IMG/VR virus record: IMGVR_UViG_3300042890_001003
Location: 1 to 35,969 of that record
DNA length: 35,969 bases
Strand: one strand, 5' to 3'
Origin: a virus
Shown here: positions 1-35,969 of the stretch, piece by piece
Layout of the letters: each line of letters opens with the position of its first letter
Numbering within the stretch: the stretch's first letter is position 1
The notes under the pieces: model-generated
Database searches by the model: none
What the model saw: only the letters and a program-made list of their open reading frames with translations
Told to the model about the DNA's origin: nothing
Program-made: the position numbers and the translations under genes

Positions 1-449
1 GGAATCTTTCTGTGGTGTCTAATTACAGCATTCTCTCCTGCATTATATCCTGCTAATGCCAACTTCTTATTACCATCAAAGGTATCCAATAAGAATCTAA
101 GAAACCGTACACCACCATAAATGTTCTCTTTGACGTTGGTACGATCTGATACACCAAACCTTTCTGCAGTAGCAGGCATCAGTTGCATCAATCCTACCGC
201 ACCTTTCTTACTAACAGCTTTGGTTCGATAGGTGCTTTCAGTTTTGATTACAGCACGAACCAGCTTTTCGTCCACCTGATACTTCAATGAAGCATTATGG
301 ATATAACGGTCAATGTCTTTAGGAGTAATCTTCGGCTTAGTTGTAACCATTTGGTATGAATGATTAACGAACTTGGCAGTTCCTGTACTTGTATAGATTT
401 GAGTACTAGGAGCCATCATTGATGATACTATCAGAATGGTCTTAATCAT
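1..449 (-). CDS. Lytic transglycosylase (SLT family), 3' end outside window
   Basis: Soluble lytic transglycosylase-like enzyme expected to cleave the glycan strand of peptidoglycan. Reading from the ATG at 449, 149 codons are visible before the window ends, so the C-terminus is missing. A weakly hydrophobic N-terminus (residues 4-14) could be an export signal. The SLT hallmarks are in order: the catalytic Glu in KTES (about E71), the GAVGLMQLMPATA block (83-95), and AGYNAGENAV (133-142). The start overlaps the stop of the upstream gene as ATGA, indicating translational coupling. It could be a virion-associated or lysis-phase muralytic enzyme; the sequence does not decide which. Family assignment is firm. 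Confidence 0.9.
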   Translation of the reverse strand, partial: MIKTILIVSSMMAPSTQIYTSTGTAKFVNHSYQMVTTKPKITPKDIDRYIHNASLKYQVDEKLVRAVIKTESTYRTKAVSKKGAVGLMQLMPATAERFGVSDRTNVKENIYGGVRFLRFLLDTFDGNKKLALAGYNAGENAVIRHHRKI

Positions 450-667
450 TTCTTTGCCTTCTTAGGTTTGCCTTTAGGGCATTGCTCGGTAAGTTTAACA
501 TACTTCATGGGAGAGCATTTCTTATGAGTCTTGAAGAACTTCTTTTGACTAGCAATACTATCAAGGTATTGCTTTGTGTAACATTGTTCCATAAGATTAA
601 CGATGTTGATGCAATTAGCCTTTACGGGTAATGACACCAACATCATGATTAGGATTTTAGTTTTCAC
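446..667 (-). CDS. Small secreted Cys/Lys-rich protein
   Basis: 73 residues, not recognised. The N-terminus (MKTKILIMMLVSLPVKA) looks like a signal peptide with a likely cleavage after KA. The mature part has four cysteines and a lysine-rich tail ending KGKPKKAKK, so it is basic and could form two disulfides in the periplasm. It starts with GTG at 667, inside the last codons of the upstream gene, and its stop overlaps the transglycosylase start. The pairing with a cell-wall enzyme suggests an envelope role, but this is inference. Confidence 0.6.
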   Translation of the reverse strand: MKTKILIMMLVSLPVKANCINIVNLMEQCYTKQYLDSIASQKKFFKTHKKCSPMKYVKLTEQCPKGKPKKAKK

Positions 668-1103
668 TGATTGTCTCGTAGATATGGTAGCAGTAAACTA
701 AATCGATTATTGGTTCGTCATAAATGTATTCAGTAGTAGGAGTTTGTGTACCAATATAGTCGCCCCATTTGTGCCATCTCCAACCTTCATATCTAGGTTG
801 ACTAGATTTAGTGATTTTATGCAATAGCACTACGAATTCACGGTCAGGTGATAACAGTTCAGGAATGACTTCAAGTAAATTTTCAATTCCATCACATACG
901 CCATAATACCATGCAGAATCATTTGTTAGAAATTCAGGATCTCTAATATATGATTTAGAATGCTCGATTGCATGTAACCGAGACGAATAATTGCTTATAT
1001 ATGATTTAGAACGCTCGAGTGCATGTAACTGAAACGAATAATCGCTCAGATAAACGCCTTCTTGTAATTGATGTTCTTGTATAATCGGGTTACTTTTTAA
1101 CAT
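657..1103 (-). CDS. Conserved phage protein with internal 17-residue duplication
   Basis: 148 residues. The C-terminal half (DGIENLLEVIPELL... GWRWHKWGDYIGTQ... YCYHIYE) resembles a small protein family that recurs in phages and prophages, with no known function to my knowledge. Residues 21-37 and 38-54 are a tandem duplication (consensus YSxxLHAxExSKSYI). The start is the ATG at 1103, placed after the conserved leader GAAGAGGAATTATAAA; an in-frame TTG 18 nt upstream would only translate the Shine-Dalgarno region. It is the first gene after an early-type promoter (1152-1179). Confidence 0.75.
   Translation of the reverse strand: MLKSNPIIQEHQLQEGVYLSDYSFQLHALERSKSYISNYSSRLHAIEHSKSYIRDPEFLTNDSAWYYGVCDGIENLLEVIPELLSPDREFVVLLHKITKSSQPRYEGWRWHKWGDYIGTQTPTTEYIYDEPIIDLVYCYHIYETISEN
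942..1043 (-). repeat. Two tandem 51-nt units inside a gene
   Basis: Two adjacent 51-nt units encode YSFQLHALERSKSYI and YSSRLHAIEHSKSYI. The copies differ at several bases, so the duplication is not brand-new, but the frame is preserved. Confidence 0.8.
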
Positions 1104-1151
1104 TTTATAATTCCTCTTCAATTGGTTGACCGAATTGGTTAACTTACGGCT

Positions 1152-1179
1152 ATTATCCTTGATTATACCAAAAGGTCAA
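1152..1179 (-). promoter_or_regulatory. Early-type promoter, copy 1
   Basis: TTGACC, 16-bp spacer, GATAAT on the minus strand, followed by AGCCGTAAGTTAAC and the leader GAAGAGGAATTATAAA before the ATG at 1103. A second TATAAT lies in the spacer. One of twelve similar cassettes in the window. Confidence 0.75.
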
Positions 1180-1188
1180 CATTTATTT

Positions 1189-1296
1189 TCAAATTTTGTT
1201 ATAAGCATTCATTATTAGAAAAACCACAAATACTACACCAATGGTATGTACTACTGTTGATAGTAATTCAAACAAGTTTGGTCCAATATCAATCAT
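1189..1296 (-). CDS. 35-residue membrane peptide
   Basis: Tiny ORF starting MIDIGPNLFELL, with one hydrophobic segment (about residues 9-30, LLSTVVHTIGVVFVVFLIM) and a short polar tail NAYNKI. The start codon overlaps the upstream stop as TAATG, so it would be translated by termination-reinitiation. Function unknown. Support is the coupling plus a clean transmembrane segment; no homologue is recognised. Confidence 0.55.
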   Translation of the reverse strand: MIDIGPNLFELLSTVVHTIGVVFVVFLIMNAYNKI

Positions 1297-2072
1297 TACG
1301 CATTCTCCCAACTGATAGTAATTACAGCATTGTTAGTGTCAAAACGTATTCCAGAACTTGCATATGCTGCCATATCTGGTGACCTACTAGCAATACAGTT
1401 TGCTACATAACCATATTCCGTCAATGTGGTTACCAGAATTCCAGCAATCTTGTTAAAGGTCTGGTCAGATAACCCATCAACTTTGTTAAAAGAAATTGAG
1501 TATTTTCCATTCTTAATAGCATCATTAATCAATACTTGAATTTCTTGAAGAGCTTTGGTGATTTCCGTTTGTTTGATCTTGTTAAGTTCAGTTTCTACTT
1601 CTTTAGTTTTGGCATAAGCCACTGCTGCATGTATCATGATGGGTGGTTCCTCTTTAGGTTTATCAAGTTCAGTTAGAAATTCATTCAAGCTACCATCTTT
1701 GTATACAACATACCATTTCTCATCAACTTCAACGTACAAGTAGTTATATTCTTGACGATCATATCTCAGTCTGTAATGATCGAAAGATTCGTAGATGTTA
1801 GTTTCATTATTTGCTTCTCCACGATCCCTTCCATAATAAACACAAGTTCCTTCTTCAGGATATGCAAATGTATGTAAATATCCATTTGGCTCAATTCTTT
1901 TGTTTAATGAAGATAGATTACCAAGGGAAACTAATTCCTTAGCTAACTCGGGAGTATTATAGAATTGTTTTAACATACTACCATTGTACTCGAGATATCC
2001 ATCCCAGTGGCAATAGATTTGGTGAATGGTTCCATCGGTGTGTTGAACTGCAATAGTAGAATTTGTGCTCAT
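1296..2072 (-). CDS. Conserved phage protein, apparent two-domain fusion
   Basis: 258 residues from the ATG at 2072. The N-terminal half (MSTNSTIAVQHTDGTIHQIYCHWDGYLEYNG, then LGNLSSLNKRIEP and CVYYGRDRGE) belongs to a family common in phages and bacteria. From about residue 145 a helical linker leads to a second module (NDAIKNGKYSISFNK ... LTEYGYVANCIA ... VITISWENA) that resembles another small phage protein family, so the gene looks like a fusion. The conserved leader GAAGAGGATTTATATC sits directly before the chosen start. Functions of both parts are unknown. Confidence 0.75.
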   Translation of the reverse strand: MSTNSTIAVQHTDGTIHQIYCHWDGYLEYNGSMLKQFYNTPELAKELVSLGNLSSLNKRIEPNGYLHTFAYPEEGTCVYYGRDRGEANNETNIYESFDHYRLRYDRQEYNYLYVEVDEKWYVVYKDGSLNEFLTELDKPKEEPPIMIHAAVAYAKTKEVETELNKIKQTEITKALQEIQVLINDAIKNGKYSISFNKVDGLSDQTFNKIAGILVTTLTEYGYVANCIASRSPDMAAYASSGIRFDTNNAVITISWENA

Positions 2073-2109
2073 GATATAAATCCTCTTCAAGTTTTATTAA
2101 GTTACAGCT

Positions 2110-2138
2110 ATTGTCCTATACTATTAGGAATGGGTCAA
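2110..2138 (-). promoter_or_regulatory. Early-type promoter, copy 2
   Basis: TTGACC, 17-bp spacer, GACAAT, then AGCTGTAACTTAATAAAACTTGAAGAGG leading to the ATG at 2072 (shown in part). Same cassette as copy 1 with GACAAT as the -10. Confidence 0.75.
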
Positions 2139-2156
2139 CACTAATTTCTTTTATAA

Positions 2157-2351
2157 TTATAACACCTCACATTTCATAGAATAGCCAAGTAATCCATCTT
2201 CCAGTTCTTTTTGGATTTCAGGAGTATGTTGTTCAATATAAAACTCACATTCCGCATAAGTATCGAATGTCATCACGGTAACTTCAGGAGTCCCATGTGA
2301 AATCTGATCAGCAGTAAAGTACATCAGCATTGTTAAAATTGCACCAGTCAT
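2157..2351 (-). CDS. Small protein with hydrophobic N-terminus
   Basis: 64 residues, not recognised. Residues 1-12 (MTGAILTMLMYF) are hydrophobic and may be a membrane anchor or signal; the rest is acidic (YAECEFYIEQHTPEIQKELEDGL) with two cysteines. Start ATG is preceded by GAAGAGGAATTATAGAA. It is a single-gene unit behind its own early-type promoter at 2388-2415. Confidence 0.65.
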   Translation of the reverse strand: MTGAILTMLMYFTADQISHGTPEVTVMTFDTYAECEFYIEQHTPEIQKELEDGLLGYSMKCEVL

Positions 2352-2387
2352 TTCTATAATTCCTCTTCAATTGATTAACTTACGGCT

Positions 2388-2415
2388 ATTATCCTTGGTT
2401 CTATATAAATGTCAA
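2388..2415 (-). promoter_or_regulatory. Early-type promoter, copy 3
   Basis: TTGACA, 16-bp spacer, GATAAT, followed by AGCCGTAAGTTAATC and the standard leader for the gene at 2157-2351. Confidence 0.75.
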
Positions 2416-2486
2416 CAGGGATATGAAAATATATTTTAGAATGCTTTATAGGTTCTTATTGGTCCCCTTTAGCAAACCTTACGACC

Positions 2487-2515
2487 ATTATCCAGCATAA
2501 ACAGAGATAGGGCAA
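2487..2515 (-). promoter_or_regulatory. Degenerate early-type promoter, copy 4
   Basis: TTGCCC, 17-bp spacer, GATAAT, then GGTCGTAAGG, a weaker match to the cassette. It points left, yet no start codon follows before copy 3, so it looks orphaned. The plus-strand HNH-like gene starts seven bases beyond its -35. Confidence 0.5.
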
Positions 2516-2521
2516 CATTAT

Positions 2522-2854
2522 ATGAAAGAAATTTCTACATTATATTCTCAACTGAAATCTTCAGCAAAATCCAGAGGCATAGAATTCTCCATTACGAAGA
2601 CGGATTTGCACGATTTATCGTTTCCTATGACTTGCCCAGTACTAGGCATTAGACTTGATTGGAATAGAGGAACTGCAGGGGATAATAGTTATTCTGTGGA
2701 CCGAATTGATAGCTCTGTTGGATACGTACCAGGGAATTTGGTAGTGATATCTAACAGAGCCAACATTCTTAAAAGAGATGCAACTCTGAGAGAATTGCAG
2801 TTGTTAGCAGAGTTTTATACTGAGTTAAGTGAATCAGTTAGAGTACGAGTTTAG
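2522..2854 (+). CDS. Putative HNH-like endonuclease
   Basis: 110 residues. The core (CPVLGIRLDWNRGTAGDNS, then SVDRIDSSVGYVPGNLVVISNRAN and KRDATLRELQLLAEFY) matches a family of small phage HNH-type nucleases. Conserved Cys, Asp-Arg-Ile-Asp and the GNLVVIS-N strand-helix pair are visible; a classic HNH histidine pair is not, so activity is uncertain. It is one of only two plus-strand genes here and overlaps the 3' end of the convergent neighbour by 21 bp. It sits against an orphan promoter, consistent with a mobile insertion. Confidence 0.7.
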   Translation: MKEISTLYSQLKSSAKSRGIEFSITKTDLHDLSFPMTCPVLGIRLDWNRGTAGDNSYSVDRIDSSVGYVPGNLVVISNRANILKRDATLRELQLLAEFYTELSESVRVRV

Positions 2855-3061
2855 GGCTTGCTGTTCAGCATCAAGCCAGTTTTGTTTTTCGTCATGTGAC
2901 CCATTCAGCCACAAATAATAAGCAATCTCGGATACTAGTTTATGATGTTCTTCTATCTTCACTAATCCAGGACGCTTCCGGTACTCATTGCTAATTATAG
3001 GATATTCCATAACACGACCATTATCAAACATTTTAAGCCAATTTTCGACTAGGGTTATCAT
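2834..3061 (-). CDS. DUF2934-like small protein
   Basis: 75 residues. The C-terminal part (IAYYLWLNGSHDEKQNWLDAEQQAL) matches the pattern of DUF2934, a short helical module of unknown function. Its ATG overlaps the stop of the preceding 296-residue gene as ATGA. The convergent HNH-like gene overlaps its last codons, so the true C-terminus may have been altered by that insertion. Confidence 0.65.
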   Translation of the reverse strand: MITLVENWLKMFDNGRVMEYPIISNEYRKRPGLVKIEEHHKLVSEIAYYLWLNGSHDEKQNWLDAEQQALNSYSN

Positions 3062-3948
3062 TTTCTTTTAGACAATTCATTATTCAAGTGTTCAAGTTCT
3101 TTAGTTATACTGTGAATCTCAGACTCGAGATTAGCTTTAGTATTACGTTGAGCTTTTTCCCAATTGGGATCCTCTTTTCCTATAACAACAATATCACGAC
3201 TCCCTGTTTTCCGTATATTAAGAGTTATTGATTTTGGCAAGTCTTTCAAACGAGATTCTAAATTAGACTTTTCTTGTTCAGTGACTTTGATTCTAGCTTT
3301 CAATCCATCCAATGATACTTCTAAATTCTTATAGTTCACTCCAGAACAAGACTGAGTTTGGTATCCTACTCCTGGACGAGTAAATCCATGATGAGTCATG
3401 AGACCAGTCTTATCAATAGCAATATCACGCAAACACCATCCACAGGTTCCTCTGACTTGATTAGGATTAACTGGTTTGATAGCAACAGAAGGAGCTCTAC
3501 CTTTAGTAGCATTAGTTTTCAAATGATCCATTATATCTTTCAATGGTGCATATTCAGAAGCAATTCTAATAGCATATCCAATCAATTCTGATTTGTCTGC
3601 TAATTTAGAATATTTCTTGATAATGCCATCCATATTTCTAAAACCTTTGTCTTTGTAATAGATATCTTCCTCTTCTGTGGCATAAGGAGAAGCATCTCTA
3701 GCTTCACGAGACTGGTTGAGAAAAGGATCTCGGTAATGCTTTTCCCAAGTAGCTTCACAAGAATTATTGAAAATGGTTTTCAGATTATCCAATTCTGCTT
3801 TACGAATGCTTCCTTGATCCATAGCATCACGAAGGGTAATTAATGCAGTGTCAAATTTATCCTTATTCTTTGGAGTCAAAGAATCCAAAGTCAATGTGAA
3901 GTTGGGAATTTGAGGCGATTCTGTTAGATATTCGTAAAATGTTTTCAT
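3058..3948 (-). CDS. Candidate packaged head protein with zinc-binding motif
   Basis: 296 residues. The N-terminus MKTFYEYLTE closely resembles the T4 capsid-targeting sequence MKTYQEFIAE, and LTE|S fits the T4 prohead protease rule (L/I-x-E). A central CGWC (169-172), HH (186-187) and C201 could bind zinc; GLMTHHGFTRPGVGYQTQSC is a motif I have seen in uncharacterised phage and bacterial proteins. The C-terminal 90 residues are a predicted coiled coil. It may be an internal head protein ejected with the DNA, but that is inference. An extended -10 promoter lies upstream at 3992-3997. Confidence 0.65.
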   Translation of the reverse strand: MKTFYEYLTESPQIPNFTLTLDSLTPKNKDKFDTALITLRDAMDQGSIRKAELDNLKTIFNNSCEATWEKHYRDPFLNQSREARDASPYATEEEDIYYKDKGFRNMDGIIKKYSKLADKSELIGYAIRIASEYAPLKDIMDHLKTNATKGRAPSVAIKPVNPNQVRGTCGWCLRDIAIDKTGLMTHHGFTRPGVGYQTQSCSGVNYKNLEVSLDGLKARIKVTEQEKSNLESRLKDLPKSITLNIRKTGSRDIVVIGKEDPNWEKAQRNTKANLESEIHSITKELEHLNNELSKRK

Positions 3949-3978
3949 TGATTATTCTTAGTAAAGTGTTGTAGTAAG

Positions 3979-4014
3979 TTATTATGGTCCTATTATATCA
4001 CAGAACCATAATAA
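3979..4014 (-). promoter_or_regulatory. Extended -10 promoter inside a 10-bp inverted repeat
   Basis: On the minus strand TGATATAAT (an extended -10, TATAAT at 3997-3992) lies between perfect arms TTATTATGGT and ACCATAATAA (4014-4005 and 3988-3979). No good -35 is seen. The dyad could be an operator or an RNA hairpin at the 5' end of the 296-residue gene's transcript. Confidence 0.5.
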
Positions 4015-4027
4015 AGTATACTTTTTT

Positions 4028-4231
4028 CTACCCAAGTTTAGCATTACGATTAGCTAACTCAGCCTCGATATCCTGCTTCATCTGGAACTGTACTGTACCA
4101 GGAATAGCATTGGCAAGAAACGCTAGATGAGTAGTAAGCACATTAATATCTACTTTAGTCATATCGTCACCAATCTTGGCAACGTCAGCAGATCCATCTT
4201 CCATTAATGAGTATTCTTTAAATGACAACAT
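4028..4231 (-). CDS. Small candidate internal head protein
   Basis: 67 residues. The N-terminus MLSFKEYSLMEDG fits the capsid-targeting pattern (FKEY followed by LME as a possible protease site). The remainder is a short helical domain (VLTTHLAFLANAIPGTVQFQMKQDIEAELANR). Start has the Shine-Dalgarno AAGGA, and a late-promoter-like AATAAATA lies 22 bp upstream, as expected for a virion protein. Not otherwise recognised. Confidence 0.6.
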   Translation of the reverse strand: MLSFKEYSLMEDGSADVAKIGDDMTKVDINVLTTHLAFLANAIPGTVQFQMKQDIEAELANRNAKLG

Positions 4232-4252
4232 TGTTATTCCTTGAAATAAACA

Positions 4253-4260
4253 TATTTATT
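4253..4260 (-). promoter_or_regulatory. Late-type promoter element AATAAATA
   Basis: One mismatch from the T4 late consensus TATAAATA. Predicted start about 15 nt before the ATG of the 67-residue protein. The same TAATAAATAT string precedes the structural gene at 33184. Confidence 0.45.
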
Positions 4261-4261
4261 A

Positions 4262-4867
4262 TTAAAGTACTTTCAATGCTTTATGCCAGATTTCTTGGCG
4301 TTCGGGAAGTCCTGTAGTGCCACCATTAATCTTCTTAGTCAATGTGACGAAATCACCTTTATCAGCAACTGTATTCAAATTATGAGTATTCCAGAAGTAG
4401 CAAGCAGACTCAATTGCTCCATTAATAGTTTCACAGTAGGCTACGGCTTCATCAATGGCCATATCAATACTCGAAGCAAACTTTGTGTAGTTTTCTTTAC
4501 CCGTTAACTGAATTGCTCCTCTACCACAATACAAGAATCCTTCTCCAGAATCCTCAGTACCATTACCCATTCTATCTGCATACACTTTATTAGCAATCTT
4601 TTCAGGATTACGATGATAGGCTTTAGCTTCTGTTAAAGTAGGGAATCGTTTTGGCCATACTTTACAGAGTCCTTCTGCACTATAATTGAGGTTTTCTTTG
4701 AGGGTATTGAAGCTACCAGATTCATGACCAGTCTGAGCAAGAAATGCTGCTAGACGTTCTTTGGTGGTAATCTGATATTTGGGAAGAATGATATTAAGTG
4801 CTTTGGTTGTATCATTTGGGTTTTTACAAGCTGGGAAGATTTGTTTGAACTTGTCTACTGTTATCAT
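4262..4867 (-). CDS. GH19 chitinase-like endolysin
   Basis: 201 residues from the ATG at 4867, which has AGGAG six bases upstream; an in-frame ATG 18 nt earlier lies inside the previous gene and lacks a ribosome site. GH19 features are visible: FLAQTGHESGSF with the likely general-acid Glu (E49), LNYSAEGL, YADRMGNG, and FLYCGRGAIQLTGKENY. Family members in phages cut peptidoglycan for host lysis. No signal peptide is seen, so a holin or similar release is expected. Confidence 0.93.
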   Translation of the reverse strand: MITVDKFKQIFPACKNPNDTTKALNIILPKYQITTKERLAAFLAQTGHESGSFNTLKENLNYSAEGLCKVWPKRFPTLTEAKAYHRNPEKIANKVYADRMGNGTEDSGEGFLYCGRGAIQLTGKENYTKFASSIDMAIDEAVAYCETINGAIESACYFWNTHNLNTVADKGDFVTLTKKINGGTTGLPERQEIWHKALKVL

Positions 4868-4875
4868 GTTGTCTC

Positions 4876-5436
4876 CTAATTCCATAAATTTCTAAAATAT
4901 TTTCCAAAAAGTCTTAGTCCATTGTTTACTCGTTCTTGCATGAACTCGTATGCTTCTGAGTCGTTGAACTGTATTAGTACCATATGCTCCCAATCATCAT
5001 TTACAATGTGTTCAAATGCCCATATCATCTCATCGATGACATAATCCCACCGTTTAAAGTAGAACTCATCAGTATCATAAGGTTCTTTGACTCTAGGAGC
5101 ATTCATAGATTTGATACTATCAGGTACGTCTGAATCATCAACATTAGGAGCACCATGAAGGTTCACTTTGAATTTCTTTAGCATCTTGAGAATGATAGGG
5201 GCCAGAGTATGATCCATACTCCAGGTATCCCAATCATCTATGTGAATTACTTCAGTTGGTTTTCTTAATGGATTATTTTCATATGCCCAATTGAGGAAAT
5301 CATTTACCCAAGTATTTGCTAATTTTTCTCCTAGCTCCCAACATTCGTCTTCGGTCCAACCAACGTGCTGTAAAAGGTCTGCTAGTTGATAAGGACCAAA
5401 CCACCAATTTTTAGGTTTCCCTAGATACACTTTCAT
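4876..5436 (-). CDS. Conserved phage protein (WWFGPYQLADLL family)
   Basis: 186 residues. It carries the strings KPKNWWFGPYQLADLL, DDWDTWSMDHTLAPIILKMLK and WDYVIDEMIWAFEHI, which I recognise from a conserved, uncharacterised family in T4-like and marine phages. Tryptophan-rich and acidic. The ATG follows the TAA of the metallophosphoesterase gene directly, so the two are co-translated. Function unknown. Confidence 0.8.
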   Translation of the reverse strand: MKVYLGKPKNWWFGPYQLADLLQHVGWTEDECWELGEKLANTWVNDFLNWAYENNPLRKPTEVIHIDDWDTWSMDHTLAPIILKMLKKFKVNLHGAPNVDDSDVPDSIKSMNAPRVKEPYDTDEFYFKRWDYVIDEMIWAFEHIVNDDWEHMVLIQFNDSEAYEFMQERVNNGLRLFGKYFRNLWN

Positions 5437-6228
5437 TTATACCTCAATTGTTTTAGGTTTGTAATTGATAGCAGTATCCTCGTACCCAAGATATCCTCTA
5501 GGATTACATACTAGTCTCGTATCACCAAGATAATGATCAAACGGGTCATGAGTGTGGCCAGAAATCCATGCTTTGATTTGTGGATGTCCTAATATGAAAT
5601 AATCAAGATCAGAATGGTATGCCATATTTCTTATATTATTATCATTAAATGAACACGATTGTCCTTGAGAAAATCTTTCGCTAAGATTTTTAAAACTAGG
5701 AGAATGATGAGTGACCATAACGACTTTATGGAATGCTGGTACTGTTTTGTTGAAGTATTCCATAGTATTGTAATGCAATTCTACCGATTTACCTGCAGTA
5801 AACAATTTACCATCATAGTCAATGCATATATAGTCGTTCATCATCCTAGCAATAGTTTTCATTGCATAAGAATCATGATTAAAGTTCGTCCAAAGTGTGC
5901 CCCCAATAAAAGCAGTATCGCCGATAGCAATACTACTATTATCCAGGAGATGAATATTCTTGAGGATATGGAACTTTTCTTTAAAAATTGTGGTCGCATC
6001 CAGAATATCTCCATGATAGTGTTCATGATTACCCATAACATAGACAACATCATCATAGTTTTGAGATGCCATCTCAAAGAACTCTTTTATACTAGTATAA
6101 GACTCTTTTCCTAATTGCTCAAGTACACAAATATCACCGGCAAGAACGAGAACATCAGCACCATTCTCGTTCACTGGTTCATAGAAACCAAATTCAAGAT
6201 GGACATCACTCATGACGTCTATTTTCAC
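5437..6228 (-). CDS. Calcineurin-like metallophosphoesterase
   Basis: 263 residues. All metal-binding blocks of the family are present in order: DVMSDVHLE (D-x-H), VLAGDI, VMGNHEHYHGD, VMVTHHSPS and WISGHTHDP. Such enzymes hydrolyse phosphomono- or diesters with a di-metal centre; the substrate here is unknown. It starts with GTG at 6228, supported by GAGGA eight bases upstream and by TAGTG overlap with the previous gene. Confidence 0.9.
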   Translation of the reverse strand: MKIDVMSDVHLEFGFYEPVNENGADVLVLAGDICVLEQLGKESYTSIKEFFEMASQNYDDVVYVMGNHEHYHGDILDATTIFKEKFHILKNIHLLDNSSIAIGDTAFIGGTLWTNFNHDSYAMKTIARMMNDYICIDYDGKLFTAGKSVELHYNTMEYFNKTVPAFHKVVMVTHHSPSFKNLSERFSQGQSCSFNDNNIRNMAYHSDLDYFILGHPQIKAWISGHTHDPFDHYLGDTRLVCNPRGYLGYEDTAINYKPKTIEV

Positions 6229-6455
6229 TATAATTCCTCTATTGTAGTAATGACTCGAAGATTACCAGCACGGATAACTTCACAGTCATCAAAGTCAATC
6301 CACCGACCCGCAGTGTGTTCGACTAATTTAAAACCTGAATTGTCATCATCTTTAAGTACCCAAAATTCCTCATCAATCTTACCAGCATACCAATAGGTTC
6401 TCATGTTGGCTTTAATGATTTTAACTTTTATTGCTGTCATTACTACTTCACACAT
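6228..6455 (-). CDS. Small hypothetical protein
   Basis: 75 residues, not recognised. A beta-rich pattern (KVKIIKANMRTYWYAGKIDE, FWVLKDDDNSGFKLVE, GRWIDFDDCEVI) suggests a small barrel, with WYAG...FWVL typical of SH3-like folds. An internal ATG (residue 6) is an alternative start, but the first ATG has AGGAT at good spacing. Its stop overlaps the phosphoesterase GTG. Confidence 0.65.
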   Translation of the reverse strand: MCEVVMTAIKVKIIKANMRTYWYAGKIDEEFWVLKDDDNSGFKLVEHTAGRWIDFDDCEVIRAGNLRVITTIEEL

Positions 6456-6464
6456 AATCTAATC

Positions 6465-6698
6465 CTATTCAATAATTGCGGCTATTTCATCTTCATGAAC
6501 AACATACAACTCACCAGATATCCATTTAGCTTTCTTCCAATTGAGGATAAGAATATTGCCTAATTCTACTAGGGTAACATCATCACCAAGATTCATTGCT
6601 TTTGCTCTAATATTATCATCAGACTCTACACCTTGAATCAATCCAGTGTATTCTGGTTTCTGTTTTAACACTAATACGTTTTTGCCTAATACCTGCAT
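6465..6698 (-). CDS. GroES-like co-chaperonin, shortened
   Basis: 77 residues, against 97 for GroES and 111 for T4 gp31. The framework matches Cpn10: KNVLVLKQKP at the start, TGLIQ in place of the mobile-loop GGIVL, LGDDVTL, ILILNWKKAKWISGELYVV and the ending HEDEIAAIIE (GroES: SESDILAIVE). The mobile loop and roof region are reduced. If functional it would redirect the host GroEL toward phage proteins such as the capsid. Homology is inferred by eye and not certain. Confidence 0.6.
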   Translation of the reverse strand: MQVLGKNVLVLKQKPEYTGLIQGVESDDNIRAKAMNLGDDVTLVELGNILILNWKKAKWISGELYVVHEDEIAAIIE

Positions 6699-6709
6699 TT
6701 TATTCCTTA

Positions 6710-6970
6710 TTATTTATAATCATTGAATGAACCAGTTAACAAATTCATTCGAAACTCCTCGATCATCCAAAGAGCAGTTTTAGCATCGACACCATTCGAT
6801 ACAGTCAAAAGCAATCCTTCTTTGGTGTAAGCAAGAGTAAGAGCCAAATCTATTTCGTCTCTAATCTCGTTCATTTGTTCGTAATACTCATCATCAAGTT
6901 GCTTTTGGAATTCAGCATCAGATGGTTTTTCTTTTTCCTTCTTACTTACTAGTTGGATCAAATCGCTCAT
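6710..6970 (-). CDS. Small hypothetical protein, helical
   Basis: 86 residues, not recognised. The first half is charged and helical (SKKEKEKPSDAEFQKQLDDEYYEQMNEI is shown only in outline), the second (LALTLAYTKEGLLLTV, TALWMIEEFRMNLL) looks like a compact helix-strand unit. The ATG overlaps the stop of the preceding Cys-rich gene. Function unknown. Confidence 0.65.
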   Translation of the reverse strand: MSDLIQLVSKKEKEKPSDAEFQKQLDDEYYEQMNEIRDEIDLALTLAYTKEGLLLTVSNGVDAKTALWMIEEFRMNLLTGSFNDYK

Positions 6971-7125
6971 TTCAGTTCCTTAGCATTTTGTTGTTTACAA
7001 TGACCAATACATTTTGGTGCTGTCTTACCAAAAGCACAACACCAATCATTATACTTTATCAATCTAGAATCTTTAGGGTGTCCTGCAACATGATGGAATT
7101 TACATCCTTTGCAATGCTTTGTCAT
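6967..7125 (-). CDS. 52-residue Cys/His-rich protein
   Basis: MTKHCKGCKFHH..., then WCCAFGKTAPKCIGHCKQ. Six cysteines and several histidines in 52 residues (CxxC, CC, CxxxC) suggest one zinc site. ATGA overlaps join it to both neighbours, so it is part of a coupled operon. Function unknown. Confidence 0.7.
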   Translation of the reverse strand: MTKHCKGCKFHHVAGHPKDSRLIKYNDWCCAFGKTAPKCIGHCKQQNAKELK

Positions 7126-7307
7126 AACATTGATTCCGCTTTCTTCTTGAGTTTAGCATCCCATCTTACCAAGTACTCTTCAAGTTTATCAGCATCCCAA
7201 ACTCCATCCTTGGAAGGTGGAATATAACCAGAATATTCTGCCATCTCAACCTGAATTTTTGAGCAACCAAGTCTCTCCATTATCTCTTTTATTGATACGG
7301 TTTTCAT
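7122..7307 (-). CDS. Small helix-turn-helix protein
   Basis: 61 residues. MKTVSIKEIMERLGCSKIQVEMAEYSGYIPP resembles the N-terminal winged-helix of MerR/excisionase-type DNA-binding proteins (helix, turn GCSK, recognition helix, then a proline wing). A lysine-rich C-terminal helix follows. It overlaps the end of the upstream gene by 62 nt but has its own AAGGATTACA ribosome site. Possibly a transcription regulator; unproven. Confidence 0.6.
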   Translation of the reverse strand: MKTVSIKEIMERLGCSKIQVEMAEYSGYIPPSKDGVWDADKLEEYLVRWDAKLKKKAESML

Positions 7308-7719
7308 TGTAATCCTTGAATAAATTAACTATGATTTCAGATGCCTGAATAGCATCTTCTTTATCCAAATACAGCAGTCCATTTTTCAATAACCAATTGT
7401 CAAATGCATCTTCGGACCAAGTATAACCAGTATATCCATTAGGTCCCATATTTGGAAAGTAGTATGGAGTTCCATGATAAGGTTTTTCAGTTTCAGGAAA
7501 TCCAAATGGTCTGGTAAGTTCTTTTACTAAATTCATCTTACCATCATCCCATGCGTAACTGACAATACCTTGCTCATTGTAATTAGCATAAGTTCTTTCT
7601 GCACAATCGAAAGTGGTGCCAATAAAGTTATAACCAGAACTAATGGTATAATCTGTTGCCACAATAGCAACTTTAATACCATTGTCAGTGACGTAAGTTT
7701 TTCCAATCTCAATTTTCAT
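7246..7719 (-). CDS. Hypothetical protein, Gly/Tyr/Trp-rich
   Basis: 157 residues, not recognised by name. KIEIGKTYVTDNGIKVAIVATD suggests a small N-terminal beta domain; the middle (YHGTPYYFPNMGPNGYTGYTWSED) is aromatic-rich. The C-terminal 20 residues overlap the next gene's start and may be a read-on extension. The ATG overlaps the upstream stop. Confidence 0.65.
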   Translation of the reverse strand: MKIEIGKTYVTDNGIKVAIVATDYTISSGYNFIGTTFDCAERTYANYNEQGIVSYAWDDGKMNLVKELTRPFGFPETEKPYHGTPYYFPNMGPNGYTGYTWSEDAFDNWLLKNGLLYLDKEDAIQASEIIVNLFKDYNENRINKRDNGETWLLKNSG

Positions 7720-7967
7720 AGTTTAGTATAGTTGTGTTTGCTGATTGAATTGTGACAATGAACACCATTAATCCAAGTAGGATCTTTAGATAATCCATCA
7801 TTATGTTGTTTATTTTGAACATCAATCAAATGAGCAGTTGCATTAGCTTCTTTGATTTGAGTAAGCACTTGATTGAATTGCATAGTATCCACCATTGATT
7901 CTAGGTCTTGTCTGTACTTGATATTACTGTTGATAATGTAGTTAATTACCGTTGGATTTATTTTCAT
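7716..7967 (-). CDS. Hypothetical protein, His/Asn-rich tail
   Basis: 83 residues, not recognised. Predicted helical N-terminal part (VINYIINSNIKYRQDLESMVDT, shown in part) followed by a tail with five histidines (HNDGLSKDPTWINGVHCHNS). Overlaps the upstream coiled-coil gene by 26 nt; AGGA lies eight bases before the ATG. Confidence 0.6.
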   Translation of the reverse strand: MKINPTVINYIINSNIKYRQDLESMVDTMQFNQVLTQIKEANATAHLIDVQNKQHNDGLSKDPTWINGVHCHNSISKHNYTKL

Positions 7968-8145
7968 TCTTGAGTTCCTTTCCTAATTCATGTTCAACTA
8001 AACACTTATCTATTTCCATTCTAAATATTTCATACTTCAATCGTTTTACTTCATCTTCAAGTCGGAACAATTGATCGTATTTGACTTGTAAATTACAATA
8101 CAATCTTGATTGTTCTTCTCTAAGTTTGTTAATTATATCAGACAT
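7942..8145 (-). CDS. Small coiled-coil protein
   Basis: 67 residues, almost entirely heptad-like helix (LREEQSRLYCNLQVKYDQL, then EDEVKRLKYEIFRMEID). The ATG at 8145 is preferred over a GTG three bases earlier. It overlaps the end of the membrane protein gene. Function unknown; likely forms an oligomer. Confidence 0.65.
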   Translation of the reverse strand: MSDIINKLREEQSRLYCNLQVKYDQLFRLEDEVKRLKYEIFRMEIDKCLVEHELGKELKNENKSNGN

Positions 8146-8338
8146 CACATTTTGCTCTTAACATCATATTGACAAAGTACTTTCTAACACGAGTATAATC
8201 GACCATCATCTCGATTATTAGAATGATGAAGAATGCTGCAACAACAAAGAATCCTGAAGTAGCAATGTAATAGAAAAATGGTAGTATAGTAAGTACTAAT
8301 AGACCATCGATGAATCTGATAAGACGCAAGCCACTCAT
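8138..8338 (-). CDS. Small two-helix membrane protein
   Basis: 66 residues: MSGLRLIRFIDGLLVLTILPFFYY and SGFFVVAAFFIILIIEMMV give two transmembrane segments, followed by a basic tail. The start at 8338 overlaps the upstream stop as TAATG, which decides it over an upstream in-frame ATG inside that gene. Together with the 51-residue protein it forms a pair of co-translated membrane proteins; holin-like roles are possible but unproven. Confidence 0.65.
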   Translation of the reverse strand: MSGLRLIRFIDGLLVLTILPFFYYIATSGFFVVAAFFIILIIEMMVDYTRVRKYFVNMMLRAKCDV

Positions 8339-8493
8339 TATTTTCTCTCCAATGCAGAAATTACACCCCAAACACCAATAGCAATGCCAACAAATGCTAT
8401 AGCAAGTTCTGTTGGCATATCAACAATGCCTTCTAAGTTTACTGCACTGAATATAATAAACAGTGCTAGTATGAATCTGATTTGACCTTTCAT
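8338..8493 (-). CDS. 51-residue two-helix membrane protein
   Basis: MKGQIRFILALFIIFSAVNLEG and LAIAFVGIAIGVWGVISALERK form two hydrophobic segments with a short loop. AGGAA precedes the ATG. It is coupled to the next membrane gene through TAATG. Not recognised. Confidence 0.6.
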   Translation of the reverse strand: MKGQIRFILALFIIFSAVNLEGIVDMPTELAIAFVGIAIGVWGVISALERK

Positions 8494-8500
8494 GTGATTC

Positions 8501-8674
8501 CTAATTGTAGTGACTAAAATCTTCTAATTCTGATACCAATCCATCAAAGTCTTCTTCGTGACCAAGGATATCAGAGAGTTCTTCAATGATATCTATGTCA
8601 ACTCCAAAGTCTTCAGATAACGATTCCAAGTACTGATCGCGACTTTCAAAACCATATTCTGTGTATATGCTCAT
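8501..8674 (-). CDS. 57-residue acidic protein
   Basis: MSIYTEYGFESRDQYLESLS... with about 17 Asp/Glu and very few basic residues, ending EDFSHYN. The charge and size recall phage proteins that mimic DNA or bind host factors, but there is no family match. It follows the small HTH gene with a 1-nt gap. Confidence 0.6.
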   Translation of the reverse strand: MSIYTEYGFESRDQYLESLSEDFGVDIDIIEELSDILGHEEDFDGLVSELEDFSHYN

Positions 8675-8675
8675 C

Positions 8676-8810
8676 TTAGTTCTCCAACGACAACATAAAT
8701 GCGATAATGTCTTTCACTTCTTCAGTAGTGATTCCTGCATCAAGAGCAATGTCTCTAACAGACATACCAGCAAAATACATATTGACTACTTCTTCTTGAA
8801 ACTCTTTCAT
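8676..8810 (-). CDS. 44-residue HTH-like peptide
   Basis: MKEFQEEVVNMYFAGMSVRDIALDAGITTEEV... reads as a single helix-turn-helix unit of the sigma/homeodomain-like type (FAGMSVRDIALDAGIT). It is the first gene after an early-type promoter and has the standard GAGGAATTATAAA leader. It could be a minimal DNA-binding regulator; the sequence only shows the motif. Confidence 0.65.
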   Translation of the reverse strand: MKEFQEEVVNMYFAGMSVRDIALDAGITTEEVKDIIAFMLSLEN

Positions 8811-8848
8811 TTTATAATTCCTCTTCAAATTTTTATTAACTTACGGCT

Positions 8849-8876
8849 ATTATCAATCATTTGACCAAAAGGTCAA
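8849..8876 (-). promoter_or_regulatory. Early-type promoter, copy 5
   Basis: TTGACC, 16-bp spacer, GATAAT, then AGCCGTAAGTTAAT. Drives the HTH peptide and the small membrane/acidic genes to its left. Confidence 0.75.
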
Positions 8877-8887
8877 CATTTATATTC

Positions 8888-8986
8888 TTAAAAAGATGCC
8901 ATGCCAAAAACAACCATTGCTACGAATGGTGATGCATATGCGATGGTGTATGATACCAACTTAACAAATATTTCTAATTCTAACAT
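8888..8986 (-). CDS. 32-residue membrane peptide
   Basis: MLELEIFVKLVSYTIAYASP then FVAMVVFGMASF: one amphipathic/hydrophobic helix. The leader GAAGAGGAACTGGATA precedes the ATG and a dedicated early-type promoter lies just upstream, so it is a one-gene unit, which supports it being real despite its size. Function unknown. Confidence 0.6.
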   Translation of the reverse strand: MLELEIFVKLVSYTIAYASPFVAMVVFGMASF

Positions 8987-9022
8987 TATCCAGTTCCTCT
9001 TCAAAATTTCTATCTTACGGCT

Positions 9023-9050
9023 ATTATCCTTGATTATATGAAAAGGTCAA
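9023..9050 (-). promoter_or_regulatory. Early-type promoter, copy 6
   Basis: TTGACC, 16-bp spacer with TATAAT, GATAAT, AGCCGTAAG. The upstream flank (CAGGCAAATGAAAATAAATTTC on the plus strand, in part) is identical to that of copy 8, suggesting a conserved AT-rich UP-like element. Confidence 0.75.
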
Positions 9051-9082
9051 CAGGCAAATGAAAATAAATTTCCTCCAGACAA

Positions 9083-9111
9083 TAAAAAAGCCAGTACAAA
9101 GACTGGCTTTA
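9083..9111 (-). terminator. Rho-independent terminator after the RNA ligase gene
   Basis: Minus strand: AAAGCCAGT, six-base loop, ACTGGCTTT, then TTTATT. A clean nine-bp GC-containing stem plus U-rich tail, 17 nt after the RNA ligase stop. The complement also has an A/T flank, so it may work in both directions. Confidence 0.85.
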
Positions 9112-9127
9112 TCAATATGTCATCAAG

Positions 9128-10174
9128 TTACTTTTCGTTCAGTAGGAACTTCTGCGAGATTGCCTTGAATGAGAACTGACCATCAGTCCGTTTGAACACC
9201 AAACCTTCTCTAACCTTAGCATTAATCGATGGACCATCAGCCATCTCCAATAGGTCTTCGATGTTACCACTTTCTAATGGTCCTAATCCAAGTGCTGGAG
9301 CAGTATCACCAGTATAACCCAAATTTCGTAATTTTTGAATGGCTTCCATTCTATCTGCCCAAACAAAATAGCATTGGTTGTCTATGTCAAAGATATCGAA
9401 GATAAAAAACTTATGAGAATCAAATCCTTCTTTATTACCTTGAATACCTGGACCCATCAATTCGCCTTGTACAGCAATATTCTCATTCAGTTCAATCAAT
9501 GCTTTCAGTAATCCAGTCGACTTGGCAATCTCAACAAACGAATTGCCTTCTTGCTCAAGTTCCAAATCTAAGTTTCTTGAACAGACACCTACCAAACCAG
9601 CATTATGATAAACGGTACAAGATGAACCATCCAACTTCAAAGATACTTCAAAATGCACTTGATCTTGATACGCTTGAGCAATGTCGTGTACTAGGTTCTG
9701 GCATCTTTCTTGGTCAGTCTTACGGATAAATGCAGGAAAATTACCTTTCATTTGACCACGAAGATTTGCGGGAATAGGAGCTTCCCATTTCTGAACATTC
9801 AAAAAATCAGATACATCTATAGTTTCTGCTAAGTCTGGCAAATAACTATCATATTCAGTAGAATCCAAGAGATTCATCGGTAATATCAATCCCTGAGAAA
9901 CTTGACCTTTCAACTTGACAGTTCTTAATCGTTCACCCTTAACGCCATTATATTCTCTAGGCTCTTTACCTTTAGATAAGAATGGAGCAATCACATGTGG
10001 AATCCAAGAATCGATTTCGGCATATAGTACTAAATCGCCCACATTATATTTTCCTACTTGGTCAACAACCCACCAACCTTTAACTCGGTATGCACAAATC
10101 AAATCAGCACCAGGAATAGATTTGACTTCAACTACTGGATTGATAGTAACCATTTTTCTAAATTCTACAGGCAT
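9128..10174 (-). CDS. RNA ligase, DRB0094/Rnl5-like
   Basis: 348 residues. An N-terminal OB-like domain (ADLICAYRVKGWWVVDQVGK, VGDLVLYAEIDSWIP) precedes a nucleotidyltransferase domain with motif I SLKLDGSS (K180), VCSRN (motif III), VQGELMGPG (motif IV) and REGLVFKRTDG / FSFKAIS (motifs IIIa-V). This order is that of the Deinococcus-type RNA ligase family, which seals 3'-OH/5'-P nicks in RNA, often for repair of cleaved tRNA. No kinase partner is in the window. The ATG at 10174 has GAGGAGA upstream. It ends at a strong terminator. Confidence 0.88.
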   Translation of the reverse strand: MPVEFRKMVTINPVVEVKSIPGADLICAYRVKGWWVVDQVGKYNVGDLVLYAEIDSWIPHVIAPFLSKGKEPREYNGVKGERLRTVKLKGQVSQGLILPMNLLDSTEYDSYLPDLAETIDVSDFLNVQKWEAPIPANLRGQMKGNFPAFIRKTDQERCQNLVHDIAQAYQDQVHFEVSLKLDGSSCTVYHNAGLVGVCSRNLDLELEQEGNSFVEIAKSTGLLKALIELNENIAVQGELMGPGIQGNKEGFDSHKFFIFDIFDIDNQCYFVWADRMEAIQKLRNLGYTGDTAPALGLGPLESGNIEDLLEMADGPSINAKVREGLVFKRTDGQFSFKAISQKFLLNEK

Positions 10175-10185
10175 ATAAGTTCTCC

Positions 10186-10401
10186 TCAAATTTCAATTAA
10201 TATATTAGCTCGATCCCAATCTACATATTCCCAATCAGGTTTTGTTATAACTTTGTATCTAGCAGAAGTGCCTAGTTTATAGCATCGTTCATTTAATGAG
10301 TTTACTATAGCTATAGCACTACTTAATGATCTAGCACTTTGGGTAGGAGTTTTTAATTTCTCATTAATTATAAGATAATCGTCAGTCTTTTCAAAATACA
10401 T
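10186..10401 (-). CDS. Small hypothetical protein
   Basis: 71 residues from the ATG at 10401 (GAGG five bases upstream; the preceding gene ends at the same place). MYFEKTDDYLIINEKLKTPT and ALAIVNSLNE-like helix, then a tryptophan-containing tail. Not recognised. Its stop overlaps the ribosome site of the RNA ligase gene. Confidence 0.6.
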   Translation of the reverse strand: MYFEKTDDYLIINEKLKTPTQSARSLSSAIAIVNSLNERCYKLGTSARYKVITKPDWEYVDWDRANILIEI

Positions 10402-10408
10402 TACAACC

Positions 10409-10594
10409 TCAATGAAGGGTCTGGCCATTTCTCATGACACCACATACTCCGGCAATATATTGTTTGAGTGTTTCATGAGCAATCATATCGGCAAAATTTT
10501 CCAGTGGGATTTTTAAGTCGTTGTCTGACGATATAACTCCATCATCAGACACATTGAATCCAGCCTTTGCTGCATAATCGTGTAACCAATACAT
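10409..10594 (-). CDS. Small hypothetical protein
   Basis: 61 residues, start ATG at 10594 overlapping the lipoprotein stop as TAATG. MYWLHDYAAKAGFNVSDDG, then a helix (FADMIAHETLKQYIAGVCGV). Not recognised; its length and tight coupling support it. Confidence 0.6.
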   Translation of the reverse strand: MYWLHDYAAKAGFNVSDDGVISSDNDLKIPLENFADMIAHETLKQYIAGVCGVMRNGQTLH

Positions 10595-10758
10595 TACCAA
10601 TGTCTCATGTGATGATGGTGATGATTATATCCATGCCAATAATTATGATGGCTAGGATACACCACAACAGGATTAGGATTATATCCGTGATAAGAAGTTG
10701 GATGCACTACACATCCAGTAGATACAAACAAGGCTAAAATACAGAATAGTTTCTTCAT
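10594..10758 (-). CDS. Small His-rich lipoprotein
   Basis: 54 residues. MKKLFCILALFVSTGC is a signal peptide with a lipobox (STGC), so the mature protein should be a lipid-anchored 39-mer starting at C16. The rest is rich in His, Tyr, Asn and Pro (HPTSYHGYNPNPVVVYPSHH) and carries HHHHH near the C-terminus, ten histidines in all. It could bind metal at the outer membrane or serve as an o-spanin-like or exclusion lipoprotein; neither is shown. GAGGAATT precedes the ATG. Confidence 0.8.
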   Translation of the reverse strand: MKKLFCILALFVSTGCVVHPTSYHGYNPNPVVVYPSHHNYWHGYNHHHHHMRHW

Positions 10759-10764
10759 AATTCC

Positions 10765-11238
10765 TCAACGTGAATAGTAGTTAACAGTAAACTGATCAAA
10801 TTCTCTGACATTGTACTTTTCGAATTCCATTGGAACGTTGAACGTAATATCACCTTTGACTTCCAACTTCATTCTTGATACAATAGCAATCCTACAGTAA
10901 TCTACAAGAGCAAAATATACTTCTCCACCACCACAAATCATAAAACTTAATGTTGGATTGCGTTGAGTATAAGTCAAGAAATTATCAATAGTCATTGTAG
11001 TGAATCCTGCCAATTCGTAACTTGGATCTCTACTTAATACAATACAATCACGACCAGGCAATTTACCAGTAGTTTCGGCAGTAATCCTACCCATCACAAT
11101 AACAGAACCCATTGTAGTGTCTCTGAAGTGTTTAAGTTCTTCTCGGCAATGCCACAACATACCAGTAGTACAAGAATCCCCAATAACACCAAATTTTGCT
11201 ACAGCAGCAATCAGGTATAGATTATCAAATGGCTTCAT
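10765..11238 (-). CDS. frd: Dihydrofolate reductase
   Basis: 157 residues. Reduces dihydrofolate made by thymidylate synthase. Family signatures: LYLIAAVAKFGVIGDSC at the N-terminus (usually IAA.....IG), LKHFRDTTMGSVIVMGRITAE (FK..T....V.MGR.T), LPGRDCIVLSRD and the NADPH-binding ICGGGEVY. The canonical substrate Asp/Glu region is divergent (GMLWHCREELKHF). Its ATG overlaps the ThyA stop, so the two steps of the folate cycle are co-translated, as in T4 frd-td. Confidence 0.9.
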   Translation of the reverse strand: MKPFDNLYLIAAVAKFGVIGDSCTTGMLWHCREELKHFRDTTMGSVIVMGRITAETTGKLPGRDCIVLSRDPSYELAGFTTMTIDNFLTYTQRNPTLSFMICGGGEVYFALVDYCRIAIVSRMKLEVKGDITFNVPMEFEKYNVREFDQFTVNYYSR

Positions 11239-12224
11239 ACAGCAACCTCAGCCTTTATTGTACCATGAGAACGATATCCCATCAACTCATAACTGTACTC
11301 ATAAATCTCATCGATGGAATTATAATTATCTTTGAACACTAAGGAGGGAATTCCATACTCAGTCAGATTTCTCGATAATAATTCTTTAGCTTGAGCAACG
11401 TGATTATTATACAAATGAACATCACCAAACGAGATTACTAATTGATCAGGAAGCATATTAGTAATATTGCCAATGATTTCTGTCAGTAAAGCATAGGATG
11501 CGATGTTGAACGGAGCGCCCAAGAATATATCACACGATCTTTGGTACAAATGACACGATAATGCATATTTAGGAACTCCTACATTATCCATAAGATGTTC
11601 ATAATCTCGGTCGTAACCTAACCCATAATGAACTCCAAGATGTTTCTGTACATAAAGAATAGCACGTTCACTAAATGGAATTTCTCTTACCCCAAATTGT
11701 ACAAAAGCATGACAAGGAGCAAGAGCCATTTTTCCTTGCTGAACATTCTCTTGAGGAGACAAAGACTCATCAGGAAGATCGGCCACATTCCAAGCTGAAA
11801 TAATGTGACGTCTGCTAAACGGTCTTTCTTTCAATCCCTTAATCAGATTATCGATTTGATCAATTCCGTCCATCGACTCCTCAGGCATATTAGGAATTGG
11901 CACACCACCCCAATTCCTAAATTGCTTACCATAAATCGGCCCAAGAGAACCATCTTCAGTAGCCCACTCTTCCCATATAGTAGGCTTATCATTACCATTC
12001 AATTTCCGAAGCTCTTCATTGTTTGTATACCCATTCAAGAACCAAAGAAGCTCATTTGAGATTGCTTTGAATGAAGTAAACTTGCCAGTAAGCAATGGAA
12101 ATCCATGTTGAAGATTAAATTTGATTTGCTCTCCAAATAATGACGAGGTACCTACTCCTGTCCTGTCATTAGCAGAATTACCTGTATCTAATATTTTCTG
12201 AAGAAGATCATAATATTGTTTCAT
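11235..12224 (-). CDS. thyA: Thymidylate synthase
   Basis: 329 residues (E. coli 264). Converts dUMP to dTMP using methylene-THF. Seen: NDRTGVGTSSLFG, WFLNG, GPIYGKQFRNWGG, RRHIISAWN, the nucleophile in ALAPCHAFVQF (C171), LYQRSCDIFLGAPFNIASYALL, GDVHLYNNH and the C-terminal KAEVAV. Extra length comes mainly from segments around residues 105-130 and 178-205. Equivalent to T4 td. No intron interrupts it. Coupled to DHFR downstream and to the preceding small gene upstream by short overlaps. Confidence 0.95.
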   Translation of the reverse strand: MKQYYDLLQKILDTGNSANDRTGVGTSSLFGEQIKFNLQHGFPLLTGKFTSFKAISNELLWFLNGYTNNEELRKLNGNDKPTIWEEWATEDGSLGPIYGKQFRNWGGVPIPNMPEESMDGIDQIDNLIKGLKERPFSRRHIISAWNVADLPDESLSPQENVQQGKMALAPCHAFVQFGVREIPFSERAILYVQKHLGVHYGLGYDRDYEHLMDNVGVPKYALSCHLYQRSCDIFLGAPFNIASYALLTEIIGNITNMLPDQLVISFGDVHLYNNHVAQAKELLSRNLTEYGIPSLVFKDNYNSIDEIYEYSYELMGYRSHGTIKAEVAV

Positions 12225-12415
12225 CGTTTAACCTGTGCAAAATCTAAAAGTGTTTTTACTTGTTCTACTGGGATAATCAAATCACCATACTCATCTGTAT
12301 TGCCTGATGCTATTGCTTTAACAATAGGTTCTAAATCTACGTACCGTACCCAATAACCATCATCAATGGATTCTTCCATTAGATGGATACCAGTGTTTAG
12401 TTTGAATCTTCTCAC
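12221..12415 (-). CDS. Small hypothetical protein
   Basis: 64 residues starting with GTG (GTGA overlap with the upstream stop). Contains GYWVRYVDLEPIVKAIASGN and LIIPVEQVKTLLDFAQ. Not recognised. Confidence 0.6.
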   Translation of the reverse strand: MRRFKLNTGIHLMEESIDDGYWVRYVDLEPIVKAIASGNTDEYGDLIIPVEQVKTLLDFAQVKR

Positions 12416-12663
12416 ACCCCTTCTCCATAAAGTTTTTTAATTTCATCATACCGTGATAATGGCCATACAGCTTCGAACTCATCATTATCGAGCTTATCTA
12501 TCTTGAACTTGAGTACTTCAGCGTAATATTTTCCTGCACGTTCATCCGGTACTTGTTCAGCAACTTCAATTGCTAATTCTGCATTAGTAAAAACTCCAAC
12601 CACGTAAGAATGTCTTTCACGGTCACCAAATCGATAAGCAGTTACAACATATACATTAGCCAT
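12412..12663 (-). CDS. Conserved phage protein (DUF7336-like)
   Basis: 83 residues. VYVVTAYRFGDRERHSYVVGVF followed by an alpha helix (NAELAIEVAEQVPDERAGK) and YYAEV is a pattern common in small phage proteins of unknown function. ATG adjoins the next gene in a one-base overlap. Confidence 0.7.
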   Translation of the reverse strand: MANVYVVTAYRFGDRERHSYVVGVFTNAELAIEVAEQVPDERAGKYYAEVLKFKIDKLDNDEFEAVWPLSRYDEIKKLYGEGV

Positions 12664-12848
12664 TAGTATTCTCCAAGTTTAAGTTCATTGCCATCAACAT
12701 CGAACCAACAAGTATCACTGTAATAAGGATCTAATTCTCCCGCGATGAACAACGGTTCCCATCTTCCAGTATCATATGATAAAACTTTAACTTGTGCATC
12801 CTGAGGAAGAGTTTGTAGATACGTCATCAATTCAGCTACAGTAGTCAT
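12663..12848 (-). CDS. Conserved small phage protein (TTVAELMTYLQTLPQDA)
   Basis: 61 residues. The start MTTVAELMTYLQTLPQDAQV is a widespread phage motif: a helix followed by a strand, function unknown. The acidic C-terminal part (DPYYSDTCWFDVDGN) is variable in the family. One-base overlap with both neighbours. Confidence 0.7.
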   Translation of the reverse strand: MTTVAELMTYLQTLPQDAQVKVLSYDTGRWEPLFIAGELDPYYSDTCWFDVDGNELKLGEY

Positions 12849-13087
12849 TATTTTTCTCCAAAGTGTTCAGATATAACATCTCTTGCTTGCCATACACCAT
12901 GTTTAATTCCAGTATGGTATACATTGTCACAAGATAATTTTTCTTGTTCTTCCTCGATAACCCTCATACATTCTTGAATAATCAATTCAGCAAACTTTTC
13001 GACGTCCCGAGTCAAGTTAGAAGTATTCCATCCGTCATCATCAAGCAGTTTAACCTGGTAAGCAAGTTCTTTAATTTTGTCTTTCAT
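12848..13087 (-). CDS. Conserved small phage protein
   Basis: 79 residues from the ATG at 13087, which has AGGAG eight bases upstream; an earlier in-frame start would lie inside the preceding gene. KIKELAYQVKLL ... VEKFAELIIQECMRVIEEEQ is a helical pattern I know from many phage accessory proteins. Function unknown. Confidence 0.7.
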   Translation of the reverse strand: MKDKIKELAYQVKLLDDDGWNTSNLTRDVEKFAELIIQECMRVIEEEQEKLSCDNVYHTGIKHGVWQARDVISEHFGEK

Positions 13088-13097
13088 CTCAGTTCTC

Positions 13098-13319
13098 CTA
13101 GCAATCGTTAGAACATTTACGGATTTCTTCAAGTGTATAGACTCCGCCATTGACGATAACCATCAGGCCAATCTTGGTGTTGAATACTTTGAAATATGAA
13201 TTCTTAGTGGTTTGATAAATGATTCCACTAGTAAGAACAGCACCGATGATCAATCCATAAACAGCAAATAGGATGTTGGTTTTGAAAGCAGGATTTGCTT
13301 TGGTGATTTTTGATAGCAT
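13098..13319 (-). CDS. Small membrane protein
   Basis: 73 residues from the ATG at 13319 (leader GACGAGGAATTATATC). Residues 16-35 (ILFAVYGLIIGAVLTSGIIY) are a transmembrane helix; the C-terminal part would then be periplasmic, with two cysteines at the end (EEIRKCSNDC). First gene of the operon that runs into ThyA/DHFR, driven by an early-type promoter. Confidence 0.65.
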   Translation of the reverse strand: MLSKITKANPAFKTNILFAVYGLIIGAVLTSGIIYQTTKNSYFKVFNTKIGLMVIVNGGVYTLEEIRKCSNDC

Positions 13320-13354
13320 GATATAATTCCTCGTCAAAATAATAATATAAGGCT

Positions 13355-13382
13355 ATTATCAACGATAATAGCCAGAAGTCAA
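13355..13382 (-). promoter_or_regulatory. Early-type promoter, copy 7, with internal dyad
   Basis: TTGACT, 16-bp spacer, GATAAT, AGCC. The spacer and -10 form a perfect inverted repeat, GGCTATTATC-GTT-GATAATAGCC on the minus strand, so the element is also a possible operator. Confidence 0.7.
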
Positions 13383-13385
13383 CTT

Positions 13386-13664
13386 TTAAAACTTGATATT
13401 GGTCCAAAAGTGTTTTTTTATTTTCCACTTTTCAACAACTGGCTTACCCATATCATCAATACCAGTGCAAATGTAAGCTACAGTTTTCTTGATGTTAGCA
13501 AATCTAACAGAACCATCACAGATTGCAATCTCAAATTTGAATCCATTATCAATACCCCAAGTTCCTTGACCTTCAGCTTTACCTTCACTAACTCTGTATT
13601 CGAAATTAGCAAAACCATTACTGAATAATCCACCTTCTTTTACTGCATCGTTGAAATAAGCCAT
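13386..13664 (-). CDS. Hypothetical protein, beta-rich
   Basis: 92 residues starting MAYFNDAVKEGGLFSNG. The rest alternates as strands (FEYRVSEGKAEGQGTWGIDN, FKFEIAICDGSVRFANIK, shown separately) suggesting a small beta barrel. Not recognised. Start chosen after GAAGAGGAATTATAAA. A monocistronic unit with its own promoter. Confidence 0.6.
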   Translation of the reverse strand: MAYFNDAVKEGGLFSNGFANFEYRVSEGKAEGQGTWGIDNGFKFEIAICDGSVRFANIKKTVAYICTGIDDMGKPVVEKWKIKKHFWTNIKF

Positions 13665-13719
13665 TTTATAATTCCTCTTCAAGTTTAAATTTGTTAACCC
13701 GATTGGTTAACTTACGGCT

Positions 13720-13747
13720 ATTATCCTTGATTATAAGAAAAGGTCAA
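13720..13747 (-). promoter_or_regulatory. Early-type promoter, copy 8
   Basis: TTGACC, 16-bp spacer, GATAAT, AGCCGTAAG. The leader contains a GTTAACC/GGTTAAC hairpin. The flank upstream of the -35 matches copy 6 almost base for base. The bases from here to 13820 hold no gene. Confidence 0.75.
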
Positions 13748-13820
13748 CAGGCAAATGAAAATAAATTTCGACATAAATACTTTTGAGGGATAGCATAGGG
13801 ATATGCTTGGACAAGGACGT

Positions 13821-14273
13821 TCACACTAATTTTACCACAATTCCAGCTTCATCAAACATTTCTTTAGATTTCAAATACGAATCGTACCAGTTTGGTCTAT
13901 CCAATAACGATTTTCTGCATATAAACACTTCTTTGATTCCTACCTGTATAATGCCTTTAGCACACTCGTGACAGATTGGTAATCCATATACGTACAATGA
14001 AGCACCATCCAACGATATACCATTATACGTAGCATTATAAATCATGTTCTGTTCTGCATGAACCACATACTGATATTTCGATTCACGGTTGTTCAATCTT
14101 TCTTCAGTGTCATCTATACCTCTTGGAAATCCATTATAGCCTGTAGATAGGATTTGTCGTTTGGATCCTACTGCTACTGCACCAATCTTCCTTGATGGGT
14201 CTTTCGACCAAGTAGATACTAACTCAGCCATCTCCATAAATCTTTCATTCCAACTAGGTTGTTTTATAAGCAT
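13821..14273 (-). CDS. cd: dCMP deaminase
   Basis: 150 residues. Deaminates dCMP to dUMP, feeding ThyA. The zinc site is intact: HAEQNMIYN (H72, E74) and GLPICHECAKGIIQ (C101, C104). DPSRKIGAVAV and GYNGFPRGIDD are typical of the family. The ATG at 14273 lies 20 nt inside the primase gene and has AGGAG upstream. Name follows T4 cd. Confidence 0.92.
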   Translation of the reverse strand: MLIKQPSWNERFMEMAELVSTWSKDPSRKIGAVAVGSKRQILSTGYNGFPRGIDDTEERLNNRESKYQYVVHAEQNMIYNATYNGISLDGASLYVYGLPICHECAKGIIQVGIKEVFICRKSLLDRPNWYDSYLKSKEMFDEAGIVVKLV

Positions 14274-15231
14274 ACTCGATGGCTCCTGATGCTTCTCTGT
14301 GTAGTGGTCTTTTTGCATAGCAATTTGATGTGTTTCTGTCTAGTTGTCTAATAAGCTCTTCTAATTGATGAGCAGTGAGTGGATACTTTCTTTTGATTGC
14401 ATTACAAGCAATACTAGCCATAATCTTATAAATCATCCGATATCTTCCTGTACCATCAGTACGAGCAATAGAAACGTATTCTGATATGAGTTTCTTATTA
14501 ACAAATGGACAATCTTCATATGAGGTCCAAGTATAGTTCTTATCGGCCGCTTCTAAAAGCATATCCTGTCTCTGAGCAACAATCATCTTCTGTATATCGG
14601 GAGGCATTTGTTCCAATAGAGTCAAAGGTCCTCTAGGCTGTTCAAATTGATGCTTAATCATTAACTCAGTAGGATTAATGAATGAACCAACATTGGTGAA
14701 TATAAAGTTATGAGCATCAGGATACGTTGCAGGAACGTAATACATTCTGGATAAGTCTTTAGTCTGTCCATCACCAAGATCATCAAATTCTTTATTCAAA
14801 GAGAACCAGAAGTGTTTGATTTTATCTTTGCTGACAGAATGAGTTAATGGAAATACTAATCTGAATTTTGGATATTCTGGTTTTGAACTAGAAGTAGAAT
14901 AGCAGACGTAGTAATACTCACCAAATTTATTTTTCAATTCTTGTTCAAGATTGCCTTCAAATTGGTGGTTATCGATATCAAGAGCAGCCCAACCTGACCA
15001 TTCAATTACAGCATCATTCGATCTTGTTGTATCTGGTTTGTATGTTGCTGGAGTAATTAAAGGAGAAGCCTTTACACCCTTAGGTGCTCGGAATTCTCCT
15101 TTCTTTAACTTATACCCAGGAATTCTAGCCATACTATACAACATCTTCTCAAAAGAATCCCACGTGTCGTGCTGTAACTGCTTATGAGTCTTGTTATCAT
15201 AAATCGAACTAAAAGCAGTTAGTGAGTACAT
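14254..15231 (-). CDS. AEP-type primase / primase-polymerase-like protein
   Basis: 325 residues. WAALDIDNHQFEG gives the hhxDxD metal motif of archaeo-eukaryotic primases; YVCYSTSSSKPEYPKFRLVF and DLSRMYYVPATY match the later motifs seen in phage and plasmid primases. The C-terminal 90 residues are helical, PriCT-like (YRMIYKIMASIACNAIK). It would make RNA or DNA primers. A separate gp61-like zinc domain lies at 29345-29656. Identification is by motif reading, not a search. TAATG overlap with the MazG-like gene. Confidence 0.7.
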   Translation of the reverse strand: MYSLTAFSSIYDNKTHKQLQHDTWDSFEKMLYSMARIPGYKLKKGEFRAPKGVKASPLITPATYKPDTTRSNDAVIEWSGWAALDIDNHQFEGNLEQELKNKFGEYYYVCYSTSSSKPEYPKFRLVFPLTHSVSKDKIKHFWFSLNKEFDDLGDGQTKDLSRMYYVPATYPDAHNFIFTNVGSFINPTELMIKHQFEQPRGPLTLLEQMPPDIQKMIVAQRQDMLLEAADKNYTWTSYEDCPFVNKKLISEYVSIARTDGTGRYRMIYKIMASIACNAIKRKYPLTAHQLEELIRQLDRNTSNCYAKRPLHREASGAIEYAYKTT

Positions 15232-15656
15232 TATGAAGTATAATCCACAGTATTAATGAATACTACTTTACTAAGCAAACCTACATTGTCTTCATGAGTA
15301 GGAGCAATCCACCCTTCTGGTTTGATTAAATTGGGAAGATCGAGTGGATTAGTAGATTCTGGTTCTAGTTGACGTTCTTTGGCCATATTAGACGCGATCA
15401 CTCTATCCCAAGCCTCATACGTATCAACTCCAAGAGCATCCAATGAAGAAACACATTCGAAACAAAGATTAATCAACGAACTTACTACTGCTTCAGCATT
15501 CTTAGCATCAGAGAACTTTTCAAACTCTCGTTCGATATTTCGTGATTTGAATCTCAAGAAGAATGCTAGTTGATTAGGAGTAAGTTCATTCATTGTAGTA
15601 TTCACATCAAACTTATCATGCATATCTTCAATATCCAAACACCAGTTTGCACTCAT
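15231..15656 (-). CDS. MazG/HisE-like NTP pyrophosphohydrolase
   Basis: 141 residues. DIEDMHDKFDV, AVVSSLINLCFECVSSLDALGVDTYEAWDRVIASNMAKE and NPLDLPNLIKPEGWIAPTH match the phage MazG-like (phosphoribosyl-ATP pyrophosphohydrolase-like) family. Such enzymes remove unwanted nucleotides or lower ppGpp. One of the usual acidic clusters is degenerate (NIEREFEKFSDA), so catalysis is not certain. First gene after a sigma-70-type promoter at 15677-15704. Confidence 0.8.
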   Translation of the reverse strand: MSANWCLDIEDMHDKFDVNTTMNELTPNQLAFFLRFKSRNIEREFEKFSDAKNAEAVVSSLINLCFECVSSLDALGVDTYEAWDRVIASNMAKERQLEPESTNPLDLPNLIKPEGWIAPTHEDNVGLLSKVVFINTVDYTS

Positions 15657-15676
15657 TATATTCTCCCAAAAATAAT

Positions 15677-15704
15677 ATTATATCACAATTCTCTAAAATT
15701 TCAA
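15677..15704 (-). promoter_or_regulatory. Sigma-70-type extended -10 promoter
   Basis: TTGAAA, 16-bp spacer, TATAAT with upstream TG (TGTGATATAAT). The same TGTGATATAAT occurs at 3992-4002. It would drive the MazG-primase-dCMP deaminase operon. Confidence 0.7.
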
Positions 15705-15729
15705 CTTACCACACAAGATAAGTTGAAAT
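15698..15729 (-). terminator. Inverted repeat, probable terminator
   Basis: Perfect 11-bp arms ATTTCAACTTA and TAAGTTGAAAT with a ten-base loop, followed by TTTTAGAG, 27 nt after the DUF6433-like gene's stop. AT-rich and with a short T-run, so termination may be partial. Its distal arm overlaps the next promoter's -35. Confidence 0.5.
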
Positions 15730-15755
15730 CTTTACTAACCAAACATGAATCGATT

Positions 15756-16307
15756 CTAAGCGACTAGCTTTTTTGGTCTGCCTCTTGTTTTCCCAGAGAC
15801 TGGTTGGGTCAATTCTGACTTTGGGATTGGTGCTGGCATGACCTCCTTATTCTTCACAGAATTTCTATACTCAGTTTCATCAATTCCGTGTGGCCAAATA
15901 AAGAATCCAGCATCGACAACTTTGTCCAAGGTGATATTGGGAAATATACTTGGAATACTTTGGTCTTTTACTGCTATCACTAATTTTGCTTCAGCAGGAT
16001 GTACTTCTTCTAATAATTGAATGAACAATTGCTCTCTTCTAAGTTTGTTTATATCGGCTCTCAGAAATCTATCAAATTTCTTAATCTCCATCCATAAGTT
16101 TGCTTTGACCATTCCTACAGGAGCAGCATCTTCTCTATAAGGAGGAGTTCCTTCAGGTAATAACCACTTACCTTTAGGAATGAACCCATACCCAAACAAC
16201 AACTTCAAAATCTCGTTAGACGAGTTATCTTTCAATAACTGAAGTGTATCTCCATCATTAAAGCGTTGAAGCATTTCTACTACAGTCTCACGTTTATTCA
16301 ATTCCAT
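15756..16307 (-). CDS. DUF6433-like protein with AT-hook tail
   Basis: 183 residues. FGYGFIPKGKWLLPEGTPPY, FIQLLEEVHPAEAKLVIAVKDQ and the following FPNITLDKV are the signature of a conserved T4-like phage family (DUF6433) of unknown role. The last residues, KTRGRPKKLVA, are an AT-hook, suggesting minor-groove DNA binding. It lies next to the RNase H-like nuclease, in line with a replication or recombination role (inference). Confidence 0.8.
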   Translation of the reverse strand: MELNKRETVVEMLQRFNDGDTLQLLKDNSSNEILKLLFGYGFIPKGKWLLPEGTPPYREDAAPVGMVKANLWMEIKKFDRFLRADINKLRREQLFIQLLEEVHPAEAKLVIAVKDQSIPSIFPNITLDKVVDAGFFIWPHGIDETEYRNSVKNKEVMPAPIPKSELTQPVSGKTRGRPKKLVA

Positions 16308-16315
16308 ATTCCTTC

Positions 16316-17206
16316 CTAAAAATTATCTATTTCATTCAAAAGCAATCTCATCTTATTCTTCACCAAGTAACCAAAGATTGAATTCTTATTTCCTAATGGC
16401 TTATCGCCAAAAGCAGTAATAATATTATCATTGATTTCTTGAGGTATCTTATCGAATGAGATTAGCAACTCATTCCGTTGCCAATTACGTTTTTCTTCAT
16501 CAGTATTACAAGCCTCAATTCCTAACTTGATAAATTGTTCTAGTCTATCCTTCTTCATTGCTTTCTGTCTAATACTATCAGCAAGACTATTATCTATACT
16601 AAGTATGTTTGGAATACCATCTCCAGAATCACCACAAGCAATATGCTCATTAATGAATTCAGGAACGCTCTTAGGTTTCTCTACATACTTTTTGAATAGA
16701 GGACTGTACTGTCTAATGTTTGCGTATCTATGTAGTTGCTTGAAATCTTTATCTGAACTAATGATCAGAGTCTTCTTAGGAATTGGTTCGAGTCCTCCTT
16801 CAGTAAGATAATTGTCCTGAGTCCATTTACATAAGCAAGCAATAACATCATCAGCTTCTGTTCTATCAAGTACGATTACTTTATATGGGAAATGAGCTTT
16901 CAATTCATCCCTAGTCTCGTTTAATACATCAAACACAAACTTCCAGTCCAGGTTAGATGCATCCCGTTTCTTCTTTCTACCAGATTTATAATAAGCAAAC
17001 TCAGCCTTTCTCCAATAATTGGTACCATCACAAGCAAGTACAATATCAGAACCATATTCTCCCTCAAACTTCTTTTTGTTGGCCAAGATACTAGAGATGA
17101 CAGTATGCTTAATAATGTTACGATTCTGTTCCAGATCAGATGAAAACTCCTTTTCCATCATGAATACTGAAGCTAATGATATTTGTGAATAGTCGATGAT
17201 GATCAA
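16316..17206 (-). CDS. rnh: T4 RNase H-like 5'-3' nuclease (FEN family)
   Basis: 296 residues. Removes RNA primers and flaps during lagging-strand synthesis. Seen: IIIDYSQISLASV, VLACDGTNYWRKAEFAYYKSGRKKKRD, DRTEADDVIACL, LIISSDKDFKQL and CGDSGDGIPNI, which carry the acidic metal ligands. I chose the TTG at 17206 because AAGGA precedes it; a TTG at 17224 gives six more residues but has no ribosome site and lies in the upstream gene. Similar in length to T4 RNase H (305). Confidence 0.9.
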   Translation of the reverse strand: MIIIDYSQISLASVFMMEKEFSSDLEQNRNIIKHTVISSILANKKKFEGEYGSDIVLACDGTNYWRKAEFAYYKSGRKKKRDASNLDWKFVFDVLNETRDELKAHFPYKVIVLDRTEADDVIACLCKWTQDNYLTEGGLEPIPKKTLIISSDKDFKQLHRYANIRQYSPLFKKYVEKPKSVPEFINEHIACGDSGDGIPNILSIDNSLADSIRQKAMKKDRLEQFIKLGIEACNTDEEKRNWQRNELLISFDKIPQEINDNIITAFGDKPLGNKNSIFGYLVKNKMRLLLNEIDNF

Positions 17207-17216
17207 TTTAGATTCC

Positions 17217-18314
17217 TTATGCAAATACTTTTAAAATAATAACATTCTCATTAGTACGACCAGTAACAGAATGAGCTTTGGATTTCATATCTTGGAACAA
17301 CTTCCCAAGTTCTCTCTTACCAAGTTTAGCATACTCTACCAACAGTTCTGGTTTTCTAATTGCTTTGGAGCAAGATGCCTCAATATCAAATCCTACTATA
17401 GAGGAACGACTGACTGAAATTTTGGATCCTTTTACAGCCTTATACATTTGTAACTTTCTTTTAACAGTATCATACAACCATACTTCCTGACAATCAACAA
17501 TCTTGACTGGTTTTTCTGATACCAACTTTAGCTCATCAAACTTGGCAAGAAACTTCAGTAATTTTACAGCTACAGCAGGAGACTTTGGTTTCTTAGTAAC
17601 AGTAGGCTTCTTAACACTAACCACTTGTTGAGAACACGACATAACCAAATCTTTCAATAACTTCAAATATGATTTGATCTGAGTAGATTTCAAATGACCA
17701 TATCCTTCATTCAATTGTTCACAAGTACCGTTGATAGTCTCTTGTAATTCATCAATCTGTGCTTTATACACACTAGGAACTAATTTAGCTGCTTGCCCAG
17801 TAATAGACTTAGCAGAAGTTTTGAATGAAAAGTTTTTAGGATATCCTTGCTTAATGAATATATCAATCTCCTCATCAATATCAGCAATGAAGGTTGATAG
17901 CTCATCTTTATACTTGTCTTGATTAGAAGCCTTCTTAGGAGCAGACTTGGTTTTAGTAGATACAACAGAATTCAAAAGCTCTTTGAATTTATTGTTCATG
18001 AAAGCAAGTTCGTTAGAATCCAAATACTGATCATTACTAATGAGTCTAGCAAGAGTACCGACTTGACGGAATGAGGATTCATCAACTTTATTTAATAGTA
18101 CTTTCTGCTTGTGATCTGTGATGTAAGCCAAAGCCCAAATCTTCTTTTCGGTATTGGTAGCGTAAATGTTGTACCAGTTGAGAGCTTGAATAAGATCAAG
18201 TTTGTATGTTAGAAAACTGATAGTGGGTTCACCTACTCCTTTCACCTTAGCATTAAGTTTAGCAACTGTTTCTCTACGTTTAGTAGCTCTGTTAGTTTCT
18301 GATGCTGTAGCCAT
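17217..18314 (-). CDS. Conserved phage protein of unknown function
   Basis: 365 residues. Lysine-rich with linker-like stretches (KKPTVTKKPKSPAVAVK). The C-terminal third (QMYKAVKGSKISVSRSSIVGF, LGKRELGKLFQDMKS, ENVIILKVF) is recognisable from uncharacterised proteins of T4-like and related phages. Upstream of the RNase H-like gene and behind a strong early-type promoter. A role in DNA metabolism is only a guess. Confidence 0.7.
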   Translation of the reverse strand: MATASETNRATKRRETVAKLNAKVKGVGEPTISFLTYKLDLIQALNWYNIYATNTEKKIWALAYITDHKQKVLLNKVDESSFRQVGTLARLISNDQYLDSNELAFMNNKFKELLNSVVSTKTKSAPKKASNQDKYKDELSTFIADIDEEIDIFIKQGYPKNFSFKTSAKSITGQAAKLVPSVYKAQIDELQETINGTCEQLNEGYGHLKSTQIKSYLKLLKDLVMSCSQQVVSVKKPTVTKKPKSPAVAVKLLKFLAKFDELKLVSEKPVKIVDCQEVWLYDTVKRKLQMYKAVKGSKISVSRSSIVGFDIEASCSKAIRKPELLVEYAKLGKRELGKLFQDMKSKAHSVTGRTNENVIILKVFA

Positions 18315-18348
18315 AATATAAATCCTCGTTGATTAAAAATGATGTACC

Positions 18349-18377
18349 ATTGTCCCACGTCCATGTGGGAATGTCAA
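18349..18377 (-). promoter_or_regulatory. Early-type promoter, copy 9
   Basis: TTGACA, 17-bp spacer, GACAAT. The spacer holds a dyad CCCAC-ATGGAC-GTGGG; copy 10 has nearly the same spacer. The AGCCGTAAG block is replaced by GGTACATCA. Leader ends ACGAGGATTTATATT before the ATG at 18314. Confidence 0.7.
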
Positions 18378-18385
18378 CAATTATT

Positions 18386-18778
18386 TTAATCGCATGATCC
18401 ACAATCACTAGATGAAGATGAATCAGAACTACAAGCACAATCACAAGAACTTGCAGATGATGAGCTGCTAATAATATCATTAGTACTGTATGGGTTGGTT
18501 ACGACAGTTGAAACTATATTAGCATTAGTAACTACGATAGAATGGTCGACTAGACTTTCAGTAACTGGAAACGTAGTTATCGATTTTTTAAAATTCTCAC
18601 TAAAAGCAATTTTAAGATTACGATTATCTATTTCGAGTCTTTTGAGTTGCATATCTAAATTTGATATTTTATCTTCTAACTCATTATTCTTACGTTTTAG
18701 ATTGTCGTACTTAACATGCAGATTAGCAAGATTATTTCCCAACTCTTGTATCTTTTTTTCGTTAGTAAACCAGACCAT
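18386..18778 (-). CDS. Coiled-coil protein with Ser/Cys-rich tail
   Basis: 130 residues. Residues 6-60 are a strong coiled coil (KKIQELGNNLANLHVKYDNL, KNNELEDKISNLDMQLKRLE). The last 28 residues are almost only Ser, Cys, Asp and Ala (SSSSSASSCDCACSSD and DCGSCD), with six cysteines, like a metal-binding or cross-linking tail. Not recognised. AAGGAT precedes the ATG. Confidence 0.65.
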   Translation of the reverse strand: MVWFTNEKKIQELGNNLANLHVKYDNLKRKNNELEDKISNLDMQLKRLEIDNRNLKIAFSENFKKSITTFPVTESLVDHSIVVTNANIVSTVVTNPYSTNDIISSSSSASSCDCACSSDSSSSSDCGSCD

Positions 18779-18782
18779 TTTG

Positions 18783-18860
18783 TTATCCTTTAAATGTATA
18801 GAATGTTAACCAAATTCCAGTAGCAATAGTTGCACCAGTTACCATGTATAATAAGATCAT
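18783..18860 (-). CDS. 25-residue membrane peptide
   Basis: MILLYMVTGATIATGIWLTF then YTFKG: one transmembrane helix with a lysine at the C-end. ATGA overlap with the upstream gene and GGAG before the ATG support translation. Function unknown. Confidence 0.5.
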   Translation of the reverse strand: MILLYMVTGATIATGIWLTFYTFKG

Positions 18861-19111
18861 TGTGGTTCTCCATTAATAGAAATTACATTGGCAAAATTGA
18901 ATGAACGCCATTGTTGAATCTCAGTATCGACTACAGCAATAGCATCAGTCGAAACTTCTCGTTTACCCTCTTTAGGTTCAGTAGATTCTCTTGCAGGAAA
19001 TTTAGAAGGATCCAAAGTTCCTATCAATGTTCGTTCAGTACCGTCCTTCTTAGTGAATACGATTGTAACGTCAGACACTTTAAGTTGGTTCAGTAAGTCT
19101 TCTCTAGTCAT
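18857..19111 (-). CDS. DUF2693-like small protein
   Basis: 84 residues from the ATG at 19111. VTIVFTKKDGTERTLIGTL, then VVDTEIQQWRSFNFANVISI, is the pattern of small phage proteins with a DUF2693-type beta fold (VxFTKKDG.xR ... W R S F). Role unknown. It begins eight bases inside the preceding small gene. Confidence 0.7.
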   Translation of the reverse strand: MTREDLLNQLKVSDVTIVFTKKDGTERTLIGTLDPSKFPARESTEPKEGKREVSTDAIAVVDTEIQQWRSFNFANVISINGEPQ

Positions 19112-19259
19112 TATCAGTATCCAGTTCATATTTCAATTTAGTCAAAGATTTCTGTTCACGTTTATAATCAGTTTTCAGCTTGATTACTTTGTGTCTGTAC
19201 TTTGGGTCAGCTAATTCTGCCTTAACCCAGTTATGCCGATATTCGACTATTTCTTCCAT
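19104..19259 (-). CDS. 51-residue charged helical protein
   Basis: MEEIVEYRHNWVKAELADPK followed by a basic helix (YRHKVIKLKTDYKREQKSL). Not recognised. Overlaps both neighbours (13 nt and 8 nt) out of frame. No strong ribosome site is seen except GTGGAC, so translation probably depends on coupling. Confidence 0.5.
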   Translation of the reverse strand: MEEIVEYRHNWVKAELADPKYRHKVIKLKTDYKREQKSLTKLKYELDTDND

Positions 19260-19408
19260 CGTGTCCACTTGTTACTTCTCCCATGAAAGTACATCTTTTT
19301 GTTTCTTCCTGTTAGCATCTTGTGTAATCTATTAGCATTAGCAATACGTTTAGGAATCCTACAAAATCTATTACCCAACATTCTTAACAGTATATCAATT
19401 TTCTTCAT
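19247..19408 (-). CDS. 53-residue basic protein
   Basis: MKKIDILLRMLGNRFCRIPK ... MLTGRNKKMYFHGRSNKWTR: about 18 Lys/Arg/His, likely nucleic-acid binding. AAGG lies eight bases before the ATG, and the frame fills a gap between two confident genes. Not recognised. Confidence 0.5.
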   Translation of the reverse strand: MKKIDILLRMLGNRFCRIPKRIANANRLHKMLTGRNKKMYFHGRSNKWTRWKK

Positions 19409-19757
19409 TCATAACCTTAATATAATGATCAGCCAACAACAGAATCAATTGTTTTACCGACTCCTCAGTCACTTCAAGATAAGGATCAAATTCTAACCCA
19501 TATAATCTATCGCCATCGACGTAATTACCTATTGCATACTTAGAACCAGACTTACCTATTTTTCTAACAATAGTATCGACTCCTCCAGATCTTTTCACAA
19601 CTTCAAACTTTCCAAATACATCACCTTCAGAAAACTCTCCATAATGTTTCTGGAGCATCATTAGAAAGATGGGAATATGTTTAAACTTAACAATAATACT
19701 ATCAACACCTTCAGTAATAATGATTCGCTTCTTTGTTGAGTGTGTTTCGATATTCAT
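19395..19757 (-). CDS. Hypothetical protein
   Basis: 120 residues, not recognised. Beta-rich (KRIIITEGVDSIIVKFKHIP, GKFEVVKRSGGVDTIVRKIG) with a C-terminal helix (SVKQLILLLADHYIKVM). AGGAAAATATT precedes the ATG. Lies downstream of the DNA ligase in the same direction. Confidence 0.65.
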   Translation of the reverse strand: MNIETHSTKKRIIITEGVDSIIVKFKHIPIFLMMLQKHYGEFSEGDVFGKFEVVKRSGGVDTIVRKIGKSGSKYAIGNYVDGDRLYGLEFDPYLEVTEESVKQLILLLADHYIKVMNEEN

Positions 19758-19766
19758 AATATTTTC

Positions 19767-21050
19767 CTATTTAATGTGGTCTAATGTATCAGCAGTATCA
19801 CGGTCAATTCTTACTTCTAAGTATCTAGGAAGGAATAGTGACCAAGTATCAGTACCTTTCGAACTAATTTTAGCATTGTATTTTACTTCAATAATTTTAC
19901 CGAGGAAATCTCCATTGAGTCTATCATCATCATTCAGACCAGAACCAACATTGACTTTCAAAAGGCCATCTTCAGATTCACAAATAAGAGCACCAATCTG
20001 ACCTTCATACTTAGTACCTTCATTACCTTGCTGAATTCCTACTACTCGGAGAGAAGTAGTTTCTTCACCTTTGAATTTAACTTGAGTCTGTGATCTTTTA
20101 GGTTCCCAAATAGTATCAGTATTTTTAAGAATGATACCTTCATATCCTTTAGAGTAGTAATTCTCATATACAGTTTTTGCTTCATCTAATGATTTGACCT
20201 CTACACTTGGAACTAGATTAATTTTACCACGAAGATTCAGACTAATGAGACGATTATATCTGTGAACGTAAATCATTTCTTCTTTACCCTTCACCCAATT
20301 ATCGTAGGAAATAATATCCCATACAGTCATAGTAATCAATTCAGCTTCTTCAGGAGTAATCGTACCTTTGTTAGCTTTATTCAGAATACCGTTACCGATT
20401 GCACGAGGAATCAACACACCCCATTTAGTAACCAACAATTCTCCATCAAATACTACATTCATACCACGAGCAGCATCTAGGAATTCTTGCTCAAGATTTC
20501 CTAACAAATCAAATGTCTTACCATTACGAGAATAAAAAGTAACTGCACCATTGTAAACTACAACATTACATCTCAACCCATCCATCTTGAGTTGAGCCAT
20601 AGCAGGATACTTGATTTTAGCAAGTACTTTGTCGTTCATTGGAGAACACAACATAACGTCAAAGGTAGGAATCAAATCCTTCCACACTTTGTTAATAGTA
20701 GGAACACCAATACCACAATCAAGGTCCTTCTTAATAATCAACTCGATTACTTTAGCATCATCAACAGAAACGTCAGAAAGGATATTAGATAAGACTTCGA
20801 TTGCTTTATTACCAGTCACTTTACGATCAGCAAGATCATTCATACGTTCCAATGCTTCAACCAACTCAATGTTGTTTCCATTGGTAGAATAAGCAGGAAT
20901 CTTACGTTGGTAGTAATTGATATGAGAAGCAAAGGTTCTCACGAGAACAGATTTGAGTAAACTGTTATCTACATGACTTTTCAAGATAGACTCTTTGTCT
21001 AATCTTGATGATGTAGATTTAAGTTCATTAATGATAGGATAGATGCTCAT
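19767..21050 (-). CDS. 30: ATP-dependent DNA ligase
   Basis: 427 residues (T4 gp30 487). Seals nicks in duplex DNA. The nucleotidyltransferase motifs are clear: LKMDGLR with K155 as the AMP acceptor, FYSRNGK, FDGELLV, GYEGIILKN and QVKFKGEE; a C-terminal OB-fold region follows (VVGIQQGNEGTKYEGQIGAL). The N-terminal helical domain (DLDCGIGVPTINKVW) is that of T4-like and archaeal/eukaryotic ligases. The ATG at 21050 follows GAAGAGGAATTACAAA. Driven by its own early-type promoter. Confidence 0.93.
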   Translation of the reverse strand: MSIYPIINELKSTSSRLDKESILKSHVDNSLLKSVLVRTFASHINYYQRKIPAYSTNGNNIELVEALERMNDLADRKVTGNKAIEVLSNILSDVSVDDAKVIELIIKKDLDCGIGVPTINKVWKDLIPTFDVMLCSPMNDKVLAKIKYPAMAQLKMDGLRCNVVVYNGAVTFYSRNGKTFDLLGNLEQEFLDAARGMNVVFDGELLVTKWGVLIPRAIGNGILNKANKGTITPEEAELITMTVWDIISYDNWVKGKEEMIYVHRYNRLISLNLRGKINLVPSVEVKSLDEAKTVYENYYSKGYEGIILKNTDTIWEPKRSQTQVKFKGEETTSLRVVGIQQGNEGTKYEGQIGALICESEDGLLKVNVGSGLNDDDRLNGDFLGKIIEVKYNAKISSKGTDTWSLFLPRYLEVRIDRDTADTLDHIK

Positions 21051-21087
21051 TTTGTAATTCCTCTTCAAGTTTTATTAAGTTACGGCT

Positions 21088-21116
21088 ATTGTCCCACGTC
21101 CTTGTGGAAAGGTCAA
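21088..21116 (-). promoter_or_regulatory. Early-type promoter, copy 10 (DNA ligase)
   Basis: TTGACC, 17-bp spacer, GACAAT, AGCCGTAACTTAAT. Spacer core CCACAAGGACGTGG is close to that of copy 9. Confidence 0.75.
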
Positions 21117-21119
21117 CAA

Positions 21120-21473
21120 TTATGTATTAGAAATCCAATCTTGTTCTACTGTAAGGAAACTTGGAATCTCTGGAGTTCTTTTGTATTCCCACCACTCAGA
21201 ACCATCATACTCTGCTCGTTCCATCCAGGATCCATCATCAAAATACACTTCACCATGCAGCTCTTGACTACCATACCCATCATCATAGTTAAAATCTAAA
21301 TCTTTCATAAAGGACTCTAACTCATATTGTTCAAAACCTACTGGTAAGTAAGCGTGAGCACTAGACACCTCTGAAAATCTTTTGTATGATACCCAAGCAC
21401 ACTTTACAGATACTGAATATTTTTTAGTAATATCATCAAGAGCATCAACAAGTTCTTTCTTTGCATTTATCAT
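21120..21473 (-). CDS. Conserved phage protein (GYGSQELHG ... YDGSEWWEYK)
   Basis: 117 residues. KCAWVSYKRF, LDFNYDDGYGSQELHGEVYF and MERAEYDGSEWWEYKRTPEIP form the signature of a phage protein family I recognise but cannot name. Likely a small alpha/beta fold. Its ATG directly follows the upstream TAA. Confidence 0.75.
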   Translation of the reverse strand: MINAKKELVDALDDITKKYSVSVKCAWVSYKRFSEVSSAHAYLPVGFEQYELESFMKDLDFNYDDGYGSQELHGEVYFDDGSWMERAEYDGSEWWEYKRTPEIPSFLTVEQDWISNT

Positions 21474-21827
21474 TTAAGCCACCAATACGAATTCAGGAGA
21501 GAAGTATTCACGTTCAGCAATAGGATCTTGGATGTCTTCTAAGTAATCGCCATTGAATTTAGTACCAAACACCATTTCTTTGAAGTTATCTTTCAGGAAT
21601 TGTGTAGCAAAATCAGAGAACGATAAGTCGTGGCTGTTGTATGCATAGTTGAACTCTACACATCTTTCAACGCGATTTGCTTCAACTTCAATTTCTTCTA
21701 CTGAAGTGATGTTAGCATTTTTCATTCTAGCAAAAGCAATCACTTTGAATGCTTGTTCTAGTTGTTTGTTAGAAGTTTGTTGGAAAGCTGGAGTAGCCGA
21801 AACAAATTTAGTAGTACCTTTTCTCAT
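21474..21827 (-). CDS. Hypothetical protein
   Basis: 117 residues, not recognised. Helical N-terminal half (NKQLEQAFKVIAFARMKNAN) and an acidic, aromatic C-terminal half (GDYLEDIQDPIAEREYFSPE). First gene after early-type promoter copy 11, with leader TAGGAATTATAAA. Confidence 0.65.
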   Translation of the reverse strand: MRKGTTKFVSATPAFQQTSNKQLEQAFKVIAFARMKNANITSVEEIEVEANRVERCVEFNYAYNSHDLSFSDFATQFLKDNFKEMVFGTKFNGDYLEDIQDPIAEREYFSPEFVLVA

Positions 21828-21883
21828 TTTATAATTCCTATATCAAGTTTAAATTTGTTAACCCGATTGGTTAACTTACGGCT

Positions 21884-21911
21884 ATTATCCATCAATTGAT
21901 GGAAAGGTCAA
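21884..21911 (-). promoter_or_regulatory. Early-type promoter, copy 11
   Basis: TTGACC, 16-bp spacer, GATAAT, AGCCGTAAG. The spacer holds the perfect palindrome CCATCAATTGATGG; the leader has the GTTAACC/GGTTAAC hairpin also seen at copy 8. Confidence 0.75.
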
Positions 21912-21919
21912 CACTTTAT

Positions 21920-22132
21920 TTAAATAATTTCACATCTTTTTATTAAAATATCCATCTGAGCTTTAGTCAGATTCATATCTTTCAACATATTGCTGAAAGC
22001 AGATTCGTAGTAACCAGTGACATAAGCATAGTTCACTGTTTTATCAACATTCCAACTAGCATTTCGAGATGATTCTTTTGCATTTTCAAATAATGCATCT
22101 AAACTTGCTTGGATTTGTTGTTCTTTGTTCAT
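21920..22132 (-). CDS. Conserved small phage protein (YVTGYYESAFSNML)
   Basis: 70 residues. MNKEQQIQASLDALFENAKE, then NYAYVTGYYESAFSNMLKDM, matches a helical family common in phages and of unknown function. The start follows the standard GAAGAGGAATTATAAA leader. Confidence 0.75.
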   Translation of the reverse strand: MNKEQQIQASLDALFENAKESSRNASWNVDKTVNYAYVTGYYESAFSNMLKDMNLTKAQMDILIKRCEII

Positions 22133-22168
22133 TTTATAATTCCTCTTCAATTTATTTAACTTACGGCC

Positions 22169-22196
22169 ATTATCCTTGATTATAGGAAAAGGTCAA
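22169..22196 (-). promoter_or_regulatory. Early-type promoter, copy 12
   Basis: TTGACC, 16-bp spacer with TATAAT, GATAAT, GGCCGTAAG. Serves the 70-residue protein. Confidence 0.75.
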
Positions 22197-22203
22197 CACT
22201 TTT

Positions 22204-22233
22204 ATTATATCATTTGAAGAAATTAATTATCAA
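22204..22233 (-). promoter_or_regulatory. Possible tandem extended -10 promoter
   Basis: TTGATA, 18-bp spacer, TATAAT preceded by TG (ATGATATAAT), just upstream of copy 12. The -35 sits in a second inverted repeat (TTATCAAT-GAAAT-ATTGATAA). Tandem use with copy 12 is inferred. Confidence 0.45.
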
Positions 22234-22245
22234 TGAAATATTGAT

Positions 22246-22272
22246 AATAAGAAAGCCAGCACGAGGCTGGCT
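22246..22272 (-). terminator. Rho-independent terminator after the acetyltransferase
   Basis: Minus strand AGCCAGC, five-base loop, GCTGGCT, then TTCTTATT. The stem begins in the gene's stop codon. It isolates this operon from the promoters to its left. Confidence 0.8.
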
Positions 22273-22771
22273 ATTTGAATACGAGGTATTGGATATCGTT
22301 TATCATAGTTAGGTGTGATATCGATAATCCTAGCTTCTCTGCGAGTCTGATAGAAGCAGTATTCTTTGCATCTACATGATAAGTGATAGGATTATATTGG
22401 TCCATGAAGAGTCTGCATGATTCATAAGCAATCCCTTGATTTCTGTATCGTCTCAGAATTATAATTGAACCAATTTTGTAATATTGGAAATCCTCAACTT
22501 CAAAGTGGAATTTCTCTTCTTCTGTGAATGTATTTCGGGGGAATGATAATCCTACTGGATCGTCATTGTACTTGATCACCATCATTGGCATTTGAGCTTC
22601 GTCCAACAATCGCTCTAGTAATCTTTTTCTAAGTCTAAATTCCAGAACTCTGTCTGGTATATAGTGTATTCTATCAAACCAGTCTCTACCAGTAAATTCA
22701 GATTCAAAAAATTCTCTATAGATTGGTAGAAACTTCGAATCATAATCATAGGTAAATTCTATGGTAACCAT
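22271..22771 (-). CDS. GNAT-family N-acetyltransferase
   Basis: 166 residues. Transfers acetyl from acetyl-CoA to an amine; target unknown. YYKIGSIIILRRYRNQGIAYESC is the CoA-binding motif A (R-x-x-G-x-A), followed by YHVDAKNTASIRLAEKLGL, the typical N-x-x-A-x-x-x-x-x-K-x-G end. AAGGAG precedes the ATG. Phage acetyltransferases can modify host proteins or DNA bases; nothing here selects one. Confidence 0.85.
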   Translation of the reverse strand: MVTIEFTYDYDSKFLPIYREFFESEFTGRDWFDRIHYIPDRVLEFRLRKRLLERLLDEAQMPMMVIKYNDDPVGLSFPRNTFTEEEKFHFEVEDFQYYKIGSIIILRRYRNQGIAYESCRLFMDQYNPITYHVDAKNTASIRLAEKLGLSISHLTMINDIQYLVFK

Positions 22772-22774
22772 AGG

Positions 22775-22942
22775 CTACTCCTTGATTCTGTTAGCTTCCT
22801 TACTTCTCCGAATGGTCTCTTCACTAAAGAAATCTGGGTGGTAGTTTCCATCCTTATCCAGAATCTTTGCCTTATAGAGCAACTCCATCCTCTGCTCCTT
22901 AGTTAGGAATTCGTATATCTTAATTCCATCAATATTTATCAT
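22775..22942 (-). CDS. 55-residue protein
   Basis: Start ATG at 22942 overlaps the GIY-YIG stop as ATGA. MINIDGIKIYEFLTKEQRME, then YHPDFFSEETIRRSKEANR. Short helical protein, not recognised. Confidence 0.6.
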   Translation of the reverse strand: MINIDGIKIYEFLTKEQRMELLYKAKILDKDGNYHPDFFSEETIRRSKEANRIKE

Positions 22943-23370
22943 TTGAATAATGTCCGTACATGATTTCTGTGTATTTTTCCACCAACAAAGGCATTGTACC
23001 ATTTGTCTGGTTGAATTAGTACTTCATTAATAATCTGTTCTTTCATTTCAAGATAGGAGCATTCACCTTTGGTTTGGCAGAAGTGAATAATTTCACGAGT
23101 GAATTTATCTTCTCCTAGTGCTTTAACGTCGTTCTGGAGTTCTAAGGAAGATGACCAATAAGTTCTCCAATCGGAGTCAACTTTAGTTTTGATACGTTTC
23201 TTCTTTTTCTCACCAGACTTTAGAGTGACTGTCTTGATGGAAGTTTTAGCAAACTTTGCTAGCTTCTTTCCAATATACTGGCGACCATCTACCAGATTAG
23301 TGATTAGGTAAACAAATCCTTCACAATCTGGTAGCTCGGTCACTGGATTACCATTATAGGTCCAACTCAT
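22939..23370 (-). CDS. GIY-YIG-type putative endonuclease
   Basis: 143 residues. EGFVYLITNLVDGRQYIGKKL holds the GIY-YIG strands (FVYLI ... QYIG); WRTYWSSSLELQNDVKAL and ECSYLEMKEQI supply the Arg and catalytic Glu region. This family is common in T4-like phages as an operon gene, distinct from typical homing enzymes. Overlaps both neighbours as ATGA. Probably DNA processing; target unknown. Confidence 0.82.
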   Translation of the reverse strand: MSWTYNGNPVTELPDCEGFVYLITNLVDGRQYIGKKLAKFAKTSIKTVTLKSGEKKKKRIKTKVDSDWRTYWSSSLELQNDVKALGEDKFTREIIHFCQTKGECSYLEMKEQIINEVLIQPDKWYNAFVGGKIHRNHVRTLFK

Positions 23371-23516
23371 TCGTCCTCTAGGCCATCGTCATCATGCAAG
23401 ATAGGACTACCGCATACCGGACAATAGATAACGTCATTCTTCTCGACGCCATCTGTTCTTATAGTTACCATTCCTTGTGTTTCACATGAATCACAATCAA
23501 ACATTTGTTTTATCAT
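23367..23516 (-). CDS. 49-residue zinc-ribbon protein
   Basis: MIKQMFDCDSCETQGMVTIR ... IYCPVCGSPIL with an acidic tail. Two CxxC knuckles 22 residues apart form a classic zinc ribbon. ATGA overlap with the GIY-YIG gene implies they are made together. Similar tiny proteins occur beside this nuclease in T4-like phages, to my recollection. Confidence 0.75.
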   Translation of the reverse strand: MIKQMFDCDSCETQGMVTIRTDGVEKNDVIYCPVCGSPILHDDDGLEDE

Positions 23517-23520
23517 CTTT

Positions 23521-23946
23521 CTACTTCCCTGTTATACTACACCAAGACTCTTTCTTTTCTCCAAAGTAAGGTCGAGCATAGCCTTGTTTAATTAATTCTT
23601 CAGATAGCAATTTGCCATCCAATATTACGTCACCTAATACTCGTCCACCAAATTTATCCCATTCTTTAATAGAGACTTGATGAACTTTAGAACTAGCAAC
23701 CAATCGTTTTGTGAATTCTGTAGCTGAATTACCTTTACTAGCTTCAATAGTACAATGAGCTCTGAATCCTTTCTCAGGAGTATCAACACCTAATACCCGA
23801 AGCGATAATACAGGTTTCAGTGGTTTGGGTAAGAATTCTGCTTTGAATTCTACAGTATCCCCATCAATGACTCTAGTGATGGGGAAGTTATAAACCTCGG
23901 CCGAAACCGAGGAGCTTAACAGTAATAATAAAAATAATTTCTTCAT
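23521..23946 (-). CDS. Exported thermonuclease (SNase family)
   Basis: 141 residues. MKKLFLLLLLSSSVSAE is a clear Sec signal peptide, so the enzyme acts in the periplasm or outside. The SNase fold is evident: ITRVIDGDTVEF, LSLRVLGVDTPEKG, WDKFGGRVLGDV and LSEELIKQGYARPY, with the catalytic Asp/Arg/Glu positions present. It might degrade incoming or extracellular DNA, e.g. from rival phages, or salvage nucleotides. The ATG overlaps the previous stop as ATGA. Confidence 0.88.
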   Translation of the reverse strand: MKKLFLLLLLSSSVSAEVYNFPITRVIDGDTVEFKAEFLPKPLKPVLSLRVLGVDTPEKGFRAHCTIEASKGNSATEFTKRLVASSKVHQVSIKEWDKFGGRVLGDVILDGKLLSEELIKQGYARPYFGEKKESWCSITGK

Positions 23947-24182
23947 AAAGTTTTCCAACCAGTTTCAGTTCGAACCTTAACAGGATCTTCCGTCTCGATC
24001 CAAACCTTAGCACCACAGGATAATGGATCATCTGGCTTATATATCACCTTCCCATTTACAAAATCAACTTCATGGCCATACAAGTTCTCCTTGTATGTCT
24101 TACACGTGATAACAGGATTACGTTCTCCTGATTTAGCATTAGCTTTAATCACGTGTTGGTTAATGTGAATGATTCGTTTCAT
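23943..24182 (-). CDS. Conserved phage protein (IHINQHVIKANAKSGE family)
   Basis: 79 residues. MKRIIHINQHVIKANAKSGE, YGHEVDFVNGKVIYKPDD and PLSCGAKVWIETEDPV form a widespread signature in phages. Beta-rich; function unknown. It directly follows the NrdA C-half with three bases between and GGTTGA before the ATG. Confidence 0.8.
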   Translation of the reverse strand: MKRIIHINQHVIKANAKSGERNPVITCKTYKENLYGHEVDFVNGKVIYKPDDPLSCGAKVWIETEDPVKVRTETGWKTL

Positions 24183-24185
24183 AAA

Positions 24186-25181
24186 TCAACCATGGCACGA
24201 AATGCACTCGGATTTATTAGTTTGCACTCCACTTTCTGATCGAATATAGTACAGACTTTTAATGTATGGGTCCAAAAATGCCATCTTATGAACTGAACTA
24301 ATATACTCTTCAGTCTCTTCAGAACTAAAGAACAGATTGATACTTTGAGCTTGATCAATATACTTCTGACGTACTGAAGCCAATCTAATGATCTGAGTTT
24401 GGTCAATTTCAAAAGCAGTCTTGAACACTAACTTCTCTTCGTCAGTAAGCCAATCAACGTGCTGTACTGAACCTTTATGATTGATAATGTCCTTCACTAC
24501 TTCTTCAGAATAAACGTCCTTCTCTTTCATTAGTTTGAGTAAGGTAGGATTCACTCGATCAATCTTTCCAGCTGCAGTATTCTGTACGAAGGCGTTTTTG
24601 TATATTGGTTCAATGCCTTGGCTAACGGAACCACATATCAGAGCAGAACTCAGGTTAGGAGCAATAGCAATTCTGTGAGTATTTCTTACACCATATCCTT
24701 TACACCATTCTGGTTCTCCAAATGCTGAAGCCATCCATTGAGAAGCTCTTAACGATTCATCATGAAGATGTTTGAAGATTTCTGTATTCTTCAGATTAGC
24801 TTCGAATGATTCAAATGCAATATTGTGTTCTTGGAGATATGTGTGGAATCCTAACAATCCTAATCCTAGAGCTCGGCTTTTAGTAGCAAATCGTACTACC
24901 TTTTCCATCCCAGTAATTTTACTACCAATATTGATTAGGTCTTGATTCACACAATCAAGAAATACTGTTGCATCAAATACCGCAGTAGTATCTTTCCACT
25001 CATCATAGAGAGAAGCATTCATTGATGATAATACGCAACTAAAGGTATGGTCGTCATCAGAGAACAATTGTATTTCTGAACAATTGTGTACCAATATGTC
25101 ATTGGCAAAAAAATTATGATTATCTTCTACCGATATGTCATAAACGTCTTCTTCATAATCTAAATATTCAATTGCTATCAT
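24186..25181 (-). CDS. nrdA: Intein C-fragment fused to NrdA C-terminal half
   Basis: 331 residues: Int-C (1-33) then the NrdA C-extein (34-331). The extein starts CSEIQLF, i.e. the catalytic NLCxE cysteine and Glu (E. coli C439, E441). Further active-site residues are present: FSCVLSS (C462 partner), SLYYIRS (the Tyr-Tyr radical relay) and the C-terminal C-x-x-C in SECISCHG. NrdA reduces ribonucleotides to deoxyribonucleotides with NrdB. This half lacks the first conserved cysteine, so it should be inactive until spliced. Its ATG lies eight bases after the HNH gene stop with AAGAGGA upstream. Confidence 0.93.
   Translation of the reverse strand: MIAIEYLDYEEDVYDISVEDNHNFFANDILVHNCSEIQLFSDDDHTFSCVLSSMNASLYDEWKDTTAVFDATVFLDCVNQDLINIGSKITGMEKVVRFATKSRALGLGLLGFHTYLQEHNIAFESFEANLKNTEIFKHLHDESLRASQWMASAFGEPEWCKGYGVRNTHRIAIAPNLSSALICGSVSQGIEPIYKNAFVQNTAAGKIDRVNPTLLKLMKEKDVYSEEVVKDIINHKGSVQHVDWLTDEEKLVFKTAFEIDQTQIIRLASVRQKYIDQAQSINLFFSSEETEEYISSVHKMAFLDPYIKSLYYIRSESGVQTNKSECISCHG
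25083..25181 (-). other. Split-intein C-fragment (Int-C, 33 residues)
   Basis: Residues 1-33: VYDISVEDNHNFFANDILVHN is intein blocks F and G, with His-Asn at the splice site (HN|C). The +1 residue is the NrdA catalytic cysteine. Very close in pattern to known NrdA and NrdJ split inteins. Confidence 0.92.
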
Positions 25182-25190
25182 GTTATCCTC

Positions 25191-26105
25191 TTAAATATAA
25201 TCTATAGGGTTTAAATCTTTACACCACTTTTGATGTATCTCACGCTTGTATCCAGTTCGTTCTTCTACTATCGGAAATAGATCCTTTCCATAATTGAATC
25301 TATACTTGGACAAAGATTTTGGAAATTGTAAACCAGTTTTCAACATATACACCTTTCTGAAAAATGCCAGTGATGGAATATTCTGCAACTTGTTGCTGAG
25401 TAGTATAAATTCTTGTAAAAACTCTTCGTTTGTTATACCACTAAACCTGCTATTATTTTCGCCATCCGTATTACTAGTAGCGCCACTCCAATCTTCAGTC
25501 AACCTTTCATCATTTATTGAACAATATATACGTTCACCTGTCACCTTATTATAATATGTATGATTTCCTTTAGAATGATGAACCCATTCACCTGATAATA
25601 TTTTTGGATGATTTTTATCAAAAGATCCCATTATATCTCCAGTAATTACACATTTAACTGGAAATGTGTCTTTCCTTGATTCAGAAATCCTTCTTATACC
25701 ATCTTCAGTTTGCCATCCATGATTGTGTCGAAAATCTGAACTATTTTGTTTCATCCAGGCATAAGATGATCTTACCTTATTAGATATTATGGTAGGAATG
25801 CTTCCGTACCTTGGGTTAGTTTTGATGCCGTTTATAATACATCTAACTGCAACAAAATCGCCCCTATCACCATAGGCTTTATATCTCAATCTATGAGCAA
25901 ACAAATGTTCTTCAGGCAATAATACTACTAAATTAGTGTCTATATCAGTTCCACCAACCGATCTCGGAATTATATGATGAACCTCTGTATATAATGAATC
26001 GTATTGTAATCTAAAGTCATGTTGATTGCGTTCTAACATCCTTTTTCTAGGATCAGTATTCTGGCAATGTGAAACAAATTCGTCGTATAATTTTTTATAA
26101 TTCAT
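25191..26105 (-). CDS. Free-standing HNH homing endonuclease in the nrdA break
   Basis: 304 residues. YTEVHHIIPRSVGGTDIDTN, then LVVLLPEEHLFAHRL, is a complete HNH site (H43/H44, N58, H67). The C-terminal region (FLQEFILLSNKLQNIPSLAF and YRFNYGKDLFPIVEERTGYK) looks like a DNA-binding helix-turn-helix. Located exactly between the two halves of the split intein. Presumed to cut intein-less nrdA alleles and spread the split arrangement; the target site cannot be read here. Expression appears limited by an upstream hairpin with a late promoter in its loop. Confidence 0.88.
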   Translation of the reverse strand: MNYKKLYDEFVSHCQNTDPRKRMLERNQHDFRLQYDSLYTEVHHIIPRSVGGTDIDTNLVVLLPEEHLFAHRLRYKAYGDRGDFVAVRCIINGIKTNPRYGSIPTIISNKVRSSYAWMKQNSSDFRHNHGWQTEDGIRRISESRKDTFPVKCVITGDIMGSFDKNHPKILSGEWVHHSKGNHTYYNKVTGERIYCSINDERLTEDWSGATSNTDGENNSRFSGITNEEFLQEFILLSNKLQNIPSLAFFRKVYMLKTGLQFPKSLSKYRFNYGKDLFPIVEERTGYKREIHQKWCKDLNPIDYI

Positions 26106-26106
26106 A

Positions 26107-26148
26107 AAATCTCCTTTAATGATATAGTATTTATAATAAAGGAGATTT
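26107..26148 (-). promoter_or_regulatory. RBS-sequestering hairpin with late promoter in the loop
   Basis: Perfect 12-bp arms AAATCTCCTTTA (26148-26137, minus strand) and TAAAGGAGATTT (26118-26107). The second arm contains the HNH gene's ribosome site (AAAGGAG) two bases before the ATG. The 18-base loop holds TATAAATA (26135-26128). Transcripts from upstream would fold and hide the site; late transcripts would start near 26122, lose the first arm and be translated. This is the T4 I-TevI type of control. Confidence 0.85.
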
Positions 26149-26160
26149 CACTACACAGAA

Positions 26161-27300
26161 CTATTTCAATAGCAGAATATCGTTTTCTTGAAGTTGGCTT
26201 GCTTCGACGTATCCTCTATTCTCAGTGAATACCTTATGACATGGAGTACATTTTATAAACTTGCCAGTCCGTTTATCTGTAATTTTCATGAGTTTTGCAT
26301 TACGTCTCATCTGAGCGGACTTGGTAATTTTCTTCCACTCACCCACACCACTTTCTACATTATACGACCAAACCTTCCAATTTTCAACATCATCATTTTT
26401 ACCTAGGTAATTATTCAAACCTTCCATAGATACTTCAATCTCACCACTCATATCACCTTTGATATTGATTCTAGTGTCGCCCGATAAACACAAGTTAGAT
26501 GCCTTTACTGTAAGGCCCAAGTCTTTGTACATTTGAGGATTTTGGCGATTTACTTTATCGATGAACTCAAAGTATCCTTTACCAGTAATCATTTTAAGTT
26601 TCAATGCTTTCTGATATCGTTCAATTGCGTCAGGATCTCCTGCTTCTAATCTAGCAATGAACGCGTCAGTAACATTCCAACCAATATTAGCATCATCAGG
26701 TTGTTTGTTAATATAGTTAACTAATTCAAAGAAATCTGGGTGGTCAATTTCAATATAGCCAGCCCATGCTCCTCTACGTTGTGAACCTTGGCTAACGTCT
26801 CTCGACATTTGAACGTAATCTTTGAATACAGGAAGTACTCCAGAAGCACTACCTTTAATGCCCGAGATTTTAGAACCTCTAGGTCTAATACCTCCCAAGT
26901 AACTAGAAGTACCAAATCCATTCTTTGAAAGAATAGCAGCTTCTGTTTGTGAGTTATAGAATGAGAAAATAGAATCTCCTACTACTCCTCCTGAACAAGA
27001 AACAGGACAACCAAATCCAGTACCCATATTAGACAATACAGGAGTCGAAGCTGCTAACCAACCGTTCCATAATAGATTGAAGAATTTAGTTTCCCATTCA
27101 GCAGGATTACTTGTATACGAAGCAGCATGACTAGCCACTCTTGTATATACGGATTTCAAGTCTGGATGAGATGGAGTCAAGTAGCTACCTTTAAGCATCT
27201 GCCATGCAGCAGTAGTACACCAGTTAGGTAATAATCCTTGTTCTTGAAGGAGTTTACGTTCTTCACCTAATTCTTCATAAATTGATAATTCATTCACCAT
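26161..27300 (-). CDS. nrdA: NrdA N-terminal half fused to intein N-fragment
   Basis: 379 residues: NrdA N-extein (1-270) and Int-N (271-379). Family marks: LAASTPVLSNMGT, GCPVSCSGGVVGDS (first active-site Cys, E. coli C225), SKNGFGTSSYLGGIRPRG, and the ending TVKASNL, which is cut just before the catalytic Cys. No ATP-cone is present; spliced product would be about 568 residues, short for NrdA. The ATG at 27300 has TGAGGAAA upstream. A TTGCTT-17-TATAAA match precedes it. The ORF ends with the intein fragment, which shows the break is not a random frameshift. Confidence 0.93.
   Translation of the reverse strand: MVNELSIYEELGEERKLLQEQGLLPNWCTTAAWQMLKGSYLTPSHPDLKSVYTRVASHAASYTSNPAEWETKFFNLLWNGWLAASTPVLSNMGTGFGCPVSCSGGVVGDSIFSFYNSQTEAAILSKNGFGTSSYLGGIRPRGSKISGIKGSASGVLPVFKDYVQMSRDVSQGSQRRGAWAGYIEIDHPDFFELVNYINKQPDDANIGWNVTDAFIARLEAGDPDAIERYQKALKLKMITGKGYFEFIDKVNRQNPQMYKDLGLTVKASNLCLSGDTRINIKGDMSGEIEVSMEGLNNYLGKNDDVENWKVWSYNVESGVGEWKKITKSAQMRRNAKLMKITDKRTGKFIKCTPCHKVFTENRGYVEASQLQENDILLLK
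26164..26490 (-). other. Split-intein N-fragment (Int-N, 109 residues)
   Basis: Residues 271-379: block A CLSGDTRINIKG with the nucleophilic Cys1, and block B GKFIKCTPCHKVFTENRGYV with T-x-x-H (TPCH). It ends LQENDILLLK and stops at the position where natural split inteins break (before block F). No endonuclease domain remains in cis. Confidence 0.92.
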
Positions 27301-27326
27301 GTAAAATTTCCTCAAGTTTTAATTTA

Positions 27327-27334
27327 TATAAATA
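27327..27334 (+). promoter_or_regulatory. Late promoter TATAAATA for the plus-strand nuclease
   Basis: Exact T4 late consensus, oriented toward the GIY-YIG-like gene at 27419, with a predicted leader of about 79 nt. It lies in the 5' region of nrdA, which runs the other way. Confidence 0.7.
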
Positions 27335-27357
27335 CGTTATATGTAAAGCAAAAAGGT

Positions 27358-27421
27358 GTTAGTCACGGATTGCACTCCTACTAACTCTAAACATTCTATC
27401 AATAATCAGGAGACTATTATG
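27358..27421 (+). promoter_or_regulatory. Structured 5' leader of the plus-strand nuclease
   Basis: Arms GTTAGT (27358-27363) and ACTAAC (27380-27385) can pair. CTCCT (27375-27379) can instead pair with the AGGAG ribosome site (27408-27412). The leader aligns with that of the second GIY-YIG-like gene (32135-32200), where the arms are GTTACT/AGTAAC: a compensatory change. Confidence 0.6.
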
Positions 27422-28258
27422 TCCAGCACAACTATATATACACCATTCACTTATTGTATCACATTTCTCCCAACAGGGCAACGATACTATGGTGTTCGAT
27501 ATGCAAAAGGTTGTCATCCTTCTCAACTTTGGACGACCTACTTCACTTCATCAAAAATAATATCCAATCTTATAGAAGAATATAGCAAAGATTCATTCAC
27601 CTTTGAAGTTCGAAAAACATTTATCAATAAAGATTCTGCTCTATATTGGGAAACAAAATTCCTTACAAAAATAAATGCAGCAAACCATCCAGAATGGCTC
27701 AATGGTCATAATGGCGATCTAAAGTGGAATAATGTTGGTGGATATAAACTCACCGAAAAAACAGTATCCAATATGAGAAAACCAAAATCAGAATCTCATA
27801 AACTAAATATGAGAACACCAAAATCTAAAGAACGGAAACTTTCAGAAAGAACCAAATGTTTTGAGAAAACAGGATATTACTCTAATTTTGAAAATCCAGA
27901 TATTATTCAAAAATGCAAAGATTCGTATTTTCAAAATACTGGATATACTCATAATTCAAAAAATCCAGAAACTATTCAAAAGAGATCAGATAGTTATTTT
28001 GAAAAAACGGGATATGCTAACCCCTCAAAAAATCCAGAAGTGTTAGCACACCAATATGATTCGTATTTTCAAAATACTGGATATACTCACCCAAGCCTCA
28101 ATCCAGAAGTTCAAGAAAGAAAAATCCAAACCTATAAAGACACATGCTCTAAAAGACCTCCTATAAAATGCCCCTATTGCGATGTTTCTGGCAAAGGAGG
28201 CATAATGGGTAGATGGCACTTTGATAATTGTAAATTTAAACCCTTACCAACTGAATGA
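27419..28258 (+). CDS. GIY-YIG-like homing endonuclease with tandem repeats
   Basis: 279 residues from the ATG at 27419 (AGGAG six bases upstream). N-terminal nuclease-like domain: FTYCITFLPTGQRYYGVRYA, SQLWTTYFTSSK, DSFTFEVRKTF and WETKFLTKI; the GIY is degenerate, the YYG and later Glu are kept. Residues 148-236 are about four 23-residue repeats (TGYxxPSxNPE), a type of DNA-binding repeat known in homing enzymes. A C-terminal finger uses C251, C254, H267, C271. Inserted between nrdB and nrdA against the local direction; its end overlaps the nrdB end by 15 bp. Confidence 0.82.
   Translation: MSSTTIYTPFTYCITFLPTGQRYYGVRYAKGCHPSQLWTTYFTSSKIISNLIEEYSKDSFTFEVRKTFINKDSALYWETKFLTKINAANHPEWLNGHNGDLKWNNVGGYKLTEKTVSNMRKPKSESHKLNMRTPKSKERKLSERTKCFEKTGYYSNFENPDIIQKCKDSYFQNTGYTHNSKNPETIQKRSDSYFEKTGYANPSKNPEVLAHQYDSYFQNTGYTHPSLNPEVQERKIQTYKDTCSKRPPIKCPYCDVSGKGGIMGRWHFDNCKFKPLPTE
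27854..28126 (+). repeat. Four tandem 69-nt coding repeats
   Basis: In-frame units of 23 codons with the core (F/Y)F(E/Q)(K/N)TGYxxxSxNPE. The string GATTCGTATTTTCAAAATAC recurs exactly at two sites, so the copies are fairly recent duplications. Confidence 0.8.
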
Positions 28259-29239
28259 TTTTTCTTTCCACGATCTCGTGTATGATGAACCTTGAGAACT
28301 GAAAAAATCGTGCAATACTCCCGTCGAATCTATGTCTTTATAGAACCAGGTTTTAATTGGGTTGTATGTAGGCTTAAAAATTGCTTTGTATCCTAAATTT
28401 TCCAAACAAATATCCAATCTTGATTCAACAAACGCTTTTAATTGTTTATCAGTAATCCCCTTAATATTGCCCTTCTCGAATATCTTATCAATAATAATAG
28501 ATTCGTGCTCGAGAATGACTCTTGCAGTTTCTTCTAGTTCTTCTTTGAGCTGTTCTCTTCCGCTGATGGTTAACTGATCATCTTCAAAGGCTTCTTTATC
28601 CAGAGTACGGTATAACCACGCGCCAGCTTGAGAATGAAGAGTTTCATCAATAGCTGAAAAGTTGATTCCAGCATTGACATTAATCAACTTATTTTTACCT
28701 ACAGAGTTGAAATGTTTAAGAAAAGCAAATGAACTATACAGGATAGCACCTTCGATCATAGAAAACACACCGACCGATTTAAGTACATTGTATACGGTAT
28801 CTTTCTTAGTGGTTCTTTTAGCAATCCAGTTCATTCTGTTAGCTAATACTTTATCTTCTTTGTATGAGTTATAGAATTCTTCCGTATCCAATCCCAACAC
28901 TTCATTAATCTTATTATAGAATGGAGCATGAACTCCCAACTCCATAAAAGAGAATGTAGAAGCCATACGTTGGATGTCTGGTCTCGGAAACACTTTACTT
29001 ACATAGTTTTGCCAATAATCATTACCAACATTGAGTTCGTATAATGTGAATAATTTTAGGGTAGATATTACACCATGGTATTCTGCTTCAGTGCAATTGG
29101 TTTTGAGATCGTGTAGATCCTTTTCTACATCAATTTCATCAGGAAACCAAATGATAGATGCCTGTTGTTCAGCAAATTCTATAGCTGTAGGGTAATCAAC
29201 AATGTATTCCGATTTAGGAGTTAGTAGTCTAATGCTCAT
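28244..29239 (-). CDS. nrdB: Ribonucleotide reductase small subunit
   Basis: 331 residues. Holds the metal centre and tyrosyl radical for NrdA. Ligand regions: TLYELNVGNDYW, FMELGVHAPFY with Tyr four after His (as E. coli H118/Y122), MIEGAILYSSFAFL and DETLHSQAGAWLYR (E-x-x-H). The first Glu stands four, not three, residues before its His, unlike E. coli. AAGGTGA precedes the ATG. It lies upstream of nrdA in the same direction but is separated from it by the plus-strand nuclease gene. Confidence 0.92.
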   Translation of the reverse strand: MSIRLLTPKSEYIVDYPTAIEFAEQQASIIWFPDEIDVEKDLHDLKTNCTEAEYHGVISTLKLFTLYELNVGNDYWQNYVSKVFPRPDIQRMASTFSFMELGVHAPFYNKINEVLGLDTEEFYNSYKEDKVLANRMNWIAKRTTKKDTVYNVLKSVGVFSMIEGAILYSSFAFLKHFNSVGKNKLINVNAGINFSAIDETLHSQAGAWLYRTLDKEAFEDDQLTISGREQLKEELEETARVILEHESIIIDKIFEKGNIKGITDKQLKAFVESRLDICLENLGYKAIFKPTYNPIKTWFYKDIDSTGVLHDFFSSQGSSYTRSWKEKSFSW

Positions 29240-29262
29240 ACGTCACCTTTTGTTATTGTCAT
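29236..29262 (-). CDS. Possible 8-codon leader peptide before nrdB
   Basis: MTITKGDV with AAGGA before the ATG; its stop overlaps the nrdB start as ATGA. It may couple translation into nrdB or be chance. The nrdB ribosome site lies inside it. Confidence 0.3.
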   Translation of the reverse strand: MTITKGDV

Positions 29263-29270
29263 AAAATTCC

Positions 29271-29348
29271 TTATAATATAATTGTAAATAAAATTACCAA
29301 TGTGATTACCAAAGGTATTACTAGATAGTCTAATATTGGATTATTCAT
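29271..29348 (-). CDS. 25-residue membrane peptide
   Basis: MNNPILDYLVIPLVITLVIL then FTIIL: almost wholly hydrophobic. ATGA overlap with the zinc-domain gene. Function unknown. Confidence 0.5.
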   Translation of the reverse strand: MNNPILDYLVIPLVITLVILFTIIL

Positions 29349-29656
29349 TTGCCTCCAAATATTTCTAAATTGATAGTGTCATCTCCTGCCTTATAATTAT
29401 CCAACTGATATTCCTGAAACATCACAGAATCCATATCCTGGATGAATTCTTGAATTGATTTTGAAATTCCACAATTGAAACACTTATAAAGCAATTTATA
29501 GTGCTTGTGGTATATATTCCCTCGTGCTTTCTTTGGATCTTTCAAAGAGTCTCCACAATAAACACAACTAAATCTCCAAGCATTCTCATTCACGACCTTG
29601 AAGTTTCTCAACTGAGAAGAAATTTTCAAAATGTACTTCTTATCAACACACATCAT
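29345..29656 (-). CDS. Orphan T4 gp61-like primase zinc-binding domain
   Basis: 103 residues. RFSCVYCGDSLKDPKKARGN, then LLYKCFNCGISKSIQEFI, parallels the N-terminal zinc domain of T4 primase gp61 (RCPVCGDSKTDQNKARG ... CYNCNYHAPIGIYL). The gene stops where the catalytic domain of gp61 would begin, so it is a free-standing module or remnant. It might assist the AEP-type primase at 14254-15231 in trans. GGGGA lies upstream of the ATG. Confidence 0.75.
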   Translation of the reverse strand: MMCVDKKYILKISSQLRNFKVVNENAWRFSCVYCGDSLKDPKKARGNIYHKHYKLLYKCFNCGISKSIQEFIQDMDSVMFQEYQLDNYKAGDDTINLEIFGGK

Positions 29657-29941
29657 AATATGTCCCCAAATGAACTATTATAAAGAAGTATACAGGAAGG
29701 CTTAGGATTGTTCAACATTATTATGAATAACGCGATTTAGTGTTTTACCCTCTTTAGAATCAAAGAGTTATACGTGATATTTTAGTGTTTTTGATGAATT
29801 CGAGCAATAATGCCGATTAATGGTAATAAACTAGTGTTTACTAGAAAGTACTTTATAATTCAGGAGTTACGTAAACTATAAAGTACTTTGATTTGAATGT
29901 TGTATAAAGTTGACTTTGGTGGTATTATAGTACTAATGGCT
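29657..29941. other. 285-bp gene-free region with repeats and dyads
   Basis: No plausible gene in either strand. It holds three direct copies of TAGTGTTT (29738, 29783, 29832; 45 and 49 bp apart), a large inverted repeat (29845-29889), and a plus-strand TTGTAT-17-TATTAT with extended TG (29900-29928) that would read antisense into the spanin genes. On the minus strand TATAAT occurs at 29689-29684 before the zinc-domain gene. Probably a regulatory boundary. Confidence 0.5.
29845..29889. repeat. 13-bp perfect inverted repeat
   Basis: Arms AAAGTACTTTATA and TATAAAGTACTTT, 19-bp loop. Each arm contains the palindrome AAAGTACTTT, so this is also two operator-like sites 32 bp apart (three helical turns). 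Confidence 0.75.
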
Positions 29942-30379
29942 TTATTTGAATAGCTTTAGGACATCAGAGTGATCAATAAGGTATCCAATTACTATACTAC
30001 CTCCAACTACTAACCACTTCCAAGTTTCTAAGGCAGAAATTCTGTTAGAAATATCTTCTCTGTACTCATCCGATTTATCTTCATGTTCTTTAAGTTTAGA
30101 TTCAATACGGGATTCCATATCATCTAACTTATCCACAATCTCTTTAGTAGTTTCTTCCATTTTCTTGTATAGGTCCTTGACATCAGTTGTAGTTTCTTTA
30201 TTATTATTCTCGAGATTGTTTAGTCTGTTGTCGTGTACTATTAATAATCTTGATACTTCTGAAGATGCTTTAGCAATTTCTGCAACTGTATTATCTATCT
30301 TGTAAACTACATTCTGCAGAACAGCTACTTCAGTTACAAGTTTATTAAGGTCATTACATGGTGAATTATGGTCACTCAT
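29942..30379 (-). CDS. Coiled-coil protein with C-terminal membrane anchor (DUF7201/XhlA-like)
   Basis: 145 residues. Helical coiled coil from residue 10 to 118 (VTEVAVLQNVVYKIDNTVAE, DNRLNNLENNNKETTTDVKD), then WKWLVVGGSIVIGYLI as a membrane segment near the C-end. This ISALETWKW-GG-IG pattern is found in phage XhlA-like proteins placed near lysis genes. It overlaps the spanin gene by eight bases, so a role in lysis is likely but not shown. Confidence 0.75.
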   Translation of the reverse strand: MSDHNSPCNDLNKLVTEVAVLQNVVYKIDNTVAEIAKASSEVSRLLIVHDNRLNNLENNNKETTTDVKDLYKKMEETTKEIVDKLDDMESRIESKLKEHEDKSDEYREDISNRISALETWKWLVVGGSIVIGYLIDHSDVLKLFK

Positions 30380-30953
30380 TGTTCAAATCCTTTTGTTTTC
30401 TAATCCAATCTTGGAGCGATTTAAGTTGTTCTACTACTTGATAGTATGTACCGTAGTTTCCACTGACGGATTCAACAAGGGTAGAGAGTTTAACATCGGA
30501 GGGTCCTTCATGAGAAGTTCTGGAGGATTCGGGAACTTTGTTTTCTGCGGCAGCGTTGAGCAACTCGATAGCACCAGTATTGATACTACACTTAGCATCA
30601 GATTCTTTGGTAATATATTCAGGAACTTTCTTAATAATAACATGAGTTTTGCCTTCTACTATTTTGACTTTTTCTATATATTCAGTAACAACCTTTGTTG
30701 TCACTTCAGCAGTTTTGGTTTCTAGTTGTGCAATCTGGATTTGCATATCTTTAACTTTTACTTGCCAGTTTGCTTCGTTTACCGAAACTCCTATAGCAAA
30801 TGAATTCAGGCATAGTAACATGCCTAACCCAGAATACAGAGCCATCTTGTAATGAGCAGGAATTGGTATCAATACACCTAGAACAAGTCCTAAGAATGAG
30901 ATGCCACTAAGAAGGTAGGTTAACCACTCAGGAATTAGATTCAGTAGAAACAT
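30372..30953 (-). CDS. Rz: i-spanin (Rz-like)
   Basis: 193 residues. Two N-terminal hydrophobic segments (LTYLLSGISFLGLVLGVLIP and MALYSGLGMLLCLNSFAIGV) anchor it in the inner membrane, followed by a periplasmic coiled coil (VKDMQIQIAQLETKTAEVTT) and a tail (DVKLSTLVESVSGNYGTYYQ, EQLKSLQDWIRKQ) seen in phage Rz-like proteins. An o-spanin is nested in another frame, which strongly supports the call. Spanins fuse inner and outer membranes at lysis. Confidence 0.85.
   Translation of the reverse strand: MFLLNLIPEWLTYLLSGISFLGLVLGVLIPIPAHYKMALYSGLGMLLCLNSFAIGVSVNEANWQVKVKDMQIQIAQLETKTAEVTTKVVTEYIEKVKIVEGKTHVIIKKVPEYITKESDAKCSINTGAIELLNAAAENKVPESSRTSHEGPSDVKLSTLVESVSGNYGTYYQVVEQLKSLQDWIRKQKDLNNE
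30434..30643 (-). CDS. Rz1: o-spanin (Rz1-like), nested in Rz
   Basis: 69 residues in a different frame wholly inside the i-spanin gene. The N-terminus (MLLLRKFLNILPKNLMLSVV) and LVLSSC give a lipoprotein signal with lipobox; the mature part is short and proline-rich (STLPQKTKFPNPPELLMKDP). AAGG eight bases before the ATG at 30643. Nested Rz/Rz1 is the lambda-like arrangement. Confidence 0.82.
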   Translation of the reverse strand: MLLLRKFLNILPKNLMLSVVSILVLSSCSTLPQKTKFPNPPELLMKDPPMLNSLPLLNPSVETTVHTIK

Positions 30954-31437
30954 TGACTTTTCTCTTAATGACTTTCTTTTGGCCTAATTTGAATTCGGGA
31001 TTAGCAACACCTGAAGTATTATTAGCAGGAAGTACTCCACCTTCTTCATCGAGGAATTTATTAACGAGTATTTCTTCCTCGACCAATATGATATTCTTTT
31101 GGTCGATGGTTTCAAGTAATGTAGTAAATCTTGATTCTAAATTTGAATCGTCATTATGTTGGTATGATTCTTTGATTAGAAAATAAGCAGCAATAAGGTT
31201 CTTGGTGTATTTGTCTCCACCAGGTAACTTATTGAGTAATCTTTTAAGATTGAATACTAGACGTTGAAGATACGTGTAAGCATCCTTTTCTTCTGGAGTA
31301 GTAAGTTGGTTTTGCTTTTTGAGGATTTTACCATCAGCATCTATAATACCCAGTTTGTATGCTTCAGATTTATCAAATGGAGTTACTAACATTGAAAGTA
31401 TTCTCCACGCTATAAGATTATCGACTATACGTTTCAT
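30928..31437 (-). CDS. Conserved phage protein (LVTPFDKSEAYKLGIIDADGK family)
   Basis: 169 residues. LVTPFDKSEAYKLGIIDADG, KDAYTYLQRLVFNLKRLLNK and LIAAYFLIKE are conserved in T4-like and marine phages. The C-terminus is basic (KLGQKKVIKRKVNV). Often found near structural or lysis genes; function unknown. GAGGAATAGC precedes the ATG, inside the nuclease gene's last codons. Overlaps the spanin start by 26 nt. Confidence 0.75.
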   Translation of the reverse strand: MKRIVDNLIAWRILSMLVTPFDKSEAYKLGIIDADGKILKKQNQLTTPEEKDAYTYLQRLVFNLKRLLNKLPGGDKYTKNLIAAYFLIKESYQHNDDSNLESRFTTLLETIDQKNIILVEEEILVNKFLDEEGGVLPANNTSGVANPEFKLGQKKVIKRKVNVSTESNS

Positions 31438-31438
31438 G

Positions 31439-32134
31439 CTATTCCTCTATACATTGATTGATATGCAAATCGTAATAATATTTATATTTATATTTCTTAT
31501 TACAAATTGGACAAAATAAATATGGTTTATTTTTCTTAGTTTCTTTTATTTTTTCAATAACCCAGTCTATTTGACTTGGGTTCGTCACACCATACTTTTC
31601 GTGTATAGTTTTTTTTCCATTAGAAATTCTTAATGACGTATGCTCTTCAGATTGCTTTCCGTATACAAAACCAGACATTCCTTTATTCCAAGGGACTCTA
31701 CCTTGAGCCGCTAATGATATATTTTTACGATGATTGTCTGATTTTACTTTACCGCTTAATGCAATTGATATATTTTCATTCCACTCATCATCGTGAACAC
31801 GACCTATATTTTTAAACTTAGTTCCACCATTATGCTTATTTATCCACATATCATTAGCGGCAGCATCAAATTTAGTCAGTATTTTAGTTTCCCACGCTAG
31901 TGTTTGCTCTACAGTAGTAAAGACTTTTCTTATTTGATAATCAAAAGAATCGATACCGTATTCACTTATTAATTTGTGTATTTCTTTGGATGATGTGAAA
32001 TACGTATTCCACAGTTGAGATGGATTTGCTATTTTATTTGTACTATTTGCATAACTGGATCCATAATACAATTGTCCTGTTACTTTGAATTTTAAAATAT
32101 ATGTATACGGTATATAAATACTTTTGCTGATCAT
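31439..32134 (-). CDS. GIY-YIG-like homing endonuclease with NUMOD3 and zinc finger
   Basis: 231 residues from the ATG at 32134 (AAGGAG upstream). IPYTYILKFKVTGQLYYGSS, SQLWNTYFTSSKEI, DSFDYQIRKVF and WETKILTKF align with the plus-strand nuclease at 27419, so the two are paralogues. Then NISIALSGKVKSDNHRKNIS with GRVPWNKG (NUMOD3-like DNA-binding), HEKYGVTNPSQ, and a finger using C208, C211, H224, C228. Inserted between two conserved phage genes. The shared leader suggests common translational control. Confidence 0.8.
   Translation of the reverse strand: MISKSIYIPYTYILKFKVTGQLYYGSSYANSTNKIANPSQLWNTYFTSSKEIHKLISEYGIDSFDYQIRKVFTTVEQTLAWETKILTKFDAAANDMWINKHNGGTKFKNIGRVHDDEWNENISIALSGKVKSDNHRKNISLAAQGRVPWNKGMSGFVYGKQSEEHTSLRISNGKKTIHEKYGVTNPSQIDWVIEKIKETKKNKPYLFCPICNKKYKYKYYYDLHINQCIEE
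31479..31492 (-). promoter_or_regulatory. Two overlapping late-type promoters
   Basis: TATAAATATAAATA on the minus strand, i.e. TATAAATA twice, 42 bp before the ATG at 31437. They lie in codons for YKYKY of the nuclease, so chance composition is possible, but position and orientation suit late expression of the next gene and the spanins. Confidence 0.5.
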
Positions 32135-32200
32135 TAGATTACTCCTTGTATTCTTGTTAGTATGGTTAGAGTTACTGGGATGTAGGAGTCCGCGAGTAAC
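32135..32200 (-). promoter_or_regulatory. Structured 5' leader of the minus-strand nuclease
   Basis: Arms GTTACT (32200-32195) and AGTAAC (32176-32171) can pair; CTCCT of the upstream part (32188-32184) can pair with the AGGAG ribosome site (32146-32142). Aligns with the leader at 27358-27421 (GTTAxTCxCGGA, CTCCTAC, TAACTCTAA blocks). Confidence 0.6.
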
Positions 32201-32241
32201 TTTTTTCATTTATTAAATTTCCTTGTTGGAGTTCTTCTTTA

Positions 32242-32589
32242 TTATAGTTTCCGAAGGACAGATATTATAGTTGGATCCAGACGACCTAAGTCTTGTTCTG
32301 GTATTCTGTTAAGATACAATAAGAATGGCAATAACATATCACCATAACTTTCATCTATTTTAAAAAGTAACATTTTGGTAGCATTATCACCAAATACATT
32401 GTAGAGAACAATTATATGATTCAGAATCAATTGTTCTCTCAGTGTATCTTGTTCCACGTACCGCTTGAATAATTTATTTATATAATCGAATCTACATAGG
32501 TCCGATTCGAATTCTCTAATGGAAAAGCACTGAGGGTTTTCATAGCAATTCATTGCAAATTGTATAAAATTCTCAGTGCTTAATTTCAT
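32242..32589 (-). CDS. Conserved phage protein (DUF7207-like)
   Basis: 115 residues. ENFIQFAMNCYENPQCFSIR, LREQLILNHIIVLYNVFGDN and LLPFLLYLNRIP match a family found near structural genes in T4-like phages. All-helical; function unknown. Directly follows the Ig-domain protein gene. Confidence 0.78.
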   Translation of the reverse strand: MKLSTENFIQFAMNCYENPQCFSIREFESDLCRFDYINKLFKRYVEQDTLREQLILNHIIVLYNVFGDNATKMLLFKIDESYGDMLLPFLLYLNRIPEQDLGRLDPTIISVLRKL

Positions 32590-32590
32590 C

Positions 32591-33184
32591 TTATGCTACA
32601 GTAAGTTTGACTGCAGGTGATGTTTCACTCACAGCATTAGTAGCTGAAACGATAACACGATATTTGAATCCGTTTAAATTGGTAGGAGTCGATACGTTAC
32701 TGATTGCTAATGTAGCTGTAGTAGCACCGGTGTAAACACCAGTATTAGTTATGTCAACATATACATTGCCATTAGTAGTAGTTGATCTTTGCCACTGATA
32801 AGACAATGCACCACCGCCAGAACTGATTGCAGCAACAACTGCAAATGTAGTAGCAGCACCAGAAGCTACAGAACGTGCAACTGGTTTAGTTGTTAAAGTA
32901 ATATCATAAGTTCCCGCAGTGTCGATACCAGCATCATTAGCACGGTCGCCAGCGGCAACTGCAGTAACAGACATTGGAATTAAGCATTCTGCTTTGTGAC
33001 GGATTGCTCCAGCCGCATTTTTATACTGTTCATATAACCACCAGCCTGGACCAGTAATGCCTTTTGCTTTTGTATCTGCATCAGCGGCTTCAGTATTATC
33101 AATGAAGATTGCTTTTGCACGTTGTTCTTCGTTTAAATATTTTGGGACACTGGCATCAGTATCCGTTTTTCCCCATAAACTCAT
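32591..33184 (-). CDS. Virion structural protein with Ig-like domain
   Basis: 197 residues. N-terminal part (MSLWGKTDTDASVPKYLNEE, GITGPGWWLYEQY, RHKAECLIPM) is a conserved phage structural module. Residues 105-197 look like one immunoglobulin-like domain (GGALSYQWQRSTT ... YRVIVSATNAVSETSP), typical of surface decoration proteins such as Hoc. AAGGAG before the ATG; a late-promoter-like element lies at 33212. Possibly binds the outer capsid or tail. Confidence 0.82.
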   Translation of the reverse strand: MSLWGKTDTDASVPKYLNEEQRAKAIFIDNTEAADADTKAKGITGPGWWLYEQYKNAAGAIRHKAECLIPMSVTAVAAGDRANDAGIDTAGTYDITLTTKPVARSVASGAATTFAVVAAISSGGGALSYQWQRSTTTNGNVYVDITNTGVYTGATTATLAISNVSTPTNLNGFKYRVIVSATNAVSETSPAVKLTVA

Positions 33185-33211
33185 TGTTATCTCCTTATTA
33201 GTTTGTAAATA

Positions 33212-33219
33212 TATTTATT
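33212..33219 (-). promoter_or_regulatory. Late-type promoter element AATAAATA
   Basis: In TAATAAATAT on the minus strand, 28 bp before the ATG at 33184, overlapping the stop of the preceding gene. Same string as at 4253. Confidence 0.45.
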
Positions 33220-34603
33220 AGTAAATTTCTCGCCATTGGATACCACACCAAACATTTGCTGCCGCTCCTATAGATTGAGCACATACTACATAGATTTCAC
33301 TATCTGTACAATCAAAATTTTGTGTTATAAAATTTCTTTTTGCTGCAGTCGGATTACTTTCAGATCCAGTACCAGTACCTTTAGCACTACCACCAGGGCT
33401 TGAAGTACCAACAAATCCATTATCTACAACATCACCACCAGATATTGCTGTTCCTAATATAGTATATTCAACTGCACTTTCTGACGAAACGCTTGTCCAA
33501 GTAGGACTACTTAAAGTTATTGATGATAGACCTGAGAGTTTTATTAGTTTCCAATATACTGGATTCTGTTCAGCATAAACATTAACATTTCCCATTCTTA
33601 ACATTACACGATTAGGATAACCTTTAAATGTTGATTTTAATCTTATTGCTACGATTGGATAATTTGCGCCTAATGGAACATTCTGAGATGCAGTGCCTGA
33701 ATCGATTGCCCAATCTATACCTGATTCTGCATATCCACCTTCAGAAACAACAGTTGAACAAATTTGGTCAAAAGAACCACCAGTAGTTGTACCTGTATTT
33801 CTTATTTCACATCTAACTGGTAAATTTGGATTACTCATATAGACTACAGGTAAGTAATTACTGTTGTAAAATTCATGTGCAACAATCATATTACCGTTAT
33901 GAACAAAACCGCATCTTACTCTACCAACACCTAGCCACTGAAAATCAATGAAAAATATTTGTGTCTTAGTAATATCGAGAGTCCACGATCCAGATACTCC
34001 GCTGTTAGTACCATCTGTAGAAGTGCCAACAATTGTCGTATTACAAGTATCAACATTCCATTGAGCTTGAGTAACTCTTCTAGCATCGCTAGGAGTTCCG
34101 GTAGTGTCTGTTCTTATAACAAAACTTAAAGTACCGTCGCCAGCTTGTTCAAAATAGATTCCATTTCTGTCGTCAAAATAACCAGTCCGTTTAACTACAT
34201 TAGCAATAGGACTATAGAAGTTAATTGTTGACTTTATTAGTTGACTTTTACCTGGCATGTAGTTGTGATACTGTTTTGTCTGGTGTATAGCATAACTTGA
34301 ACTATTTGATGTTGTCGTTAACCTTGCAGATGCTTGATTTGCATTATGAGTAATCGTTCCACCATTAGATACGATATTCAGAAAGTTTTGATCTATACCA
34401 TAAGTATGTTTATAATCACCTAAAGTAAATGCTTCAGATATTCTTAATCTACCAAAAGCATCAGAACCTCCTGTAACAGCACTCATAGAAACAGGAAATC
34501 TATTGGTATCAGATACTACAGATCCATCATTATACACTTCAGTTGATATAGGATTTCCAACATCATTTTTAATTTCTTGATTGTTTGTAAAAAGGTAACT
34601 CAC
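33218..34603 (-). CDS. Virion structural protein (DAFGRLR family)
   Basis: 461 residues. DAFGRLRISEAFTLGDYKHT, YMPGKSQLIKST, GYFDDRNGIYFE, DFQWLGVGRVRCGFVHNG and VYMSNPNLPVRCEIRNTG are the signature of a large structural protein seen in cyanophages and related myoviruses. Mostly beta. Probably part of a tail or head fibre. Its ATG overlaps the preceding gene as ATGA. Confidence 0.85.
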   Translation of the reverse strand: MSYLFTNNQEIKNDVGNPISTEVYNDGSVVSDTNRFPVSMSAVTGGSDAFGRLRISEAFTLGDYKHTYGIDQNFLNIVSNGGTITHNANQASARLTTTSNSSSYAIHQTKQYHNYMPGKSQLIKSTINFYSPIANVVKRTGYFDDRNGIYFEQAGDGTLSFVIRTDTTGTPSDARRVTQAQWNVDTCNTTIVGTSTDGTNSGVSGSWTLDITKTQIFFIDFQWLGVGRVRCGFVHNGNMIVAHEFYNSNYLPVVYMSNPNLPVRCEIRNTGTTTGGSFDQICSTVVSEGGYAESGIDWAIDSGTASQNVPLGANYPIVAIRLKSTFKGYPNRVMLRMGNVNVYAEQNPVYWKLIKLSGLSSITLSSPTWTSVSSESAVEYTILGTAISGGDVVDNGFVGTSSPGGSAKGTGTGSESNPTAAKRNFITQNFDCTDSEIYVVCAQSIGAAANVWCGIQWREIY

Positions 34604-35340
34604 ACTATTCTCCAGCCATTTCTATAAAGTAATTGAATTGCACCATTGTCTAATTGAATAATGAAACCAGTAGGATCATTATCAACAGTTCCTAAAACAG
34701 TTATTGGATTAACTGAAGCATTACCAGATTCATCTTTGATTATCAACATCCGACCAGAACTTGGATTGCTAGGTAAAGTAATAGTAGTTGGTCCGTTATA
34801 TGTAACACCAACATAGTAATCATCAGATGAGACTGTATATGTAGAAGTCGTTACATTGTTGGTAGTATAAACTATATCATGTGGATTGACTTCAGCAAAC
34901 TCAAATTTCTTTAAGGTTGCATTGTATCTCAGATATCTACCATCATAGATTGAACTTCTTACTATATCATCAAGATAACGAAGATTCACTTCACCACTAC
35001 CAGGACCAGCAAGAGAAATCTTACCCATCCATTGCTCTATGAATTTTAACTTATCTCTAATCTGTCTAACATCATTATCAACAGGACCGACTTCTGGTTG
35101 TTGATAAGATTGTTCGTTGAATAATTTAGTTAGTTCTGGTGTTAAAACAGATTCTGGTGATTCCTCCATAATAGGTTCTGGTTCAATATAAACTTCTTCA
35201 AGCGCTTGTACCTTGAATGGATTTGATTCCTTTACCCGTTCTGATATTTCAATCAATCTATTTTCTTTTTCAGATTGCTCTTGTATCTTTGCCAATTTGG
35301 CATCAGACATCAATTTTAGGAAATCACCAAATTCTGCCAT
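34600..35340 (-). CDS. Virion structural protein, fibre-like
   Basis: 246 residues. Charged N-terminal helix, then KFIEQWMGKISLAGPGSGEV and VNLRYLDDIVRSSIYDGRYL, known from phage fibre-associated proteins. The C-terminal 80 residues (YYVGVTYNGPTTITLPSNPS, IIQLDNGAIQLLYRNGWRIV) resemble a trimeric fibre tip or capping domain. Likely assembles with the 461-residue protein encoded next to it. Confidence 0.82.
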   Translation of the reverse strand: MAEFGDFLKLMSDAKLAKIQEQSEKENRLIEISERVKESNPFKVQALEEVYIEPEPIMEESPESVLTPELTKLFNEQSYQQPEVGPVDNDVRQIRDKLKFIEQWMGKISLAGPGSGEVNLRYLDDIVRSSIYDGRYLRYNATLKKFEFAEVNPHDIVYTTNNVTTSTYTVSSDDYYVGVTYNGPTTITLPSNPSSGRMLIIKDESGNASVNPITVLGTVDNDPTGFIIQLDNGAIQLLYRNGWRIV

Positions 35341-35344
35341 TTGA

Positions 35345-35527
35345 TTACCCTTTGTTTAAATGTTTGAAATAGCCAATACGCTTTTCTTGCTTATTGAACC
35401 ATTCTTCGGAAGGTTTCCCCTCACCTTTATAATAGGCGAGAGGTTTACCAGATTTCTTAGAAACAATTGCCCACTTGCCGTCTACTTGTTTCAATACTTC
35501 TTCAAGATATTCTTTGAAGGTAATCAT
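35345..35527 (-). CDS. Small conserved protein with capsid-targeting-like N-terminus
   Basis: 60 residues. MITFKEYLEEVLKQ fits the M-x-T-F-x-E-Y-L-x-E pattern of T4 internal proteins, and LEE|V fits the protease rule. The rest (QVDGKWAIVSKKSGKPLAYY, KGEGKPSEEWFNKQEKRI) is a conserved basic phage module. May be packaged in the head; inference. Confidence 0.7.
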   Translation of the reverse strand: MITFKEYLEEVLKQVDGKWAIVSKKSGKPLAYYKGEGKPSEEWFNKQEKRIGYFKHLNKG

Positions 35528-35528
35528 T

Positions 35529-35969
35529 TTAGTCTTCAGCTTCGTTATACTGAGTTGGTTTTAAGTGACCAGCAACTTTAGCAATATGAGCCGATTGAGT
35601 TCCTTGATCTACTAAGGCACCATTTACTTCATTCCATGATGTATGAGTTTTGTTACCAGGTTTCAATTTTGCTAAGAAATTAACTGCACCTTTTTGTCCT
35701 AATACTTTACTCACAGCATCAGTTGCACGACTAACTGGAATATTAGTACCTTCATCAAGGTTTTCTTTAACATCGCCTTTGACTTCAGATACTTTATATT
35801 TAATACCGTAGTATGATTTTTCGCCAGGAGATAATCCTTTATTCAATCTTTTAGCGTGTTCTTTAGCATCTTCTTTAGTTTCATGAGTTTTAACATGAAC
35901 AGGACCACCGCTACCAATAGAACCACCATGTCTATGGACTGCAAACGCTTCCATTATTTCGTATTCATC
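35529..35969 (-). CDS. Conserved structural-region protein, 5' end outside window
   Basis: The frame is open to the window edge (codons D-E-Y-E-I before the ATG at 35954), so the true start may lie beyond it. FAVHRHGGSIGSGGPVHVKT, EDAKEHAKRLNKGLSPGEKS and the C-terminal block LGQKGAVNFLAKLKPGNKTH are conserved in phages. Its stop is one base from the next gene. Function unknown. Confidence 0.65.
   Translation of the reverse strand, partial: DEYEIMEAFAVHRHGGSIGSGGPVHVKTHETKEDAKEHAKRLNKGLSPGEKSYYGIKYKVSEVKGDVKENLDEGTNIPVSRATDAVSKVLGQKGAVNFLAKLKPGNKTHTSWNEVNGALVDQGTQSAHIAKVAGHLKPTQYNEAED

What the first reader, a model, noticed from the sequence alone, without database searches (positions are those of the whole stretch)
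24186..27300. NrdA split by a trans-splicing intein exactly at the catalytic cysteine
The N-half gene ends TVKASNL|CLSGDT..., the C-half gene begins ...ILVHN|CSEIQLF. Joined, they restore SNLCSEI, the NrdA radical site. The +1 splice nucleophile is therefore the enzyme's own catalytic Cys, so no active reductase can form without trans-splicing. The layout (Int-N gene, nuclease gene, Int-C gene) is the fractured-gene arrangement known for some NrdA, NrdJ and gp41 inteins; here the nuclease is HNH type.
Basis: partly seen in the sequence, partly recalled or inferred. Interest (0 to 1): 0.9.

Follow-up and report, generated by a model that had tools for sequence, protein, structure and literature searches.

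The report
Phage nrdA fractured by split intein
A phage gene for making DNA building blocks is broken in two by a self-splicing protein element exactly at the enzyme's catalytic cysteine, with a DNA-cutting gene lodged in the gap; it is a well-formed member of a known kind of mobile element, but its relatives catch the element's whole life cycle (empty, whole, split, nuclease lost) in one gene.

Summary
On the minus strand lie NrdA residues 1-270 fused to a 109-aa IntN, a 304-aa HNH nuclease gene, and a 33-aa IntC fused to the last 298 NrdA residues. Joined they give a 568-aa NrdA with SNL|CSEI restored; the +1 Cys aligns with catalytic Cys429 of human R1. Three other contigs are identical and 35 related viral contigs have the exact empty site, so it is no artefact. 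It is a 'fractured gene' (Dassa et al. 2009): a new member of a known kind, present unrecognised in cultured Yersinia phage TG1.

Splicing, cleavage and operator function are inferred, not shown.

The parts
26491..27300 (-). nrdA N-terminal half (N-extein, 270 aa from ATG 27300), ends SNL
26161..26490 (-). IntN, 109 aa, Cys1 at 26490, TPCH block B, plus stop codon
26145..26155 (-). TGTAGTGAAAT: copy of the exon-2 target motif (C-x-E-I codons); proposed operator
   Evidence: function inferred
26104..26151 (-). RNA hairpin covering the nuclease ribosome-binding site
   Evidence: (-16.1 kcal/mol, z -4.06)
26128..26135 (-). TATAAATA, T4-type late promoter box in the hairpin loop
   Evidence: activity inferred
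25191..26105 (-). MobE-like HNH endonuclease gene, 304 aa, HNH core at aa 39-71
25206..25478 (-). C-terminal domain (aa about 210-300) shared with GIY-YIG and in-frame HNH nucleases of the same slot; proposed site-recognition module
   Evidence: function inferred
25083..25181 (-). IntC, 33 aa with its own ATG, ends VHN
24186..25082 (-). nrdA C-terminal half (C-extein, 298 aa plus stop), begins with the catalytic Cys

Best explanation
This is a mobile 'fractured gene' element. Both NrdA halves are made as separate proteins; IntN and IntC associate and splice in trans, using intein Cys1, the terminal Asn and the enzyme's own radical cysteine as +1 nucleophile, giving an intact 568-aa NrdA (inferred from anatomy and selection). 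The endonuclease between them would be kept untranslated on nrdA read-through transcripts by a hairpin over its ribosome-binding site and made from a late promoter inside the hairpin loop (hairpin and box shown; regulation inferred, same design as T4 I-TevI and Aeh1 mobE). It would cut intein-free nrdA alleles at or near the SNL|C codons, and repair from the occupied allele would copy the whole IntN-nuclease-IntC cassette (cleavage inferred; exact empty sites and near-identical occupied/empty pairs shown). Its C-terminal domain is probably the site-recognition module, and the TGYNNNGARAT copy beside the late-promoter box probably an autorepression operator (both inferred). Nuclease genes are lost repeatedly while the split intein stays, because nrdA needs it.
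For: Both intein halves with intact motifs at complementary profile positions; nearest solved relative of IntN is the naturally split NrdJ-1. The +1 Cys aligns with SNLC of human R1 (C429), with the conserved Asn, Glu and two redox Cys also in place after joining. 35 exact empty sites. Recent turnover: split+HNH allele L010 against empty L029, and contiguous+HNH L011 against empty L015, flanks 94-98% identical over 800 nt; L011 has 8 of its 18 upstream mismatches within 31 nt of the junction (P 5e-5) and its nearest 30 nt match intein-bearing L012 (90%) better than L015 (77%), as co-conversion predicts. Intein halves under purifying selection about as strong as the exteins, also in lineages without the nuclease (pN/pS 0.07-0.36). 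Hairpin over the ribosome-site region in 33 of 35 spacers, TATAAATA in 20 of 36 against 1.3 expected, target motif in 13 of 16 HNH spacers against 0.1 expected. Same layout in cultured phage TG1.
Against: No splicing, cleavage or expression was measured. The window's phage shows no sign of using T4-type late promoters: TATAAATA is not enriched in the window (7 against 5.4 expected). Spacer motifs are shared by descent to an unknown degree, and the motif was noticed before it was tested; a looser similarity test gave only weak support (Fisher P 0.04 and 0.0008 for two window sizes). Co-conversion was significant in one of two pairs and only upstream. The C-terminal domain is weakly related to Pfam HNH_repeat, so its superfamily is not nrdA-specific.
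Confidence: 0.87

Rival explanations
1. Gene in pieces without splicing: the two NrdA halves assemble non-covalently, as in phage Aeh1, and the intein halves are relics.
For: Aeh1 NrdA split by mobE is active unspliced (PMC2988022), and the nuclease here is MobE-like.
Against: Both intein halves keep all splice motifs and evolve under purifying selection as strong as the exteins; the break is exactly at the catalytic Cys; twelve nuclease-free lineages still keep both halves.
Confidence: 0.06
2. The split intein works but the HNH gene is an unrelated free-standing homing endonuclease that settled in the gap and cuts elsewhere; the cassette does not home as a unit.
For: Free-standing phage endonucleases often cut far from their own gene (PMC2988022); nuclease types in the slot change often (7 changes on the intein tree).
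Against: The C-terminal domain is found in every viral hit at this nrdA slot and within contiguous inteins of the same site; the HNH spacers hold the exon-2 target motif; occupied and empty alleles are nearly identical.
Confidence: 0.2
3. The target-like motif and hairpin in the spacer are inherited or captured flanking sequence without function.
For: Homologous HNH cassettes could share the motif by descent; it is absent in GIY-YIG spacers (0 of 19); L054 keeps it although the nuclease is gone.
Against: Kept in 13 of 16 spacers whose nucleases are as little as 22-48% identical to the window's, with the three free positions varying; hairpins recur with unrelated arm sequences in 33 of 35 spacers.
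Confidence: 0.35
4. A contiguous intein recently broken by a sequencing error, frameshift or misassembly.
For: Contiguous inteins occur at the same site (L011, L012, L058, L087).
Against: Four independent contigs agree at 100%; IntC has its own start codon at the same residue in nearly all relatives; the two halves are in different frames with a 304-aa ORF between.
Confidence: 0.01

Closest known systems
Fractured genes with split inteins (Dassa et al. 2009, NAR 37:2560; nrdA, nrdJ and others from ocean metagenomes)
   Same: Enzyme gene broken by a split intein with a free-standing endonuclease gene between the halves; 7 nrdA cases reported there, per PMC3653736. From memory only, the NrdA-2 intein closely resembles loci L240-L247 found here at the same SNL|C slot.
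   Different: HNH MobE-like nuclease rather than the Vsr-like family featured in that paper. The paper is not held, so a same-site HNH case in it is not excluded.
Yersinia phage vB_YenM_TG1 nrdA (KP202158)
   Same: Same SNL|C site, IntN / HNH / IntC order, 42% identical IntN and nuclease, TATAAATA hairpin and target motif in the spacer.
   Different: T4-like phage with a very different NrdA (28% over a short match); the record names two alpha-subunit genes and a homing endonuclease, no intein.
mobE-split nrdA of Aeromonas phage Aeh1
   Same: MobE-family HNH gene interrupting nrdA, controlled by a ribosome-site hairpin and late promoter (PMC2988022).
   Different: No intein in Aeh1; fragments assemble without splicing.
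NrdJ-1 split intein (PDB 8ubs)
   Same: Closest solved relative of IntN, E 4e-10.
   Different: Different host gene (nrdJ); TPDH instead of TPCH in block B.
Vibrio phage YC nrdA contiguous intein (MH375644)
   Same: Same SNL|C site and the same C-terminal nuclease domain.
   Different: One continuous ORF with an in-frame HNH_3 nuclease.

Membership tests
Trans-splicing split intein | Cys1, block B TxxH, block F/G ending His-Asn, +1 Cys/Ser/Thr | tested here: met
   CLSGDT, CTPCH, VYDISVEDNHNFFANDILVHN|C
Trans-splicing split intein | Two halves on separate ORFs covering complementary parts of the intein fold | tested here: met
   PF14890 positions 7-93 and 125-155; each half falls just under the Pfam cut-off when scored alone
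Trans-splicing split intein | Protein trans-splicing activity | not testable with these tools
   needs co-expression; selection on both halves is indirect support
Fractured gene (Dassa 2009) | Conserved enzyme gene broken by a split intein with a free-standing endonuclease gene in between | tested here: met
Vsr-like fractured-gene endonuclease | Vsr-like nuclease domain | tested here: not met
   HNH domain PF01844 instead; HNH residues conserved in 16 aligned sequences
MobE-type HNH homing endonuclease | Sequence similarity to phage MobE and an HNH core | tested here: met
   27% over aa 1-207, E 2e-10 and 4e-11, to annotated MobE proteins
MobE-type HNH homing endonuclease | Hairpin sequestering the ribosome site plus late promoter upstream, as in Aeh1 | tested here: met
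   sequence and fold only; promoter activity not tested
Homing endonuclease | Specific cleavage of the insert-free allele | not testable with these tools
   only empty sites and near-identical occupied/empty pairs
Aeh1-type gene in pieces | No intein at the break | tested here: not met
   intein halves present
Group I intron | Covariance-model match to an intron family | tested here: not met
   no Rfam match at gathering score

The most novel reading that the evidence does not exclude
The nrdA catalytic-cysteine codon is served by a dedicated targeting module: one recognition domain is shared between HNH and GIY-YIG nucleases and between contiguous and split inteins, and the element carries a copy of its own target as an operator. 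Within this family nuclease genes come and go behind a lasting split intein, and split genes can fuse back into contiguous inteins.
Probability: 0.4. Interest if true: 0.75.

Novelty: new member of a known kind. Interest (0 to 1): 0.58.

Why it matters
Split inteins are widely used as protein-joining tools, yet how they arise and why they persist in nature is unsettled. Here one codon of one gene, in related viruses, shows every state: empty, contiguous with and without a nuclease, split with a nuclease, split without. That makes the origin, spread and fixation of split inteins testable with matched natural alleles, and TG1, KP13-7 and YC offer cultured phages to do it in. The site is the radical cysteine of ribonucleotide reductase, so splicing should gate an enzyme the phage needs.

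Tried and rejected
Rfam scans for an intron in the window and five loci: nothing. Foldseek of the AlphaFold2 model of the HNH protein (mean pLDDT 72) against PDB: only weak HNH matches, best E 0.1, nothing for the C-terminal domain. tblastn of the window's C-terminal domain alone in INPHARED: no hit; the GIY-YIG version hit only Vibrio phage YC nrdA. A serine-codon marker (AGY against TCN) of occupied alleles was suggested by two pairs and rejected on the full table. Sliding each spacer along its own nrdA gave only partial support for a homing-site copy, AT-rich noise dominating; the fixed C-x-E-I motif test was clearer. Dassa 2009 is not held.

Full report
What is there. The window is a 36-kb IMG/VR viral fragment. 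On its minus strand, downstream of nrdB, the nrdA gene is in two ORFs with a third between them. Spliced, they give a 568-aa NrdA whose nearest solved relatives are 6dqx and 6dqw; these are class Id reductases by my memory, and the nearest relatives of NrdB fit. The joined sequence puts the +1 Cys on the SNLC cysteine of human R1, residue 429 by counting along the printed alignment, with N427, E431, C218 and C444 also matched. That these are catalytic residues is established RNR knowledge.

Reality check. Three contigs from other samples carry the locus at 100%. Thirty-five related viral contigs have no insert and read straight across SNL|C. No intron model matches. A 49-kb contig with the identical locus and the complete TG1 genome have a single RNR large-subunit gene.

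The same slot elsewhere. Scanning with the IntC alignment found 497 loci with a relative in IMG/VR, of which 80 were kept. The fetched loci gave 57 distinct inserts scored at the site, 53 split and 4 contiguous, besides contiguous L011, L012 and Vibrio phage YC. The queries were split inteins, so this ratio is biased. The scan made with the window's own N-half is less so: mostly empty alleles, with three split kinds, one cut off by its contig end (L009) and two contiguous. Slot nucleases are HNH, GIY-YIG, and a few with weak TnsA-like, phage endonuclease I-like or DUF7487 matches. Twelve split inserts have no nuclease gene, with gaps of -4 to 186 nt between the halves.

Turnover. L010 (split+HNH) against empty L029, and L011 (contiguous+HNH) against empty L015, have flanks 94-98% identical over 800 nt. 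In L011, 8 of 18 upstream mismatches lie within 31 nt of the junction, and the nearest 30 nt resemble intein-bearing L012 more than L015: a co-conversion signature, in one of two pairs. The window's intein is sister to that of nuclease-free L054 (support 100/97), although their NrdA hosts sit beside different empty alleles, which means transfer or repeated loss. Some nuclease-free spacers carry scars: L107 keeps the 5' hairpin arm of its relative L130; the L054 and L057 spacers read, by eye, like the end of an L072-type nuclease; L054 keeps the target motif. On the intein tree contiguous L087 and the L058 group are nested among split inteins (3 changes), so re-fusion is possible, though the rooting and the sampling are uncertain.

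Control of the nuclease. Between the IntN stop and the nuclease start, 33 of 35 distinct spacers fold with z below -2.5 and 33 of 35 hide the ribosome-site region; 20 of 36 hold TATAAATA against 1.3 expected. The window's own hairpin is -16.1 kcal/mol, z -4.06. This is the published design of T4 I-TevI and Aeh1 mobE (PMC2988022). In 13 of 16 HNH-type spacers TG[TC]NNNGARAT follows shortly after the stop codon (0.105 expected; 0 of 19 in other types). That string is the codon pattern C-x-E-I at the start of exon 2. T4 intron nucleases have operators resembling their homing sites, so an autorepression operator is the natural reading; common descent or capture is the rival.

A shared C-terminal domain. 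Residues about 210-300 of the window's HNH protein match the C-terminal part of GIY-YIG nucleases and of the in-frame HNH nuclease of contiguous L011; Vibrio phage YC has it too. In a first viral scan 77 of 79 new loci lay in the nrdA slot and the other two are contig ends with IntN upstream; these are mostly one close GIY-YIG group. In a second scan, reaching down to 31% identity, all 21 did: 13 were read out (L234 ends before IntC but has IntN upstream) and the other 8 lie on contigs already placed in the slot. A scan of 84,980 prokaryote genomes found none. Both scans require a conserved peptide, so more diverged copies elsewhere would be missed. One copy in L064 weakly matches Pfam HNH_repeat, so the superfamily is wider than nrdA. 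I read the domain as the site-recognition part; that is inference.

Verdict. A well-supported new member of the fractured-gene kind. The family-level patterns (all states at one codon, shared domain, target copy in the spacer) are the more interesting part and are testable.

Noticed in passing
L249 (Klebsiella phage KP13-7, OP617745.1 30937-37005): nrdA is spread over four ORFs: an N part, a piece with IntN1, a piece with IntC1 and an apparent IntN2, and a piece with an apparent IntC2 (VSHN|TSSQ), with nuclease-like ORFs between. The first split site is one codon later (SNLC|CEI). Annotated mostly as hypothetical; no Rfam intron match.
   Followed up: partly
L232:1148-4816: nrdA in three ORFs, apparently broken by two split inteins; the ORF in the first slot is about 130 aa and keeps the C-terminal domain but lacks the nuclease core.
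   Followed up: partly
window 27356-28258: Plus-strand GIY-YIG (SegE-like)/DUF7487 ORF between nrdA and nrdB, with TATAAATA at 27327-27334 upstream.
   Followed up: no
window 22939-23370 and 31439-32209: Further homing-endonuclease-like genes: SegE GIY-YIG and PHROG 314.
   Followed up: no
L104, junction of the two halves: IntN stop and IntC start overlap by 4 nt with no nuclease gene: a minimal fractured gene.
   Followed up: partly
L058 and L059: NrdA ORF also seems to hold a second contiguous intein further along, before SSSLICGS.
   Followed up: no
L091: Homologous site in a reductase with TNPC at the N side and CGEV at the C side, a class II-like motif, so the catalytic-Cys slot may span RNR classes.
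   Followed up: no
window 24186-29239: NrdA and NrdB are closest to 6dqx/6dqw and 9dws/6cwo; class Id by memory.
   Followed up: partly

Follow-up and report, generated by a model that had tools for sequence, protein, structure and literature searches.

A putative late-expression switch, combining a ribosome-binding site hairpin with a T4-type promoter motif, at an HNH homing endonuclease gene in a split nrdA intein

In a stretch of viral DNA of 35,969 nt (IMG/VR record IMGVR_UViG_3300042890_001003, hereafter the window), the element ahead of an HNH homing endonuclease gene is very probably a time switch for this endonuclease, of the type known from T4 I-TevI and Aeh1 mobE. Our case draws on features that can be read in the sequences, i. 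e. the anatomy of the element, its conservation with different arms, a predicted folding difference, the enrichment of a promoter motif and the imitation of a DNA target. We infer late transcription, a block of translation and repression at the HNH gene, which would act as follows: Read-through RNA from upstream of nrdA would carry both arms of a hairpin; on this long RNA the hairpin would cover the Shine-Dalgarno sequence and leave the endonuclease untranslated, and the start sites of both nrdA halves would stay open. Late in infection, a phage-modified RNA polymerase would initiate at the motif TATAAATA in the hairpin loop, and since the resulting RNA would lack the 5' arm, its Shine-Dalgarno sequence would be exposed. 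Finally, an imitation of the nrdA target beside or within the hairpin would probably be bound by the endonuclease, which would thereby close the promoter of its own gene.

The genes of the locus lie on the minus strand. In addition to nrdB (29239-28244), nrdA is present as two open reading frames that carry intein halves, with the endonuclease gene in between. The N-terminal half (26161-27300; Pfam Ribonuc_red_lgN/lgC and Intein_splicing, and alignment with three relatives) contains the N-intein part (26164-26490), which starts with CLSGDT, and the C-terminal half (24186-25181; half of Pfam Intein_splicing, and alignments) contains the C-intein part (25083-25181), whose final residues are VHN and after which the C-extein starts with CSEI. 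The two Intein_splicing halves reach 32.5 and 33.7 bits, each slightly below the cut-off of 35.8 for the whole domain, and the intein has Cys at its start and HN/Cys at its end. The intein parts on the flanking nrdA halves thus bear out the proposal of the earlier note that the HNH gene sits inside a split intein of nrdA. The endonuclease gene itself (25191-26105, 304 aa) matches Pfam HNH at the cut-off; the active-site residues H43-H44, N58 and H67 are invariant, and the phrog_655 homing endonuclease profile matches 11/11 aligned HNH relatives. A sigma-70-like promoter in the N-intein (26387-26359, minus strand, 11/12) was considered as a source of early RNA and rejected, as it is not common to the relatives. 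Two further homing endonuclease-like genes were seen in the window. One of them, located between nrdB and nrdA but on the plus strand (27419-28258), is GIY-YIG/SegE-like and includes a DUF7487 part; TATAAATA precedes its ATG by about 90 nt (27327-27334). The other is a SegE-like GIY-YIG homing endonuclease gene at 31439-32209 (minus strand).

The gap of 55 nt ahead of the HNH gene holds the arms, the loop motif and the Shine-Dalgarno sequence. The 5' arm AAATCTCCTTTA (26148-26137, minus strand) and the 3' arm TAAAGGAGATTT (26118-26107, minus strand) are perfectly complementary over 12 bp and enclose a loop of 18 nt; with G-U pairs allowed and the A and U of the start codon included, the stem extends to 15 bp. 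As the earlier note had claimed, these arms bury the ribosome-binding site of the HNH gene: AAGGAG (26116-26111) is part of the 3' arm and lies directly ahead of the ATG at 26105. Folding of the 101-nt region gives -23.7 kcal/mol (z -4.2), which was matched by 0/200 shuffled sequences, and the stem score of 31 compares with 16.5 +/- 3.0 in shuffles. The C-terminal half of nrdA has a separate Shine-Dalgarno sequence (GAGGATAAC ATG) that is not within the hairpin. With the late RNA modelled as starting 6 nt past the octamer, folding of the two 5' untranslated regions, which had been suggested as a check, yields a clear predicted difference: the unpaired probability of the Shine-Dalgarno sequence is 0.00 in the long RNA and 0.48 in the late RNA. 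The same holds for ten of the first eleven lineages studied, with predicted accessibilities of 0-0.07 in the long and 0.23-0.92 in the late RNA. Together with the pairing that is retained despite different arms, the predicted structure and accessibility characterise the element as a hairpin that would sequester the Shine-Dalgarno sequence of the endonuclease on long transcripts.

This retention became apparent from relatives at the same nrdA intein site. A search of viral contigs and phage records provided 14 further lineages with a homologous HNH gene, i. e. 15 including the window, which cover two very different NrdA subfamilies and in which the HNH proteins share 33-68% pairwise identity (median 41%); genome contigs contributed distant HNH genes only. 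Twelve of the 15 lineages (the window, L005, L006, L018, L021, L022, L025, L026, L028, Yersinia phage TG1, L079 and L083) show a stem of 12-21 bp that covers the start region, each with p <= 0.01 by shuffling. The arm sequences are mostly lineage-specific, yet complementary within each pair; the exception are L025 and L079, which are 68% identical and have nearly common arms. The motif NATAAATA is found in or at the loop in seven lineages (the window, L005, L006, L018, L026, L028 and TG1), and forms with one mismatch are present in three more (L021, L022 and L025). It occurs in 8/15 upstream regions as compared to 1.2 expected (p 3e-6). Among 250 control genes from the window and the L005 and L018 contigs, a stem score of at least 30 combined with NATAAATA in the loop was seen in the three HNH genes only. 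Since so many lineages possess this stem, in most cases with arms of their own, and the control genes lack the combination, the hairpin is not due to chance. The plan is not universal: among the 15 lineages, L082 and L084 have no good hairpin, and the stem of L024 is weak. L082 has TATAAATA immediately ahead of the ATG; in the hairpin loop of L083 (around 3970-3985), TATAAATA lies in antisense orientation to the HNH gene, and exact NATAAATA is not present in the loop of the L025/L077-L081 group.

The T4-type late promoter motif TATAAATA is located in the loop at 26135-26128, on the minus strand and thus on that of the HNH gene, just as the earlier note had stated. If transcription begins some 6 nt behind the octamer, as is typical of T4, the predicted start is around 26121, close to the 26122 proposed before, and therefore the late RNA would lack the entire 5' arm. 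By itself, TATAAATA is not rare in the AT-rich window (7 occurrences as compared to 5.4 expected), so it is its placement in the loop that counts. In the zone 12-60 nt ahead of genes, and on their strand, the motif NATAAATA is enriched by a factor of 18 for the window (6 vs 7 elsewhere, p 1e-5), 28 for the L005 contig (14 vs 20, p 2e-14) and 10 for the L018 contig (p 2e-8), and tail-fibre and head protein genes are among those behind it. Further NATAAATA octamers of the window, all on the minus strand, are found at 33219, 31492/31486, 6718 and 4260, 20-55 nt upstream of genes of which one encodes a head protein; these octamers are probable late promoters. The T4 late sigma factor gp55 is encoded by phage TG1 and is present in the L021, L026 and L028 contigs. 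Searches for a gp55 homologue gave none in the fragments of the window phage (36, 49 and 40 kb) and none in the contigs of L005 and L018, all of which are possibly incomplete, and gp55 was still absent at E 10 from longer fragments related to the window. Thus, it is the promoter motif alone that suggests the use of a gp55-like factor by the window phage. The gp55 of TG1 (L046 20195-20806, KP202158) is annotated with 115 aa; the open frame extends about 65-70 codons upstream, and the extended frame matches the late-sigma profile almost entirely.

Upstream of the HNH gene, CTGTGTAGTGAAATC (26144-26158, minus strand) resembles the uninterrupted nrdA junction (TTG followed by TGTTCAGAAATA) and is a candidate operator for autorepression. 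For each of 11 lineages, we reconstructed the empty junction from the final codons of the N-extein and the initial ones of the C-extein, and scanned a 15-column position weight matrix (PWM) along the 80 nt that precede the HNH gene, leaving out the lineage under test. Summed over the 11 lineages, the score is 105; windows taken elsewhere in the same loci give 10.4 +/- 9.6 (105 reached in 0/20,000) and column-permuted matrices 7.8 +/- 12.6 (0/500), and matrices displaced by at least 6 bases in either direction gave no comparable signal. In the window, CTGTGTAGTGAAATC scores 9.6, a value reached by 0.7% of the windows of the same locus. Local alignments of the empty site with a lineage's own upstream region were mostly not significant, and only the pooled PWM test was. 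As the idea of an imitation arose after viewing the window, new loci served as a test with predictions fixed beforehand, and on these held-out loci the resemblance to the junction was mostly confirmed: L083 scores 16.6 and shares 14/15 positions with the site of its own nrdA; a score of 9.9 was obtained for the L077-L081 group, which is, however, close to L025 and hence to a member of the matrix; L082 scores 8.0, and L084 reaches 2.0 on the sense strand and at best 6.1 on the reverse strand. The hairpin prediction was borne out in two of these four new groups. Nine HNH relatives outside nrdA have scores of -2.1 to 5.8. In L084, the region 3974-4000 ahead of the HNH ATG follows the start of its own nrdA C-extein (Y-T-E-M-T-L-P-T vs C-A-E-I-T-L-P-T). 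The matches cluster at near-invariant positions of the nrdA codons (TG in Cys, GA in Glu, T in Ile/Val); beyond the columns of the matrix, the central T of a Leu codon is matched as well, in 12/14 cases. The imitations gave no sign of following the site of their own lineage more closely than those of others (9.5 vs 9.2 matches of 15).

By analogy with I-TevI, the imitation is likely an operator through which the HNH enzyme would repress its own gene; the main alternative is that it is the relic of a past insertion. One might ask whether the palindrome is chiefly a DNA operator, with the HNH or another phage protein binding to target-like sequences around the promoter and the RNA hairpin as a by-product of the inverted repeat. 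The upstream regions do resemble the empty nrdA junction far above the controls, L083 agrees with its site in 14 of the 15 positions, and target-like sequences stand in opposite orientations in L018, L022, L024 and L026; two of these, L022 and L026, have hairpin arms that consist of the imitation, again in opposite orientations. However, for the window, L005, L021, L025 and TG1 we find the imitation at the edge of the stem or upstream of it, the arms are made of other sequences and the stem still covers the start region; moreover, Aeh1 mobE has the hairpin but no imitation. We therefore consider a palindrome that serves chiefly as a DNA operator unlikely, and keep to the time switch. Somewhat more speculatively, and as a possibility to which we give nearly as much credit as to its opposite, a single short palindromic element may do three jobs, i. 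e. provide a copy of the target as operator, a late promoter, and an RNA fold that hides the start; in some lineages the arms would be built from the target, so that target recognition and translational control would share bases.

The combination of late promoter and hairpin is established for I-TevI, and a similar form has been reported for I-TevII, I-TevIII, T4 segB and Aeh1 mobE (PMC2988022, PMC3014915). The I-TevI operator resembles the homing site and overlaps the promoter, with I-TevII and I-TevIII as putative further cases (PMC2988022). The T4 sequence shows a hairpin and AATAAATA at the I-TevI gene in the td intron, i. e. a late promoter within the hairpin over the ribosome-binding site. 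In contrast to the window, I-TevI is a GIY-YIG enzyme in a group I intron, its octamer lies in the 5' arm rather than in the loop, and its control also guards RNA splicing, which is irrelevant to an intein. Phage TG1 (KP202158) shares with the window the intein site, a homologous HNH gene, a 12-bp hairpin over the ribosome-binding site and TATAAATA in the loop; it differs in its T4-type NrdA and Straboviridae genome, and the arms are different save for the Shine-Dalgarno sequence and its complement. The closest counterpart is mobE of Aeromonas phage Aeh1, an HNH homing endonuclease gene between nrdA-A and nrdA-B, i. e. interrupting nrdA, for which a late promoter and a hairpin over the ribosome-binding site have been reported (PMC2988022). 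In its sequence we find a 13-bp hairpin over the start region with the late-like octamer TCTAAATA in the loop. The N-terminal HNH domains of the two proteins are homologous (hhalign 97.9%, 76 columns), whereas the remainder cannot be aligned, and homology thus does not extend over full-length MobE. Unlike in the window, the nrdA gene of Aeh1 is simply split, without a split intein, mobE starts 178 nt past the NL/C site, and no imitation of the nrdA junction is found upstream (best score -1.1).

An internal RNase E-like processing site in the Aeh1 mobE transcript (PMC2988022) raises the question whether the hairpin might be an element of mRNA processing or stability (an RNase E or RNase III site) that parts the nrdA-N and HNH messages, with TATAAATA being incidental; since this would leave both the coverage of the start region and the recurrence of the late motif in the loop unexplained, we regard it as very improbable. 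A transcription terminator or a chance inverted repeat, which the AT-rich intergenic gap might suggest, is hardly credible, as no terminator-like match was found at the hairpin, the stem score was reached by 0/300 shuffles, and the plan recurs with new arms in other lineages. For a time switch made of hairpin and late promoter, on the other hand, the comparison provides strong support: stems have been re-formed, loop motifs have been kept, and TG1 encodes gp55. The framing of the earlier note fared less well. It had taken the occurrence of the switch on a free-standing HNH gene inside a split intein as a hint of convergent or exchanged control; a free-standing HNH gene regulated in this way is no novelty, as it was already reported for Aeh1 mobE, and T4 segB is similar. 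It had also held that the same solution in T4 I-TevI limits a toxic nuclease to late infection, which is a supposition even for I-TevI; deletion of the I-TevI hairpin reportedly had no nuclease-related effect on phage viability and resulted in less splicing of the td intron (PMC2988022).

Split inteins with free-standing homing endonucleases are reportedly the subject of the "fractured genes" described by Dassa et al. in 2009, a work to which PMC3653736 and PMC10448857 refer. The locus in the window resembles them, with a split intein in a phage gene of nucleotide metabolism and a homing endonuclease gene between the halves. In the literature that we searched, which covered few subscription journals, no description of a late promoter and ribosome-binding site hairpin for split-intein endonucleases was found. 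Aeh1 already provides an example of an HNH gene in nrdA that is controlled in this manner; what is new here, and the most original feature, is the apparent imitation of the nrdA junction ahead of the endonuclease gene. Our work would extend the T4-type late switch to a family of HNH enzymes in nrdA split inteins, and the phages concerned seem to reach beyond the T4 group. The plan of the switch has been retained while the letters of the sequence change. The split intein makes it clear why a switch is needed: as one message has to supply the downstream half of NrdA already early, the intervening gene must be silenced without its neighbour. The imitation of the target offers a testable operator, and it hints at which bases of nrdA the enzyme may read, mainly those at invariable codon positions.
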